This document shows, in pieces, positions 1 to 37,677 of a DNA stretch of 37,677 nucleotides; within the stretch, counting starts at the first letter, position 1; the number at the start of each line of letters is the position of its first letter. The stretch covers positions 1 through 37,677 of the IMG/VR virus record IMGVR_UViG_3300045284_000323; one strand, 5' to 3'. This stretch comes from a virus. Position numbers and translations under genes: made by a program. A model generated the notes under the pieces. It made no database searches and had not been told where the DNA came from. It worked only from the letters and a program-made list of their open reading frames with translations.

Positions 1-111
1 TCATGGTATACGTGCCTCGTTATGTTCCGCTAAGAACTGTTTGCAGGATGTACCCGCTTATTTGCGTAAGTCGGGCTGGGGGCGGGATGCCCTAAATTAA
101 TTTATGTCATT
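1..111. repeat. Left copy of the terminal direct repeat (circular closure)
   Basis: Bases 13-111 are identical to 37579-37677, and bases 1-11 match 37567-37577. The only difference is position 12 (g) against 37578 (t). The repeat holds the leader and start codon (minus strand, 2-4) of the replication gene. A 99-base exact overlap at both contig ends is typical of a circular or circularly permuted genome assembled with a 99-mer graph. A true short terminal repeat is less likely but cannot be excluded from sequence alone. Confidence 0.93.
53..75. promoter_or_regulatory. Hairpin in the GC-rich leader of the replication gene
   Basis: CCCGCTTA (53-60) pairs with TAAG-t-CGGG (67-75) around a 6-base loop, leaving one bulged T. 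It is followed by a G-rich run (75-89). In the minus-strand transcript it would sit about 50-70 bases before the replication-gene start, inside an otherwise AT-rich gap (about 5-205). I see no convincing ORF in the rest of that gap. A translational or transcriptional control role is inference. Confidence 0.4.
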
Positions 112-205
112 TAAATCCTCTCATATCTAAAGTCATTGCAATAATTCTATTACTCATACTATACTCATTATGTTGTTATTTGTTTTGTTATTCCTGTTCA
201 TAGAT

Positions 206-406
206 TTACTCCTTAGTTAGATTGTTACTTAAAAAGCCCGTGTTGTGATCTCCACTTACGGGCTTTTTAACATTCAGCATAAAATCCCTAATCCATTGAC
301 CCACAAGTTCTCCTTCTTTAGCTGAAAAGAAAAACTCGATTCCCCGGTCATGGATAGAATTAGCTAATAATGTAAGTAATTCCTCTGATAATTTCGTGAC
401 GTCCAT
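206..406 (-). CDS. Small hypothetical early protein between cro and the replication gene
   Basis: The product is 66 aa from the ATG at 406, chosen because AAAGGGG stands just upstream. A TTG at 421 with an AAGGAG 9 bases away would add five residues and is a real alternative. I do not recognise a family. The N-terminal half is acidic and helical, and the C-terminal third is polar. Position in the leftward operon (cro, this ORF, replication initiator) corresponds to cII in lambda, but I see no helix-turn-helix to support that role. The last codons run through a perfect 11-bp inverted repeat (231-268) that looks like an intrinsic terminator, so the 3' end of the ORF doubles as a transcription signal. 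A promoter candidate lies at 442-471. It is likely real because of its ribosome site and operon position, but its function is unknown. Confidence 0.6.
   Translation of the reverse strand: MDVTKLSEELLTLLANSIHDRGIEFFFSAKEGELVGQWIRDFMLNVKKPVSGDHNTGFLSNNLTKE
231..268. terminator. Bidirectional intrinsic terminator-like hairpin inside the 206-406 ORF
   Basis: AAAAAGCCCGT (231-241) and ACGGGCTTTTT (258-268) form a perfect 11-bp stem with a 16-base loop. The A-run on one side and T-run on the other give a U-tract on either strand. On the minus strand it would attenuate the leftward early transcript between cro and the replication gene, as tR1 does in lambda. The lambda comparison is inference. Confidence 0.75.
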
Positions 407-441
407 AGATCCCCTTTGCAATTTATGTTTCTCCTTTGTAA

Positions 442-471
442 ACTATACACAGCTACATGCCATTCTCACAA
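442..471 (-). promoter_or_regulatory. Candidate sigma-70 promoter for the 206-406 ORF
   Basis: On the minus strand, TTGTGA (466-471) and TATAGT (442-447) are separated by 18 bases. It lies about 35 bases upstream of the 206-406 start and downstream of the cro hairpin. It would give expression independent of the Cro-controlled promoter and, if it reads through the terminator, feed the replication gene. Confidence 0.4.
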
Positions 472-504
472 ATTCTTGGCGTGTACTGTCAACGGCTTTC
501 GCCA

Positions 505-539
505 GCCTAGTGTCGCATCGCTGAAATGCAGCACTAGGC
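505..539. terminator. Hairpin just downstream of the cro-like gene
   Basis: GCCTAGTG (505-512) pairs with CACTAGGC (532-539), with a possible nested GCAT/ATGC pairing in the loop. It begins 12 bases after the cro stop codon on the minus strand. There is no U-tract, so it may be an mRNA-stabilising or Rho-associated structure rather than an intrinsic terminator. Confidence 0.45.
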
Positions 540-551
540 CATCTTATAATA

Positions 552-734
552 CTAGCCTTTTTTAGTCCATTCAGTTTTTAACGCCCCATTACTCAAACGC
601 TCTATTTTATGTTGCGAACCCTCAGGGATAAATCCCCAACGAATCCAATTAACCAACGACCTATCAGACATTCCTGTCGCCTTCTTAAATCTGTAACCGT
701 TGCCGTAATAATCAAGTACATCTTGTGGTTTCAC
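552..734 (-). CDS. cro: Cro-like DNA-binding repressor
   Basis: The product is a 60-aa single-domain DNA-binding protein. The pattern (short N-terminal strand, DVLDYYGN start, helix-turn-helix around ATGMSDRSLVNWIRWGFIPE, then a basic ending) matches the short Cro family typified by P22 Cro. The start is GTG at 734, supported by a GGAG eight bases upstream. It is the first gene of the leftward early operon, divergent from the recombination operon. Its own promoter (762-790) overlaps the rightward one, and both carry the TTGCGCTA repeat that is its most likely operator. The stop codon is TAG, which shows TAG is used as a stop in this genome. No CI partner is encoded nearby, so it probably serves to shut off or balance the early promoters rather than run a lysis-lysogeny switch. 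The family call is from residue pattern only. Confidence 0.8.
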   Translation of the reverse strand: MKPQDVLDYYGNGYRFKKATGMSDRSLVNWIRWGFIPEGSQHKIERLSNGALKTEWTKKG

Positions 735-761
735 GTGTTTTTCTCCGTTATTTTTTAAAAT

Positions 762-790
762 AGTTTACAATAAGTATTGCGCTATAGCAA
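762..790 (-). promoter_or_regulatory. Leftward early promoter (cro operon)
   Basis: On the minus strand, TTGCTA (785-790) and TAAACT (762-767) are separated by exactly 17 bases. The TTGCGCTA copy at 777-784 lies inside the spacer, where a bound repressor would block polymerase. It drives cro from its GTG at 734. Confidence 0.6.
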
Positions 791-805
791 ATATTGCGCT
801 ATTAT
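777..805 (+). promoter_or_regulatory. Rightward early promoter with two operator repeats
   Basis: TTGCGC (777-782) and TATTAT (800-805) are separated by 17 bases. TTGCGCTA occurs twice, at 777-784 and 794-801, offset by 17 bases, so one copy covers the -35 and the other reaches the -10. Bases 777-790 also form a near-palindrome (TTGC, six bases, GCAA). The promoter starts the recombination operon at 854. The same paired arrangement recurs at 35330-35358. Confidence 0.7.
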
Positions 806-853
806 GGCTGCACGTCAATACCGACGTAGACTTTTAAAGTAAAAGGGTATGAG

Positions 854-1276
854 ATGAACGATTTTGTGGATGATACACTAGAAAGAGCGCAATTTTTAGA
901 TACGCATGTAAAAGAATTGGAGCGTGTGAACAAAGACATGGCACGTTTGATTCTTAAGAAAGAAAAATTAACCGAGCAAATAATAGGCGCGCTTGGACAT
1001 GAACACGCCGGACAAAAGACCTACGAATACAGCACATGGCGCATCGAGGTAAAGACACCGTTTGTATACGCTTTAAATAAAAGGATTTACGAATCAGGCG
1101 CAATAGAATTGCCGCCGCAATATAACCCCATCAAAGAATCCAAGGCCTATTCTATCGACAAGAAATTATGCGATGAGTATATGATTGCCGCGCCTAAGAA
1201 AGTGCAGCGGGATTTAGCTAAATTAATTGACTTGAAGCCAGGTAAAAAAGGAATTTTAATTCGGGAGCGCATTTAA
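854..1276 (+). CDS. First gene of the rightward early operon, conserved phage coiled-coil protein
   Basis: The product is 140 aa. The first 45 residues are heptad-like and charged (ERAQFLDTHVKELERVNK), followed by a mixed alpha/beta region and a basic C-terminus (KPGKKGILIRERI). It resembles a class of uncharacterised phage proteins found just before recombinase ATPase genes, for which I can give no biochemical role. AGGG eight bases upstream supports the ATG, and the stop overlaps the next ATG by one base (TAATG), so translation is coupled. The first position after the early promoter and the link to Sak4-like, SSB-like and nuclease genes suggest a role in DNA replication or recombination, possibly as an accessory to the ATPase. 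That role is inference from context. Confidence 0.75.
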   Translation: MNDFVDDTLERAQFLDTHVKELERVNKDMARLILKKEKLTEQIIGALGHEHAGQKTYEYSTWRIEVKTPFVYALNKRIYESGAIELPPQYNPIKESKAYSIDKKLCDEYMIAAPKKVQRDLAKLIDLKPGKKGILIRERI

Positions 1277-1950
1277 TGAGCAATACAGTTTTGGTTATAG
1301 GCCAATCAGGGAGTGGCAAGAGTACCGCCCTTCGCAATCTTGATCCCGCATCAACATTTATAATTAATGTTTTAGATAAGCCTTTGCCATTTAGAGGCTT
1401 CAAGAAGAATTATGCCCCAGTCACAAAAGAAAATAAAGAAGGCAATTATTATGCGACAAATGACTGGGCAACGGTTGTAAAATGCATTGAGATGGTGAGC
1501 CGGGAGCGCCCAGATATAACGACGCTTATTATTGATGACTGGCAATATATCCTGGCTTACGAGTTTATGCGCCGGGTTAGCGAAAAGGGTTTTGATAAGT
1601 TTTCAGAGCTTGCAAACCATGGATGGAGCACTATAAACGCCTGTCTTTCAACGCGTCCCAGCTTAACTAATTTTATTCTCGCGCATAGCGATGTTGATTC
1701 AACAGGGCGTTCTAAATGCAAAACAATTGGCAAAATGCTAGATGAAAAAATCACTATTGAAGGATTATTTACGACCGTATTACATTCGCGTGTAGTAGAT
1801 GGAGCATATTTATTTCAAACCCAATATGATGGGGAATTTCTCGCGAAGTCACCCATGGGCATGTTTTCCGAGTTTTTAATCCCAAACGATTTGTTAACGG
1901 TAAAAATAGCTATTGAAAATTATTTTAATGATGAGGAGGTTGCGGCATGA
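1276..1950 (+). CDS. Sak4-like phage recombinase ATPase (RecA/RAD51-like fold)
   Basis: The product is 224 aa with a Walker A motif GQSGSGKS at residues 9-16 and a hydrophobic Walker B strand ending in LIIDD at 84-88. This is the layout of the AAA_24/Sak4 type of single-domain RecA-like ATPases in phages, which assist single-strand annealing with an SSB partner. Length fits the family. The neighbour downstream is the SSB-like DUF669 protein and then a RecB/Cas4-like exonuclease, giving a full exonuclease-annealase-SSB set equivalent to lambda exo-bet. Starts and stops overlap (TAATG upstream, ATGA downstream), so the three are probably made together. It acts in the cytoplasm on single-stranded DNA. 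ATP-binding is directly visible. The Sak4 assignment rests on motif and context. Confidence 0.8.
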   Translation: MSNTVLVIGQSGSGKSTALRNLDPASTFIINVLDKPLPFRGFKKNYAPVTKENKEGNYYATNDWATVVKCIEMVSRERPDITTLIIDDWQYILAYEFMRRVSEKGFDKFSELANHGWSTINACLSTRPSLTNFILAHSDVDSTGRSKCKTIGKMLDEKITIEGLFTTVLHSRVVDGAYLFQTQYDGEFLAKSPMGMFSEFLIPNDLLTVKIAIENYFNDEEVAA

Positions 1951-2516
1951 GTGGATTTTGGGAAAGTGATTTGGGGGAAGTGACAGGGAAAGCCGAGGAT
2001 GCATTTGCACGGATGTTTACACAAATACCAGATGGCACGATGGCGCTTGCTCGTATTGAGGCATTTATCAATGCTGAATACCAAGGAAACAAATATTTAT
2101 CTTTGGATTGGATAATAAGTGAGGGAGCTTTTAAAGGACAAAAAGTTAACCAGAAGCTTAAAGTTTATGGCGACCCACGAGCGACTGATCCAGAAAAAGC
2201 ACGGCATAGAGCTTTGAATATGTTTAAACTTTTATATCAATTGTTTAACATTAAACCCGCACATGGCAATCCGCCCTCTGATCAAGAGTTGACTTTATTC
2301 GTAGGAAAAACCGCAGGTATCAAGATTCGAGAAACAGAACCCAATGAAAATGGACGGCAGTATAACTGGGTTTCAGAAGTTCATGAGGCTAAAGGATTTA
2401 AGCCTGAAGTAGGCGTGAGCGTGATTGTAACCCATAAATCAGATCACCTTGAAACAGCCTTTGATAGACAAAAAGGAATTCAAAATGATGAAATAGAGGA
2501 TGATATTCCATTTTAG
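1947..2516 (+). CDS. DUF669-family protein, probable phage SSB
   Basis: The product is 189 aa. The N-terminal pattern (FWESDLGEVTGKAEDAFARM, IPDGTMALARI) and the central GAFKGQKVNQKLKVYGD strand pattern match DUF669 proteins, which accompany Sak4-type ATPases in many phages. The C-terminus ends in DDIPF after an acidic stretch, the signature tip by which bacterial SSB proteins dock partner enzymes. That is direct sequence support for a single-stranded-DNA-binding role. The beta-rich middle is compatible with an OB fold. The gene overlaps the ATPase by four bases (ATGA) and ends with TAG. It likely coats ssDNA made by the adjacent nuclease and helicase and recruits the ATPase. DNA binding itself is inferred. 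Confidence 0.78.
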   Translation: MSGFWESDLGEVTGKAEDAFARMFTQIPDGTMALARIEAFINAEYQGNKYLSLDWIISEGAFKGQKVNQKLKVYGDPRATDPEKARHRALNMFKLLYQLFNIKPAHGNPPSDQELTLFVGKTAGIKIRETEPNENGRQYNWVSEVHEAKGFKPEVGVSVIVTHKSDHLETAFDRQKGIQNDEIEDDIPF

Positions 2517-2524
2517 GATACAAA

Positions 2525-3181
2525 ATGCGACAAAAACTAACAAAAATAATAGATAAGAGCATGGCAAAAACCGTTGATGCGCCTAGGAATTATATAGGCG
2601 CGTCAAGTATAGGAGGTGATTGCCTTCGCAAGATTTGGTATCAATTTAAAGGTGAAAAGGGTGAAGAATTTACACCTAGAACAAAACGCATACTGGACGT
2701 TGGAAAGTCATTAGAGCGATTGATATTACATTGGCTTGTTGATGCAGGAGTAAAGATAGAATTCCCGACTCCTTATAACAAAGAATTATGGTGTTGCGAT
2801 CCAGATAATGAATTTTTTCAAGGACATTTAGATGCTTTTATGCCGAATTTTGCGGCGATATTAGAAATAAAGACCGCCAAAGATTCAAGTTTCAATAAGC
2901 TTGTAAAAGAAGGCGTTCAAAAATGGAATAAAGAATATTATGCGCAAGTACAAAGCTATATGGGCATGGGTGGCTGCAATAATGCATATATACTTGTACT
3001 AAACAAAGATAATAGTGAGTTATACGACGAATTGATTAAGTTTGATGCCGAGTTTTACGAGACACTACGCCAAAAAGCCAAAATGATTTATGATGCAACC
3101 GTTGCGCCACCTCGGGTTCATGGTTCTCCGCTATGGTGGCAATGTAAAATGTGTAAATTTAACAAGGTGTGCCATACATGA
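2525..3181 (+). CDS. Cas4/RecB-like PD-(D/E)XK exonuclease with probable Fe-S cluster
   Basis: The product is 218 aa. The nuclease core is readable: GHLDAF (D103), LEIKTAK (E114, K116) and QVQSY (Q141, Y145), the D-ExK-QxxxY order of RecB-type nucleases. Four cysteines bracket it: C33 (GGDCLRK) and C207, C210, C216 near the C-terminus. This is the arrangement that holds a 4Fe-4S cluster in Cas4 and AddB. Such enzymes resect double-stranded ends to give ssDNA for annealing. It follows the SSB-like gene by eight bases and precedes small coupled ORFs. There is no CRISPR array or other Cas gene in the window, so it is a phage recombination nuclease, not an adaptation protein. The polarity of degradation cannot be read from the sequence. 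Confidence 0.87.
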   Translation: MRQKLTKIIDKSMAKTVDAPRNYIGASSIGGDCLRKIWYQFKGEKGEEFTPRTKRILDVGKSLERLILHWLVDAGVKIEFPTPYNKELWCCDPDNEFFQGHLDAFMPNFAAILEIKTAKDSSFNKLVKEGVQKWNKEYYAQVQSYMGMGGCNNAYILVLNKDNSELYDELIKFDAEFYETLRQKAKMIYDATVAPPRVHGSPLWWQCKMCKFNKVCHT

Positions 3182-3453
3182 TTAACCAAGAGCAAATAGA
3201 TGAAATTACCCAGATTGTCAAGGATAAGGCTTTCGCTAGAGATTCGCATATTGATTTTTCAACTAGAATTATTGGCTATGGACGGATACATACTTGCGCA
3301 TCAGAGAAAAATGCTCGCGAAAACCAGCATGACGAATGCTCGCATGGTGTGGATTTTCAAGTTGTCTATATGGTCTATTCATCACATAGCCCGGTCTTGT
3401 ATAGTTCATTTAATGAGATTGATGCGGCTTTACAGTGTTTGAGGCAATTATGA
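3178..3453 (+). CDS. Hypothetical early protein
   Basis: The product is 91 aa from the ATG at 3178, which overlaps the nuclease stop (ATGA). An in-frame upstream start at 3169 would lie deeper inside the nuclease gene. I do not recognise a family. It has a cysteine and several histidines in the middle (CASEKNARENQHDECSHG), which could hold a metal but do not make a standard motif. It has no membrane segment. It is part of the tightly coupled recombination and replication operon, so an accessory role there is possible. Confidence 0.65.
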   Translation: MINQEQIDEITQIVKDKAFARDSHIDFSTRIIGYGRIHTCASEKNARENQHDECSHGVDFQVVYMVYSSHSPVLYSSFNEIDAALQCLRQL

Positions 3454-3773
3454 GTTTGTATTATAAATTAAACCCAGACAACTCCACAAGCCCATGCAGT
3501 ATGGAGGAGTGGGGTGACAAATATAATCAGGAGGGAATTAATAAATCAAGAGTGGCTAAAACTGAGATTGATCAATATTTAATTTCCACTGTTTTTTTAG
3601 GTATAGATCATAATTTTCGCGATAGCCCTAGACCCATATTATTTGAAACAATGATATTTGGAGATGAACCGGGCGATGGATATCAGACCCGCTGTTCTAC
3701 ATGGGAAGAGGCACAGGAAATGCATAAAGTGGCTATTCAATATGTATTAGATGGATGTAAAGACGATGATTGA
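3450..3773 (+). CDS. Conserved phage hypothetical protein
   Basis: The product is 107 aa from the ATG at 3450, which shares its TG with the stop of the previous gene. The core (LISTVFLGIDHNF, LFETMIFGDE, then CSTWEEAQEMH) is a pattern I recognise as recurring in small early proteins of many unrelated phages, with no known function. It is soluble, acidic at the C-terminus, and carries no catalytic motif. Translational coupling on both sides marks it as an integral member of the early operon. Confidence 0.7.
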   Translation: MSLYYKLNPDNSTSPCSMEEWGDKYNQEGINKSRVAKTEIDQYLISTVFLGIDHNFRDSPRPILFETMIFGDEPGDGYQTRCSTWEEAQEMHKVAIQYVLDGCKDDD

Positions 3774-3912
3774 TCCTAACGCCATATGGTTACCAACCAT
3801 AGCCTCCGTATTTATGAGCATTCCTATATCTGCGCGCGGTAGGCTTTCCCCTTGGGAATCAGGATTTTTTTGCATGGGCTTAAGTATTGCATTGCATTTG
3901 GTGGCAAGATGA
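3766..3912 (+). CDS. Small hydrophobic protein
   Basis: The product is 48 aa, opening with MIDPNAIWLPTIASVFM and ending in a hydrophobic GLSIALHLVAR tail. It fills the gap between two recognised genes exactly: its ATG is 8 bases before the preceding TGA and its own TGA overlaps the next ATG by four bases. This seamless fit is the main evidence. Two short hydrophobic stretches could make it membrane-associated. No family recognised. Confidence 0.5.
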   Translation: MIDPNAIWLPTIASVFMSIPISARGRLSPWESGFFCMGLSIALHLVAR

Positions 3913-4502
3913 CACACGAAGAAATTAATTTGATTTATGATTATTTACATGAGAATTACGAATATGTGGCTGAAGGACATTTAATTCGTAGATTTGATTT
4001 AGCGAGAACCTGTAAGCGCAAAGGTGATCGGCTTGGAAGTTTTTTCTATCATACAAATAGCGAGCCGTACCTAATGAGCAGTGTTACTGTCAATAAAAAA
4101 CGATACCGCATGAAACTCATTAAATTGATATTTATTTATCATAAAAAACATTGCCCTTCTCGAATTTATCAAATTGATAAAAATCCAATGAATACACGCA
4201 TTGAAAACCTTGAAGAAGTTAGTCATAGCATAATTCAGCATCGCTCGAAAATGGACAAAGGCAATAAAAAAATACCCATGGTCAAAAATAAGGATGGAAC
4301 AGAGGGACATAGTGTGCGCATACCGTGCGATGGAAAACAATTGAACTTAGGAACCTATAGAACTAAAGAACTTGCAGAAGAAGTTTATAGTTTTGCGAAA
4401 AACCTTATTATTGAAGACCACCTTCATCCAGCACAAATAAAAAAAATTATTATTGAGAAATATCCCGTGTCATCATTAAATAAAAAAGCCCTAAATAAAT
4501 GA
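3909..4502 (+). CDS. HNH-type endonuclease with AP2 domain, degenerate active site
   Basis: The product is 197 aa from the ATG at 3909 (ATGA overlap upstream); a longer in-frame start at 3852 is unlikely. Residues about 55-105 follow the HNH_3 layout (V-NKKRYRMKLIKLIFIYHKK, then IDKNPMNTRIENL). Residues about 125-170 look like an AP2 DNA-binding module (VRIPCDGKQLNLGTYRTKELAEEVY). Such proteins are free-standing homing endonucleases common in phages. The usual catalytic NHIDGN is YQIDKN here, so the key histidine before ID is glutamine (Q88). Activity is therefore doubtful. The gene sits cleanly in the operon with coupled ends, not as an insert in another gene. It may have been kept as a DNA-binding protein or be a decaying homing gene. 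Confidence 0.75.
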   Translation: MTHEEINLIYDYLHENYEYVAEGHLIRRFDLARTCKRKGDRLGSFFYHTNSEPYLMSSVTVNKKRYRMKLIKLIFIYHKKHCPSRIYQIDKNPMNTRIENLEEVSHSIIQHRSKMDKGNKKIPMVKNKDGTEGHSVRIPCDGKQLNLGTYRTKELAEEVYSFAKNLIIEDHLHPAQIKKIIIEKYPVSSLNKKALNK

Positions 4503-6211
4503 AGACCCTCCGCCCATATCAGCAACAAGCGATTGCAGAATGTTGGGCGGCATTAAAGCGCGATAATAACCCTGTGCTTTTGATGGCAAGTGTGGGCGCT
4601 GGTAAAAGTTTGATGTTGGCCAATGTTCTACTAAAGATACAGGACGCAGGTAAAAATGCATTATGTATCGTTAATAATGCAGAATTGGTGCGCGGAAATT
4701 GTGAAGCATTTCGCGGAGAAGGAGGGTGCGCCTCAATATATTGCGCGGCTTTAGACGAAAAGAATACCAGGGAAAGTGTGATTTTTGGCACGCCACAATC
4801 AATATTAAACGGAATAAATAAAGATGAGCCAATTGGAAAAATTAGATTCAATATTATCATCGTGGATGAAGCTCACAATATTAATTATCTTAATCACAGC
4901 TCTTGTATCATGCGTATTTTACGTCATTACCGTCAGGAATATCCAGAATTACGAGTGCTCGGAGCCACGGGGACTAATTTTAGATTCAAGGGTGCAGGAA
5001 TCGTTGGAGATGGGTGCTTATTCCGATCGCAAGTTGGGAATATCACTACAGAGGACTTAATTGCCGATGGTTATTTAGTCAAACCAAAATTTGAGATAGA
5101 CGAAAATCTTGTATTAGATTTTTCAAGAGTTAAACTTAAACAAAATGGACAGTTTGATCAAAAGCAATTAGCCGAGGTAGTTGACAGCAGCACGCGCCTG
5201 ACCGCGCTTATTTGCAAACAAATAATACATATTATGGAGTCGCAATGTCGTTTTGGATGCTTTATTTTTGCGACAACTAAAAAACATGCTTATGAAATTT
5301 TAGGACATTTGCCCGCAAATAAATCAGCAATAATTTTGGGAGATACACCGCAAAATGAAAGGACGCAGATTTTGGAAGCGGCACGTTTGGGCAATATTAA
5401 GTATTTGGTTAATATCGCTATCATTAGTGTCGGCGTGGATGTTCCGGCATTTGATACAATTGCATATCTCAGACCTACAGATAGCCTCGTTTTGTTGGTA
5501 CAAACCATGGGACGGGCGTTGCGTCTATCGAATGCCACAGGAAAAAAAGACGCGCTCATATTAGATTTTGCAGGAAATATAGAGCGCCATCGTGATTGGG
5601 ATAATCCTATATTGCTTGAAGCGCTTAAGGAAACCATAGACAAAGACAAGCCATTTGTTATCCTGTGCCCAGAATGTGACGAAATGAATACCGAACATGC
5701 AAGGCGCTGTGTTGGGGTGGGTGAAGAAGCTCGATGCAATTATTATTTTGAATTTAAAGCGTGCGATAATTGCGAGGCTAAAAATGATATTGCGGCAAGA
5801 ATTTGTCGGGAATGCCAAGCAGAACTTATCGATCCAAACGCGAAACTATCTATGGATAGGCTTACAAACACGGCAGAGGTTGATGTAATTGAGGCGCGCC
5901 TTGGAATATCAGGAACAGCGCATGGCTTTAGAATTTCATGCGCATATAAATGTCGCGATAAGCAGGGGCGCGAGGGTTCCATATTTGAAACATTTACGCC
6001 ATCGAGCACGAAAGCCCAGCATGTATTTTATGGGCAATTTATAAGGAAGCATTGCATTCGCGCGAGTTTTTGGTATCCATATATTACCGATCGCAATAAA
6101 ATGATTGAAATGCTTAAAGAGGCAAGAATCCCTATAAGACTCGGGATTGAATACAAAGATAATAATTATAAAATTCGTAAAAAAATATTTGAGGTAAAAG
6201 ATGACGATTAA
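4499..6211 (+). CDS. SF2 (DEAH) helicase with C-terminal zinc ribbons
   Basis: The product is 570 aa. Motifs in order: Q-motif-like LRPYQQQAI (4-12), Walker A SVGAGKS (31-37), DEAH (123-126), GATGT (155-159, motif III) and QTMGRALR (335-342, motif VI). Together they define two RecA-like domains of the ResIII/DEAD superfamily. Residues about 390-440 hold eight cysteines in four CxxC-type pairs (C390/393, C404/C413, C422/425, C436/439), suggesting two zinc ribbons for DNA contact. The final 130 residues are unassigned. Helicases of this type replace the replicative or primosomal helicase in many podoviruses. Here it is the only helicase gene, so it probably unwinds DNA for phage replication with the initiator encoded at 36578-37570. 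It overlaps both neighbours (ATGA before, 11 bases after). Confidence 0.88.
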   Translation: MKTLRPYQQQAIAECWAALKRDNNPVLLMASVGAGKSLMLANVLLKIQDAGKNALCIVNNAELVRGNCEAFRGEGGCASIYCAALDEKNTRESVIFGTPQSILNGINKDEPIGKIRFNIIIVDEAHNINYLNHSSCIMRILRHYRQEYPELRVLGATGTNFRFKGAGIVGDGCLFRSQVGNITTEDLIADGYLVKPKFEIDENLVLDFSRVKLKQNGQFDQKQLAEVVDSSTRLTALICKQIIHIMESQCRFGCFIFATTKKHAYEILGHLPANKSAIILGDTPQNERTQILEAARLGNIKYLVNIAIISVGVDVPAFDTIAYLRPTDSLVLLVQTMGRALRLSNATGKKDALILDFAGNIERHRDWDNPILLEALKETIDKDKPFVILCPECDEMNTEHARRCVGVGEEARCNYYFEFKACDNCEAKNDIAARICRECQAELIDPNAKLSMDRLTNTAEVDVIEARLGISGTAHGFRISCAYKCRDKQGREGSIFETFTPSSTKAQHVFYGQFIRKHCIRASFWYPYITDRNKMIEMLKEARIPIRLGIEYKDNNYKIRKKIFEVKDDD

Positions 6212-6449
6212 TTTACAAGATATAGCTTCTATTGTCACGATAGTAGCCATGGGGTTTTGCATAGCATCATGCGTAAGAATCCTATACAAAGCACGGAAAG
6301 CTGACAAATTAGTGAATAAATTATTGGATGATATACAGCAAGAACATATTAAATTTATGGATAACATGGGAATTAAGCTTGTCAAGAAAACAAAACTTTC
6401 TATTGTTGAGAACAAGGACAAAGAATGCCATGACAACAGAAGAGATTAA
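6201..6449 (+). CDS. Small membrane-anchored protein
   Basis: The product is 82 aa with one clear transmembrane segment at about residues 8-27 (ASIVTIVAMGFCIASCVRI). A charged, lysine-rich helical C-terminus follows, predicted to face the cytoplasm. It overlaps the end of the helicase gene by 11 bases. No family recognised. Small single-span early proteins can alter the host envelope, exclude superinfection or anchor replication complexes, but nothing here discriminates. Confidence 0.65.
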   Translation: MTINLQDIASIVTIVAMGFCIASCVRILYKARKADKLVNKLLDDIQQEHIKFMDNMGIKLVKKTKLSIVENKDKECHDNRRD

Positions 6450-6513
6450 AATCGTCTGCCATGCCATAGAGTGGTGTTGTTTTTGGATAGCTTTGGGGGT
6501 TGCGTTTAAATGA
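6430..6513 (+). CDS. Tiny 27-aa hydrophobic ORF bridging two genes
   Basis: ATG at 6430 to TGA at 6511-6513 gives MTTEEIKIVCHAIEWCCFWI followed by seven residues. It starts inside the preceding gene and its TGA overlaps the next ATG by four bases, so it carries ribosomes across an otherwise uncovered 60-base gap. The C-terminal half is hydrophobic and cysteine-rich. It could be a real micropeptide or only a coupling ORF. Confidence 0.4.
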   Translation: MTTEEIKIVCHAIEWCCFWIALGVAFK

Positions 6514-6707
6514 CCAAAAAAACAATAACAACCTGTGATTTATGCGATAAAGAACTCAAGCTAGGTCTTTTTAAAAGCAAGGAAATATGGCGAGTGGAAG
6601 TTGAGACTTCATTCGGGATTATTAACACACATTTTTGTACTATAGAGCATTTGCGCGAATATTTTAGAGATAAATGCGAAATCATGGACAAAAACAATGG
6701 TAATTAG
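6510..6707 (+). CDS. Small zinc-ribbon-like protein
   Basis: The product is 65 aa with a CDLC pair at residues 9-12, and HFC at about 42 plus a later cysteine as possible further ligands. This makes a small metal-binding fold likely. The rest is charged (REYFRDKCEIMDKNNGN). It is translationally coupled to the tiny ORF upstream (ATGA) and overlaps the next ORF. It resembles other uncharacterised Zn-finger peptides found in phage early regions. Function unknown. Confidence 0.65.
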   Translation: MTKKTITTCDLCDKELKLGLFKSKEIWRVEVETSFGIINTHFCTIEHLREYFRDKCEIMDKNNGN

Positions 6708-6864
6708 CGAAAAACAGGTTATGCAGTTGATTATGATGGCACGTTGCTTGATAGAAGAGCTTAAGGACAAGGACGCCATGGCAAATATGCGGGCTTACCA
6801 ACTTGGAATGATTGTAGAGGAAATTATTGATCAACAATCCGAAGAACTTAAGGAGATAATTTGA
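6697..6864 (+). CDS. Small helical hypothetical protein
   Basis: The product is 55 aa, ATG at 6697 to TGA at 6862-6864. It is methionine-rich and strongly helical (KQVMQLIMMARCLIEELKDK at the N-terminus), with an acidic amphipathic C-terminus. It overlaps the previous ORF by 11 bases, and its end contains the Shine-Dalgarno and TTG start of the next gene. No family recognised. The evidence is the seamless fit in the operon. Confidence 0.55.
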   Translation: MVISEKQVMQLIMMARCLIEELKDKDAMANMRAYQLGMIVEEIIDQQSEELKEII

Positions 6865-7058
6865 GCTTCCTTGATAAAACCTTCTGCGCGTCACCAAATT
6901 GCAAGAATGAATGTGGTAGGAAAATGAGCGAACAAGAAAAAATATACCTTGGCAACCTTATGCCATTAGGTGGACAGTTAAATCCAGTTTCATGTGCTTA
7001 TTTATGCGGTGAGCCAGAACAAAATAAACCGTCTAATCTGGAAAGTGAGCGCGCCTAA
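6861..7058 (+). CDS. Small cysteine-rich conserved phage protein, TTG start
   Basis: The product is 65 aa. The N-terminal FCASPNCKNECGRKM segment is a pattern I recognise from small uncharacterised phage proteins. With a later C and CG pair it suggests a zinc-binding knuckle. The start is TTG at 6861, chosen because AAGGAG (6850-6855) is placed five bases upstream and no ATG is available before residue 22. The end overlaps the next ATG by one base (TAATG). Confidence 0.65.
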   Translation: MSFLDKTFCASPNCKNECGRKMSEQEKIYLGNLMPLGGQLNPVSCAYLCGEPEQNKPSNLESERA

Positions 7059-7219
7059 TGTGGAATAATGATAAATCAATACCAATATTTTGCTTAACAT
7101 TAATTATGTCAATCGCCTTTTGTGAGCTTAATAGCTTATTCGCCGAGAATGACGCTATAGAAGAAAGATTAACAAAACTAGAAATTCGTGTTGATAAACT
7201 CTGCGCGGGGAAGTGTTAA
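7058..7219 (+). CDS. Small exported or membrane-anchored protein
   Basis: The product is 53 aa, ATG at 7058 to TAA at 7217-7219. Residues about 8-22 (IPIFCLTLIMSIAFC) are hydrophobic after a short charged N-terminus, like a signal anchor. A charged coiled-coil-like tail (EERLTKLEIRVDKLC) and a terminal CxxxxC follow. The TAATG overlap upstream and the immediate start of the next gene support it. Such a layout could be a small spanin or inner-membrane peptide, but no known family is recognisable. Confidence 0.55.
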   Translation: MWNNDKSIPIFCLTLIMSIAFCELNSLFAENDAIEERLTKLEIRVDKLCAGKC

Positions 7220-7468
7220 ATGACAAAAGACATCAAAGAAATATTCGCATACGTCATGGCGGATAAAGACGGCGAAGGAATTCTAGCGTCATATATTGAT
7301 GATAGCCATGCTTTCTACAAGCCCCTAATGTTTCCAAGCCTTTTAGAAGCCAATGGCGCGCTACAGACGGCGATTGATATGGGAAACGAGTACAAATCAA
7401 TAGTACGTCTTGTTAGGTTTGATAATCGGGAATTGTTCGCGACATTAGTGCCAAAGGGATTTCAATGA
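7220..7468 (+). CDS. Hypothetical protein, paralogue of the 7794-8042 product
   Basis: The product is 82 aa, soluble, with an N-terminal strand IFAYVMADKDGEGILASYID. The protein at 7794-8042 has the same length and the same frame of conserved positions (DEIYAVLSKDDGGEGIVSI at its start, a hydrophobic strand and a V-R/K-Y/F element near the end), which suggests ancient duplication. No function is known to me. It begins directly after the preceding TAA and overlaps the next ATG by four bases. Confidence 0.65.
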   Translation: MTKDIKEIFAYVMADKDGEGILASYIDDSHAFYKPLMFPSLLEANGALQTAIDMGNEYKSIVRLVRFDNRELFATLVPKGFQ

Positions 7469-7671
7469 ATGAATTTACGAAAGGTGATTTGCTGCTAATG
7501 ATAATGCTTATCACTGAGTTAAAACTGGATAGCACACAGCCCCCATGCGTGCACGAGTTATCAGATAAAATTCAATCCATGATTGATAATTATTGCGAAC
7601 ATGAAAATTTAAAAGATGTTGGTAAAGAATACCTGGTTTGTCGAAGTTGTTCAGAGGAAATATACGAATGA
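7465..7671 (+). CDS. NDFTKEDL-type small Zn-binding protein, copy 1
   Basis: The product is 68 aa. It opens MNEFTKGDLL, has a central DKIQSMIDNYCEHENL, and ends with CRSC. Three further copies or relatives occur at 7668-7793, 10490-10708 and 10705-11031. The C-H-C-C residues could bind zinc. The nucleotide sequence around 7564-7604 is nearly identical to 10601-10641, so at least some duplication is recent. I recognise this type from the accessory regions of other phages, but its function is unknown. Coupled to neighbours by ATGA overlaps. Confidence 0.7.
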   Translation: MNEFTKGDLLLMIMLITELKLDSTQPPCVHELSDKIQSMIDNYCEHENLKDVGKEYLVCRSCSEEIYE

Positions 7672-7793
7672 CTGAACTAACCCGCAAAGACCTAACAACA
7701 ATATTCCTCTTGCTATTCGGTAATCCAAAACATTTTGAGATTATGAAAAAGATAGAGGCGATGATAGATAAACTTGAGAAGGCAGAGGAATAA
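7668..7793 (+). CDS. Short relative of the NDFTKEDL family lacking the Zn end
   Basis: The product is 41 aa, MTELTRKDLTTIFLLLFGNP then IMKKIEAMIDKLEKAEE. The start and the K-I-x-(S/A)-M-I-D element align with the 7465, 10490 and 10705 products, but the cysteine-containing C-terminus is missing. It looks like a truncated duplicate. ATGA overlap upstream, and the next ATG follows its TAA directly. Confidence 0.5.
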   Translation: MTELTRKDLTTIFLLLFGNPKHFEIMKKIEAMIDKLEKAEE

Positions 7794-8042
7794 ATGGAAT
7801 ATCATACACCAAAAAATACACATCCCGCGGATGAAATTTACGCAGTCCTATCAAAGGATGATGGAGGAGAAGGGATTGTTTCTATAATGACAGGAGCGGG
7901 CTCGATGCCTCTTGTGGTTATTGACAATAGAATTCTTGATAAAGCAAAACCCTATATTCAACATATTGCTAAAGAAAAGGGATGTGAATTATACATTGTC
8001 AAATATACAAAAACTGAAATATTGGAGGTTATCAAACCGTAA
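7794..8042 (+). CDS. Hypothetical protein, paralogue of the 7220-7468 product
   Basis: The product is 82 aa and the last gene of the first rightward operon segment. See 7220-7468 for the shared pattern (YAVLSKDDGGEGIVS against AYVMADKDGEGILAS). No catalytic or membrane feature. A strong palindromic hairpin (8048-8074) follows five bases after its stop and separates it from the convergent hydrolase gene. Confidence 0.65.
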   Translation: MEYHTPKNTHPADEIYAVLSKDDGGEGIVSIMTGAGSMPLVVIDNRILDKAKPYIQHIAKEKGCELYIVKYTKTEILEVIKP

Positions 8043-8047
8043 TAAAT

Positions 8048-8074
8048 GAACCGGTTACAATTTGTAACCGGTTC
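8048..8074. terminator. Palindromic hairpin between convergent transcripts
   Basis: GAACCGGTTACA (8048-8059) and its exact reverse complement (8063-8074) form a 12-bp perfect stem with a 3-base loop. It lies between the ends of the rightward operon (8042) and the leftward hydrolase gene (8082), so it can serve both. There is no U-tract. It may also be a protein-binding palindrome. Confidence 0.6.
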
Positions 8075-8081
8075 GAATAGA

Positions 8082-9476
8082 TTATTTAAGCTTAACAAAT
8101 AGTTCGTCCATATCTTTCCTTGCACCTTTAGCATGAAATTCTGCCAGACTTTTATCTCCCGCGAAAGCCTTTGCGGCATACGCCACATTCTTATCAAGAA
8201 TAAAATTCCTAACAATCTTTCGGGTTCCTTCATCTTTAACAATCTCTATCCCGTTATTTAAATAGAAAAAAAACTTGCTGTCGAGTTCAGCATCATTGGC
8301 TTTTCTCAATACTGAAACAGTCTTGGGAAGGAATCTATTTTGCAACGCAGGAGACTTTCTAATCAGTTCGAATTGAAGGCCAATCAGGGGCTTATTGTCA
8401 ATTTTAGCCAAATGTTTGTCAATTAAAGACAAGTTATTGTCAATTTCAGCTTCATTATGCAGGTCAACAAAGCCGCGAACAATATATGCGCTAATTTCCT
8501 TCTCCGGTTTTTCTTTGGCAAGCACTTTAGCAAAGAAAGCTTTAATGTTCTCATGGTTTTGGTTTGACTGAATCTCATCCCAATTGTTTTGGTAAAAACT
8601 CATAATGCCCGCTGCAATCCTTGTTTTAACAAATTTGCTATTAGTTGTTGAGTAGGATGATATGAGCTTAGTAGGCGTATCTTCAACTTTGGACATGGAG
8701 CGCAAATCAATTAATATCCACTTCAAGCCATCTTTAAGCTCATTATCTGCAATTAGCTCCCATTGTTTTTCGATGACCTTTGGAGGCGTATTGGCAGGAT
8801 TGAAGCCAGCGAACAGTGAGAACTCTTCTAGCGACATCTTATTTAAATCTGCAACATTAGCCGCTAAGAATTTGGCTTCCTTGTCTATATCGTCTATAGG
8901 AGTGTCATTGATAGGCTTATCGGCAATTAAACTACCGTTGTCAACTGGGAATGTCATAAATGCATTGTAGGGCAGTTGAATTTTATTGTTCATAACCTGA
9001 GGCGCACCGCCCACACCCATCACATAACCCACAAAAGTGTCACAGCGAAATTTCCCGCATTTAGTCGGATGGGGCTTTTGAACCGCATCAAACCAGCCTT
9101 CGCCGATATTCCAGTATGTGGTCGCTGTATACTCCGGACACCAAAAGCTTTGTAATTTTGCATTATGTAAAGCTAGATACATAAAACTTGCGTTTGTTAT
9201 TAAGCCACTCCTGCTTCCCCAGTATCTGGATTTAGATTTAAATCCTTTGACTGTTCCCCACATTATAGATTCGTTAAAATTGGGTTCCATCTCTATAGTT
9301 ACATCTGTGGGATGGAATATGTTATCACCCGTGGCCAATGCCAGATGCCCTATCCTTCCAACCCCCGGTAATGGTATGACCATATCACGCCCTAAAACAT
9401 CACCTGAACTTACAGGGCGGGCATTAATACCACTAGATAATAATAGGATGCTCACTGTTAATAATTTTAATTTCAT
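8082..9476 (-). CDS. Secreted YiiX/NlpC-P60-like cysteine hydrolase with helical C-terminal domain
   Basis: The product is 464 aa from the ATG at 9476. This start places a classical signal peptide at the N-terminus (MKLKLLTVSILLLSSGINA, cleavage after A19). An in-frame start at 9521 would add 15 residues before it. Residues about 25-155 show the permuted papain-like layout of YiiX-type enzymes: catalytic His in RIGHLALATG (H44) and, downstream, Cys in FRCDTFVGYVMG (C145). Such enzymes cleave amide or ester bonds in peptidoglycan peptides or lipids. The remaining 300 residues are helical and of unknown role. It is oriented against the surrounding early genes, with its own promoter (9788-9816) and a hairpin at its 3' end, the anatomy of a moron. 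It probably acts in the periplasm or outside the cell, as a lysis helper, fitness factor or effector. The exact substrate is unknown. Confidence 0.72.
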   Translation of the reverse strand: MKLKLLTVSILLLSSGINARPVSSGDVLGRDMVIPLPGVGRIGHLALATGDNIFHPTDVTIEMEPNFNESIMWGTVKGFKSKSRYWGSRSGLITNASFMYLALHNAKLQSFWCPEYTATTYWNIGEGWFDAVQKPHPTKCGKFRCDTFVGYVMGVGGAPQVMNNKIQLPYNAFMTFPVDNGSLIADKPINDTPIDDIDKEAKFLAANVADLNKMSLEEFSLFAGFNPANTPPKVIEKQWELIADNELKDGLKWILIDLRSMSKVEDTPTKLISSYSTTNSKFVKTRIAAGIMSFYQNNWDEIQSNQNHENIKAFFAKVLAKEKPEKEISAYIVRGFVDLHNEAEIDNNLSLIDKHLAKIDNKPLIGLQFELIRKSPALQNRFLPKTVSVLRKANDAELDSKFFFYLNNGIEIVKDEGTRKIVRNFILDKNVAYAAKAFAGDKSLAEFHAKGARKDMDELFVKLK

Positions 9477-9524
9477 CTTTCTTCCGTTTTCAAAAGGCAT
9501 CCTGCTATTAATCAATTCCATTTA

Positions 9525-9752
9525 TTATTCCATGTCTTGGAATTCTTTAGCCAACTCAACATCAAGCGCAATGCTATCCGGTGTCAGCTGACCTTCGTTC
9601 ATCAATAGCACCATATGCGATAAAAACATGTAAGCCCGCTGTATATGCTCAGGATTACCTTGTTTAACATTGCGTTCCATGTGATCAAAAAACTTGCGTA
9701 CGCTCTTAATTTCCTTGAGAACACCGCGCTGCATCCTGCGAATTTCTTTCAT
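9525..9752 (-). CDS. Small helical protein upstream of the secreted hydrolase
   Basis: The product is 75 aa, basic at the N-terminus (MKEIRRMQRGVLKEIKSVRK) and acidic at the C-terminus, all helical, with no signal peptide or membrane segment. It ends with TAATAA three bases before the upstream in-frame ATG (9521) of the hydrolase ORF, so the two are co-transcribed from the promoter at 9788-9816. I do not recognise it. It could be an immunity or regulatory partner of the hydrolase. A cytoplasmic helical partner of a secreted enzyme would be unusual, so it may simply be a co-inherited gene. Confidence 0.6.
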   Translation of the reverse strand: MKEIRRMQRGVLKEIKSVRKFFDHMERNVKQGNPEHIQRAYMFLSHMVLLMNEGQLTPDSIALDVELAKEFQDME

Positions 9753-9787
9753 TTCTGCATATAATAATTTGCGTGCTGGAATATACC

Positions 9788-9816
9788 ATTATATTATGTG
9801 AACGCGAACCCCCCAA
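9788..9816 (-). promoter_or_regulatory. Promoter of the hydrolase cassette
   Basis: On the minus strand a perfect TATAAT (9788-9793) lies 17 bases from TTGGGG (9811-9816). It is placed 35 bases before the start of the 75-aa ORF. Moron genes typically carry such an independent host-type promoter. Confidence 0.6.
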
Positions 9817-9867
9817 GCCTATGGCCTAGTTATGCTCAAATCGTGGGGGTCTAATTTAGGATGTAGA

Positions 9868-10242
9868 ATGATAGAGTTAAATGATAAAAGCTATATAGTT
9901 GGAATATGGTATTCCTCTTGCCCAAAAACATACAACAACTGGCTGGCATGCGCCATTAAAGACCCTGAAAACCCAAATCGATACAAAATATGGTCGCGTT
10001 TTCGCTATGCAAAGGGTGACAAAATTTTCGATGGGGAAGATGAGAAAAGCTGGACTACTCTTTACACTAAGGAAAATATTCAGGAAAGTAACGTTATAGA
10101 TAATTTAAATGAGGGGCAACTTGCAATTAAAGAAGGTTATCCAGAAATGGATAGAATAATTGTAAAGGGCGAACTTAAAAAACTTGTTAAACTTTCAAAA
10201 GACAAAGAATGGATGCATATGCGAGAAGAGAGGCTGCAATGA
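9868..10242 (+). CDS. Conserved phage hypothetical protein
   Basis: The product is 124 aa from the ATG at 9868. The frame opens at 9832, but the first 12 codons lack a ribosome site. The core (YIVGIWYSSCPKTYNNWLAC, then DPENPNRYKIWSRFRYAK and IFDGEDEKSWT) matches a recurring uncharacterised protein type found in phage accessory regions. It is soluble, aromatic-rich, with no known catalytic motif. It is the first gene after the inverted cassette, restarts the rightward run of small genes, and is coupled to the next (broken) ORF by ATGA. Confidence 0.7.
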   Translation: MIELNDKSYIVGIWYSSCPKTYNNWLACAIKDPENPNRYKIWSRFRYAKGDKIFDGEDEKSWTTLYTKENIQESNVIDNLNEGQLAIKEGYPEMDRIIVKGELKKLVKLSKDKEWMHMREERLQ

Positions 10243-10493
10243 ATGACTTAGTAATAGTAATGATGCCACCCTACCCGAAATACTAGGTCGCTCCAGAAGA
10301 CCAGCCAAGCAGCGAACTATGGGATTGCCCTAAATGCAAGGGCAAATGCTGGCTATCTGCGAAAAAGAAAGGCGTGCTTGCATTTTCTGCTGTAGCCAAC
10401 AAAGAGATATTGCTTGCGTGCTATGACTGTATTAAAAGATTGGCTAAAGAAGATCCGGAATTATTTGCTGGGCATGAAATGGTGAGACTATGA
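10239..10493 (+). pseudogene. Zn-ribbon protein gene interrupted by an in-frame amber codon
   Basis: The frame runs from ATG 10239 to TGA 10491-10493 (84 codons plus stop) and is intact except for TAG at 10284-10286, codon 16. Before it lies MPPYPKY; after it VAPEDQPSSELWDCPKCKGK, then a second CYDC pair. The two CxxC pairs form a complete zinc ribbon, and both ends overlap neighbours in the coupled style (ATGA), so the whole frame is clearly the ancestral gene. One base change (from CAG, GAG, AAG or TAC, for example) would restore it. TAG is a normal stop elsewhere in this genome (cro and the DUF669 gene), so general reassignment is not supported. It may be a true nonsense mutation, a read error, or suppressed at low level. 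Confidence 0.75.
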
Positions 10494-10708
10494 ATGATTT
10501 TACGAAAGAAGACCTTAAGTTATTGTTAAATTGGCGTGACAACATAAAGTACACAAAAAAGCCAAACCCACAGGTTATCGCATCAAATGAGCTTCTTAGC
10601 GATAAAATACAATCCATGATTGAGAATTATTGCGAACATGATAGTAAGCAATATTATGACGATATTCCCGTTGATGTGTGCAATAACTGCCATATGGTTA
10701 TATTATGA
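10490..10708 (+). CDS. NDFTKEDL-type small Zn-binding protein, copy 2
   Basis: The product is 72 aa. It starts MNDFTKEDLKLLLNWRDN and has the family core SDKIQSMIENYCEHDSKQ and a C-terminal CNNC. C and H near residue 46 plus the CNNC could coordinate zinc. Nucleotides 10601-10641 match 7564-7604 with few changes. It follows the interrupted Zn-ribbon ORF with an ATGA overlap and overlaps the next copy by four bases, giving a tandem pair. Function unknown. Confidence 0.7.
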   Translation: MNDFTKEDLKLLLNWRDNIKYTKKPNPQVIASNELLSDKIQSMIENYCEHDSKQYYDDIPVDVCNNCHMVIL

Positions 10709-11031
10709 ATGATTTTACTAAAGAAGAGCTAATCATATTATTTACAGAATTAAATATCACAATAAGAAATTGGGGAGATGCAAAGGAATATAAAGATTAC
10801 CCGAGACTGAAAGATAAAATACAATCCATGATTGGTAATTACCCAGAATGCAAACACCTATGGGTTCGTGGCAAATGCCACGATTGTGGGATTGAGAGAA
10901 AGTGCGAGCATGAATCAGATGGCCATACTTACTATAAAAGCGGCGTTAAATGCACGGATTTCCTTACTTATGCCTCTAGTGAAAGCCCTTGTTATTTGAA
11001 ATGCAAAAAATGCGGAGAATTGTATAGATGA
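10705..11031 (+). CDS. NDFTKEDL-type protein, copy 3, with extended Zn-binding tail
   Basis: The product is 108 aa. It shares MNDFTKEELIILF and DKIQSMIGNY with copies 1 and 2, then carries a longer cysteine-rich tail: CKHLW, CHDCG, CEHESDGHTYY, C, CYLKCKKCG. The tail has enough ligands for two zinc sites and may derive from fusion with another small Zn-finger gene of the same region. ATGA overlaps on both sides. Function unknown. Confidence 0.7.
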   Translation: MNDFTKEELIILFTELNITIRNWGDAKEYKDYPRLKDKIQSMIGNYPECKHLWVRGKCHDCGIERKCEHESDGHTYYKSGVKCTDFLTYASSESPCYLKCKKCGELYR

Positions 11032-11309
11032 TTGACGCATTGCCTTTATTATTTCGCGAACATCGGGGAAGCTTAGACAAATCCATGCAAACCATAATGG
11101 AAATTAAATCACTTGAGCATTTGATGACGCATATAGAATCCATTTGGGATTGGGAAGTCCCGATAATTGGGCTTGAAATCAAGAAATATGTCTATGATGA
11201 TCGGATAGGTTGGGATACATATATGGCGATCATGACAATCAAGTACAATGACGAAAATCAAACATTCCCTATTGGCTTTTTAAATAGAAAGCCGGAATGG
11301 ATTGATTAG
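11028..11309 (+). CDS. Hypothetical protein
   Basis: The product is 93 aa, soluble, with an amphipathic N-terminal half and a beta-rich C-terminal half (IGLEIKKYVYDDRIGWDTYM, then FPIGFLNRKPEW). No family or motif recognised. It is coupled to copy 3 of the NDFTKEDL family by an ATGA overlap and followed after 13 bases by a Zn-ribbon gene. Confidence 0.6.
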   Translation: MIDALPLLFREHRGSLDKSMQTIMEIKSLEHLMTHIESIWDWEVPIIGLEIKKYVYDDRIGWDTYMAIMTIKYNDENQTFPIGFLNRKPEWID

Positions 11310-11322
11310 GAGAGCTTTACAG

Positions 11323-11526
11323 ATGACCATGAAAGAACAAATAAAACAAATAAAATGTTATTTTGGTTATCACAAATATTATCTAGTTTTAAAACTAACG
11401 CCATGGTCAAGAAAAATCGCATGCAAAAATTGCTGCAAATGTTTTGGGATGAATGATGACACACAAAGTGTAATCCCATGGGATGATGAACTGGAAGACC
11501 TGTATAAAATTATGGGGAAATTGTGA
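11323..11526 (+). CDS. DUF1660-like small Zn-ribbon phage protein
   Basis: The product is 67 aa from the ATG at 11323, supported by AGGAG upstream; a TG-type start at 11302 lacks one. The layout is typical of DUF1660-like phage proteins: a CYFGYHKY opening, basic middle, CKNCCKCFGM cluster, then an acidic VIPWDDELEDLY tail. Small metal-binding proteins of this kind are frequent in phage accessory regions and have no assigned role. It is the last gene of the rightward run; a 13-bp hairpin follows. Confidence 0.65.
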   Translation: MTMKEQIKQIKCYFGYHKYYLVLKLTPWSRKIACKNCCKCFGMNDDTQSVIPWDDELEDLYKIMGKL

Positions 11527-11535
11527 TCTTCATTT

Positions 11536-11569
11536 ACTAAGTCTGATTCGTGCGATAATCAGACTTAGT
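11536..11569. terminator. Hairpin ending the rightward accessory operon
   Basis: ACTAAGTCTGATT (11536-11548) and AATCAGACTTAGT (11557-11569) form a perfect 13-bp stem with an 8-base loop, ten bases after the last rightward gene. The following sequence is only mildly T-rich. It separates the early and late blocks, which converge here. Confidence 0.65.
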
Positions 11570-11622
11570 AGGCATTATTCAATCAAATCAATGACTTAAC
11601 AAACCGACCCCTAGTACAAATC

Positions 11623-11630
11623 TTGCGCTA
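11623..11630 (+). promoter_or_regulatory. Isolated copy of the TTGCGCTA operator motif
   Basis: This is the same 8-mer as in both early promoter regions, here in the gap between the convergent early and late blocks. TTGCGC is followed 17 bases later by TAACTA (11646-11651), so a weak promoter antisense to the VRR-NUC gene is possible. It may equally be chance. Confidence 0.3.
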
Positions 11631-11644
11631 ACTATTTGACTAAA

Positions 11645-12040
11645 TTAACTACAGTTTTTTAGTGCAACCAGCTCCCTATTTGCAATATAATTCTTCAGGT
11701 AGTGCATAAATACTTCTTTTGCTTCTTCCAAAGTCCATGCGGCAGCAACGCGGTAATTATTTTTGGACATAAGTTTTCCAAAATCAATTTGTTCTTTTGT
11801 TAACTTTTTTTTATCGACTTTAAGTTCTAACCAAAGACCTGCTTTATTTTCTTGAGAGATACAAAGAAATAAATCATTAACGCCGCGCTTTACCCCCATG
11901 CGTTTTAATATCACGCCTTGCTGTATAGAGCATTTTCGCTCATTGGCAAAATGAAAAAGACATTCTTCTAATTCAGGGAATTCATGATTAAACCAATTAA
12001 CAAAATTAATCTGTAGTATCTGCTCTGGTTGTAGAGGCAT
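11645..12040 (-). CDS. VRR-NUC domain nuclease
   Basis: The product is 131 aa. The pattern ECLFHFANERK, GVILKRMGVKRGVNDLFL and LWLELKVDKKKLTKEQ matches the VRR-NUC fold of the PD-(D/E)XK superfamily: D in VND and the ExK of LELK are the metal-site residues. Stand-alone phage VRR-NUC proteins act as structure-specific nucleases, possibly resolving branched DNA before packaging. Most early genes are on the opposite strand; this one is at the end of the late operon, with 35 bases overlapping the lysozyme gene, so it would be made late, when concatemers are processed. AAGGG lies upstream of the ATG. Confidence 0.85.
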   Translation of the reverse strand: MPLQPEQILQINFVNWFNHEFPELEECLFHFANERKCSIQQGVILKRMGVKRGVNDLFLCISQENKAGLWLELKVDKKKLTKEQIDFGKLMSKNNYRVAAAWTLEEAKEVFMHYLKNYIANRELVALKNCS

Positions 12041-12437
12041 CCGCTTCCCTTATCATAAGCGCCACATCCTTGGCGCGATCACCAACTTGTTTCGCCCAGC
12101 GGCTATCAAGAGACTCTTGTGCGGCTTTACTATAATTTTTTTCTTGCAACGCTTGAATCATTTTTGTAAAACCTAACAAACGATGAAGCCCTAGATTAAA
12201 ACGCATGTTTACCAGTGCATCTTGCACACTTTTGGGTTGCATTACCCACCAATCAAAACGCATCAAGTCATTAACCGCGGCATCAAAGTCATTTTCGAAA
12301 AGAATATCTGCTTCTTCTTTCGATATACCATTGCCCTCAATATTTCTACCCCACCCAATCGTAAGTTTTCCAACCGAATCAAAATATGGATGAGATCGAA
12401 ATCCTTCGTGTTTTTTAATCCAATCTTTTATATCCAT
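12006..12437 (-). CDS. Endolysin, T4-type lysozyme (GH24)
   Basis: The product is 143 aa from the ATG at 12437, which has GGAGGG upstream; a longer frame to 12533 would run back through the terminator hairpin. The catalytic triad lies at the same numbers as in T4 lysozyme: E11 (IKKHEGF), D20 (YFDSVGK) and T26 (LTIGWG). The enzyme cleaves the MurNAc-GlcNAc bond of peptidoglycan. There is no signal peptide or anchor, so it needs a holin to reach the wall. The holin is not adjacent; candidates are at 33283-33510 and 20044-20378. It follows an intrinsic terminator, so it may be expressed by read-through of the late transcript. Confidence 0.93.
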   Translation of the reverse strand: MDIKDWIKKHEGFRSHPYFDSVGKLTIGWGRNIEGNGISKEEADILFENDFDAAVNDLMRFDWWVMQPKSVQDALVNMRFNLGLHRLLGFTKMIQALQEKNYSKAAQESLDSRWAKQVGDRAKDVALMIREADASTTRADTTD

Positions 12438-12448
12438 TTTCCCTCCAT

Positions 12449-12473
12449 AAAAAAAGCGCCCAATAAAGGGCGC
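12449..12473 (-). terminator. Intrinsic terminator after the fibre gene
   Basis: On the minus strand GCGCCC, six loop bases and GGGCGC (12456-12473) are followed by a run of seven T (12449-12455), a textbook Rho-independent terminator. It lies between the fibre gene and the endolysin gene and would lower expression of the lysis genes relative to virion genes. Confidence 0.88.
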
Positions 12474-12480
12474 AAAGTAA

Positions 12481-13653
12481 TTATACGGTTGGGATAATTG
12501 AGTACCAAAGGTGAACCACGAAAGTACTATCACCCGTGGTAAAATCTTGTGTAAGATTTGACAGGTAAAGTCCTTTATTTACAGATGTCGTAAAAGGTGA
12601 AATTGCCACAGTGTTACCGGATACACCAACAAATTGGAATGCAGTGCTAGCAGCCGCAAAGAAGTCTGCGGCAGCCTCGGTATTTGATGCAGCGACGCCA
12701 GCTCCATGCACGGTAGAGTCATACTGGAATCCAACAACACCACCCGCGGCATAATTGGCAGATACAAAAGTCATCGCAATAACAGCGCGCTTTAATACGA
12801 TCAATGTATTCGCGCCTCCGGCTGCCACCATCAGCAATGGCGTGTCATACAGGGCTTTAAAATTAGCGGCAGTCATAGGGACGGCTACATATTTTTCCAC
12901 CAAGGGCGATAACATCGAACTTAAAACTTTATTAGCACCAATTGCGGTGACGCCCGTATTGCCTATGGTCACGTCCCCCGTCACTGCGGTAGATGTTGCG
13001 ACACCTCCGGCACTACCAACCAGAATATTAGTAGATGCAAGGGTCGCGAGCTTACTAAAATCTATTGCTGCCGTAGCATTAACTTTTGCATTAGTAATTG
13101 CCCCGGCTTGGATAGTGGTTACGCCTGTATTAGTGATGGCAACATCGCCTGACATTGCAACGGCTGTCGGTACGTTTCCAGCACTACCAACTAAAATATC
13201 AGCGGAAGGAAGGGCGGCTAATTTGCTATAGGCAATGGCGGCGGATGCATTTATATCCGCGTTAACTATCACGCCTGCTGCAATGCCAAAAACGCCCGTA
13301 TTGGATAGGGTTATATCGCCTGATGGTGCAACGCCAGTTGCTACGTTGCCTGCGTTCCCCACAAAAATATCACCGTTGGCAAGGGTATTTGTGAGTCCGC
13401 CAGCGGCCGGATTGGCTACAAAAGCATCAGTGGATGCATCATATAGAAACCAGTTAACTAGAGATGGTGAGTAGGAGATGAGGGCTATATCAGTATCTGC
13501 CCACTGGAATTCACCATTTTGAAGGGCTTCGATTTCATCTAATTGAGTTGTAACATAGCCCGCCGTAGTAATGGTGGCTAAATCGTCACTGGTAACAATT
13601 GAGACGATATTAGGATCGCCATCAAAATTACGCAAAATACTTGTAATAGGCAT
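12481..13653 (-). CDS. Tail fibre-like structural protein with 57-residue repeats
   Basis: The product is 390 aa. Residues about 95-243 hold two full and one partial copies of a 57-residue unit starting DI(F/L)VGxAGNV-T-V and containing SGD(I/V)-I-NTGV and SKLATLPSA-like ends. Such repeats form beta-rich shafts in phage fibres. The N-terminus (MPITSILRNFDGDPNIVSIV) may attach it to the particle, and the C-terminal 140 residues probably form the exposed tip. It is the last of the virion genes before the terminator. Host receptor is unknown. The T, A, V and G richness is typical of trimeric fibres. Confidence 0.75.
   Translation of the reverse strand: MPITSILRNFDGDPNIVSIVTSDDLATITTAGYVTTQLDEIEALQNGEFQWADTDIALISYSPSLVNWFLYDASTDAFVANPAAGGLTNTLANGDIFVGNAGNVATGVAPSGDITLSNTGVFGIAAGVIVNADINASAAIAYSKLAALPSADILVGSAGNVPTAVAMSGDVAITNTGVTTIQAGAITNAKVNATAAIDFSKLATLASTNILVGSAGGVATSTAVTGDVTIGNTGVTAIGANKVLSSMLSPLVEKYVAVPMTAANFKALYDTPLLMVAAGGANTLIVLKRAVIAMTFVSANYAAGGVVGFQYDSTVHGAGVAASNTEAAADFFAAASTAFQFVGVSGNTVAISPFTTSVNKGLYLSNLTQDFTTGDSTFVVHLWYSIIPTV
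12925..13371 (-). repeat. 171-bp coding repeats in the fibre gene
   Basis: This encodes the 57-aa units whose starts are at residues 95, 152 and 209. The period is exactly 171 bp and the units have diverged. Such arrays expand or shrink by recombination and can alter fibre length. Confidence 0.75.
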
Positions 13654-13705
13654 GTTAAAATCTCCTTATAATTAATGCCGTTAGTTTACATTCCGTGTAA
13701 ATCTT

Positions 13706-13852
13706 TTACTTTTTCTTTTTTTTCTTCTCGCCTGCTTCAGAATACGCAATTGCGACAGCTTGCTTTTGCGGTTTTCCCGCATCCATTTCACGTTTCACAT
13801 TATCAGAAAACCCTTTGCGAGTTTTAGCTTTAGATCCTTTAACTAACGGCAT
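13706..13852 (-). CDS. DUF6496-like small basic protein
   Basis: The product is 48 aa from the ATG at 13852 (GGAGGG upstream). The sequence MPLVKGSKAKTRKGFSDNVK, MDAGKPQKQAVAIAYSEAG and a six-lysine tail fits the DUF6496 family of small basic phage and bacterial proteins. Function is unknown; the charge suggests nucleic acid or capsid contact. An extended frame to 13945 overlaps the next gene and lacks a ribosome site. It overlaps the end of the gene upstream by 14 bases. Confidence 0.8.
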   Translation of the reverse strand: MPLVKGSKAKTRKGFSDNVKREMDAGKPQKQAVAIAYSEAGEKKKKKK

Positions 13853-14012
13853 TTTTACCCTCCAATTTATCTCGAACCCATGACATTGCCTCACTGATAA
13901 GATTTTGCATTTCCTCAATAATCTTATCCTGCATTTCAGGTTCATGCTTAAGAAATTCTTCCTCTACGGCTTTTATAAGATTGCTTACAACCAAACTTGA
14001 AATAAGACTCAT
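13839..14012 (-). CDS. Small helical late protein
   Basis: The product is 57 aa, ATG at 14012 to TAA at 13839-13841: MSLISSLVVSNLIKAVEEEF, then EMQDKIIEEMQNLISEAM and WVRDKLEGKN. The fold looks all-helical and acidic, of the size of small virion decoration or chaperone peptides. It fills a 170-base gap completely and carries the Shine-Dalgarno of the next gene at its 3' end. Family unknown to me. Confidence 0.6.
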   Translation of the reverse strand: MSLISSLVVSNLIKAVEEEFLKHEPEMQDKIIEEMQNLISEAMSWVRDKLEGKNAVS

Positions 14013-14018
14013 ATTATA

Positions 14019-14210
14019 TTACCTCAATTTACGCCGTCTCATCCGGTCAATATCATCCATGCCTAAATACCCAACGCCTTCCGCAGCCGCATCAGTACGC
14101 ACACCATATTTACCCGTGACCTTCGCGCGCTCGATAAGTTCATCATGACCCGCATAGTTTTCACGACCTTCGCGAACCTCAATATTTTTTTTAGTGTCAT
14201 TTGTAACCAT
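14019..14210 (-). CDS. Small hypothetical late protein
   Basis: The product is 63 aa from the ATG at 14210, preceded by GGGGATTAAA; a start at 14225 would lie within the previous gene. It is highly charged and polar (NIEVREGRENYAGHDELIER) with a basic RMRRRKLR end. It has no membrane or enzyme motif. Position between tail fibre genes suggests a virion or assembly role. Confidence 0.6.
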   Translation of the reverse strand: MVTNDTKKNIEVREGRENYAGHDELIERAKVTGKYGVRTDAAAEGVGYLGMDDIDRMRRRKLR

Positions 14211-14211
14211 T

Positions 14212-14733
14212 TTAATCCCCATCAATTGTTGTAATTATGACAGACAAATATCCAAATGTATCATTTTCCGCTTGATTTGTATCGACATTAACACATGTAA
14301 TCCCGTCAACATTAGGCGCGGCATCCGACATTTCAAATAGATAAGGCTCTATGCGGTAAACTCCAGCGCTCAGATATAATGCCACTGAGAGACTAAGAGA
14401 TTCATAATGTTGGGTGACGCTTAAGATATTTTTCCCATCTTTAGCACCGTTAATCCATGTGAATCCTGATGTATTCCAACTTCCCGGCTGTGTTCCCGCC
14501 GGGAAAAGTGTCGTATTATCAAAGTCTGACAGAGATTCTGCTATACGAATTCCAACCCGAGAGCTGATACCAACGACCACATTAGGATTGCCTTTATGCT
14601 TGATGTTCACATAACCTGATATTTGCACAAAAGAGTCTTGTGTTACCTGAAATGGCGTGACCAAGCCCCATAGTCTAGCTCCGCTTCGATATAAATCTGT
14701 ATTCCAATTATGATACTTAATAAATGATTGCAC
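14212..14733 (-). CDS. Putative tail-associated structural protein
   Basis: The product is 173 aa, beta-rich (FQVTQDSFVQISGYVNIKHK, then SLSLSVALYLSAGVYRIEP), resembling jelly-roll or beta-sandwich modules found in tail appendages and in carbohydrate-contacting domains. There is no catalytic motif. It starts at the stop of the glycine-rich fibre gene (one-base overlap) and may be a tip, chaperone or accessory of that fibre. The family is not recognised with certainty. Confidence 0.6.
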   Translation of the reverse strand: MQSFIKYHNWNTDLYRSGARLWGLVTPFQVTQDSFVQISGYVNIKHKGNPNVVVGISSRVGIRIAESLSDFDNTTLFPAGTQPGSWNTSGFTWINGAKDGKNILSVTQHYESLSLSVALYLSAGVYRIEPYLFEMSDAAPNVDGITCVNVDTNQAENDTFGYLSVIITTIDGD

Positions 14734-17462
14734 TAACTGAACTCCCAGATTACGATTAATCCACCAGCTCCAACACCGCCCGCTCTATCGGTTGCGGTCA
14801 ATGTAAAGCCTCCTGAACCCCCAGAACCAAACCCTACGCCAATAACACCCGCCGCAGATACAGCGCGAGGCAATGATGCGCTGCCGAATTGGCTATATCC
14901 ACCACTACCTGATGCGCCCACGCCAAGGGTAACAATTCCTGTCTGTCCAGCACCTCCGGATATGGCTAGTGTATCTGTTGGGTTGACATCGCCACCCAAA
15001 CCACCAAGCGCAACGTTTGCTATAGCCGTGGAAGTGCTTGCCATACCATTTCCGCCCGATCCTCCCACCGCAGCATCAGTCAATCCACTGAAAGTGGTAT
15101 TTCCGCCAGCATTCCCCGGATTATTCCCAGCAGTTCCAGCTGTCCCTCCTGCTCCCACTGTATATGTGTATGTAGAAGCAGCACTAGCTATGAATTTCTG
15201 TACAAATCCACCACCACCACCACCACCTCCGGCTGCGGCGCCAGAAACACCAGATGCAGCACCTCCGCCAGCTCCACCACCTGCAACCATTTGCACCAAT
15301 ATACTAGTGACATTTGCAGGTTTTGTGTATGTGGCTCCCGTACCAGTTTTAAATATTTGAAAACTTCTCAGACCACCACCGCCTGTGGTATTAGTCAGGA
15401 CTCCGGCTGATGGAGTTCCAAGAGCTGGAGTAGTAAGAGTTAAATTTGTAGCCGCAAGTCCCGAAGGTAATGTTGTACTAAGACTTGGAACGCCACCACC
15501 CGAGGTCACAAGCACGGAACTATTTGCTGTAGCCAATGCCCCCATGACATTTGCAGATGATGCATAAAGCAATGTATTAACCGCATTCGTAGCCGGATAT
15601 GTTGACGTTGACCAAGTGGGTGCGGCCGTTGCCCCTGATTGGAGCATCTGCCCTGCAGTCGCCGTGCCTGACAATATCGCCAAAGCACTTGCCGTACTGT
15701 ATACGATACCGCCATTATTCGCGGTTAAGCTGGCAGCCGTGCCACCGCGCGTTAATCCCAACTGGCCAGTCCATCCCGCTGTAATAGATGCGGCGTTTAC
15801 TAAGGCCGTGGTCGGTGATCCAGCTAGTGTTAGCGTGACATTAGTATCATCGCCCTTTGTAAGTGCTGCACCCGTGGGGATTTGAGAGGTAGTGGCCAAT
15901 GTGCCGGATGTGGGGAAAGTAACCCCTGTGATTCCTGTCATAGTAAAAGTGCTTGCGAACGAACCTGAGGTGGTTAGTGAGCCACCCAAGGTTATCGTGC
16001 TTGCACCATTGTTAACTCCCGTGCCACCGTAAGTCGCGCCCACTACTGTGCCTTGCCAAACGCCCGTGCCAATCGTGCCTAATGTGGTTATCGAAGACTG
16101 GCCAACGTAGGAAGCAGATATGTCTATGACTGGGGTCGTGCCCCCTGTCGATGTAATTCTGTTGGCTGTCCCGGTAACACTAAGCACCCCGGTAAGAGAC
16201 GTTTCTATGGTTGCCCATGTTGCGCCGTCAACTGTTGCCTCAAACACGCTTGTTTGACTATTAAATCTCATTGTTCCGGCAGCGCCTGCGCGTGCTGCTG
16301 TGTTGCCTGTGGGCAATGTAAAGCCCGCGCTCCCGGGGAAAATTGGATTTGATGCAATTGCTATAGTGACCGCGCCCGTTGGTGAAGATGCGGTTATTTG
16401 ATTTGATGTGCCCGTGATGCTTGTGGCTGCCCCGGCCGAGGTTAAAAGCGTGCCGGAGGTTGGGAATGTTACCGACGTGTTCCCTGTTAAATTGCCTGTA
16501 AAAGTAAACGCGCCGGAAAATCTTACTGTGCCATCCGTGGTAAATGTGCTTGCGCCATTATTGACGCCCGTACCCCCATAAGTCGGGCTTAACACTGTGC
16601 CCTGCCATGTACCTGTTCCTATAGTGCCTAATGTCGTAATGGAATTTTGACCCACATAACTTGCGGATATATCTATAACAGGGGTTGTTCCACCTGTAGA
16701 TGTAATGCGGTTGGTAGTGCCCGATACGCTGGTTACACCTGTACCAACGGATAGGGGTTGAACCCATGCGAGTGCATTTAGATCGTAATATTCAAAAGAA
16801 TTTAATGATGTGTTGTAACGTATCATCCCATCAGTGGGGATAGGTGGTCTTTGGGCGGTGCTTCCAGTGGGAATGGTGAGAGACGCCGTGCCTGATAATA
16901 CTGGGTTTGCCGCAATTGATATTTCAGGATTTGCCGCAATTCCTGTGCCATCTGTAACCGTAATTTGATTTGGCCCACCTGTAATTGTGCGCGCGACTAA
17001 ATCACCTGTGGCTGTTGTTACAACCATGAATCCAGAATTAAGCGATGCTAATGCAAAACCGTTTACAAGGGCGGATGTACCAACTTTCACCAATAAAGAT
17101 GCATTTGCAAAATCCTGCACCGTTTTACCCGATACTGCGCCCTGATTTTGAAGGCCAATCATAGATGCCCCGTCACCAACCGTATGAGCGGCGAGTCGTG
17201 CAATTAAAACGGCAACATCAGAACTTCCGGCTATTTGTTCCCAAAGCATGCCATCCCAAAATTCAAACTCTTCAAAATCTGTATTATATCGGATGGTGGG
17301 TGTTGCGGGCGAAACAGGGCGTTGCGCGGTATTTCCCGTTGCAGAAAATTGCAATTGAACTAAAGCTTGACGGTTTGCGCCACTGGATAGCACAGGGGCT
17401 ATTTGATCAAGCGTAAAATCACCAGCGGAGGTCATCTCACTGATTTTGATTGTTTCTACCAT
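14733..17462 (-). CDS. Large fibre / receptor-binding protein with glycine-rich tip
   Basis: The product is 909 aa. Residues about 20-80, 186-235 and 372-425 are related modules (NTAQRP, a RYN strand, then FE-W-G or similar), and residues 245-306 and 428-489 are near-identical units, so the shaft grew by internal duplication. The last 200 residues form a glycine-rich domain with poly-Gly stretches (residue about 740 on), ending in GGVGAGGLIVIWEF. Comparable glycine-rich tips (for example gp38 adhesins of T-even phages) bind outer-membrane proteins through polyglycine sandwiches. This is the most likely host-range determinant. The neighbours on both sides are also tail proteins. The adhesin role is inferred from composition. 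Confidence 0.8.
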   Translation of the reverse strand: MVETIKISEMTSAGDFTLDQIAPVLSSGANRQALVQLQFSATGNTAQRPVSPATPTIRYNTDFEEFEFWDGMLWEQIAGSSDVAVLIARLAAHTVGDGASMIGLQNQGAVSGKTVQDFANASLLVKVGTSALVNGFALASLNSGFMVVTTATGDLVARTITGGPNQITVTDGTGIAANPEISIAANPVLSGTASLTIPTGSTAQRPPIPTDGMIRYNTSLNSFEYYDLNALAWVQPLSVGTGVTSVSGTTNRITSTGGTTPVIDISASYVGQNSITTLGTIGTGTWQGTVLSPTYGGTGVNNGASTFTTDGTVRFSGAFTFTGNLTGNTSVTFPTSGTLLTSAGAATSITGTSNQITASSPTGAVTIAIASNPIFPGSAGFTLPTGNTAARAGAAGTMRFNSQTSVFEATVDGATWATIETSLTGVLSVTGTANRITSTGGTTPVIDISASYVGQSSITTLGTIGTGVWQGTVVGATYGGTGVNNGASTITLGGSLTTSGSFASTFTMTGITGVTFPTSGTLATTSQIPTGAALTKGDDTNVTLTLAGSPTTALVNAASITAGWTGQLGLTRGGTAASLTANNGGIVYSTASALAILSGTATAGQMLQSGATAAPTWSTSTYPATNAVNTLLYASSANVMGALATANSSVLVTSGGGVPSLSTTLPSGLAATNLTLTTPALGTPSAGVLTNTTGGGGLRSFQIFKTGTGATYTKPANVTSILVQMVAGGGAGGGAASGVSGAAAGGGGGGGGFVQKFIASAASTYTYTVGAGGTAGTAGNNPGNAGGNTTFSGLTDAAVGGSGGNGMASTSTAIANVALGGLGGDVNPTDTLAISGGAGQTGIVTLGVGASGSGGYSQFGSASLPRAVSAAGVIGVGFGSGGSGGFTLTATDRAGGVGAGGLIVIWEFS
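15996..16730 (-). repeat. Duplicated shaft unit in the large fibre gene
   Basis: The segments encoding residues 245-306 (16545-16730) and 428-489 (15996-16181) share the sequence NRITSTGGTTPVIDISASYV and most of the following 40 residues (WQGTV, YGGTGVNNGAST). The period is 183 aa. A weaker third copy of the flanking module is at the N-terminus. Confidence 0.85.
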
Positions 17463-17493
17463 CGCGCCAACTCCCTGTCAACGTGGTTTTAAA

Positions 17494-17835
17494 TTACGAT
17501 CCCTGTAACTGTCTTAAGCTCACACCAACATATGCGCCACCCGCATCAGGGCTAATTAAGTGTAACACGTCACCACCTTTCACATATCTCTTCCATGGTC
17601 TAAATTCATTGTATTGCTCTGTGCCAGTCGTGCCACCCGCAGGTACAGTGCCTGTTGTATTAACCGATACAAAAACATTTGCAACTTGATTGTATGAAAA
17701 CAATGCCTGATATGATGTTGTGGCAGTACCCGGTATGGTAATTGCCTGACTTGTATTGGCTGCAAGTGCCACTTGGCGTGCCACGTCTGAAAATGGAATC
17801 GTTCCGTGATAATTACTATTGTATTTTATAGCCAC
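17494..17835 (-). CDS. Hypothetical small structural protein
   Basis: The product is 113 aa, beta-rich, without charged clusters (QVALAANTSQAITIPGTATT, then RYVKGGDVLHLISPDAGGAY). It resembles small virion proteins that cap or link fibres. It lies between the two largest tail proteins in the late operon, separated by short gaps (31 and 19 bases). No family assigned. Confidence 0.6.
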   Translation of the reverse strand: MAIKYNSNYHGTIPFSDVARQVALAANTSQAITIPGTATTSYQALFSYNQVANVFVSVNTTGTVPAGGTTGTEQYNEFRPWKRYVKGGDVLHLISPDAGGAYVGVSLRQLQGS

Positions 17836-17854
17836 AATTTAACTCCTTTTATAA

Positions 17855-19966
17855 TCATGATAAAACAATGCCGGGACGACAATCACTGGTGTAATGATAT
17901 TGTATCCATGCGGCTGGCGTTAATTCATTTCCTGTATTTCCAACGCCTGTTACAAGCGCACTTGTCGTACCTTTACTAGTTGCACGGTATGCCTTGGAAT
18001 CTATAGTAGGCGATGCCCAATAATCAGTGAACGTTCCGCTTTCCGCTGTACTAACTACGGTTGTACCGAATCCAAAGGCTTGAACTTTATTGGCTGTAGT
18101 TGATGTTCCTGAATAAAAAATGACGTTTGGTGTTGACCATTTCGGTGTCACCCATTGGCCGCCAAATGTGTTCGCGTATACAGGCGCAATATTTGTGCCA
18201 CCTGTGCCGACAGATGCGACCATAGGCGCTTGTAATTGGCCGCCTGTTACTGAGGATGGCACAGTTGCCCCGGGAAGAAATGTCGTTTCATAATATCTTT
18301 GACATTCGCGCAATACTTCATCAGATGTTTGTGGTGCGGGTGTCGTAGGTATTACTCCGGGGACTAGAGATATAGATCTAAATTGTATTGCATTTCCCGT
18401 GGCAACCGTATTTGTACCGATGACAATAGCAAAGTATTTTCCGTTGGTAAGCGCAGCGGAATCTGCCCAATGTGAAAATCCATAATTGTGTATTTCAGTA
18501 GGGTCGGTAGTCGTGACCGTAGCATTTCCTAAATTTAAATGGTCAACTTCCACCCATCCCGCGACCACAGAAGATGGATGCCCATTTGCATCTAAAGCTG
18601 ATACCAACGATGCATTAGTACCTGCTGCGACATTAGGAAGAGCGGCATTCGGTGTCCACCATAGGGACACTGTAAACGTTTGCGATATGGTAGATGATAC
18701 TTCGACATTTACACTTAATTCGCCTGATGTCAATTGGGTCATTACACTTTGGGCTTCTTGTCCTGTCAGATATTGTATAACAGCCATTTGTGTATCTGTT
18801 GCTGCAAGCAAACGAAATAATTCAGCCGTAACTTCCCGAGATATTGTGATACCACTATTGGCCGATTGAAAAACAATGGTTTGATCCCACGCATAATAAG
18901 ATTTATTAGCGCCTACAGCCTGAGCGGCAATAGAACTTCCAAGTTGCGCCGGGTTCAATGCAAAATCCCACCCCACTAAATAACTAGGAATAGGCTTATA
19001 AGCCAATAAATCCTTGTAATAGTTAAACGTATGATCAATTTGTCTGTTAATAGAGTCTTGCTCAAAGGGCGGCTCGAAAGGTTCTTCCTGCACCACCAAT
19101 TGGATGCTGGTTAAATAAATATCTACATCGCTTGGGATTGATAGAACATAATCAATGTAGGCCGCAGGTGGGTCGTCCGGGTTTGTAGTATCGCCCAACG
19201 TTCCATAGCCTAGAAATTCAACAAAAGTGCCAGAGACCGATTGCGAATCAAGAACATTTGCCAATGTAGTGTCATTTGAATCAACTAAATTTGCACTAAC
19301 ATTTTGGGGCGAACCCTGAATACGCGCGGTTAATGTAGAGGACACAATTTTATTAGCCCAAAGCATTCCGTTTTGTTCAAAACGTTGGCGCAAAACCACT
19401 TCGTCATCAGTCCAGCCTGTCAATGTTAAATGCAGCGCGTAAGGCGCATTTGATGGATTTGTATTGGTATCATCGAATGCTACTTGTTCAATTACGGCCG
19501 TTCCCGTACCAGGCAATATTAATGTCCAGCCGGGAGCTACATCAATTTCTAAATCTGAACCTGATACTGTATAAGGCACAGAAAAATTAACAATAGAAAA
19601 TTGCGGGTTAGTTACCTGATTGCTTGATGCAAAGGCTACAGTGCTAATAGGCGTGATGCCCGTGCCACCCGGTCTATAGTTGTCAACCTCGTAAATTAAA
19701 GGATCTTCTTGGGTTTGCCCTTGCCTAAACTCAAGCCTATAAGTTTCCGTAGAATCGAAGAATATATCAATAGGCAATGTGCCATTACCCAAAAACTGAA
19801 TTGGATTGTTCCAAGGATTTGTGCCATCAGCATTATGCCAAACACTGGTCGATGGAATATAAGGAAATACATTTTCAAGCACAAATAACCAATAGGTATC
19901 ATCAAAGGCATGCGCGGTTAAATCAACTTCAAACCAAACGGGATTACTGCCTCTCACAATGCTCAT
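17855..19966 (-). CDS. Large tail/virion protein, possible fibre attachment protein
   Basis: The product is 703 aa. The N-terminal 100 residues (MSIVRGSNPVWFEVDLTAHA, NVFPYIPSTSVWHNADGTNPW, then a beta-rich YRLEFRQGQTQ) resemble the conserved N-terminus of tail proteins from related podoviruses. The rest is beta-rich with several 60-residue sandwich-like segments and a C-terminal region rich in T, S and G. No enzyme signature such as a polysaccharide lyase motif is seen. Being next to the P22-like tail hub and ejection genes, it is likely a baseplate-like or fibre-base component. Function is not proven. It is divergent from the plus-strand insert at 20044. Confidence 0.65.
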   Translation of the reverse strand: MSIVRGSNPVWFEVDLTAHAFDDTYWLFVLENVFPYIPSTSVWHNADGTNPWNNPIQFLGNGTLPIDIFFDSTETYRLEFRQGQTQEDPLIYEVDNYRPGGTGITPISTVAFASSNQVTNPQFSIVNFSVPYTVSGSDLEIDVAPGWTLILPGTGTAVIEQVAFDDTNTNPSNAPYALHLTLTGWTDDEVVLRQRFEQNGMLWANKIVSSTLTARIQGSPQNVSANLVDSNDTTLANVLDSQSVSGTFVEFLGYGTLGDTTNPDDPPAAYIDYVLSIPSDVDIYLTSIQLVVQEEPFEPPFEQDSINRQIDHTFNYYKDLLAYKPIPSYLVGWDFALNPAQLGSSIAAQAVGANKSYYAWDQTIVFQSANSGITISREVTAELFRLLAATDTQMAVIQYLTGQEAQSVMTQLTSGELSVNVEVSSTISQTFTVSLWWTPNAALPNVAAGTNASLVSALDANGHPSSVVAGWVEVDHLNLGNATVTTTDPTEIHNYGFSHWADSAALTNGKYFAIVIGTNTVATGNAIQFRSISLVPGVIPTTPAPQTSDEVLRECQRYYETTFLPGATVPSSVTGGQLQAPMVASVGTGGTNIAPVYANTFGGQWVTPKWSTPNVIFYSGTSTTANKVQAFGFGTTVVSTAESGTFTDYWASPTIDSKAYRATSKGTTSALVTGVGNTGNELTPAAWIQYHYTSDCRPGIVLS

Positions 19967-19987
19967 TAATATATCCTTATATTATGC

Positions 19988-20015
19988 TTGTTTTTTGGTC
20001 ACGTTATGTTATAAT
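19988..20015 (+). promoter_or_regulatory. Near-consensus promoter inside the late region
   Basis: TTGTTT (19988-19993), 16 bases, then TGT-TATAAT with a perfect -10 (20010-20015) and an extended TG. It points rightwards into two small ORFs (20044-20378), against the surrounding late transcription. It is one of the strongest sigma-70 matches I see in the window. Confidence 0.65.
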
Positions 20016-20043
20016 TATCATTAACAGATGATAAGGTAATTAC

Positions 20044-20217
20044 ATGACTACTACAAATTTAACTGAAAACTATATAGACCATGAAGTGCGTATTCGTATG
20101 CAAGAAATGAGCTATAAACAATTAAACCGCAAACTTGATATTATTATGGCCATATCAGGCTCTATCTTTATTGCAGTACTGATGCCTGTGATACTGCATT
20201 CTTTAAAACTTATATAG
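20044..20217 (+). CDS. Small membrane protein on the opposite strand to the late genes
   Basis: The product is 57 aa, ATG at 20044 to TAG at 20215-20217. The polar, charged N-terminal half (IDHEVRIRMQEMSYKQLNRK) is followed by one transmembrane segment at about 33-50 (IIMAISGSIFIAVLMPVI). GATAAGG before the ATG supplies a ribosome site. With its promoter at 19988-20015 it forms a stand-alone unit. It could be a holin-like or superinfection-exclusion protein; neither is demonstrable. Confidence 0.6.
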   Translation: MTTTNLTENYIDHEVRIRMQEMSYKQLNRKLDIIMAISGSIFIAVLMPVILHSLKLI

Positions 20218-20225
20218 GTGCATTT

Positions 20226-20378
20226 ATGTTATTTTATTTTATACTCATCCCTTGGTGTATATACATTGTTTTTTATGACGAAATAAGAGCTTATTATTGG
20301 TCTAAAAAAACACCTAAGGAACGATATGCCGCATATAGAAAATATGTTAATGAATGGAATCGCACCGATCATGATTAA
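20226..20378 (+). CDS. Second small membrane protein of the plus-strand insert
   Basis: The product is 50 aa, ATG at 20226 to TAA at 20376-20378. The hydrophobic N-terminus (MLFYFILIPWCIYIVFYDE) is a membrane segment, and the tail is basic and aromatic (RYAAYRKYVNEWNR). It follows the previous ORF by eight bases and its end overlaps the convergent ejection-protein gene by four bases, so the insert is packed tightly. Role unknown. Confidence 0.55.
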   Translation: MLFYFILIPWCIYIVFYDEIRAYYWSKKTPKERYAAYRKYVNEWNRTDHD

Positions 20379-22219
20379 CGATGTCCTCCGACCAATTCCA
20401 ATTCTAATGGTTTGCGTTCCTCATGACCTGCTGCTTGTGATATGCCTTTGCTTAAAGCCAAACCAAATGCCACGGCCTTCATTTGTTTACTTGAGATTTT
20501 ATTAATCTCTTCAAGTTGCTTAGCCCAGTCTTTGCTGGTGATGAATTCTATAGCGGCTTTATCACTTCCTCCTCTAGTAAACGCATGCTCTATCATATGT
20601 TTAAAAAAGTCACCTTCATTCCGGTGCATATTCATGCCGTATTCTTCTTTGCCTTTGGCTGTTCTAATTGTCGGTGGCCCCATAACATTTTTAAATACTA
20701 ATCTCATATCCTTTAGGTTTTGCGTGGCTTCCGGTGCATTTTTCAGATGGCTCAGCGTTTCTTTGAATTTTTTGTCAGACGCAAGAGCGCGATAAAAATT
20801 CTGCCCTGTAATTTCTTTTTGATCGAAAACCTTTTCAAGTCCTTCGCGGACAATTTTTCGCTCGTATAAAGAGCGCGCGACTTTATATTCAGGGTATGAC
20901 GCATCCATTTGATCGCGCATGTTCGCCCGAGTATTTGAGATAATGCGCGCTTCATTTTTGTTTCCAGCGCGCTCAGCCTTGGCCACCATATCATCCATTG
21001 CGCGTTTAACATGATCCCAATATACAAGGCTAGTTGCCTGTGCATCTGATTGCCCGGGTTTTAATTTAACATTTTTAGGCATTAATGATTTTAGACTTTC
21101 TTTATAAGCAGGCGTGCTTTCCACAAGCCTTTTAGCTTCATTAATAATTTCATTGTCCTTAAACTGCATGGGAAATTCTTGTGGCAAATTAACCTCATTG
21201 ATGGCTTTATAAGCGGACTCGACTTGTTTATCCATTTTTCCGGGTGAATAAATCATATCTAAGGTTTTGTTTATAGCCCTAGATTCACTTTCTTGACGCG
21301 CTTTACTGCGTTCATTTAATAATTTTGCGCCTTCCGGCGTGCGTCCTAAAGCACCTTGTGCTTTAGAAGCCAATTGACTCACGCCAGCCTCCGCGGGAGT
21401 TAAATAATCAAGACCAAGGCGACTTGCCGCTTTAAGATTGGGATTGGCTACATCAGGGCTTACACCTTCCGTTAAACCGCGTTTCATTTCTTGCGGACTT
21501 CTATAGCCACGACCGCCTAAAGCCGCACCAATAAGCGCTGCAACATCAGATCCAACCTCACCAAATCCCGTACTCTTAGCGGCCTCTCGTCCTAAATAAG
21601 CACCGCCAGCAGTAGTTAATCCACGTGCTACATTGCGTGCAATAGGATTTGTGCCTTGCATTAATTGACCCATCATACTAAACGGCATCATAGCGCCACC
21701 CGCCACCGCACCAGATGTTAACTCATGCCCTTCAGGTGCTTGCGCGCCTGCGTATAATGCTTGAGGTATTGCCTCGGAGATTGCCTTATTGATAAATTTA
21801 CCTGCACCCGGTATCTTAGTAATGGCTTGCCCAGCTCTTCCTAATCCAACGCCCGGGATTGCCATGGAGGGTGCGTATTGGGCAAGACCTTGAATTAATT
21901 TGTCCATAGGCTCAGGATGCTCAACCCCTAAGGCTGCGCTAAAATCATAATCCGAGGGTGAAAACTCTGGGATATGACCGCCGGATATTTTATGTGGTAA
22001 ATTGGCAAATTCTCGCCCCATGTTCAATAAGCCAATAGCCGGGTCTTGTACACCATATTGCAAGCCTTTTAGACCATAGCGTTTTACTTTCTGTAATAGG
22101 TTCTCATTGTCTTCTTCTTCGCCATTTAATTGGGACAATAATGCTGGATTGGTTACTTTTGTAGAACCGGAATTTAATTGTGCAAGAACGCTTGGGTCTG
22201 TGACTTTAGTGGATCTCAT
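20375..22219 (-). CDS. Ejection (DNA injection) protein, large
   Basis: The product is 614 aa from the ATG at 22219, which has GGGGA directly upstream; an alternative ATG at 22231 lacks a ribosome site. The N-terminus repeats a short unit (STKVTDPSVLAQLN and STKVTNPALLSQLN), then becomes glycine- and alanine-rich with amphipathic and small-residue helices (residues about 110-240). The rest is long charged helices. This composition and the location after the tail hub match the large internal ejection proteins of P22-like phages (gp16/gp20 class), which leave the virion and form a channel across the host envelope. The assignment is from composition and position. The call applies to the class, not to a given P22 gene. 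Confidence 0.7.
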   Translation of the reverse strand: MRSTKVTDPSVLAQLNSGSTKVTNPALLSQLNGEEEDNENLLQKVKRYGLKGLQYGVQDPAIGLLNMGREFANLPHKISGGHIPEFSPSDYDFSAALGVEHPEPMDKLIQGLAQYAPSMAIPGVGLGRAGQAITKIPGAGKFINKAISEAIPQALYAGAQAPEGHELTSGAVAGGAMMPFSMMGQLMQGTNPIARNVARGLTTAGGAYLGREAAKSTGFGEVGSDVAALIGAALGGRGYRSPQEMKRGLTEGVSPDVANPNLKAASRLGLDYLTPAEAGVSQLASKAQGALGRTPEGAKLLNERSKARQESESRAINKTLDMIYSPGKMDKQVESAYKAINEVNLPQEFPMQFKDNEIINEAKRLVESTPAYKESLKSLMPKNVKLKPGQSDAQATSLVYWDHVKRAMDDMVAKAERAGNKNEARIISNTRANMRDQMDASYPEYKVARSLYERKIVREGLEKVFDQKEITGQNFYRALASDKKFKETLSHLKNAPEATQNLKDMRLVFKNVMGPPTIRTAKGKEEYGMNMHRNEGDFFKHMIEHAFTRGGSDKAAIEFITSKDWAKQLEEINKISSKQMKAVAFGLALSKGISQAAGHEERKPLELELVGGHR

Positions 22220-23264
22220 GCCATTCCCCATTTATTTTTTCATATTTCTTTCCAGCAAGCGTTTTTGTTTCAGGGGGCAGCGCCTCGGTATTAATTTTTT
22301 TATTTTGCAATACAGATTGCGCTTTGCCGCGCCTTAAAACTAAATCTGCCTTTAAATCTTTGAGGCGTTTTATATATGGTTCATCACCTTCATTTGTAGC
22401 ACGCCTTATTTGTTGCTCGACTAAATCGATACTAGCCTGAACTTTAGGCAAACTTTGGGCGGCTACTAGAGTGTCAATCATACCGCTCGTTTTTGCATTA
22501 TAAGCCGCTTTCTTGGATGGGCTAAAATCATACTTGCCATAAACTTTTGAGGGTTCATTAATTAATTCATCTAACATAGGCAATACCGTATCAATACCCT
22601 GCAAAGCCTGTTGATTTTGTGTTAACACCGCAGGGGTGGGAATGTCTCCCCCTTTATTACCAGCCTTTAATGCTTCTTTTTTCTCGTATAAATCAAGCGC
22701 CATCGCCTGCTTTTCTTGAGGCGTTTGTGGAACTTGCGCTAATGGATCAAAGCCAAGATGTTTTTTAGCCCATCCACGCAACATAGGATTTTGGCGCATT
22801 AAATCAAGGTCAAGGACACTTGACGCTTGAGGCACTCCAGTATTCATTGCTTGAGGGGCGCTCATAGATGGAATCTGGGATTGCTGTGGCATTTGTTGCG
22901 CGGCTTCAAGTCCTTGGGGCGAAAACATCCCCATCCCCTCGCCTGCCTCTTGTTGTGGCATCGGCATCGCAGAATCTTGTTGTCCACCTGTTTGCGAAGG
23001 CACGCCACCTTGCTGCCCTTTTTTAAGCCAGTTTTGAAGCGCCATATATTGATTAATGGCATACATAGGACTATCTTTTTGCGCCGCACGCGCCGCCGCC
23101 GCCTTACTAAGCTTTAATTGCTCTTGAAAATGACGCTCTAATTGCGCCTGTTTCTCACGCTCCAAAACAGGCTGCATAAGACGCGAAAACATACCAGACC
23201 CAGTATTAACGCCCTTCATCAATGTCTGCTCAAATGGCTCTGGCATAGGAATATTAAAAGGCAT
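22206..23264 (-). CDS. Ejection / internal virion protein, middle
   Basis: The product is 352 aa. The N-terminal 60 residues are helical and basic (EREKQAQLERHFQEQLKLSK), then a Q/M/P/G-rich low-complexity segment (about 75-150), then a long helical C-terminal part (LVEQQIRRATNEGDEPYIKR). Such composition is typical of phage injection proteins that must unfold to pass the portal. It overlaps the next gene and directly abuts the previous one (ATG shared at 23264), showing a three-gene ejection operon. Confidence 0.65.
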   Translation of the reverse strand: MPFNIPMPEPFEQTLMKGVNTGSGMFSRLMQPVLEREKQAQLERHFQEQLKLSKAAAARAAQKDSPMYAINQYMALQNWLKKGQQGGVPSQTGGQQDSAMPMPQQEAGEGMGMFSPQGLEAAQQMPQQSQIPSMSAPQAMNTGVPQASSVLDLDLMRQNPMLRGWAKKHLGFDPLAQVPQTPQEKQAMALDLYEKKEALKAGNKGGDIPTPAVLTQNQQALQGIDTVLPMLDELINEPSKVYGKYDFSPSKKAAYNAKTSGMIDTLVAAQSLPKVQASIDLVEQQIRRATNEGDEPYIKRLKDLKADLVLRRGKAQSVLQNKKINTEALPPETKTLAGKKYEKINGEWHEIH

Positions 23265-23941
23265 TATCTACCTCCTGATAAAGACCAACCTTTGCCGCCC
23301 ATGTAATTACCGAGCATACCCCCCATTGGGCCAGCTAAAGCACTTCCAAGCAATCCCGTTCCCATGCCAAGCAATCCACTAAACATTCCACCAGGTGAAT
23401 TTTGTTGACCATACGCCATGCCCGCAGAATTCTGCCCCATGTTCATAGCATTTTGCCCCATGCTCATGGCATTGTGACCCATGTTTGCCGCGGTTGATGC
23501 ACCTGTATTAAATATGTTGCCCGCAATCCCTGTGCCTGCTAACATTTTCTGCATTAAATCATTCATATATTGTTGTCTATCGGCCGCTCCAATCTGTGAG
23601 GTTCCAGCTTGTATGGCTTGAAGGGCGGGAGTTGATCCCATTAATCCCATTGAACTCGCCGCATTTAAACCATGTTGAGACGCCTCTCCTTGCAACATTT
23701 TGGCATAAGGACTTGTCTCATAACCTTGCGCCCATTGATTTTGCAATTCCTCAGGATTTAAAAGTTGATGCATAGCGCCTGATAAATCACCATAAGCCTG
23801 CTGCCCATATTGATTATAAGGACGCGCAAAATCTTGGGCTTGATTGTAATGTTGGCCTGCCTGCTGATAATATTTATCTAGCTGTTTTTGGCCTTGCTTG
23901 TATCCTCTTTCGGGATGTAAAAAACTTGATAGCCAGCCCAT
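23264..23941 (-). CDS. Ejection protein, small, M/G/A/Q-rich (gp7-like)
   Basis: The product is 225 aa. After MGWLSSFLHPERGYKQGQK come Q- and Y-rich helices, then MGQNAMNMGQNSAG-like repeats (about 155-175), and a hydrophobic glycine-rich C-terminus (GLLGMGTGLLGSALAGPMGG) able to insert into membranes. This matches small ejection proteins of P22-type phages (gp7 class). Overlapped coupling to the following gene supports co-expression at fixed ratio. The assignment is by composition and position only. Confidence 0.65.
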   Translation of the reverse strand: MGWLSSFLHPERGYKQGQKQLDKYYQQAGQHYNQAQDFARPYNQYGQQAYGDLSGAMHQLLNPEELQNQWAQGYETSPYAKMLQGEASQHGLNAASSMGLMGSTPALQAIQAGTSQIGAADRQQYMNDLMQKMLAGTGIAGNIFNTGASTAANMGHNAMSMGQNAMNMGQNSAGMAYGQQNSPGGMFSGLLGMGTGLLGSALAGPMGGMLGNYMGGKGWSLSGGR

Positions 23942-23952
23942 AATGTATGTCC

Positions 23953-24411
23953 TTATACAATAACAAATCCGGTTGTCTGGTCACTCACTGTAACCCATGT
24001 CAAATTAGCCTCAACACATATTATTTCTATACTATCATACCTACTCGCAGATGTGATGCTAACCGAGGCACTCCCGCCCACACTCGCAACTTTTATGGTT
24101 TGCCCACTTGTCGGAAAGGGAATTAATACCCATCCCGCCGCCCCAAATCCCGCGATACTAATTCGCGCACCCACAGGCGATAATTCAGGCAATGTAATGG
24201 TCGTTAATAAGTCATTTTGCACAATATAACTTGAGTTACTTTCAGCGGCCTGTGTCGTGCCTGTAATTGGATTAATAGAACTAATAACCGCCGATATATC
24301 ACCTAGATTCTCGTTTAGCGTATCGACCAATACCCAAATCCATTGTAAAAATTGATAATCAAAATCACTATAGGCAATAGGAGATGAGTCTATCTTATCA
24401 AGCGCCAACAT
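23953..24411 (-). CDS. Hypothetical virion protein after the tail hub
   Basis: The product is 152 aa. The N-terminal helix (YSDFDYQFLQWIWVLVDTLN) precedes a beta-rich C-terminal half (DLLTTITLPELSPVGARISI, then VSITSASRYDSIEIICVEAN) typical of small tail knob domains. It shares its start with the end of the gp10-like gene (one base). A similar gene follows the hub in many podoviruses of this type. Function unknown; a tail needle or hub plug role is possible. Confidence 0.6.
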   Translation of the reverse strand: MLALDKIDSSPIAYSDFDYQFLQWIWVLVDTLNENLGDISAVISSINPITGTTQAAESNSSYIVQNDLLTTITLPELSPVGARISIAGFGAAGWVLIPFPTSGQTIKVASVGGSASVSITSASRYDSIEIICVEANLTWVTVSDQTTGFVIV

Positions 24412-26159
24412 TAATTAGCCCCGCCACTTACGCGCCGCGTATTGCGAACCGCCCCTAATATCACGATAGGAGATGGACTTACACAAACAAGCTTATAACA
24501 ACGGTTCCGACTTGCATCCAATTCATACCATCGCATACGCCAACGATAATCCCCTAAAGCACTAAACTCGCGAACATCAGCGGGTTTAAACGTGACGCCC
24601 CCATCATCGCTATAATAAAGCTCAATATGCGGCTTAAATAAAATATTGTAAAACGTATCGTTTAATGTAGGCGTATTTGTGCCTTCCTCAATGATATATT
24701 TGCCGTCTTCCGTTATTAGATAAATTGGGTTATCAGGCGTACTATCCTCGCTCACCAAAAATACTGTATTCGGAAAAGGGGATGTGCTTTTATAAAAGGT
24801 TTGCTCGCCAAAAACAAAATCAATTTCCACATAATCGTCAACAAATTCCGCGTAATCGTCCAAAATTAATTGCCGCGTTACAAGCTCATAGCGCATGGGT
24901 TCGCGCAAAAAGGCATCTGTAGCTTGCGGGTCGGCTTGGTCTGGATTTCTTTTTTCATTGATATAAATATTGCCCGCCATTTCATAGATAACCGGGTCAT
25001 CTTGAAGTACTACCAAATGCTTGTTATTAAAATATACATGTTTTTGTATGCGGTTACGCTCACCATTGACCTCAATTACGCGCCCCCATTTTTCTGTTTC
25101 AAAGTTGCGCTCAAGCGAATATGCGCTTTGTGTTACATCAAGCGTTCCAAAGTCCTCAAATGTGCCAGCACTTGCCCGGTAAAATATTGTGTTCTCATAC
25201 TGATAGATAAATGCATGAACATCATTTATCAAAAAGGGGCTTAATTCGCCTGCTTGTGTTGAGTTTTCAAGAAGTACATTTATCGCTTGTGATGATATGT
25301 CACTGGGCGCTTGTCCTTGCGTCATTAAGAAAGAGACTAGACCGTCGGCGTTTCGTGCCAGCCATATCATCATGCCAAAGCCTACGGCAAGACTATGTGG
25401 ATCGGATATTCCATAATCAAAATTATATGACGAATTCAATTTCCATGGGAATTCGCGCGTTACTCCCGCAACAGTAATTTGAGTCGCAATATTAGCCCAA
25501 ACATCGGTTGTAAAACTGCACAATATGTATAATTGCTGATGAAGTACCGCAAATTGCCCAATAACACCAGATGCCCGACCAACCAAGGGCGCACCATTGA
25601 TTGTAAAATAATCGGATACCGTTCCCGCTAAATTTAATTGTGTTAGGGCAAAATTAGGCGTATTGGCCGTACTCACCACAAACCTATTACCAAAGGCCGC
25701 GACATAGGTGGGGTTTGCTGGCCTATTGCTATCAGTAACCACCGCGGACGTTACTGTTGATCCATTTTCGGTTATAACAAAAATATTATCGCCATCGGTC
25801 ATCATGTTATAAATAGTAGTATCCACTGCCAATGTCGCAAACCAAATATCACCGCCTAGCGCTACATTTATTGTCAATGTCTTTCTGTTATAAAACTTGT
25901 CAAATTGATAAACCGATGTTCCATCAATGACATATAAATAGTCAATGGACTTAAAAACCTCGCGCGGTTCGTTGTTAAATATCAGGCGATTTTGGTTTAA
26001 AAATTCTATGTGTTTGCGCCCCATTGCGGGATATAGCGCTTGTTGTTTTTTGCCTGATTCAACCTGTATTCCATACCAATTCGCGCAATCCATCGCGCCA
26101 AATTGCGTGAATCTTTGCTTGTCGTAGTAACAAAATATGGGGAGCGCTTCTATAGGCAT
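24411..26159 (-). CDS. Tail hub / DNA-stabilising protein, P22 gp10-like
   Basis: The product is 582 aa from the ATG at 26159; the frame extends to 26192 but would overlap the gp4-like gene by 32 bases. It is a beta-rich, repetitive sequence without low complexity, and ends with a conserved-looking block (YYSDDGGVTFKPADVREFSA, WRMRWYELDASRNRCYKL, ILGAVRN). That block corresponds to the C-terminal part of P22 gp10-type packaged-DNA stabilisation proteins. In P22 six copies of gp10 bind below gp4 and close the tail after packaging. Neighbours agree: gp4-like upstream and ejection proteins downstream. Confidence 0.82.
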   Translation of the reverse strand: MPIEALPIFCYYDKQRFTQFGAMDCANWYGIQVESGKKQQALYPAMGRKHIEFLNQNRLIFNNEPREVFKSIDYLYVIDGTSVYQFDKFYNRKTLTINVALGGDIWFATLAVDTTIYNMMTDGDNIFVITENGSTVTSAVVTDSNRPANPTYVAAFGNRFVVSTANTPNFALTQLNLAGTVSDYFTINGAPLVGRASGVIGQFAVLHQQLYILCSFTTDVWANIATQITVAGVTREFPWKLNSSYNFDYGISDPHSLAVGFGMMIWLARNADGLVSFLMTQGQAPSDISSQAINVLLENSTQAGELSPFLINDVHAFIYQYENTIFYRASAGTFEDFGTLDVTQSAYSLERNFETEKWGRVIEVNGERNRIQKHVYFNNKHLVVLQDDPVIYEMAGNIYINEKRNPDQADPQATDAFLREPMRYELVTRQLILDDYAEFVDDYVEIDFVFGEQTFYKSTSPFPNTVFLVSEDSTPDNPIYLITEDGKYIIEEGTNTPTLNDTFYNILFKPHIELYYSDDGGVTFKPADVREFSALGDYRWRMRWYELDASRNRCYKLVCVSPSPIVILGAVRNTRRVSGGAN

Positions 26160-26160
26160 C

Positions 26161-26898
26161 CTAAATCCCCGCTCTAACGCGCCAAGCTCCATTTAGCAAT
26201 GATTGCTCATCGCCTGCAATTGATAAGTTAACCTCAGATGCCGCCTCCATTACATCTTTTGCCTCGCGATACATTTGCTCTAAAGGTGGCGTCCATGCTT
26301 CCGCGCGGCCTTTATAAAGGGCTACGTCTTTAGCACATGCGGGTAATAAAAAGCGTATGTAATATTCTGGAACACTGCTCATATCATCATTAGATGTAAG
26401 CAATGGTAATTGAAATTTACCACGCGCAAAGAATGTAAAAAACTGTGATGGCGCGGGATATAATTGCGCGGTTACAAATTCTGTTTCAGGAAATACTATT
26501 ATAAATCGTGGTAACCCTTGCAGAGGTTCGTACTTCCATGCGGCTAGGAATTCATCGCGGGACTTGTTGATTAAAGGGTAAGTGACTCCTGATAATACAA
26601 GCCATGCGCTATCGAGGTTCGCAAGTCTGCCTAGGGAGATTTGTACGAGCGTTGGGTCGGCAGGCGTTATTACATAATTAGGATTGGTAAATATAATTGA
26701 TTTATTACCAAGATTAATATCCGCACTTACGGTTTTAGCAATAGTAAGCATTAATCCTGTAGACGCATAAAACTGTAATAATTGGTTTAAAACCTGTATA
26801 CAAAGTTTCTCATCATCGCCATGCAGAGGTGTTGTAGGATTATGCGCATTGATTAACCTGTAAACTTGGAAAGCAAAGTCACGAACAGTATAAGCCAT
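26161..26898 (-). CDS. Head-to-tail adaptor / tail accessory factor, P22 gp4-like
   Basis: The product is 245 aa. The N-terminal helical block (MAYTVRDFAFQVYRLINAHN, then LNQLLQFYASTGLMLTIAKT) is the form of gp4-type adaptors that bind the portal ring with helices. The C-terminal half is beta-rich, with a helix-rich end (FLLPACAKDVALYKGRAEAW). Adaptors of this sort bind directly beneath the portal and recruit the hub. Coupled starts and stops with both neighbours show the tail-machine operon. The P22 name reflects class and position. Confidence 0.8.
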   Translation of the reverse strand: MAYTVRDFAFQVYRLINAHNPTTPLHGDDEKLCIQVLNQLLQFYASTGLMLTIAKTVSADINLGNKSIIFTNPNYVITPADPTLVQISLGRLANLDSAWLVLSGVTYPLINKSRDEFLAAWKYEPLQGLPRFIIVFPETEFVTAQLYPAPSQFFTFFARGKFQLPLLTSNDDMSSVPEYYIRFLLPACAKDVALYKGRAEAWTPPLEQMYREAKDVMEAASEVNLSIAGDEQSLLNGAWRVRAGI

Positions 26899-27125
26899 TA
26901 TTTGCTCCGTTTTTTACGCCCATTGCTTCCTGCGATGGGGATAACCTCAGCATTTTTTTTTGGTACATCTGAAAGTGATGCAAACCAAACCCCTGTTTGC
27001 ATATGGCGCTCAAATTCAGGCCATGAATTAACTAATTTTTGTACACCATCCACGGCATAAATAAAAGCCCTGAAATGCTCAGGCGTTATTTGACGACCTT
27101 GGTAAATAAGTGGAATCCCTTCCAT
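26898..27125 (-). CDS. Small conserved late protein between coat and gp4
   Basis: The product is 75 aa. The N-terminal half (GRQITPEHFRAFIYAVDGVQ, then WPEFERHMQTGVWFA) is helical, and the C-terminus is strongly basic (NGRKKRSK). It contains no enzyme motif. Position suggests a capsid or portal accessory. It starts just downstream of a terminator-like hairpin, so its level relative to the coat gene is likely reduced. Confidence 0.6.
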   Translation of the reverse strand: MEGIPLIYQGRQITPEHFRAFIYAVDGVQKLVNSWPEFERHMQTGVWFASLSDVPKKNAEVIPIAGSNGRKKRSK

Positions 27126-27140
27126 TACTGCCTCCCTAAA

Positions 27141-27166
27141 ATGGGACGGCCTATAAGCCGTCCCAT
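27141..27166. terminator. Terminator-like hairpin after the coat gene
   Basis: ATGGGACGGC (27141-27150) and GCCGTCCCAT (27157-27166) form a perfect 10-bp stem with a 6-base loop, ten bases downstream of the coat stop codon on the minus strand and followed by TTTTAG. It probably acts as a partial terminator that makes coat more abundant than the tail genes. Confidence 0.75.
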
Positions 27167-27175
27167 CATTAAATC

Positions 27176-28423
27176 TTACGAACAGATACGCACTGCAAAC
27201 TCAGGGTTAATTGCAACACCGCAAATTACGTCAATCCTGTCTAATTGTTCGTAGTTTCGGATGTCCGCACCCAATGAGTAGGTCATTGCAAGCTTGTATA
27301 GGTCAGAATAACGGGTCACCGCCTCAACTCCACCTTTCAATTCTTTGATAGGAGGGGCTGCGAATACAACCGCTTGAGTATGATATGCCAATGATACGTT
27401 ATGACTTGCGCGTAACAACATTTGCGAACCATTAGGAATGGCGGCACTTATGTTTTGACGAGCCCCTGATATGACAATTGTAGGGTTAACAGGGATATCC
27501 GCTGTATTTCCGCCTGCGGATATTACTTGCGCTGTAACTACAAATTGCGCACGTTGTTCTAGCGATTCATAGGTCAAGGGATTGATCATAAACACGCCCG
27601 CCGCATCATCAACCTCGATAATGTCGCCTTCTTGAAATACAACAGTTCCGGGGGCTTGACCCAATCCTGTTACAGATATTGTGTTACCACCCGTTATTGG
27701 CCCATTAGTAACAGTACCTGCTAGTAGGAATCCAGCAGGTGGTGAACCGCCCAATTGACCCGCACCTGCAACTTGGCGTCCTAAAAAGTTGGTTTTAAAG
27801 AAATCAAAGCCCGATAAATGCCCAATGAAACCGTCAATCAACGCACCTGTATTTACAGTCATATTGAATACGTTATAAAGGTCGTTGGATAGGTTAGCCG
27901 CGACTCGTGGCGCTACAGCGCAATAGCGCTTGCCATCTTCAGGTATTGCAAGCTCGGTCATATAAGCATCAGCGGTTAAGATTGTATTAAAATCTACAGG
28001 CACACCGGGCGTACCAACTGCTTGATAGGTTTGTTTTTGGAAATTGTCTTGGGCTATAAATTTTTCTACTAAGTTCGCAAGTCGTTTTGCACGAGGCGCG
28101 TTCGCCATTTCTAAATAGGGTTCGTCACGCGCGCGATCGAATGTCAGATTGAAGCCTGTGTATTCAATCATGGTTCTAAATTGTTTGGTGATGGATAAAG
28201 GACGGATTACCTGTACGCGTGCCTCGGCAGTTGCACTTGCTCCCTCGCCCGCTAGATAGCGCTCTTCCAAGCGGTAATCAAGTGTTTGGCCAGTTGCGAA
28301 TTTAAGATTTTTGAAGTCGCCTTCGAGGTTTCTGTTGGCGGTACGCGCAAAAGCTAGTGAGTTCCAGAAACGTACAAAGACGTCATCTAAAACATACTGG
28401 GTTTCTCTAAAAACGTTTGTCAT
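27176..28423 (-). CDS. Major capsid protein, P22 gp5-like coat
   Basis: The product is 415 aa from the ATG at 28423 with GGAG eight bases upstream; the frame opens nine bases earlier at a GTG. Features in line with the P22-type coat family are the N-terminal TNVFRETQYVLDDVFVRFWN, GDFKNLKFATGQTLDYRLEE, and a large middle insertion-like domain (about 220-330). It is the shell protein of an HK97-fold head. The gene follows scaffold and portal and is bounded by hairpins on both sides, as expected for the most abundant product. Family assignment is by length, order and residue pattern. Confidence 0.88.
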   Translation of the reverse strand: MTNVFRETQYVLDDVFVRFWNSLAFARTANRNLEGDFKNLKFATGQTLDYRLEERYLAGEGASATAEARVQVIRPLSITKQFRTMIEYTGFNLTFDRARDEPYLEMANAPRAKRLANLVEKFIAQDNFQKQTYQAVGTPGVPVDFNTILTADAYMTELAIPEDGKRYCAVAPRVAANLSNDLYNVFNMTVNTGALIDGFIGHLSGFDFFKTNFLGRQVAGAGQLGGSPPAGFLLAGTVTNGPITGGNTISVTGLGQAPGTVVFQEGDIIEVDDAAGVFMINPLTYESLEQRAQFVVTAQVISAGGNTADIPVNPTIVISGARQNISAAIPNGSQMLLRASHNVSLAYHTQAVVFAAPPIKELKGGVEAVTRYSDLYKLAMTYSLGADIRNYEQLDRIDVICGVAINPEFAVRICS

Positions 28424-28514
28424 GATAAGCACTCCTTGTGCAATAACAAAAAGAATAAAATTAATTAAAATTTCAACCGTTTGTCTTGCGGGAGACTTAT
28501 ACGCGCATGTATTT

Positions 28515-28551
28515 GATTGGGTGATGGATTCCCTTACTCATCAGCCCAATC
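28515..28551. terminator. Hairpin between scaffold and coat genes
   Basis: GATTGGG-TGATG (28515-28526) pairs with CATCA-GCCCAATC (28539-28551) with one bulged base. It lies in the 158-base untranslated region before the coat gene (minus strand). There is no U-tract. It may stabilise the coat mRNA after processing or act as an attenuator. The rest of the gap holds only the coat ribosome site. Confidence 0.55.
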
Positions 28552-28581
28552 TTAAGCCTATTAGTGCAATTTTGTCAAACC

Positions 28582-29478
28582 TTATCCGCGCCCACGCCGA
28601 GCTGTTAATTGTGCGCGTCTTTTTGTATCAGCCTTAGCAATCAAATCCTCGATGCTATCGCCTTCTTTTTTCTTAGATTGCGGCATGCCTGTATCTTCTT
28701 TGCTGCGTGATACGGGGCGTGGTGCGTTTGTGCCGCTTGCGGATTTTCTCATGCGCTCCTCCAACTTACCCATTTCTACCATTTGCGCGTAAGGGTCTGC
28801 TATGCCTGATATGCGCTGTAATTCTTGAGGATGTCGTTTGCTTGCAGCGTAAACAAATGCCGCGGGGTCTTTCATGCCGCGTAAGGCTAGAGTCATAGGA
28901 TCGGTAATCGGTTGCACACCTACAACATCTCTAAAATCTCGAAACCGCTCCATGCCATTAGTAAATTTATCCTCAAATTCAGCGTGCGCTTCGCGTTCTT
29001 TGCGGGTTTGTGCCTCAGTGGCTTGACGTTGATTAACCTTAGTAAAAGTGCGCTCAATAAAAGACTCAAGTTGCTGCTCCCAGTTACCCTCAGCATTCTC
29101 ATTGTAATTAAACCCGTCTTGGGCTTGCTGTACCTGTTGTACGCTAGGCAGCCCCTGCTCTTGGGTTTTCATGCGCGAAAGCCTATCACGTATAGCCTTG
29201 TTTATTTTTTCGTCAACTTCCTCTTGGCTATAGGTACGAGGCGCTTCTTTTTCGTTGCCGTAGTCATCCACTTCAGCCACGTGAGGCATCTCTTCAGACG
29301 AAGCCAAATCCGGCGTGTCATCCGGCGCATCATCCGGGTCACTATCGTTATCTCCGACATCATAATCATTTTGCTCCAAGGCGGTGTCATTTTGTGCGTC
29401 ATGCTCTGGCGTTTCCGGCATTGTGTTAGTTTTAGCGCCCATCAATAAATCATCAATATTACTTGTTTCTGTCGCCAT
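28582..29478 (-). CDS. Capsid scaffolding protein
   Basis: The product is 298 aa with a strongly acidic N-terminal third (DNDSDPDDAPDDTPD and similar), helices in the middle (YSQEEVDEKINKAIRDRLSR), and a basic C-terminus ending in QLTARRGRG. A long helical, charged protein with a basic C-terminal coat-binding end is exactly the scaffold of P22-type procapsids. The gene lies between portal and coat and overlaps the portal end by 20 bases. The scaffold directs shell assembly and leaves before DNA enters. Confidence 0.85.
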   Translation of the reverse strand: MATETSNIDDLLMGAKTNTMPETPEHDAQNDTALEQNDYDVGDNDSDPDDAPDDTPDLASSEEMPHVAEVDDYGNEKEAPRTYSQEEVDEKINKAIRDRLSRMKTQEQGLPSVQQVQQAQDGFNYNENAEGNWEQQLESFIERTFTKVNQRQATEAQTRKEREAHAEFEDKFTNGMERFRDFRDVVGVQPITDPMTLALRGMKDPAAFVYAASKRHPQELQRISGIADPYAQMVEMGKLEERMRKSASGTNAPRPVSRSKEDTGMPQSKKKEGDSIEDLIAKADTKRRAQLTARRGRG

Positions 29479-31723
29479 TGTTGTTTTTCTCCTTGTTCAT
29501 TGACATTTTATGCGTCAATAGTTTCATTAAATTATCCGCCTGCGCTATCTGCTCATTGCTTCTAGTGCGATCGCTTTCGGACATATAGCGCAATTCCTGT
29601 TCTTGCAATTCAGTTGCCGCTTGAAGCCTTTCGGTTTCAAGCTCTTGAATGCGAAATTGCGCTTCCATCATGATTTCTTGCTTTTTAAGCTCTAACTCTT
29701 GCTGCTTAAGTTGCAATTCTTGCTGCTTAAATTGCGTCTGCATTTGCATTTGTTGTTGTTGCAACGCCATTTCTTGTTGCTCAGGCGTTGGTGCATCGCC
29801 ACCCGTTTCATATGGCATTTTGCCTGTCTTACCTGCTTCCAATATCTGTTTGGGAACCATCGTTTTAAGGCGGTTTTTAATTTCAATGGTATTCATGAGA
29901 GGCAGATTTTCGGCATACAAGTCCGCAATCAATTCAAACGTACGTGGGTCAGCTTGTAAAACTTGCTGCAAGGACATAAGCGCTTCTTGTTTTTGTCCTT
30001 CGTAAGATGGGCCAGGTTTTAGGCGCACCTGATATGTACCTTTGCGGATATCATTTTCAATAAGCTCGCCGTATTCATCAGCCTGTTTATTGATTGTGAT
30101 GTTTTTCATGCCCTCATCAGGCGTCATTAATGCAATCACCCGTTCGCTATCATAAACACGTGGAATCATCTCGTTAACAATCTCGCCACCCGTGGCAATA
30201 GCGCGGTTTATCGAGTTGAATGCTACATATGTAGCATAGCTTCCTTGGCGCGTACGTGCATCAATAGCCTTGCCTGATACCTCATTCCCCTCATTTCCCA
30301 TGCGGGTTGGATATAAGCCGGTCGTGCGATATAAGTCCTCAACGGCAAGCTCGTACTGCTGAAAAAGAGAAACAGACAGCTCAGGAGGGTGCACTTGTTC
30401 CGGTTTGGCACCAGATGGGCTTTCATCATACGTGAGCATGCCTTGTGTGTTGTTTGGGTCTTTCCAATTGCGCTGGGTATCAAGCCCTTGTACGTTCTTT
30501 TTGCTGCCAATCCATTGGTCATAGCGTGAAACTTTTAAGATATAAGCGGATTGTGTGCGCAGATAATTGATATAACGCTGGGTATCTTTGCAATCTCCAA
30601 AGAAAGAGCGGCATATTTGTTTGCCATCTTTGTCATAATAGGAATTTTGGTCTACAAATATGAGCGGCAATTGTTCACTTGGAAATTCTGATTCCTCTAA
30701 GATATAATCACCTGCAATCTTGTAGTGTACAATTTTATATCGCTTGCTATCACGCTTGTCCACAATGCGCACGGGCTGTCCATCTTGAAATAACGTCATA
30801 AATTCAGGGTCAAGGTTTGCCGGCGCTATTTCTTGCCCCTCCTCTTGATCTTCGCCTTGCATTATCTCGCTATTTTCTTCATTCATGACATTGCCGTACA
30901 TATCAGGCGTGTCCATGCCACTTGATTTCTCAATCAGCTCGTCCATTTCTTCTTGATTAAGAATATTGCCATTTGATAGTTTATATAGCGTGTCTTTTTC
31001 GTATTTGCGCTCAAAATGATCAATAATTGTAATGGCGTCATTATCAGCCCATGTAAATGGGTCATCGCCATCAGATGGCTGTACGGCTAACGCTATCTCT
31101 TCCTGTGTTTGGCTTGGCGACATCGTTTTTGATATTTTTTCCTCTAGCTCCTTGCCATACACCTGTCTAAATTTAGGGCGCGTCAGACGTGTAATATAAC
31201 CACTATGAAGACCATCGGTTTTATTAATAGTTTCCGCACCTAAATCAAAATAGGTGCGCGTAGCATCTTTGAAATATCGGTGGGTAATATCAAGCTCAAA
31301 TGATTTTGAATGCGTGTATTCGGTGTCAACACAAAAGGCGCTATAGCCGCCAATAAAGGCTTGCTGGCCTGAGACTTGATATGTGGTTGTAGCGGGTGTT
31401 GAAAACACAATATCTTTGACAATAAGCTCGCGCAATTTCGCGGTCTCGTCATCGCAATTGGTCATTGGCACTACTTGTAATTGCGGGGTGTTTTGTTGCT
31501 GCTCACCGGACATTGAGTTTGACATGGCGGATAAATGATTAGCTTGAAGCGGTACTTTGCGAAAGGTTTTTATCATCTCATCTTCTTCGTCATCAGTCCA
31601 TTGTTGACCTAGAACAAAGGTGTGCATTGTATGATATAAATCAATATTGTATTTGAAATTTTCGCGCCATTTTTCACAAGCGATGCGTGCGCGGCGTGCA
31701 ATTTTCTCGTTTTTTCGTGCCAT
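29459..31723 (-). CDS. Portal protein, P22 gp1-like
   Basis: The product is 754 aa. The first 100 residues match P22-type portals (WRENFKYNIDLYHTMHTFVL, GQQWTDDEEDEM, NSMSGEQQQNTPQLQV). The C-terminal 100 residues are a long Q/E/K-rich coiled coil, like the helical barrel of P22 gp1. Twelve copies form the ring through which DNA is packaged and ejected. It follows TerL by 23 bases and overlaps scaffold. Length (P22 gp1 is 725 aa) agrees. Confidence 0.92.
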   Translation of the reverse strand: MARKNEKIARRARIACEKWRENFKYNIDLYHTMHTFVLGQQWTDDEEDEMIKTFRKVPLQANHLSAMSNSMSGEQQQNTPQLQVVPMTNCDDETAKLRELIVKDIVFSTPATTTYQVSGQQAFIGGYSAFCVDTEYTHSKSFELDITHRYFKDATRTYFDLGAETINKTDGLHSGYITRLTRPKFRQVYGKELEEKISKTMSPSQTQEEIALAVQPSDGDDPFTWADNDAITIIDHFERKYEKDTLYKLSNGNILNQEEMDELIEKSSGMDTPDMYGNVMNEENSEIMQGEDQEEGQEIAPANLDPEFMTLFQDGQPVRIVDKRDSKRYKIVHYKIAGDYILEESEFPSEQLPLIFVDQNSYYDKDGKQICRSFFGDCKDTQRYINYLRTQSAYILKVSRYDQWIGSKKNVQGLDTQRNWKDPNNTQGMLTYDESPSGAKPEQVHPPELSVSLFQQYELAVEDLYRTTGLYPTRMGNEGNEVSGKAIDARTRQGSYATYVAFNSINRAIATGGEIVNEMIPRVYDSERVIALMTPDEGMKNITINKQADEYGELIENDIRKGTYQVRLKPGPSYEGQKQEALMSLQQVLQADPRTFELIADLYAENLPLMNTIEIKNRLKTMVPKQILEAGKTGKMPYETGGDAPTPEQQEMALQQQQMQMQTQFKQQELQLKQQELELKKQEIMMEAQFRIQELETERLQAATELQEQELRYMSESDRTRSNEQIAQADNLMKLLTHKMSMNKEKNNNGDRNK

Positions 31724-31746
31724 TATACAATCCTTGTATGCAGTGT

Positions 31747-33273
31747 TTAGATCAACATCCCCGCTGTACGCTCCGACAACTTATTGACAGTATAACCGCC
31801 TTGTTGGTAATAGTCGCCCACGTAAAATGTTAATGCAAGTGCGTCTGCCGTGTCAGGGGATTTCATGCCGCGCTTTCGTAAATCCTCTTTCGATTCAATT
31901 AACAAGCGCCCCGAACTATCAAATTTATACCCAAGGCTTGTTAAATCCCCCAATAGCTCGTCACTATCCGGTATTTGCACTACCATTTCTTGCGCCAGCC
32001 ATTCTCGCATATCATGCCAAAGTTCGGCTCTGAGATTCCTAAATTTATCTTTATCGTTAGCCGAGCGCGCAACATTTACGCCCTCAACCACATCATAGCC
32101 AATTTCAAGCAATCTATCGACTATACCCGCGCCTATCCCTATGCAATCAATACAAACTTTAGATGGCCTGTCTTTGTCAATAATGCGCCTGATTAAGCCC
32201 ACCAGTTCCATAGTATTAAGATTAAAATGCGTCTCAAGGCTGTATGACAATCGTCCACGGCGGCGAATTATTGCCGTTCTATCATTGTCAGAGATTGCCG
32301 GATCAATGCCTATCACCAAAGGTGATGTTGACTCCACCCGGTTTTTACGAGCACGTAATACCATGGGCGCTTTAATAAACCTATCGGCCACAGGGTTTCG
32401 AAACGCATCAAGAGCGGTCATCGGGTACTCAACCCCGAACAGCTCGCGCGCGGTTTCGTAATCGTTACTAAACTCTAATAGCTTTTTACGCCGCCATAGC
32501 AAATGCTCGCGCGTCAACCCATCGTTAACATGCTGTGTGTATAATTCGTCCTCGTCATCGGATAAATGTATAGTGCCTGTGTAGGCAGTATCGCGATATT
32601 CCGGTTGCCAATACCATGGCACAAATATTGCTTGGAAGTCTGATTGACCGGTGCTTGCCGCCATCCACATATTGTAAAAGTAATTTCCAATGCCGTTTGC
32701 CGTAGACTCAAGTATTATTTCTGTACCCGGTTCGCTTGATATCGCTTGCAATATGCCTTTTGCATGGTCTTCAGCATTAGGCCAATAAGCCACTTCGCTC
32801 CCATGGAATACCTGTATTGTTTGCGATCTCCCAACGGATTTGTTACCCGCCGTGCCTACCGCATAACCTGAATCAAGCGTATTGAAGTTTAAAACTTTAG
32901 CGCTTGAGTTATCGGGTGTAGGTATCAGGCCATCAGGGATATTATCAATATAGCGCTTAGTCATCTCAAATAAGTTTTTCGTAGCCTCCGCCTCATGTGT
33001 CAAGATAAAAGCTTTTTTGCCGCGTGTTGTACATACAATGTGCAAGTCGCGTGCCTGAACGTAAGTAGAGCATCCCTGCTGCCGCCCTTTCAATATCAGT
33101 GCGCGCACTTTTCCTGTTTCACGTTTTTGGGTTTCTAGGCGTTCGTGGACATGTTCTTGAGCACGATTGAATATGAACGGCTCAATACGCCCTGATTTAG
33201 TTCTAATTTTGAGGAAGTTTTTAGCAAAGAGCGGCAATGATTGCAGCACTTTTATTAGCATATCAGTTGACAT
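31747..33273 (-). CDS. terL: Terminase large subunit
   Basis: The product is 508 aa. The ATPase has a variant Walker A LKGRQQGCST (61-70) and a strand ending HGSE (157-160) in the Walker B position. The RNase H-like nuclease has acidic residues in GIDPA (D324), CIDCIG (D376) and SPDTADAL (D474, D477). The enzyme cuts concatemers and pumps DNA into the procapsid. It is preceded by a small 2-TM gene and TerS, and followed by portal. The closest recognisable class is that of P22-like or related podoviral terminases. Headful versus defined ends cannot be read directly. Confidence 0.93.
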   Translation of the reverse strand: MSTDMLIKVLQSLPLFAKNFLKIRTKSGRIEPFIFNRAQEHVHERLETQKRETGKVRALILKGRQQGCSTYVQARDLHIVCTTRGKKAFILTHEAEATKNLFEMTKRYIDNIPDGLIPTPDNSSAKVLNFNTLDSGYAVGTAGNKSVGRSQTIQVFHGSEVAYWPNAEDHAKGILQAISSEPGTEIILESTANGIGNYFYNMWMAASTGQSDFQAIFVPWYWQPEYRDTAYTGTIHLSDDEDELYTQHVNDGLTREHLLWRRKKLLEFSNDYETARELFGVEYPMTALDAFRNPVADRFIKAPMVLRARKNRVESTSPLVIGIDPAISDNDRTAIIRRRGRLSYSLETHFNLNTMELVGLIRRIIDKDRPSKVCIDCIGIGAGIVDRLLEIGYDVVEGVNVARSANDKDKFRNLRAELWHDMREWLAQEMVVQIPDSDELLGDLTSLGYKFDSSGRLLIESKEDLRKRGMKSPDTADALALTFYVGDYYQQGGYTVNKLSERTAGMLI

Positions 33274-33282
33274 TAAATCCTT

Positions 33283-33510
33283 TTACTTCTTTATAGACAT
33301 AAGCGTCACAATATCAAACAACGATTTAATCTTAATCCCAAACAACCTACAACTTAATATCAATATCTGTGCTGAATACAATATCCATAGCGAGGCCTGA
33401 AGGAAAGCGGGCATACCATAAGCTGGCCACAAAGATTGCAAGTAGCAAAGAGTTAATACGCCTAACATCTTTAAAGCTGTCCAGCATAATTTGCGTCTTC
33501 GCTTCTTCAT
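33283..33510 (-). CDS. Two-transmembrane protein, holin candidate
   Basis: The product is 75 aa with a very basic N-terminus (MKKRRRKLCW), a first hydrophobic segment at about 10-32 (TALKMLGVLTLCYLQSLWPA), a short turn, and a second at about 36-57 (LQASLWILYSAQILILSC), then a basic tail. Size, two segments and charge ends fit class II holins, but the endolysin is 21 kb away and no family signature is visible. It lies in a nine-base gap before TerL, between packaging genes, an unusual site. It could instead be an unrelated membrane protein. Confidence 0.6.
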   Translation of the reverse strand: MKKRRRKLCWTALKMLGVLTLCYLQSLWPAYGMPAFLQASLWILYSAQILILSCRLFGIKIKSLFDIVTLMSIKK

Positions 33511-33528
33511 GACTCACCTCTAGTGAGT

Positions 33529-33879
33529 TTACTCCGTAAGCTTCCCTATTAATTTCTCTACTAAAGTTTCGTTCGTTTGCTTGTCGTCATGATCGCGCTC
33601 ACGCCACCGGGCTCGTGTTTTAAGCCAAAATATCTGTGCCCCTAGGTCGTCTTGGTCAACCGCCTTTCTAAACAATTTAGCGGCAACCTTGGCGTTAGCA
33701 CGTACGACACTATTCTCTAATTCTTCTTTGTAATGCCTGTATAAGGTATCCGCAGATATACCAATATGCGCGGCTATCTGGTCTTGTGTGTTGCCAAAAC
33801 TGGTTAACGCCGCAACCTCGGCGCGTGTTTTTTCCGTGGGCACATGAGGTGCTGTTGGGCCGGTTAAAGGTGCGGCCAT
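33529..33879 (-). CDS. terS: Terminase small subunit
   Basis: The product is 116 aa from the ATG at 33879 with GGGAG upstream; an upstream start at 33921 would overlap the methyltransferase gene. Residues about 20-60 form a helix-turn-helix (FGNTQDQIAAHIGISADTLY), followed by a helical oligomerisation segment and an acidic or mixed C-terminus. TerS binds the packaging site and recruits TerL. Gene order TerS, 2-TM, TerL supports it. The exact pac site cannot be read here; in P22-like phages it often lies within this gene. Confidence 0.85.
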   Translation of the reverse strand: MAAPLTGPTAPHVPTEKTRAEVAALTSFGNTQDQIAAHIGISADTLYRHYKEELENSVVRANAKVAAKLFRKAVDQDDLGAQIFWLKTRARWRERDHDDKQTNETLVEKLIGKLTE

Positions 33880-33880
33880 C

Positions 33881-35029
33881 TTAGTTCTCCCTTTGGGCTT
33901 TCTTGCCGCTATAGTTCTCATATCGTTTTATTATGACATCACAATACTTTGGGTCAAGCTCCATCATGAAGCACTTGCGCTTTAATTTCTCACAAGCGAT
34001 GAGAGTTGAACCTGAGCCACCGAATAAGTCCACAATGTTTATGGCTTTTTTGTGATTACCCAAAGCGCGTTCGCACAAAGCAACAGGCTTTTGGGTTGGA
34101 TGAATATAATTTGTATCTTTGGCAATTGACCACAGATCGCTTTCGTTTTTAATATGCGCATCCACATCACCATAAAATAAACAAAATTCATGCTGATGTC
34201 TGTAGCCTTTTCCTAAACCAAAAACATTTTTAGCCCAAACAATACATGCTTTAAAAGGCATTTCTTGCTGTAAAATGGCATAGAAGTTCCAATTACACCA
34301 AATATAGGAAATGGGTGCGTTAATAGCCCTTAGGCTTTGGCATACTTCTTTAATAAATATTTGAAATTCATCGACTGAAAGGGCATCATTTTTGATAACA
34401 TCAAATTTACCACCGCGACCTTTAAAGCCTACATTGTAAGGCGGGTCGGTAAATACCATATCAGCTCGAGCATCCCTCATCAAAATTTCTATGTGATTCC
34501 AAGCAGTACTATCTCCACACATAAGCCTATGCTCACCCAATAACCAAACATCACCCAATACGGTAATAGGATCATCCGGTACATCAGGACATTCATCCTC
34601 GTCACAAAACGCCTCAACTTCAGCCTCTGGAAATAAATCACAAAGCTCATCAGCACTAAAACCCGTCAACGACAAATCAAAGTCCATACCGCTTAATAAA
34701 TCTAATTGTGCCTGCAATATATCCATGTCCCAACCCGCATTTAACGCAAGCTTATTATCGGCTATCACGTACGCAATCTTTTGCGCTTCAGTTAAGCCGT
34801 CCAATACAATACAAGGCACATGTTCAAATCCCGATGCAATAGCCGCCTCAAGGCGACAATGACCTGCAATTATGGTATTTTTTTCGTCAATTAGAAGGGG
34901 GTTAGTAAAACCGAACTCTTTGATGGAATTTACTACTTGTTGTATTTGATCTGGAGAATGCGTGCGAGAATTACTCTGATATTTGACTAAATCTCGCACA
35001 GAAACACTTTTATAGACCCGCAAAGACAA
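33881..35029 (-). CDS. ParB-like/DNA methyltransferase fusion
   Basis: The product is 382 aa. Residues 1-100 are a ParB/sulfiredoxin-like nuclease-type fold (LVKYQSNSRTHSPDQIQQVV, IIAGHCRLEAA at 53-63). Residues about 155-375 are an N4/N6 methyltransferase of the beta order: DPPY (195-198) then HPTQKP (310-315) and LFGGSGST (335-342). Such fusions are common in phages and methylate a specific adenine or cytosine, protecting DNA from host restriction or timing packaging. There is no partner restriction enzyme in the window, so it is an orphan enzyme. Directly upstream of TerS in the late operon. Confidence 0.93.
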   Translation of the reverse strand: MSLRVYKSVSVRDLVKYQSNSRTHSPDQIQQVVNSIKEFGFTNPLLIDEKNTIIAGHCRLEAAIASGFEHVPCIVLDGLTEAQKIAYVIADNKLALNAGWDMDILQAQLDLLSGMDFDLSLTGFSADELCDLFPEAEVEAFCDEDECPDVPDDPITVLGDVWLLGEHRLMCGDSTAWNHIEILMRDARADMVFTDPPYNVGFKGRGGKFDVIKNDALSVDEFQIFIKEVCQSLRAINAPISYIWCNWNFYAILQQEMPFKACIVWAKNVFGLGKGYRHQHEFCLFYGDVDAHIKNESDLWSIAKDTNYIHPTQKPVALCERALGNHKKAINIVDLFGGSGSTLIACEKLKRKCFMMELDPKYCDVIIKRYENYSGKKAQREN

Positions 35030-35031
35030 GA

Positions 35032-35208
35032 TTATGGTCCAGCTTGTTCGTTTCTTTTCTCACCTTCCATGCCACCACCAGCTTCCCCGGGCTCGCAGTA
35101 TTTTGGCTGCATACGGCATTGCTCATCAACCAATTTTCCGTACATTGAAGGCACGCCGTTATAGTGGTTGTATTCTTTTTCTTCAGTGTAATCCTTTACA
35201 TCTGGCAT
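35032..35208 (-). CDS. Small hypothetical protein before the methyltransferase
   Basis: The product is 58 aa from the ATG at 35208, with AGGAG eight bases upstream; a start at 35259 lacks a site. It is polar and flexible (YNHYNGVPSMYGKLVDEQ, then GEAGGGMEGEKRNEQAGP), with two cysteines. No family recognised. It is the first gene of the late (leftward) operon and ends two bases before the methyltransferase. Confidence 0.6.
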   Translation of the reverse strand: MPDVKDYTEEKEYNHYNGVPSMYGKLVDEQCRMQPKYCEPGEAGGGMEGEKRNEQAGP

Positions 35209-35227
35209 TTTAAACACTCCTTGTGTG

Positions 35228-35330
35228 GTTATAGTTTGATTTTGCCTTAAATTATTCAAATATGCTAGTGGATTGGAGTTATCAACAGAAATTGTGGATA
35301 AAATAGCGTAATTATTATTGCAATAAGACT
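35228..35330 (-). promoter_or_regulatory. Late promoter region of the leftward operon
   Basis: On the minus strand a TATAAC (35228-35233) near the first late gene has no good -35, consistent with a promoter that needs an activator. Upstream elements are TTATTGCAATAA (35315-35326, a perfect 12-bp palindrome) and TAGCGTAA (35304-35311), a one-mismatch inverted copy of the early operator. Low-certainty call. Confidence 0.35.
35293..35301 (-). promoter_or_regulatory. Consensus DnaA box
   Basis: TGTGGATAA is the exact reverse complement of TTATCCACA. It lies in the divergent gap at 35.2-35.4 kb beside the operator copies. An identical box is inside the replication gene (37182-37190). It could recruit DnaA as a regulator or be a second origin element. 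Confidence 0.55.
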
Positions 35331-35358
35331 TGCGCTACAATAAACATTGCGCTATACT
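35330..35358 (+). promoter_or_regulatory. Rightward promoter with paired TTGCGCTA operators
   Basis: TTGCGC (35330-35335), 17 bases, then TATACT (35353-35358). TTGCGCTA repeats at 35330-35337 and 35347-35354, the same 17-base offset as at 777-801. It drives the three small genes from 35388 and is probably controlled by the same Cro-like protein. Confidence 0.7.
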
Positions 35359-35387
35359 TGTGTTGGATTAACAACAACGAGACAACA

Positions 35388-35672
35388 ATGACAACCGCCA
35401 AAATGCTACAATCTAAAGACCACACGGAATTGGGGTTAAACGAAATGGATGATTGCACAAAATCATTAACAGACTTAAACATTTATGACTTAATGGGGGA
35501 GGATTTCAGCGTCTGGCTTGTAAAAAACAAGAAATTCGGTTATGACTTGCATGTCGATAACCTAGAAACAGGCGAATCTTTTCGAGATGCCAGAATCCAC
35601 CCATGCGCTATAGACTCAATGGCGGAATATTGCCGGGCATTTTTAGCGTGCTATATGAGGGCTAAAGTGTGA
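35388..35672 (+). CDS. Hypothetical protein, first of a small regulated operon
   Basis: The product is 94 aa from the ATG at 35388. A longer frame from 35358 would begin in the promoter -10 region and cannot be the start. It is soluble and acidic with a cysteine pair in the N-terminal half, and a C-terminal helix (AIDSMAEYCRAFLACYMRAK). No family recognised. Its promoter carries the same paired operators as the rightward early promoter, so it is expected to be expressed with the early genes and under the same repressor. Confidence 0.65.
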   Translation: MTTAKMLQSKDHTELGLNEMDDCTKSLTDLNIYDLMGEDFSVWLVKNKKFGYDLHVDNLETGESFRDARIHPCAIDSMAEYCRAFLACYMRAKV

Positions 35673-35857
35673 ACCAACCAAGTGAAGAGTCCAAGGCTAT
35701 ATTCGAGGCTTTAAACAAAGCTAATTGTGATCAAGACATTTTTGATGCATTAATGGGGGTTTGCACTACATCGCTTATGGAAATAGAAAGCATGATTGAT
35801 GTCATTTTAGAATTACGGGATAAAAAATCAGTGCGTGGGATTGGCAAGAAATTATAA
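35669..35857 (+). CDS. Hypothetical protein, GTG start
   Basis: The product is 62 aa, GTG at 35669 overlapping the previous TGA by four bases, so coupled translation is likely. Helical and acidic (KAIFEALNKANCDQDIFDAL, then SLMEIESMIDVILELRDKKS), it resembles the small helical ORFs in the rest of the early region. No family recognised. Confidence 0.6.
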   Translation: MNQPSEESKAIFEALNKANCDQDIFDALMGVCTTSLMEIESMIDVILELRDKKSVRGIGKKL

Positions 35858-35909
35858 AAGAATCGCCTTCCGGATAACCGGGGTTAACAAAGGTCAAGGA
35901 GGACTCAAA

Positions 35910-36026
35910 ATGTTAAATGCACTTCGATGTTGGTTAAGGGGTCACAGGTTTTTAATGCCATTTACACGCAACCCATACCCATCCGAAATTGATATTTGCT
36001 CTTGTTGCAAAAAACAAAGAGGTTAG
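35910..36026 (+). CDS. Small DUF1660-like Zn-binding protein
   Basis: The product is 38 aa from the ATG at 35910, chosen for AGGAGG seven bases upstream; a longer frame from 35835 lacks a site. MLNALRCWLRGHRF, then [12 protein letters not shown]: the C-(x)4-H and CxCC arrangement matches small DUF1660-like phage proteins such as that at 11323-11526. Its end overlaps the convergent gene at 36023 by four bases. Confidence 0.6.
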   Translation: MLNALRCWLRGHRFLMPFTRNPYPSEIDICSCCKKQRG

Positions 36027-36247
36027 TGTTTTTTTAGTTCAAAAATAAAGTTAATAACTTTTTCCATATTTTCAATATTCATTCGAGTAAGATTTATGGT
36101 CATTACTAAGCGAGCTAATGATTCGTGCTCTCTTTCCTCAAATTTATCTTGTTCAACATCTTCACTTAAATTCTTTTCTACAACCAACAATCCGTTAATC
36201 GCTTGCATAAGCCCTATTTTAACTTTGTCAAAAACATCATCGTTCAT
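36023..36247 (-). CDS. Small helical hypothetical protein after csp
   Basis: The product is 74 aa, all-helical and acidic ([20 protein letters not shown], then [20 protein letters not shown]). No family recognised. It is coupled to the cold-shock gene by an ATGA overlap and is the last gene of the leftward early operon, convergent with the small operon at 35388-36026 (four-base overlap at stops). Confidence 0.65.
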
Positions 36248-36453
36248 TCATTGCCCTCAGCAACCGCAATATTCTTAGCAGTCCAGCCCTTTTCGCTTTT
36301 TTCGGGCATGAAGCTAACTTGCGATCCTTCTGCTAACGTTTTAAACCCTTTGCTTGTAATTTCGCGAAAATGCGCAAAATAGTCTTGGCCGTCCGCTGCT
36401 ATAAACCCAAACCCCTTTTTATCGTCAAACCATTTTACTCTTCCTTGTAGCAT
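36244..36453 (-). CDS. Cold-shock domain protein (CspA family)
   Basis: The product is 69 aa, a full-length five-stranded OB fold. RNP1 is [10 protein letters not shown] and RNP2 is YFAHFREI, the latter with Y-F-A in place of the usual V-F-V-H. The first strands ([17 protein letters not shown]) are standard. Csp proteins bind single-stranded RNA or DNA and melt RNA secondary structure. In the leftward operon after the replication gene it may help host ribosomes or act on phage ssDNA. It is not adjacent to any host-like sequence, so it was probably acquired long ago. Confidence 0.93.
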
Positions 36454-36548
36454 GTAAATTTACCCCTAAAAATGAATTTAAACGGCCTAGATTGAATTTA
36501 ATTCAAAGCCCCCACGCACAATACCATAAAATTTATATACGCGCTATT

Positions 36549-36567
36549 GGGGCTTAATTTAAGCCCC
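36549..36567. terminator. Palindromic hairpin after the replication gene
   Basis: GGGGCTTA, ATT, TAAGCCCC is a perfect 8-bp stem. It lies 11 bases past the replication-gene stop (minus strand) and before the cold-shock gene. There is no U-run on the minus strand. It may slow the transcript or protect its 3' end. The remaining gap to 36453 holds only the csp ribosome site and an AT-rich stretch. Confidence 0.5.
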
Positions 36568-36577
36568 ACGCATTCCC

Positions 36578-37570
36578 CTAGCGCATACCCAAAGACTTCA
36601 TCATTAATTGACGCGCCGCATCATTTTGTGACTTCAATTCTAAATTAACAGCAGGTTTGTGGATGTTTGCGCGATTTCGGTATTCATCTATTGATGACGG
36701 CACAGGTAAGTTAGATACAGCAACCGCCATGCGACTAAATGCCCGGGCTTCCTCCTGATATTGTTCATGTTTTGCCTTTTGTTCGCGCTCTTCCTTTTCA
36801 CGAATTGATTTTGATGTAATGCCTTTATAGCCGTGCGGTGTATTCCATCGGCTTTCACGAATAAGTTTCAGGGCAACATTTACCTTTTTAACAACCGCAT
36901 CATAACCAACGTGGATTCCCACGTAAAAAATTATTTCATCGACAAGATGGTCTGGGATGGATTCTTTCCGATTAGCCAGGGTTTGGTTTATATGGTTTTT
37001 GATTTCTTGGGTTTCAGAAAAAACAGAAACAGCAACAGGGGGTTGACCCTTGTTTTGTTTTTTCTGAATAAATTCTTGAGAAAGATCTTGTTTCTTTAGG
37101 TATGCACCATGTGCAGGGGGTACTGCATGTGGTGCAGTGACCCCTGCATGAGATGCAGGGGTAGTTAAACTTTGTACACACTTATCCACAGGCACTGCAT
37201 ATGGTGCAGAGGTTGGTAAATTTTGTACAGGTTGAAAATAATTGTAATCGCGAGCTACATTGTATGAATTGATTTTACCGTAACGGATATGCTGATAGTT
37301 CAGGCGTTGTATGACAAAATGCTCAAACTCTAATTCGTTTAATGCCTGATAAGTTTTGCGCTCACTTATTTTCGAAGCTCGCGCAAGATTCGGAATAGTA
37401 ATTTCTATTTCATCGAAATCTTTAGAGAAATCACTTAAAAGGCGCAAATTCTGATAGACAGACATCGCAAAAATCGTCATATTTTTAATACAATTTTCAT
37501 CGATGGTTAAGAATCTAGCTTGGGCGCGTTTAACAAAATTGCGGGTAGGGTTTGATTTTGTATTTTTCAT
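36578..37570 (-). CDS. Replication initiation protein (lambda O-like organisation)
   Basis: The product is 330 aa. Residues about 25-95 are helical and carry a winged-helix-like segment (FDEIEITIPNLARASKISER, then KTYQALNELEFEHFVIQRLN), typical of phage and plasmid initiators. A repeat-rich linker (about 115-160; units such as VQNLPTSAPYAVP, VQSLTTPASHAG and VTAPHAVP) is encoded by the iterons at 37103-37209. A charged helical C-terminus could bind a helicase. The order cro, small ORF, this gene matches lambda cro-cII-O, and having iterons inside the gene matches the lambda origin within O. The start ATG at 37570 lies in the terminal repeat; a GAGG ten bases upstream supports it and an in-frame stop lies just before. 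The initiator function is inferred from fold pattern, origin and context. Confidence 0.75.
   Translation of the reverse strand: MKNTKSNPTRNFVKRAQARFLTIDENCIKNMTIFAMSVYQNLRLLSDFSKDFDEIEITIPNLARASKISERKTYQALNELEFEHFVIQRLNYQHIRYGKINSYNVARDYNYFQPVQNLPTSAPYAVPVDKCVQSLTTPASHAGVTAPHAVPPAHGAYLKKQDLSQEFIQKKQNKGQPPVAVSVFSETQEIKNHINQTLANRKESIPDHLVDEIIFYVGIHVGYDAVVKKVNVALKLIRESRWNTPHGYKGITSKSIREKEEREQKAKHEQYQEEARAFSRMAVAVSNLPVPSSIDEYRNRANIHKPAVNLELKSQNDAARQLMMKSLGMR
37103..37209. other. Putative replication origin: four palindromic iterons and a DnaA box
   Basis: Four copies of a TGCA-centred palindrome occur in 107 bases: 37103-37115 (TGCAC-CAT-GTGCA), 37122-37138 (ACTGCA-5-TGCAGT), 37140-37162 (10-bp arms around GAG) and 37195-37209 (CTGCA-5-TGCAG). 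Between the third and fourth lies TTATCCACA (37182-37190), a consensus DnaA box. The last two copies are each followed by a related AT-rich tail ending TTTGTACA (37171-37178, 37222-37229). The whole cluster lies inside the replication gene, as the iterons of lambda lie inside O. Confidence 0.75.
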
Positions 37571-37677
37571 GGTATACTTGCCTCGTTATGTTCCGCTAAG
37601 AACTGTTTGCAGGATGTACCCGCTTATTTGCGTAAGTCGGGCTGGGGGCGGGATGCCCTAAATTAATTTATGTCATT
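37567..37677. repeat. Right copy of the terminal direct repeat
   Basis: This is the second copy of the sequence at 1-111, with one mismatch at 37578. The initiator gene starts at 37570 and its upstream leader lies inside the repeat, so the leader continues at position 112 after circularisation. The mismatch falls 8 bases upstream of that start codon, between its GAGG Shine-Dalgarno and the ATG. Confidence 0.93.

Follow-up and report, generated by a model that had tools for sequence, protein, structure and literature searches.

A probable intragenic replication origin with TGCA-centred iterons and a DnaA box in the initiator gene of a phage

The window, the whole 37,677-nucleotide stretch of DNA that was analysed (IMG/VR record IMGVR_UViG_3300045284_000323), begins and ends with a 111-bp direct repeat, positions 1-111 and 37567-37677 being identical at 110 of 111 bases. 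Such ends suggest a circular or terminally redundant genome, and because sequence of a close relative (L002) also spans the end junction, the circular map given by the window is probably complete. Other genes point to a short-tailed virus: the portal is P22-like, the terminase shares about 45% identity with its counterpart in Pseudoalteromonas phage H6/1, and Sak4, SSB, a Cas4-like nuclease, and a helicase are also encoded. An initial genome scan for a host found no relative, and a scan of bacterial genomes with a three-iteron pattern gave seven matches, none pointing to a host. The gene at 33881-35029 (minus strand) encodes a DNA methyltransferase whose N-terminal domain is ParB-like; the N-terminal part of this protein is similar in the window and L002, whereas the methyltransferase part is strongly divergent, as if the specificity had been swapped. 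GC skew tracks the coding strand, its sign flipping where genes locally change direction, near 9-11 kb and 35-36 kb; it is therefore no test of an origin and was dropped as origin evidence.

The features of the replication initiator gene and the elements embedded in it are as follows:

36578-37570, minus strand: replication initiator gene, 330 aa (from PHROG profiles, an AlphaFold2 model, and Foldseek)
36995-37228, minus strand: proposed origin, a block of strong synonymous constraint (identical-codon ratio)
37013-37028: inverted-repeat arm TTCAGAAAAAACAGAA, of which the gene-strand form GTTTCTGTTTTTTCT is nearly invariant in the family
37043-37102: A+T-rich stretch (72% A+T) adjoining iteron 4, a candidate unwinding region
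37053-37068: inverted-repeat arm TTTTGTTTTTTCTGAA; the two arms are 94% complementary, with 24 nt between them
37103-37115: iteron 4, TGCA-N5-TGCA, by pattern match
37124-37136: iteron 3, TGCA-N5-TGCA, by pattern match
37145-37157: iteron 2, TGCA-N5-TGCA, with 10-bp perfect arms
37182-37190, plus strand: exact DnaA box TTATCCACA, its position shared by 10 of 13 relatives
37196-37208: iteron 1, TGCA-N5-TGCA; some relatives have a perfect copy, others a half-site or none

The predicted initiator comprises an N-terminal winged-helix domain (approximately residues 21-106), a disordered linker (residues 113-182) in whose coding DNA the proposed origin lies, and a helical C-terminal region. Nine of ten family members match PHROG_270 (replication initiation protein; best 2.3e-22, in L004), and O-like PHROG profiles also match some members. 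The window protein on its own matches PHROG_270 weakly (0.016), so the identification rests on the family; at that level the profiles support the 330-aa product as a relative of phage replication initiators. A Pfam search of ten members returned HTH_36-like matches only, with no match to Rep_3 among the ten, none to the RepA_N domain in the family, and none reported to the lambda-O family. The AlphaFold2 model has a mean pLDDT of 54.8 (below 50 in the linker), and Foldseek gave weak matches to proteins of winged-helix fold, among them pPS10 RepA and R6K Pi; the model is too weak for any fold assignment that goes beyond winged helix. Scans of IMG/VR proteins yielded close copies at 97% (L002 and L003) and further homologues whose N-terminal domains are about 38-60% identical. 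Among named phages in the searched collection there is no relative of the gene, and no named phage or plasmid relative was found, except that the C-terminal domain of L004 has matches; the four partner genes that were read for these matches are without TGCA-N5-TGCA iterons. A short way downstream of the initiator gene lies a cold-shock-protein-like gene (36244-36453, minus strand), and L005 likewise has one at approximately 3598-3731.

The four TGCA-centred palindromes of the preliminary description are present in the linker-coding DNA, at 37103, 37124, 37145, and 37196. Their successive spacings are 21, 21, and 51 bp, three of the four being set two helical turns apart. The one credited with 10-bp perfect arms is iteron 2, whose arms are ACCCCTGCAT (37140-37149) and ATGCAGGGGT (37153-37162). 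Across the whole window there are five TGCA-N5-TGCA units against 1.55 expected, only one of them outside the four; the telling feature is their clustering, the count itself being modest. In 3000 synonymous-codon shuffles of the gene, four palindromes never occurred together (mean 0.19, maximum 3). Every homologous locus read keeps at least two units, the 21-bp spacing, and the same linker, and no locus was met in which the gene is intact and the palindromes are not conserved. The repeats help to set the linker residues, as had been proposed, but in the relatives the residues between the arms vary freely and the TGCA arms do not change. Several lineages do without iteron 1. In the linkers of L004 and L005, units such as TGCAAAAAACGACAT (present twice in L005) take the place of the outer iterons, which suggests an altered recognition half-site. 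The repeated tails noted earlier, TTTGTACA at 37171-37178 and 37222-37229, do occur twice but are not distinctive; what relatives share is no more than a core resembling CAAAATTT, and the tails, not conserved as such, were dropped as a separate element.

An exact DnaA box, TTATCCACA, does lie inside the gene at 37182-37190. Because 7.7% of the 3000 synonymous-codon shuffles contain such a box, it is only suggestive in this genome alone, and comparative proof was needed. Ten of the 13 loci from the protein scan carry exact TGTGGATAA (gene strand) precisely 24 bp before the 21-bp-spaced palindrome array. The box is translated as (P/G)-Val-Asp, with GTG as the Val codon in 8/8 non-redundant genes versus 27 of 241 Val codons elsewhere. 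The exact box is absent from the origin in L004 and L005, which have other half-sites, and in L061, which has a one-mismatch form, TGGGGATAA; the DnaA site is therefore not universal.

A second DnaA-box site is found in the window at 35279-35301, in an intergenic position ahead of promoter-like DNA. This second site usually consists of two facing boxes (e.g., TTATCAACA-5-TGTGGATAA) and lies downstream of the box in the initiator gene by 1.7-1.9 kb in L002 and L003 and by 1.7-2.7 kb in L139, L132, L137, and L041; it also occurs in L004 at 7405 and in L005 at 4571, and none was seen in the available DNA of L007, L009, L141, and L061. The pair is possibly a DnaA-responsive promoter or a titration site.

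The 60 bp beside iteron 4 are 72% A+T (gene average, 60%; relatives, 62-72%), although the gene is more A+T-rich elsewhere. The stretch has an imperfect 12-bp periodicity that is not significant beyond coding; 12-bp tandem repeats were set aside as a feature, not being shown above the protein-dictated level with a shuffle control that is biased upward. Arms similar to those of the inverted repeat occur in L002 and L003 and, by inspection, in L007, L009, L132, and others.

Codon usage across relatives defines the extent of the conserved DNA. Over eight divergent homologues, the observed/expected ratio of identical codons is 2.02 in codons 115-192 versus 1.04 elsewhere in the gene, where synonymous sites are saturated. 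The best 24-codon window reaches 2.40, and 300 shuffles reach at most 2.0. Synonymous conservation among related phages, a comparison proposed in the preliminary description, thus peaks at the palindrome and box region, and the edges of constraint are sharp, at about 37228 and 36995. Since constraint is confined to codons 115-192, the conserved block measures about 235 bp; the 107 bp at first assigned to the origin (37103-37209) are too narrow, and the block reaches about 110 bp past that lower coordinate to take in the A+T-rich stretch and the inverted repeat, neither of which the preliminary description had noted. Closer pairs behave similarly. Between the window and L002 there are 42 synonymous changes, none in the 65 codons 108-172 (permutation p 0.002), a segment with four amino-acid changes, none in a TGCA arm; L007 and L009 have no synonymous change in codons 73-197 (p 0.006). 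In the 33 iterons of the family, GCA is the codon for all 66 Ala residues, and each of the 66 codons before them has T as its last base. Since the TGCA motif was itself the means of finding iterons, the fair test is to compare AxxA motifs within and outside the linker: 33/34 linker motifs are TGCA-N5-TGCA, versus 0/14 elsewhere. These iteron counts and the Val-codon count at the box are not phylogenetically independent, but synonymous sites in the rest of the gene are saturated. The sequences show the anatomy of the block and show that its elements are kept by selection on DNA rather than on protein. About 235 bases of the initiator gene are almost letter-for-letter constant across relatives down to about 40% identity.

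A DNA-only scan of 2.9 million viral contigs (box, 24 bases, iteron, half-iteron) found 11 loci, all within the initiator gene family, and when the gap was freed to 1-30 nt there were 10 matches, all still with the same spacing. A bare two-iteron pattern was dropped as an origin marker, most of the loci gained being Ala-rich repeats in other proteins, probably tail proteins.

The layout in relatives, the synonymous constraint, and the PHROG profiles support the earlier proposal of an iteron-type origin with a DnaA box in a replication gene. Most probably the segment of about 36995-37228 is a phage replication origin in the linker-coding DNA of the initiator gene, lambda-like in kind. The N-terminal winged-helix domain would bind the iterons, probably as dimers, and would wrap or bend them to form a complex like the O-some; in phase with this complex, the box would be occupied by host DnaA, the A+T-rich side (37043-37102) would melt, and host DnaB would be loaded via DnaA and/or the C-terminal region of the initiator. 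DnaB_C and IstB/DnaC-like domains were not found in 11 records, nor was the lambda-P domain PF06992 in seven records including the window. As no DnaB, DnaC-like, or lambda-P gene is recognisable in the phage, the helicase is probably supplied by the host, and a role of host DnaA in its loading is plausible, although a loader of an unfamiliar family could have been missed by the searches. A bolder version holds that the origin is lambda-style but needs DnaA directly, that DnaA and no phage loader brings in the host helicase in a hybrid of phage and plasmid modes, and that the second box pair ties other phage genes to DnaA; this is conceivable, with the balance of judgement somewhat against it.

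The part of the origin reading most open to another explanation is the use of the box. The iterons may form a lambda-like intragenic origin at which DnaA does not initiate through the conserved TTATCCACA, this sequence serving another protein or only the tuning of transcription across the origin, a role that DnaA has in lambda. Three of the 13 relatives keep iterons without an exact box in the origin, DnaA in lambda works mainly via transcription (PMC7466680, PMC3985674), and the second box pair recurs about 2 kb away near a promoter-like region. Ten relatives nevertheless agree without exception in the sequence of the box, its orientation, and its distance from the iterons, and Val is rarely encoded by GTG elsewhere; this alternative is rather unlikely.

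Less probable by far is that the palindromes are an operator for the initiator or a repressor, controlling transcription inside the gene, with the origin elsewhere. TGCA-N5-TGCA does resemble a typical dimeric regulator site, and DNA-binding proteins frequently regulate themselves. Yet operators are seldom so long or so deep within a gene, and the constrained block, about 235 bp long, has its A+T-rich and inverted-repeat parts to one side, in the order of lambda ori. That the constraint reflects RNA structure or an overlapping gene is very improbable. CTGCA-N5-TGCAG could form 5-bp hairpins in the mRNA, but the arms are uniform wherever the unit is present, the flanking C/G varies without compensation, and compensatory arm changes were not seen, a result that favours a protein recognising the sequence over RNA hairpins; no overlapping frame is open across the block in all members, the alternative frames containing stops in most. 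A protein-level repeat, in which tandem Ala-x-x-Ala expanded by slippage and the DNA repeats are a by-product, might be suggested by the Ala-repeat proteins that the bare two-iteron pattern also matches, but as a full explanation it is refuted by the codon data, since synonymous codons are fixed while the residues that separate the Ala codons vary, and no AxxA motif beyond the linker is palindromic. In addition, an O-like initiator (L117) has the same palindrome in two other frames.

Read as an origin, the locus has iterons, A+T-rich DNA, and an inverted repeat in the same order as lambda ori, which also has a palindrome beyond its A+T-rich region. The palindromes, predicted binding sites, lie in the middle of the gene in the linker of all homologues, and the A+T-rich region adjoins the last iteron. 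Origins inside the initiator gene are known from lambda and Stx phages (PMC7466680), which have four and six dyad-symmetric initiator-binding repeats, respectively, in mid-gene with an adjoining A+T-rich region (PMC7466680, PMC5043065). The contention that the palindromes and box are a different solution from that of lambda is better recast as variation, as the O gene of lambda likewise contains iterons that are inverted repeats, and DnaA sites lie close to the lambda origin (PMC5043065, PMC3985674). The unit here is 13-15 bp, whereas the lambda iteron is 19 bp; the exact DnaA box lies among the iterons at a fixed distance, whereas the DnaA-box-like sites of lambda lie downstream of pO (PMC3985674). 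The window phage also differs in having no lambda-P homologue, a P-type helicase loader gene being absent from the searched records, and no reported match to the lambda-O family.

Plasmids provide known cases of a DnaA box next to phased iterons (PMC5043065). Those with DnaA-dependent iteron origins (P1, F, R6K, pSC101, and RK2) share phased sites, a nearby DnaA box, and an A+T-rich opening region (PMC5043065, PMC10797057), and the box in the window family stands at its invariant 24 bp from the 21-bp-spaced array. In contrast to the mostly direct repeats of these plasmids, the window-family units are palindromic and the origin is inside the gene, and the initiator lacks the Rep_3 match of Rep_3-type plasmid initiators. 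The pSK41-type RepA_N staphylococcal plasmids likewise have an origin central in the rep gene, and their initiator is structurally similar to DnaD; the initiator belongs to a different family, however, and DnaA boxes had not been detected in that plasmid group (PMC5703833). An intragenic iteron origin is thus a known kind (lambda ori, pSK41); what is new here is the embedded fixed-phase DnaA box together with the TGCA unit, and a literature search, largely of papers outside subscription, found no phage origin with this combination. One stretch would serve as both origin and coding sequence, the saturated synonymous sites on its flanks giving the origin a sharp footprint, and the lambda-like layout with a plasmid-like box makes it testable whether a phage with no recognisable helicase loader relies on the host initiator.

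The distinct O-like initiator mentioned above, encoded by L117 (IMGVR_UViG_3300042504_002519, 2861-4042, minus strand), has as its best match another replication-initiation PHROG. Its linker also contains palindromes, five of the type CTGCAGAATATGCAG set 21-23 bp apart, in two reading frames that differ from that of the window family, and there is no DnaA box. Because the same palindrome occurs in a different initiator and in other frames, the TGCA unit may be more general than this family.
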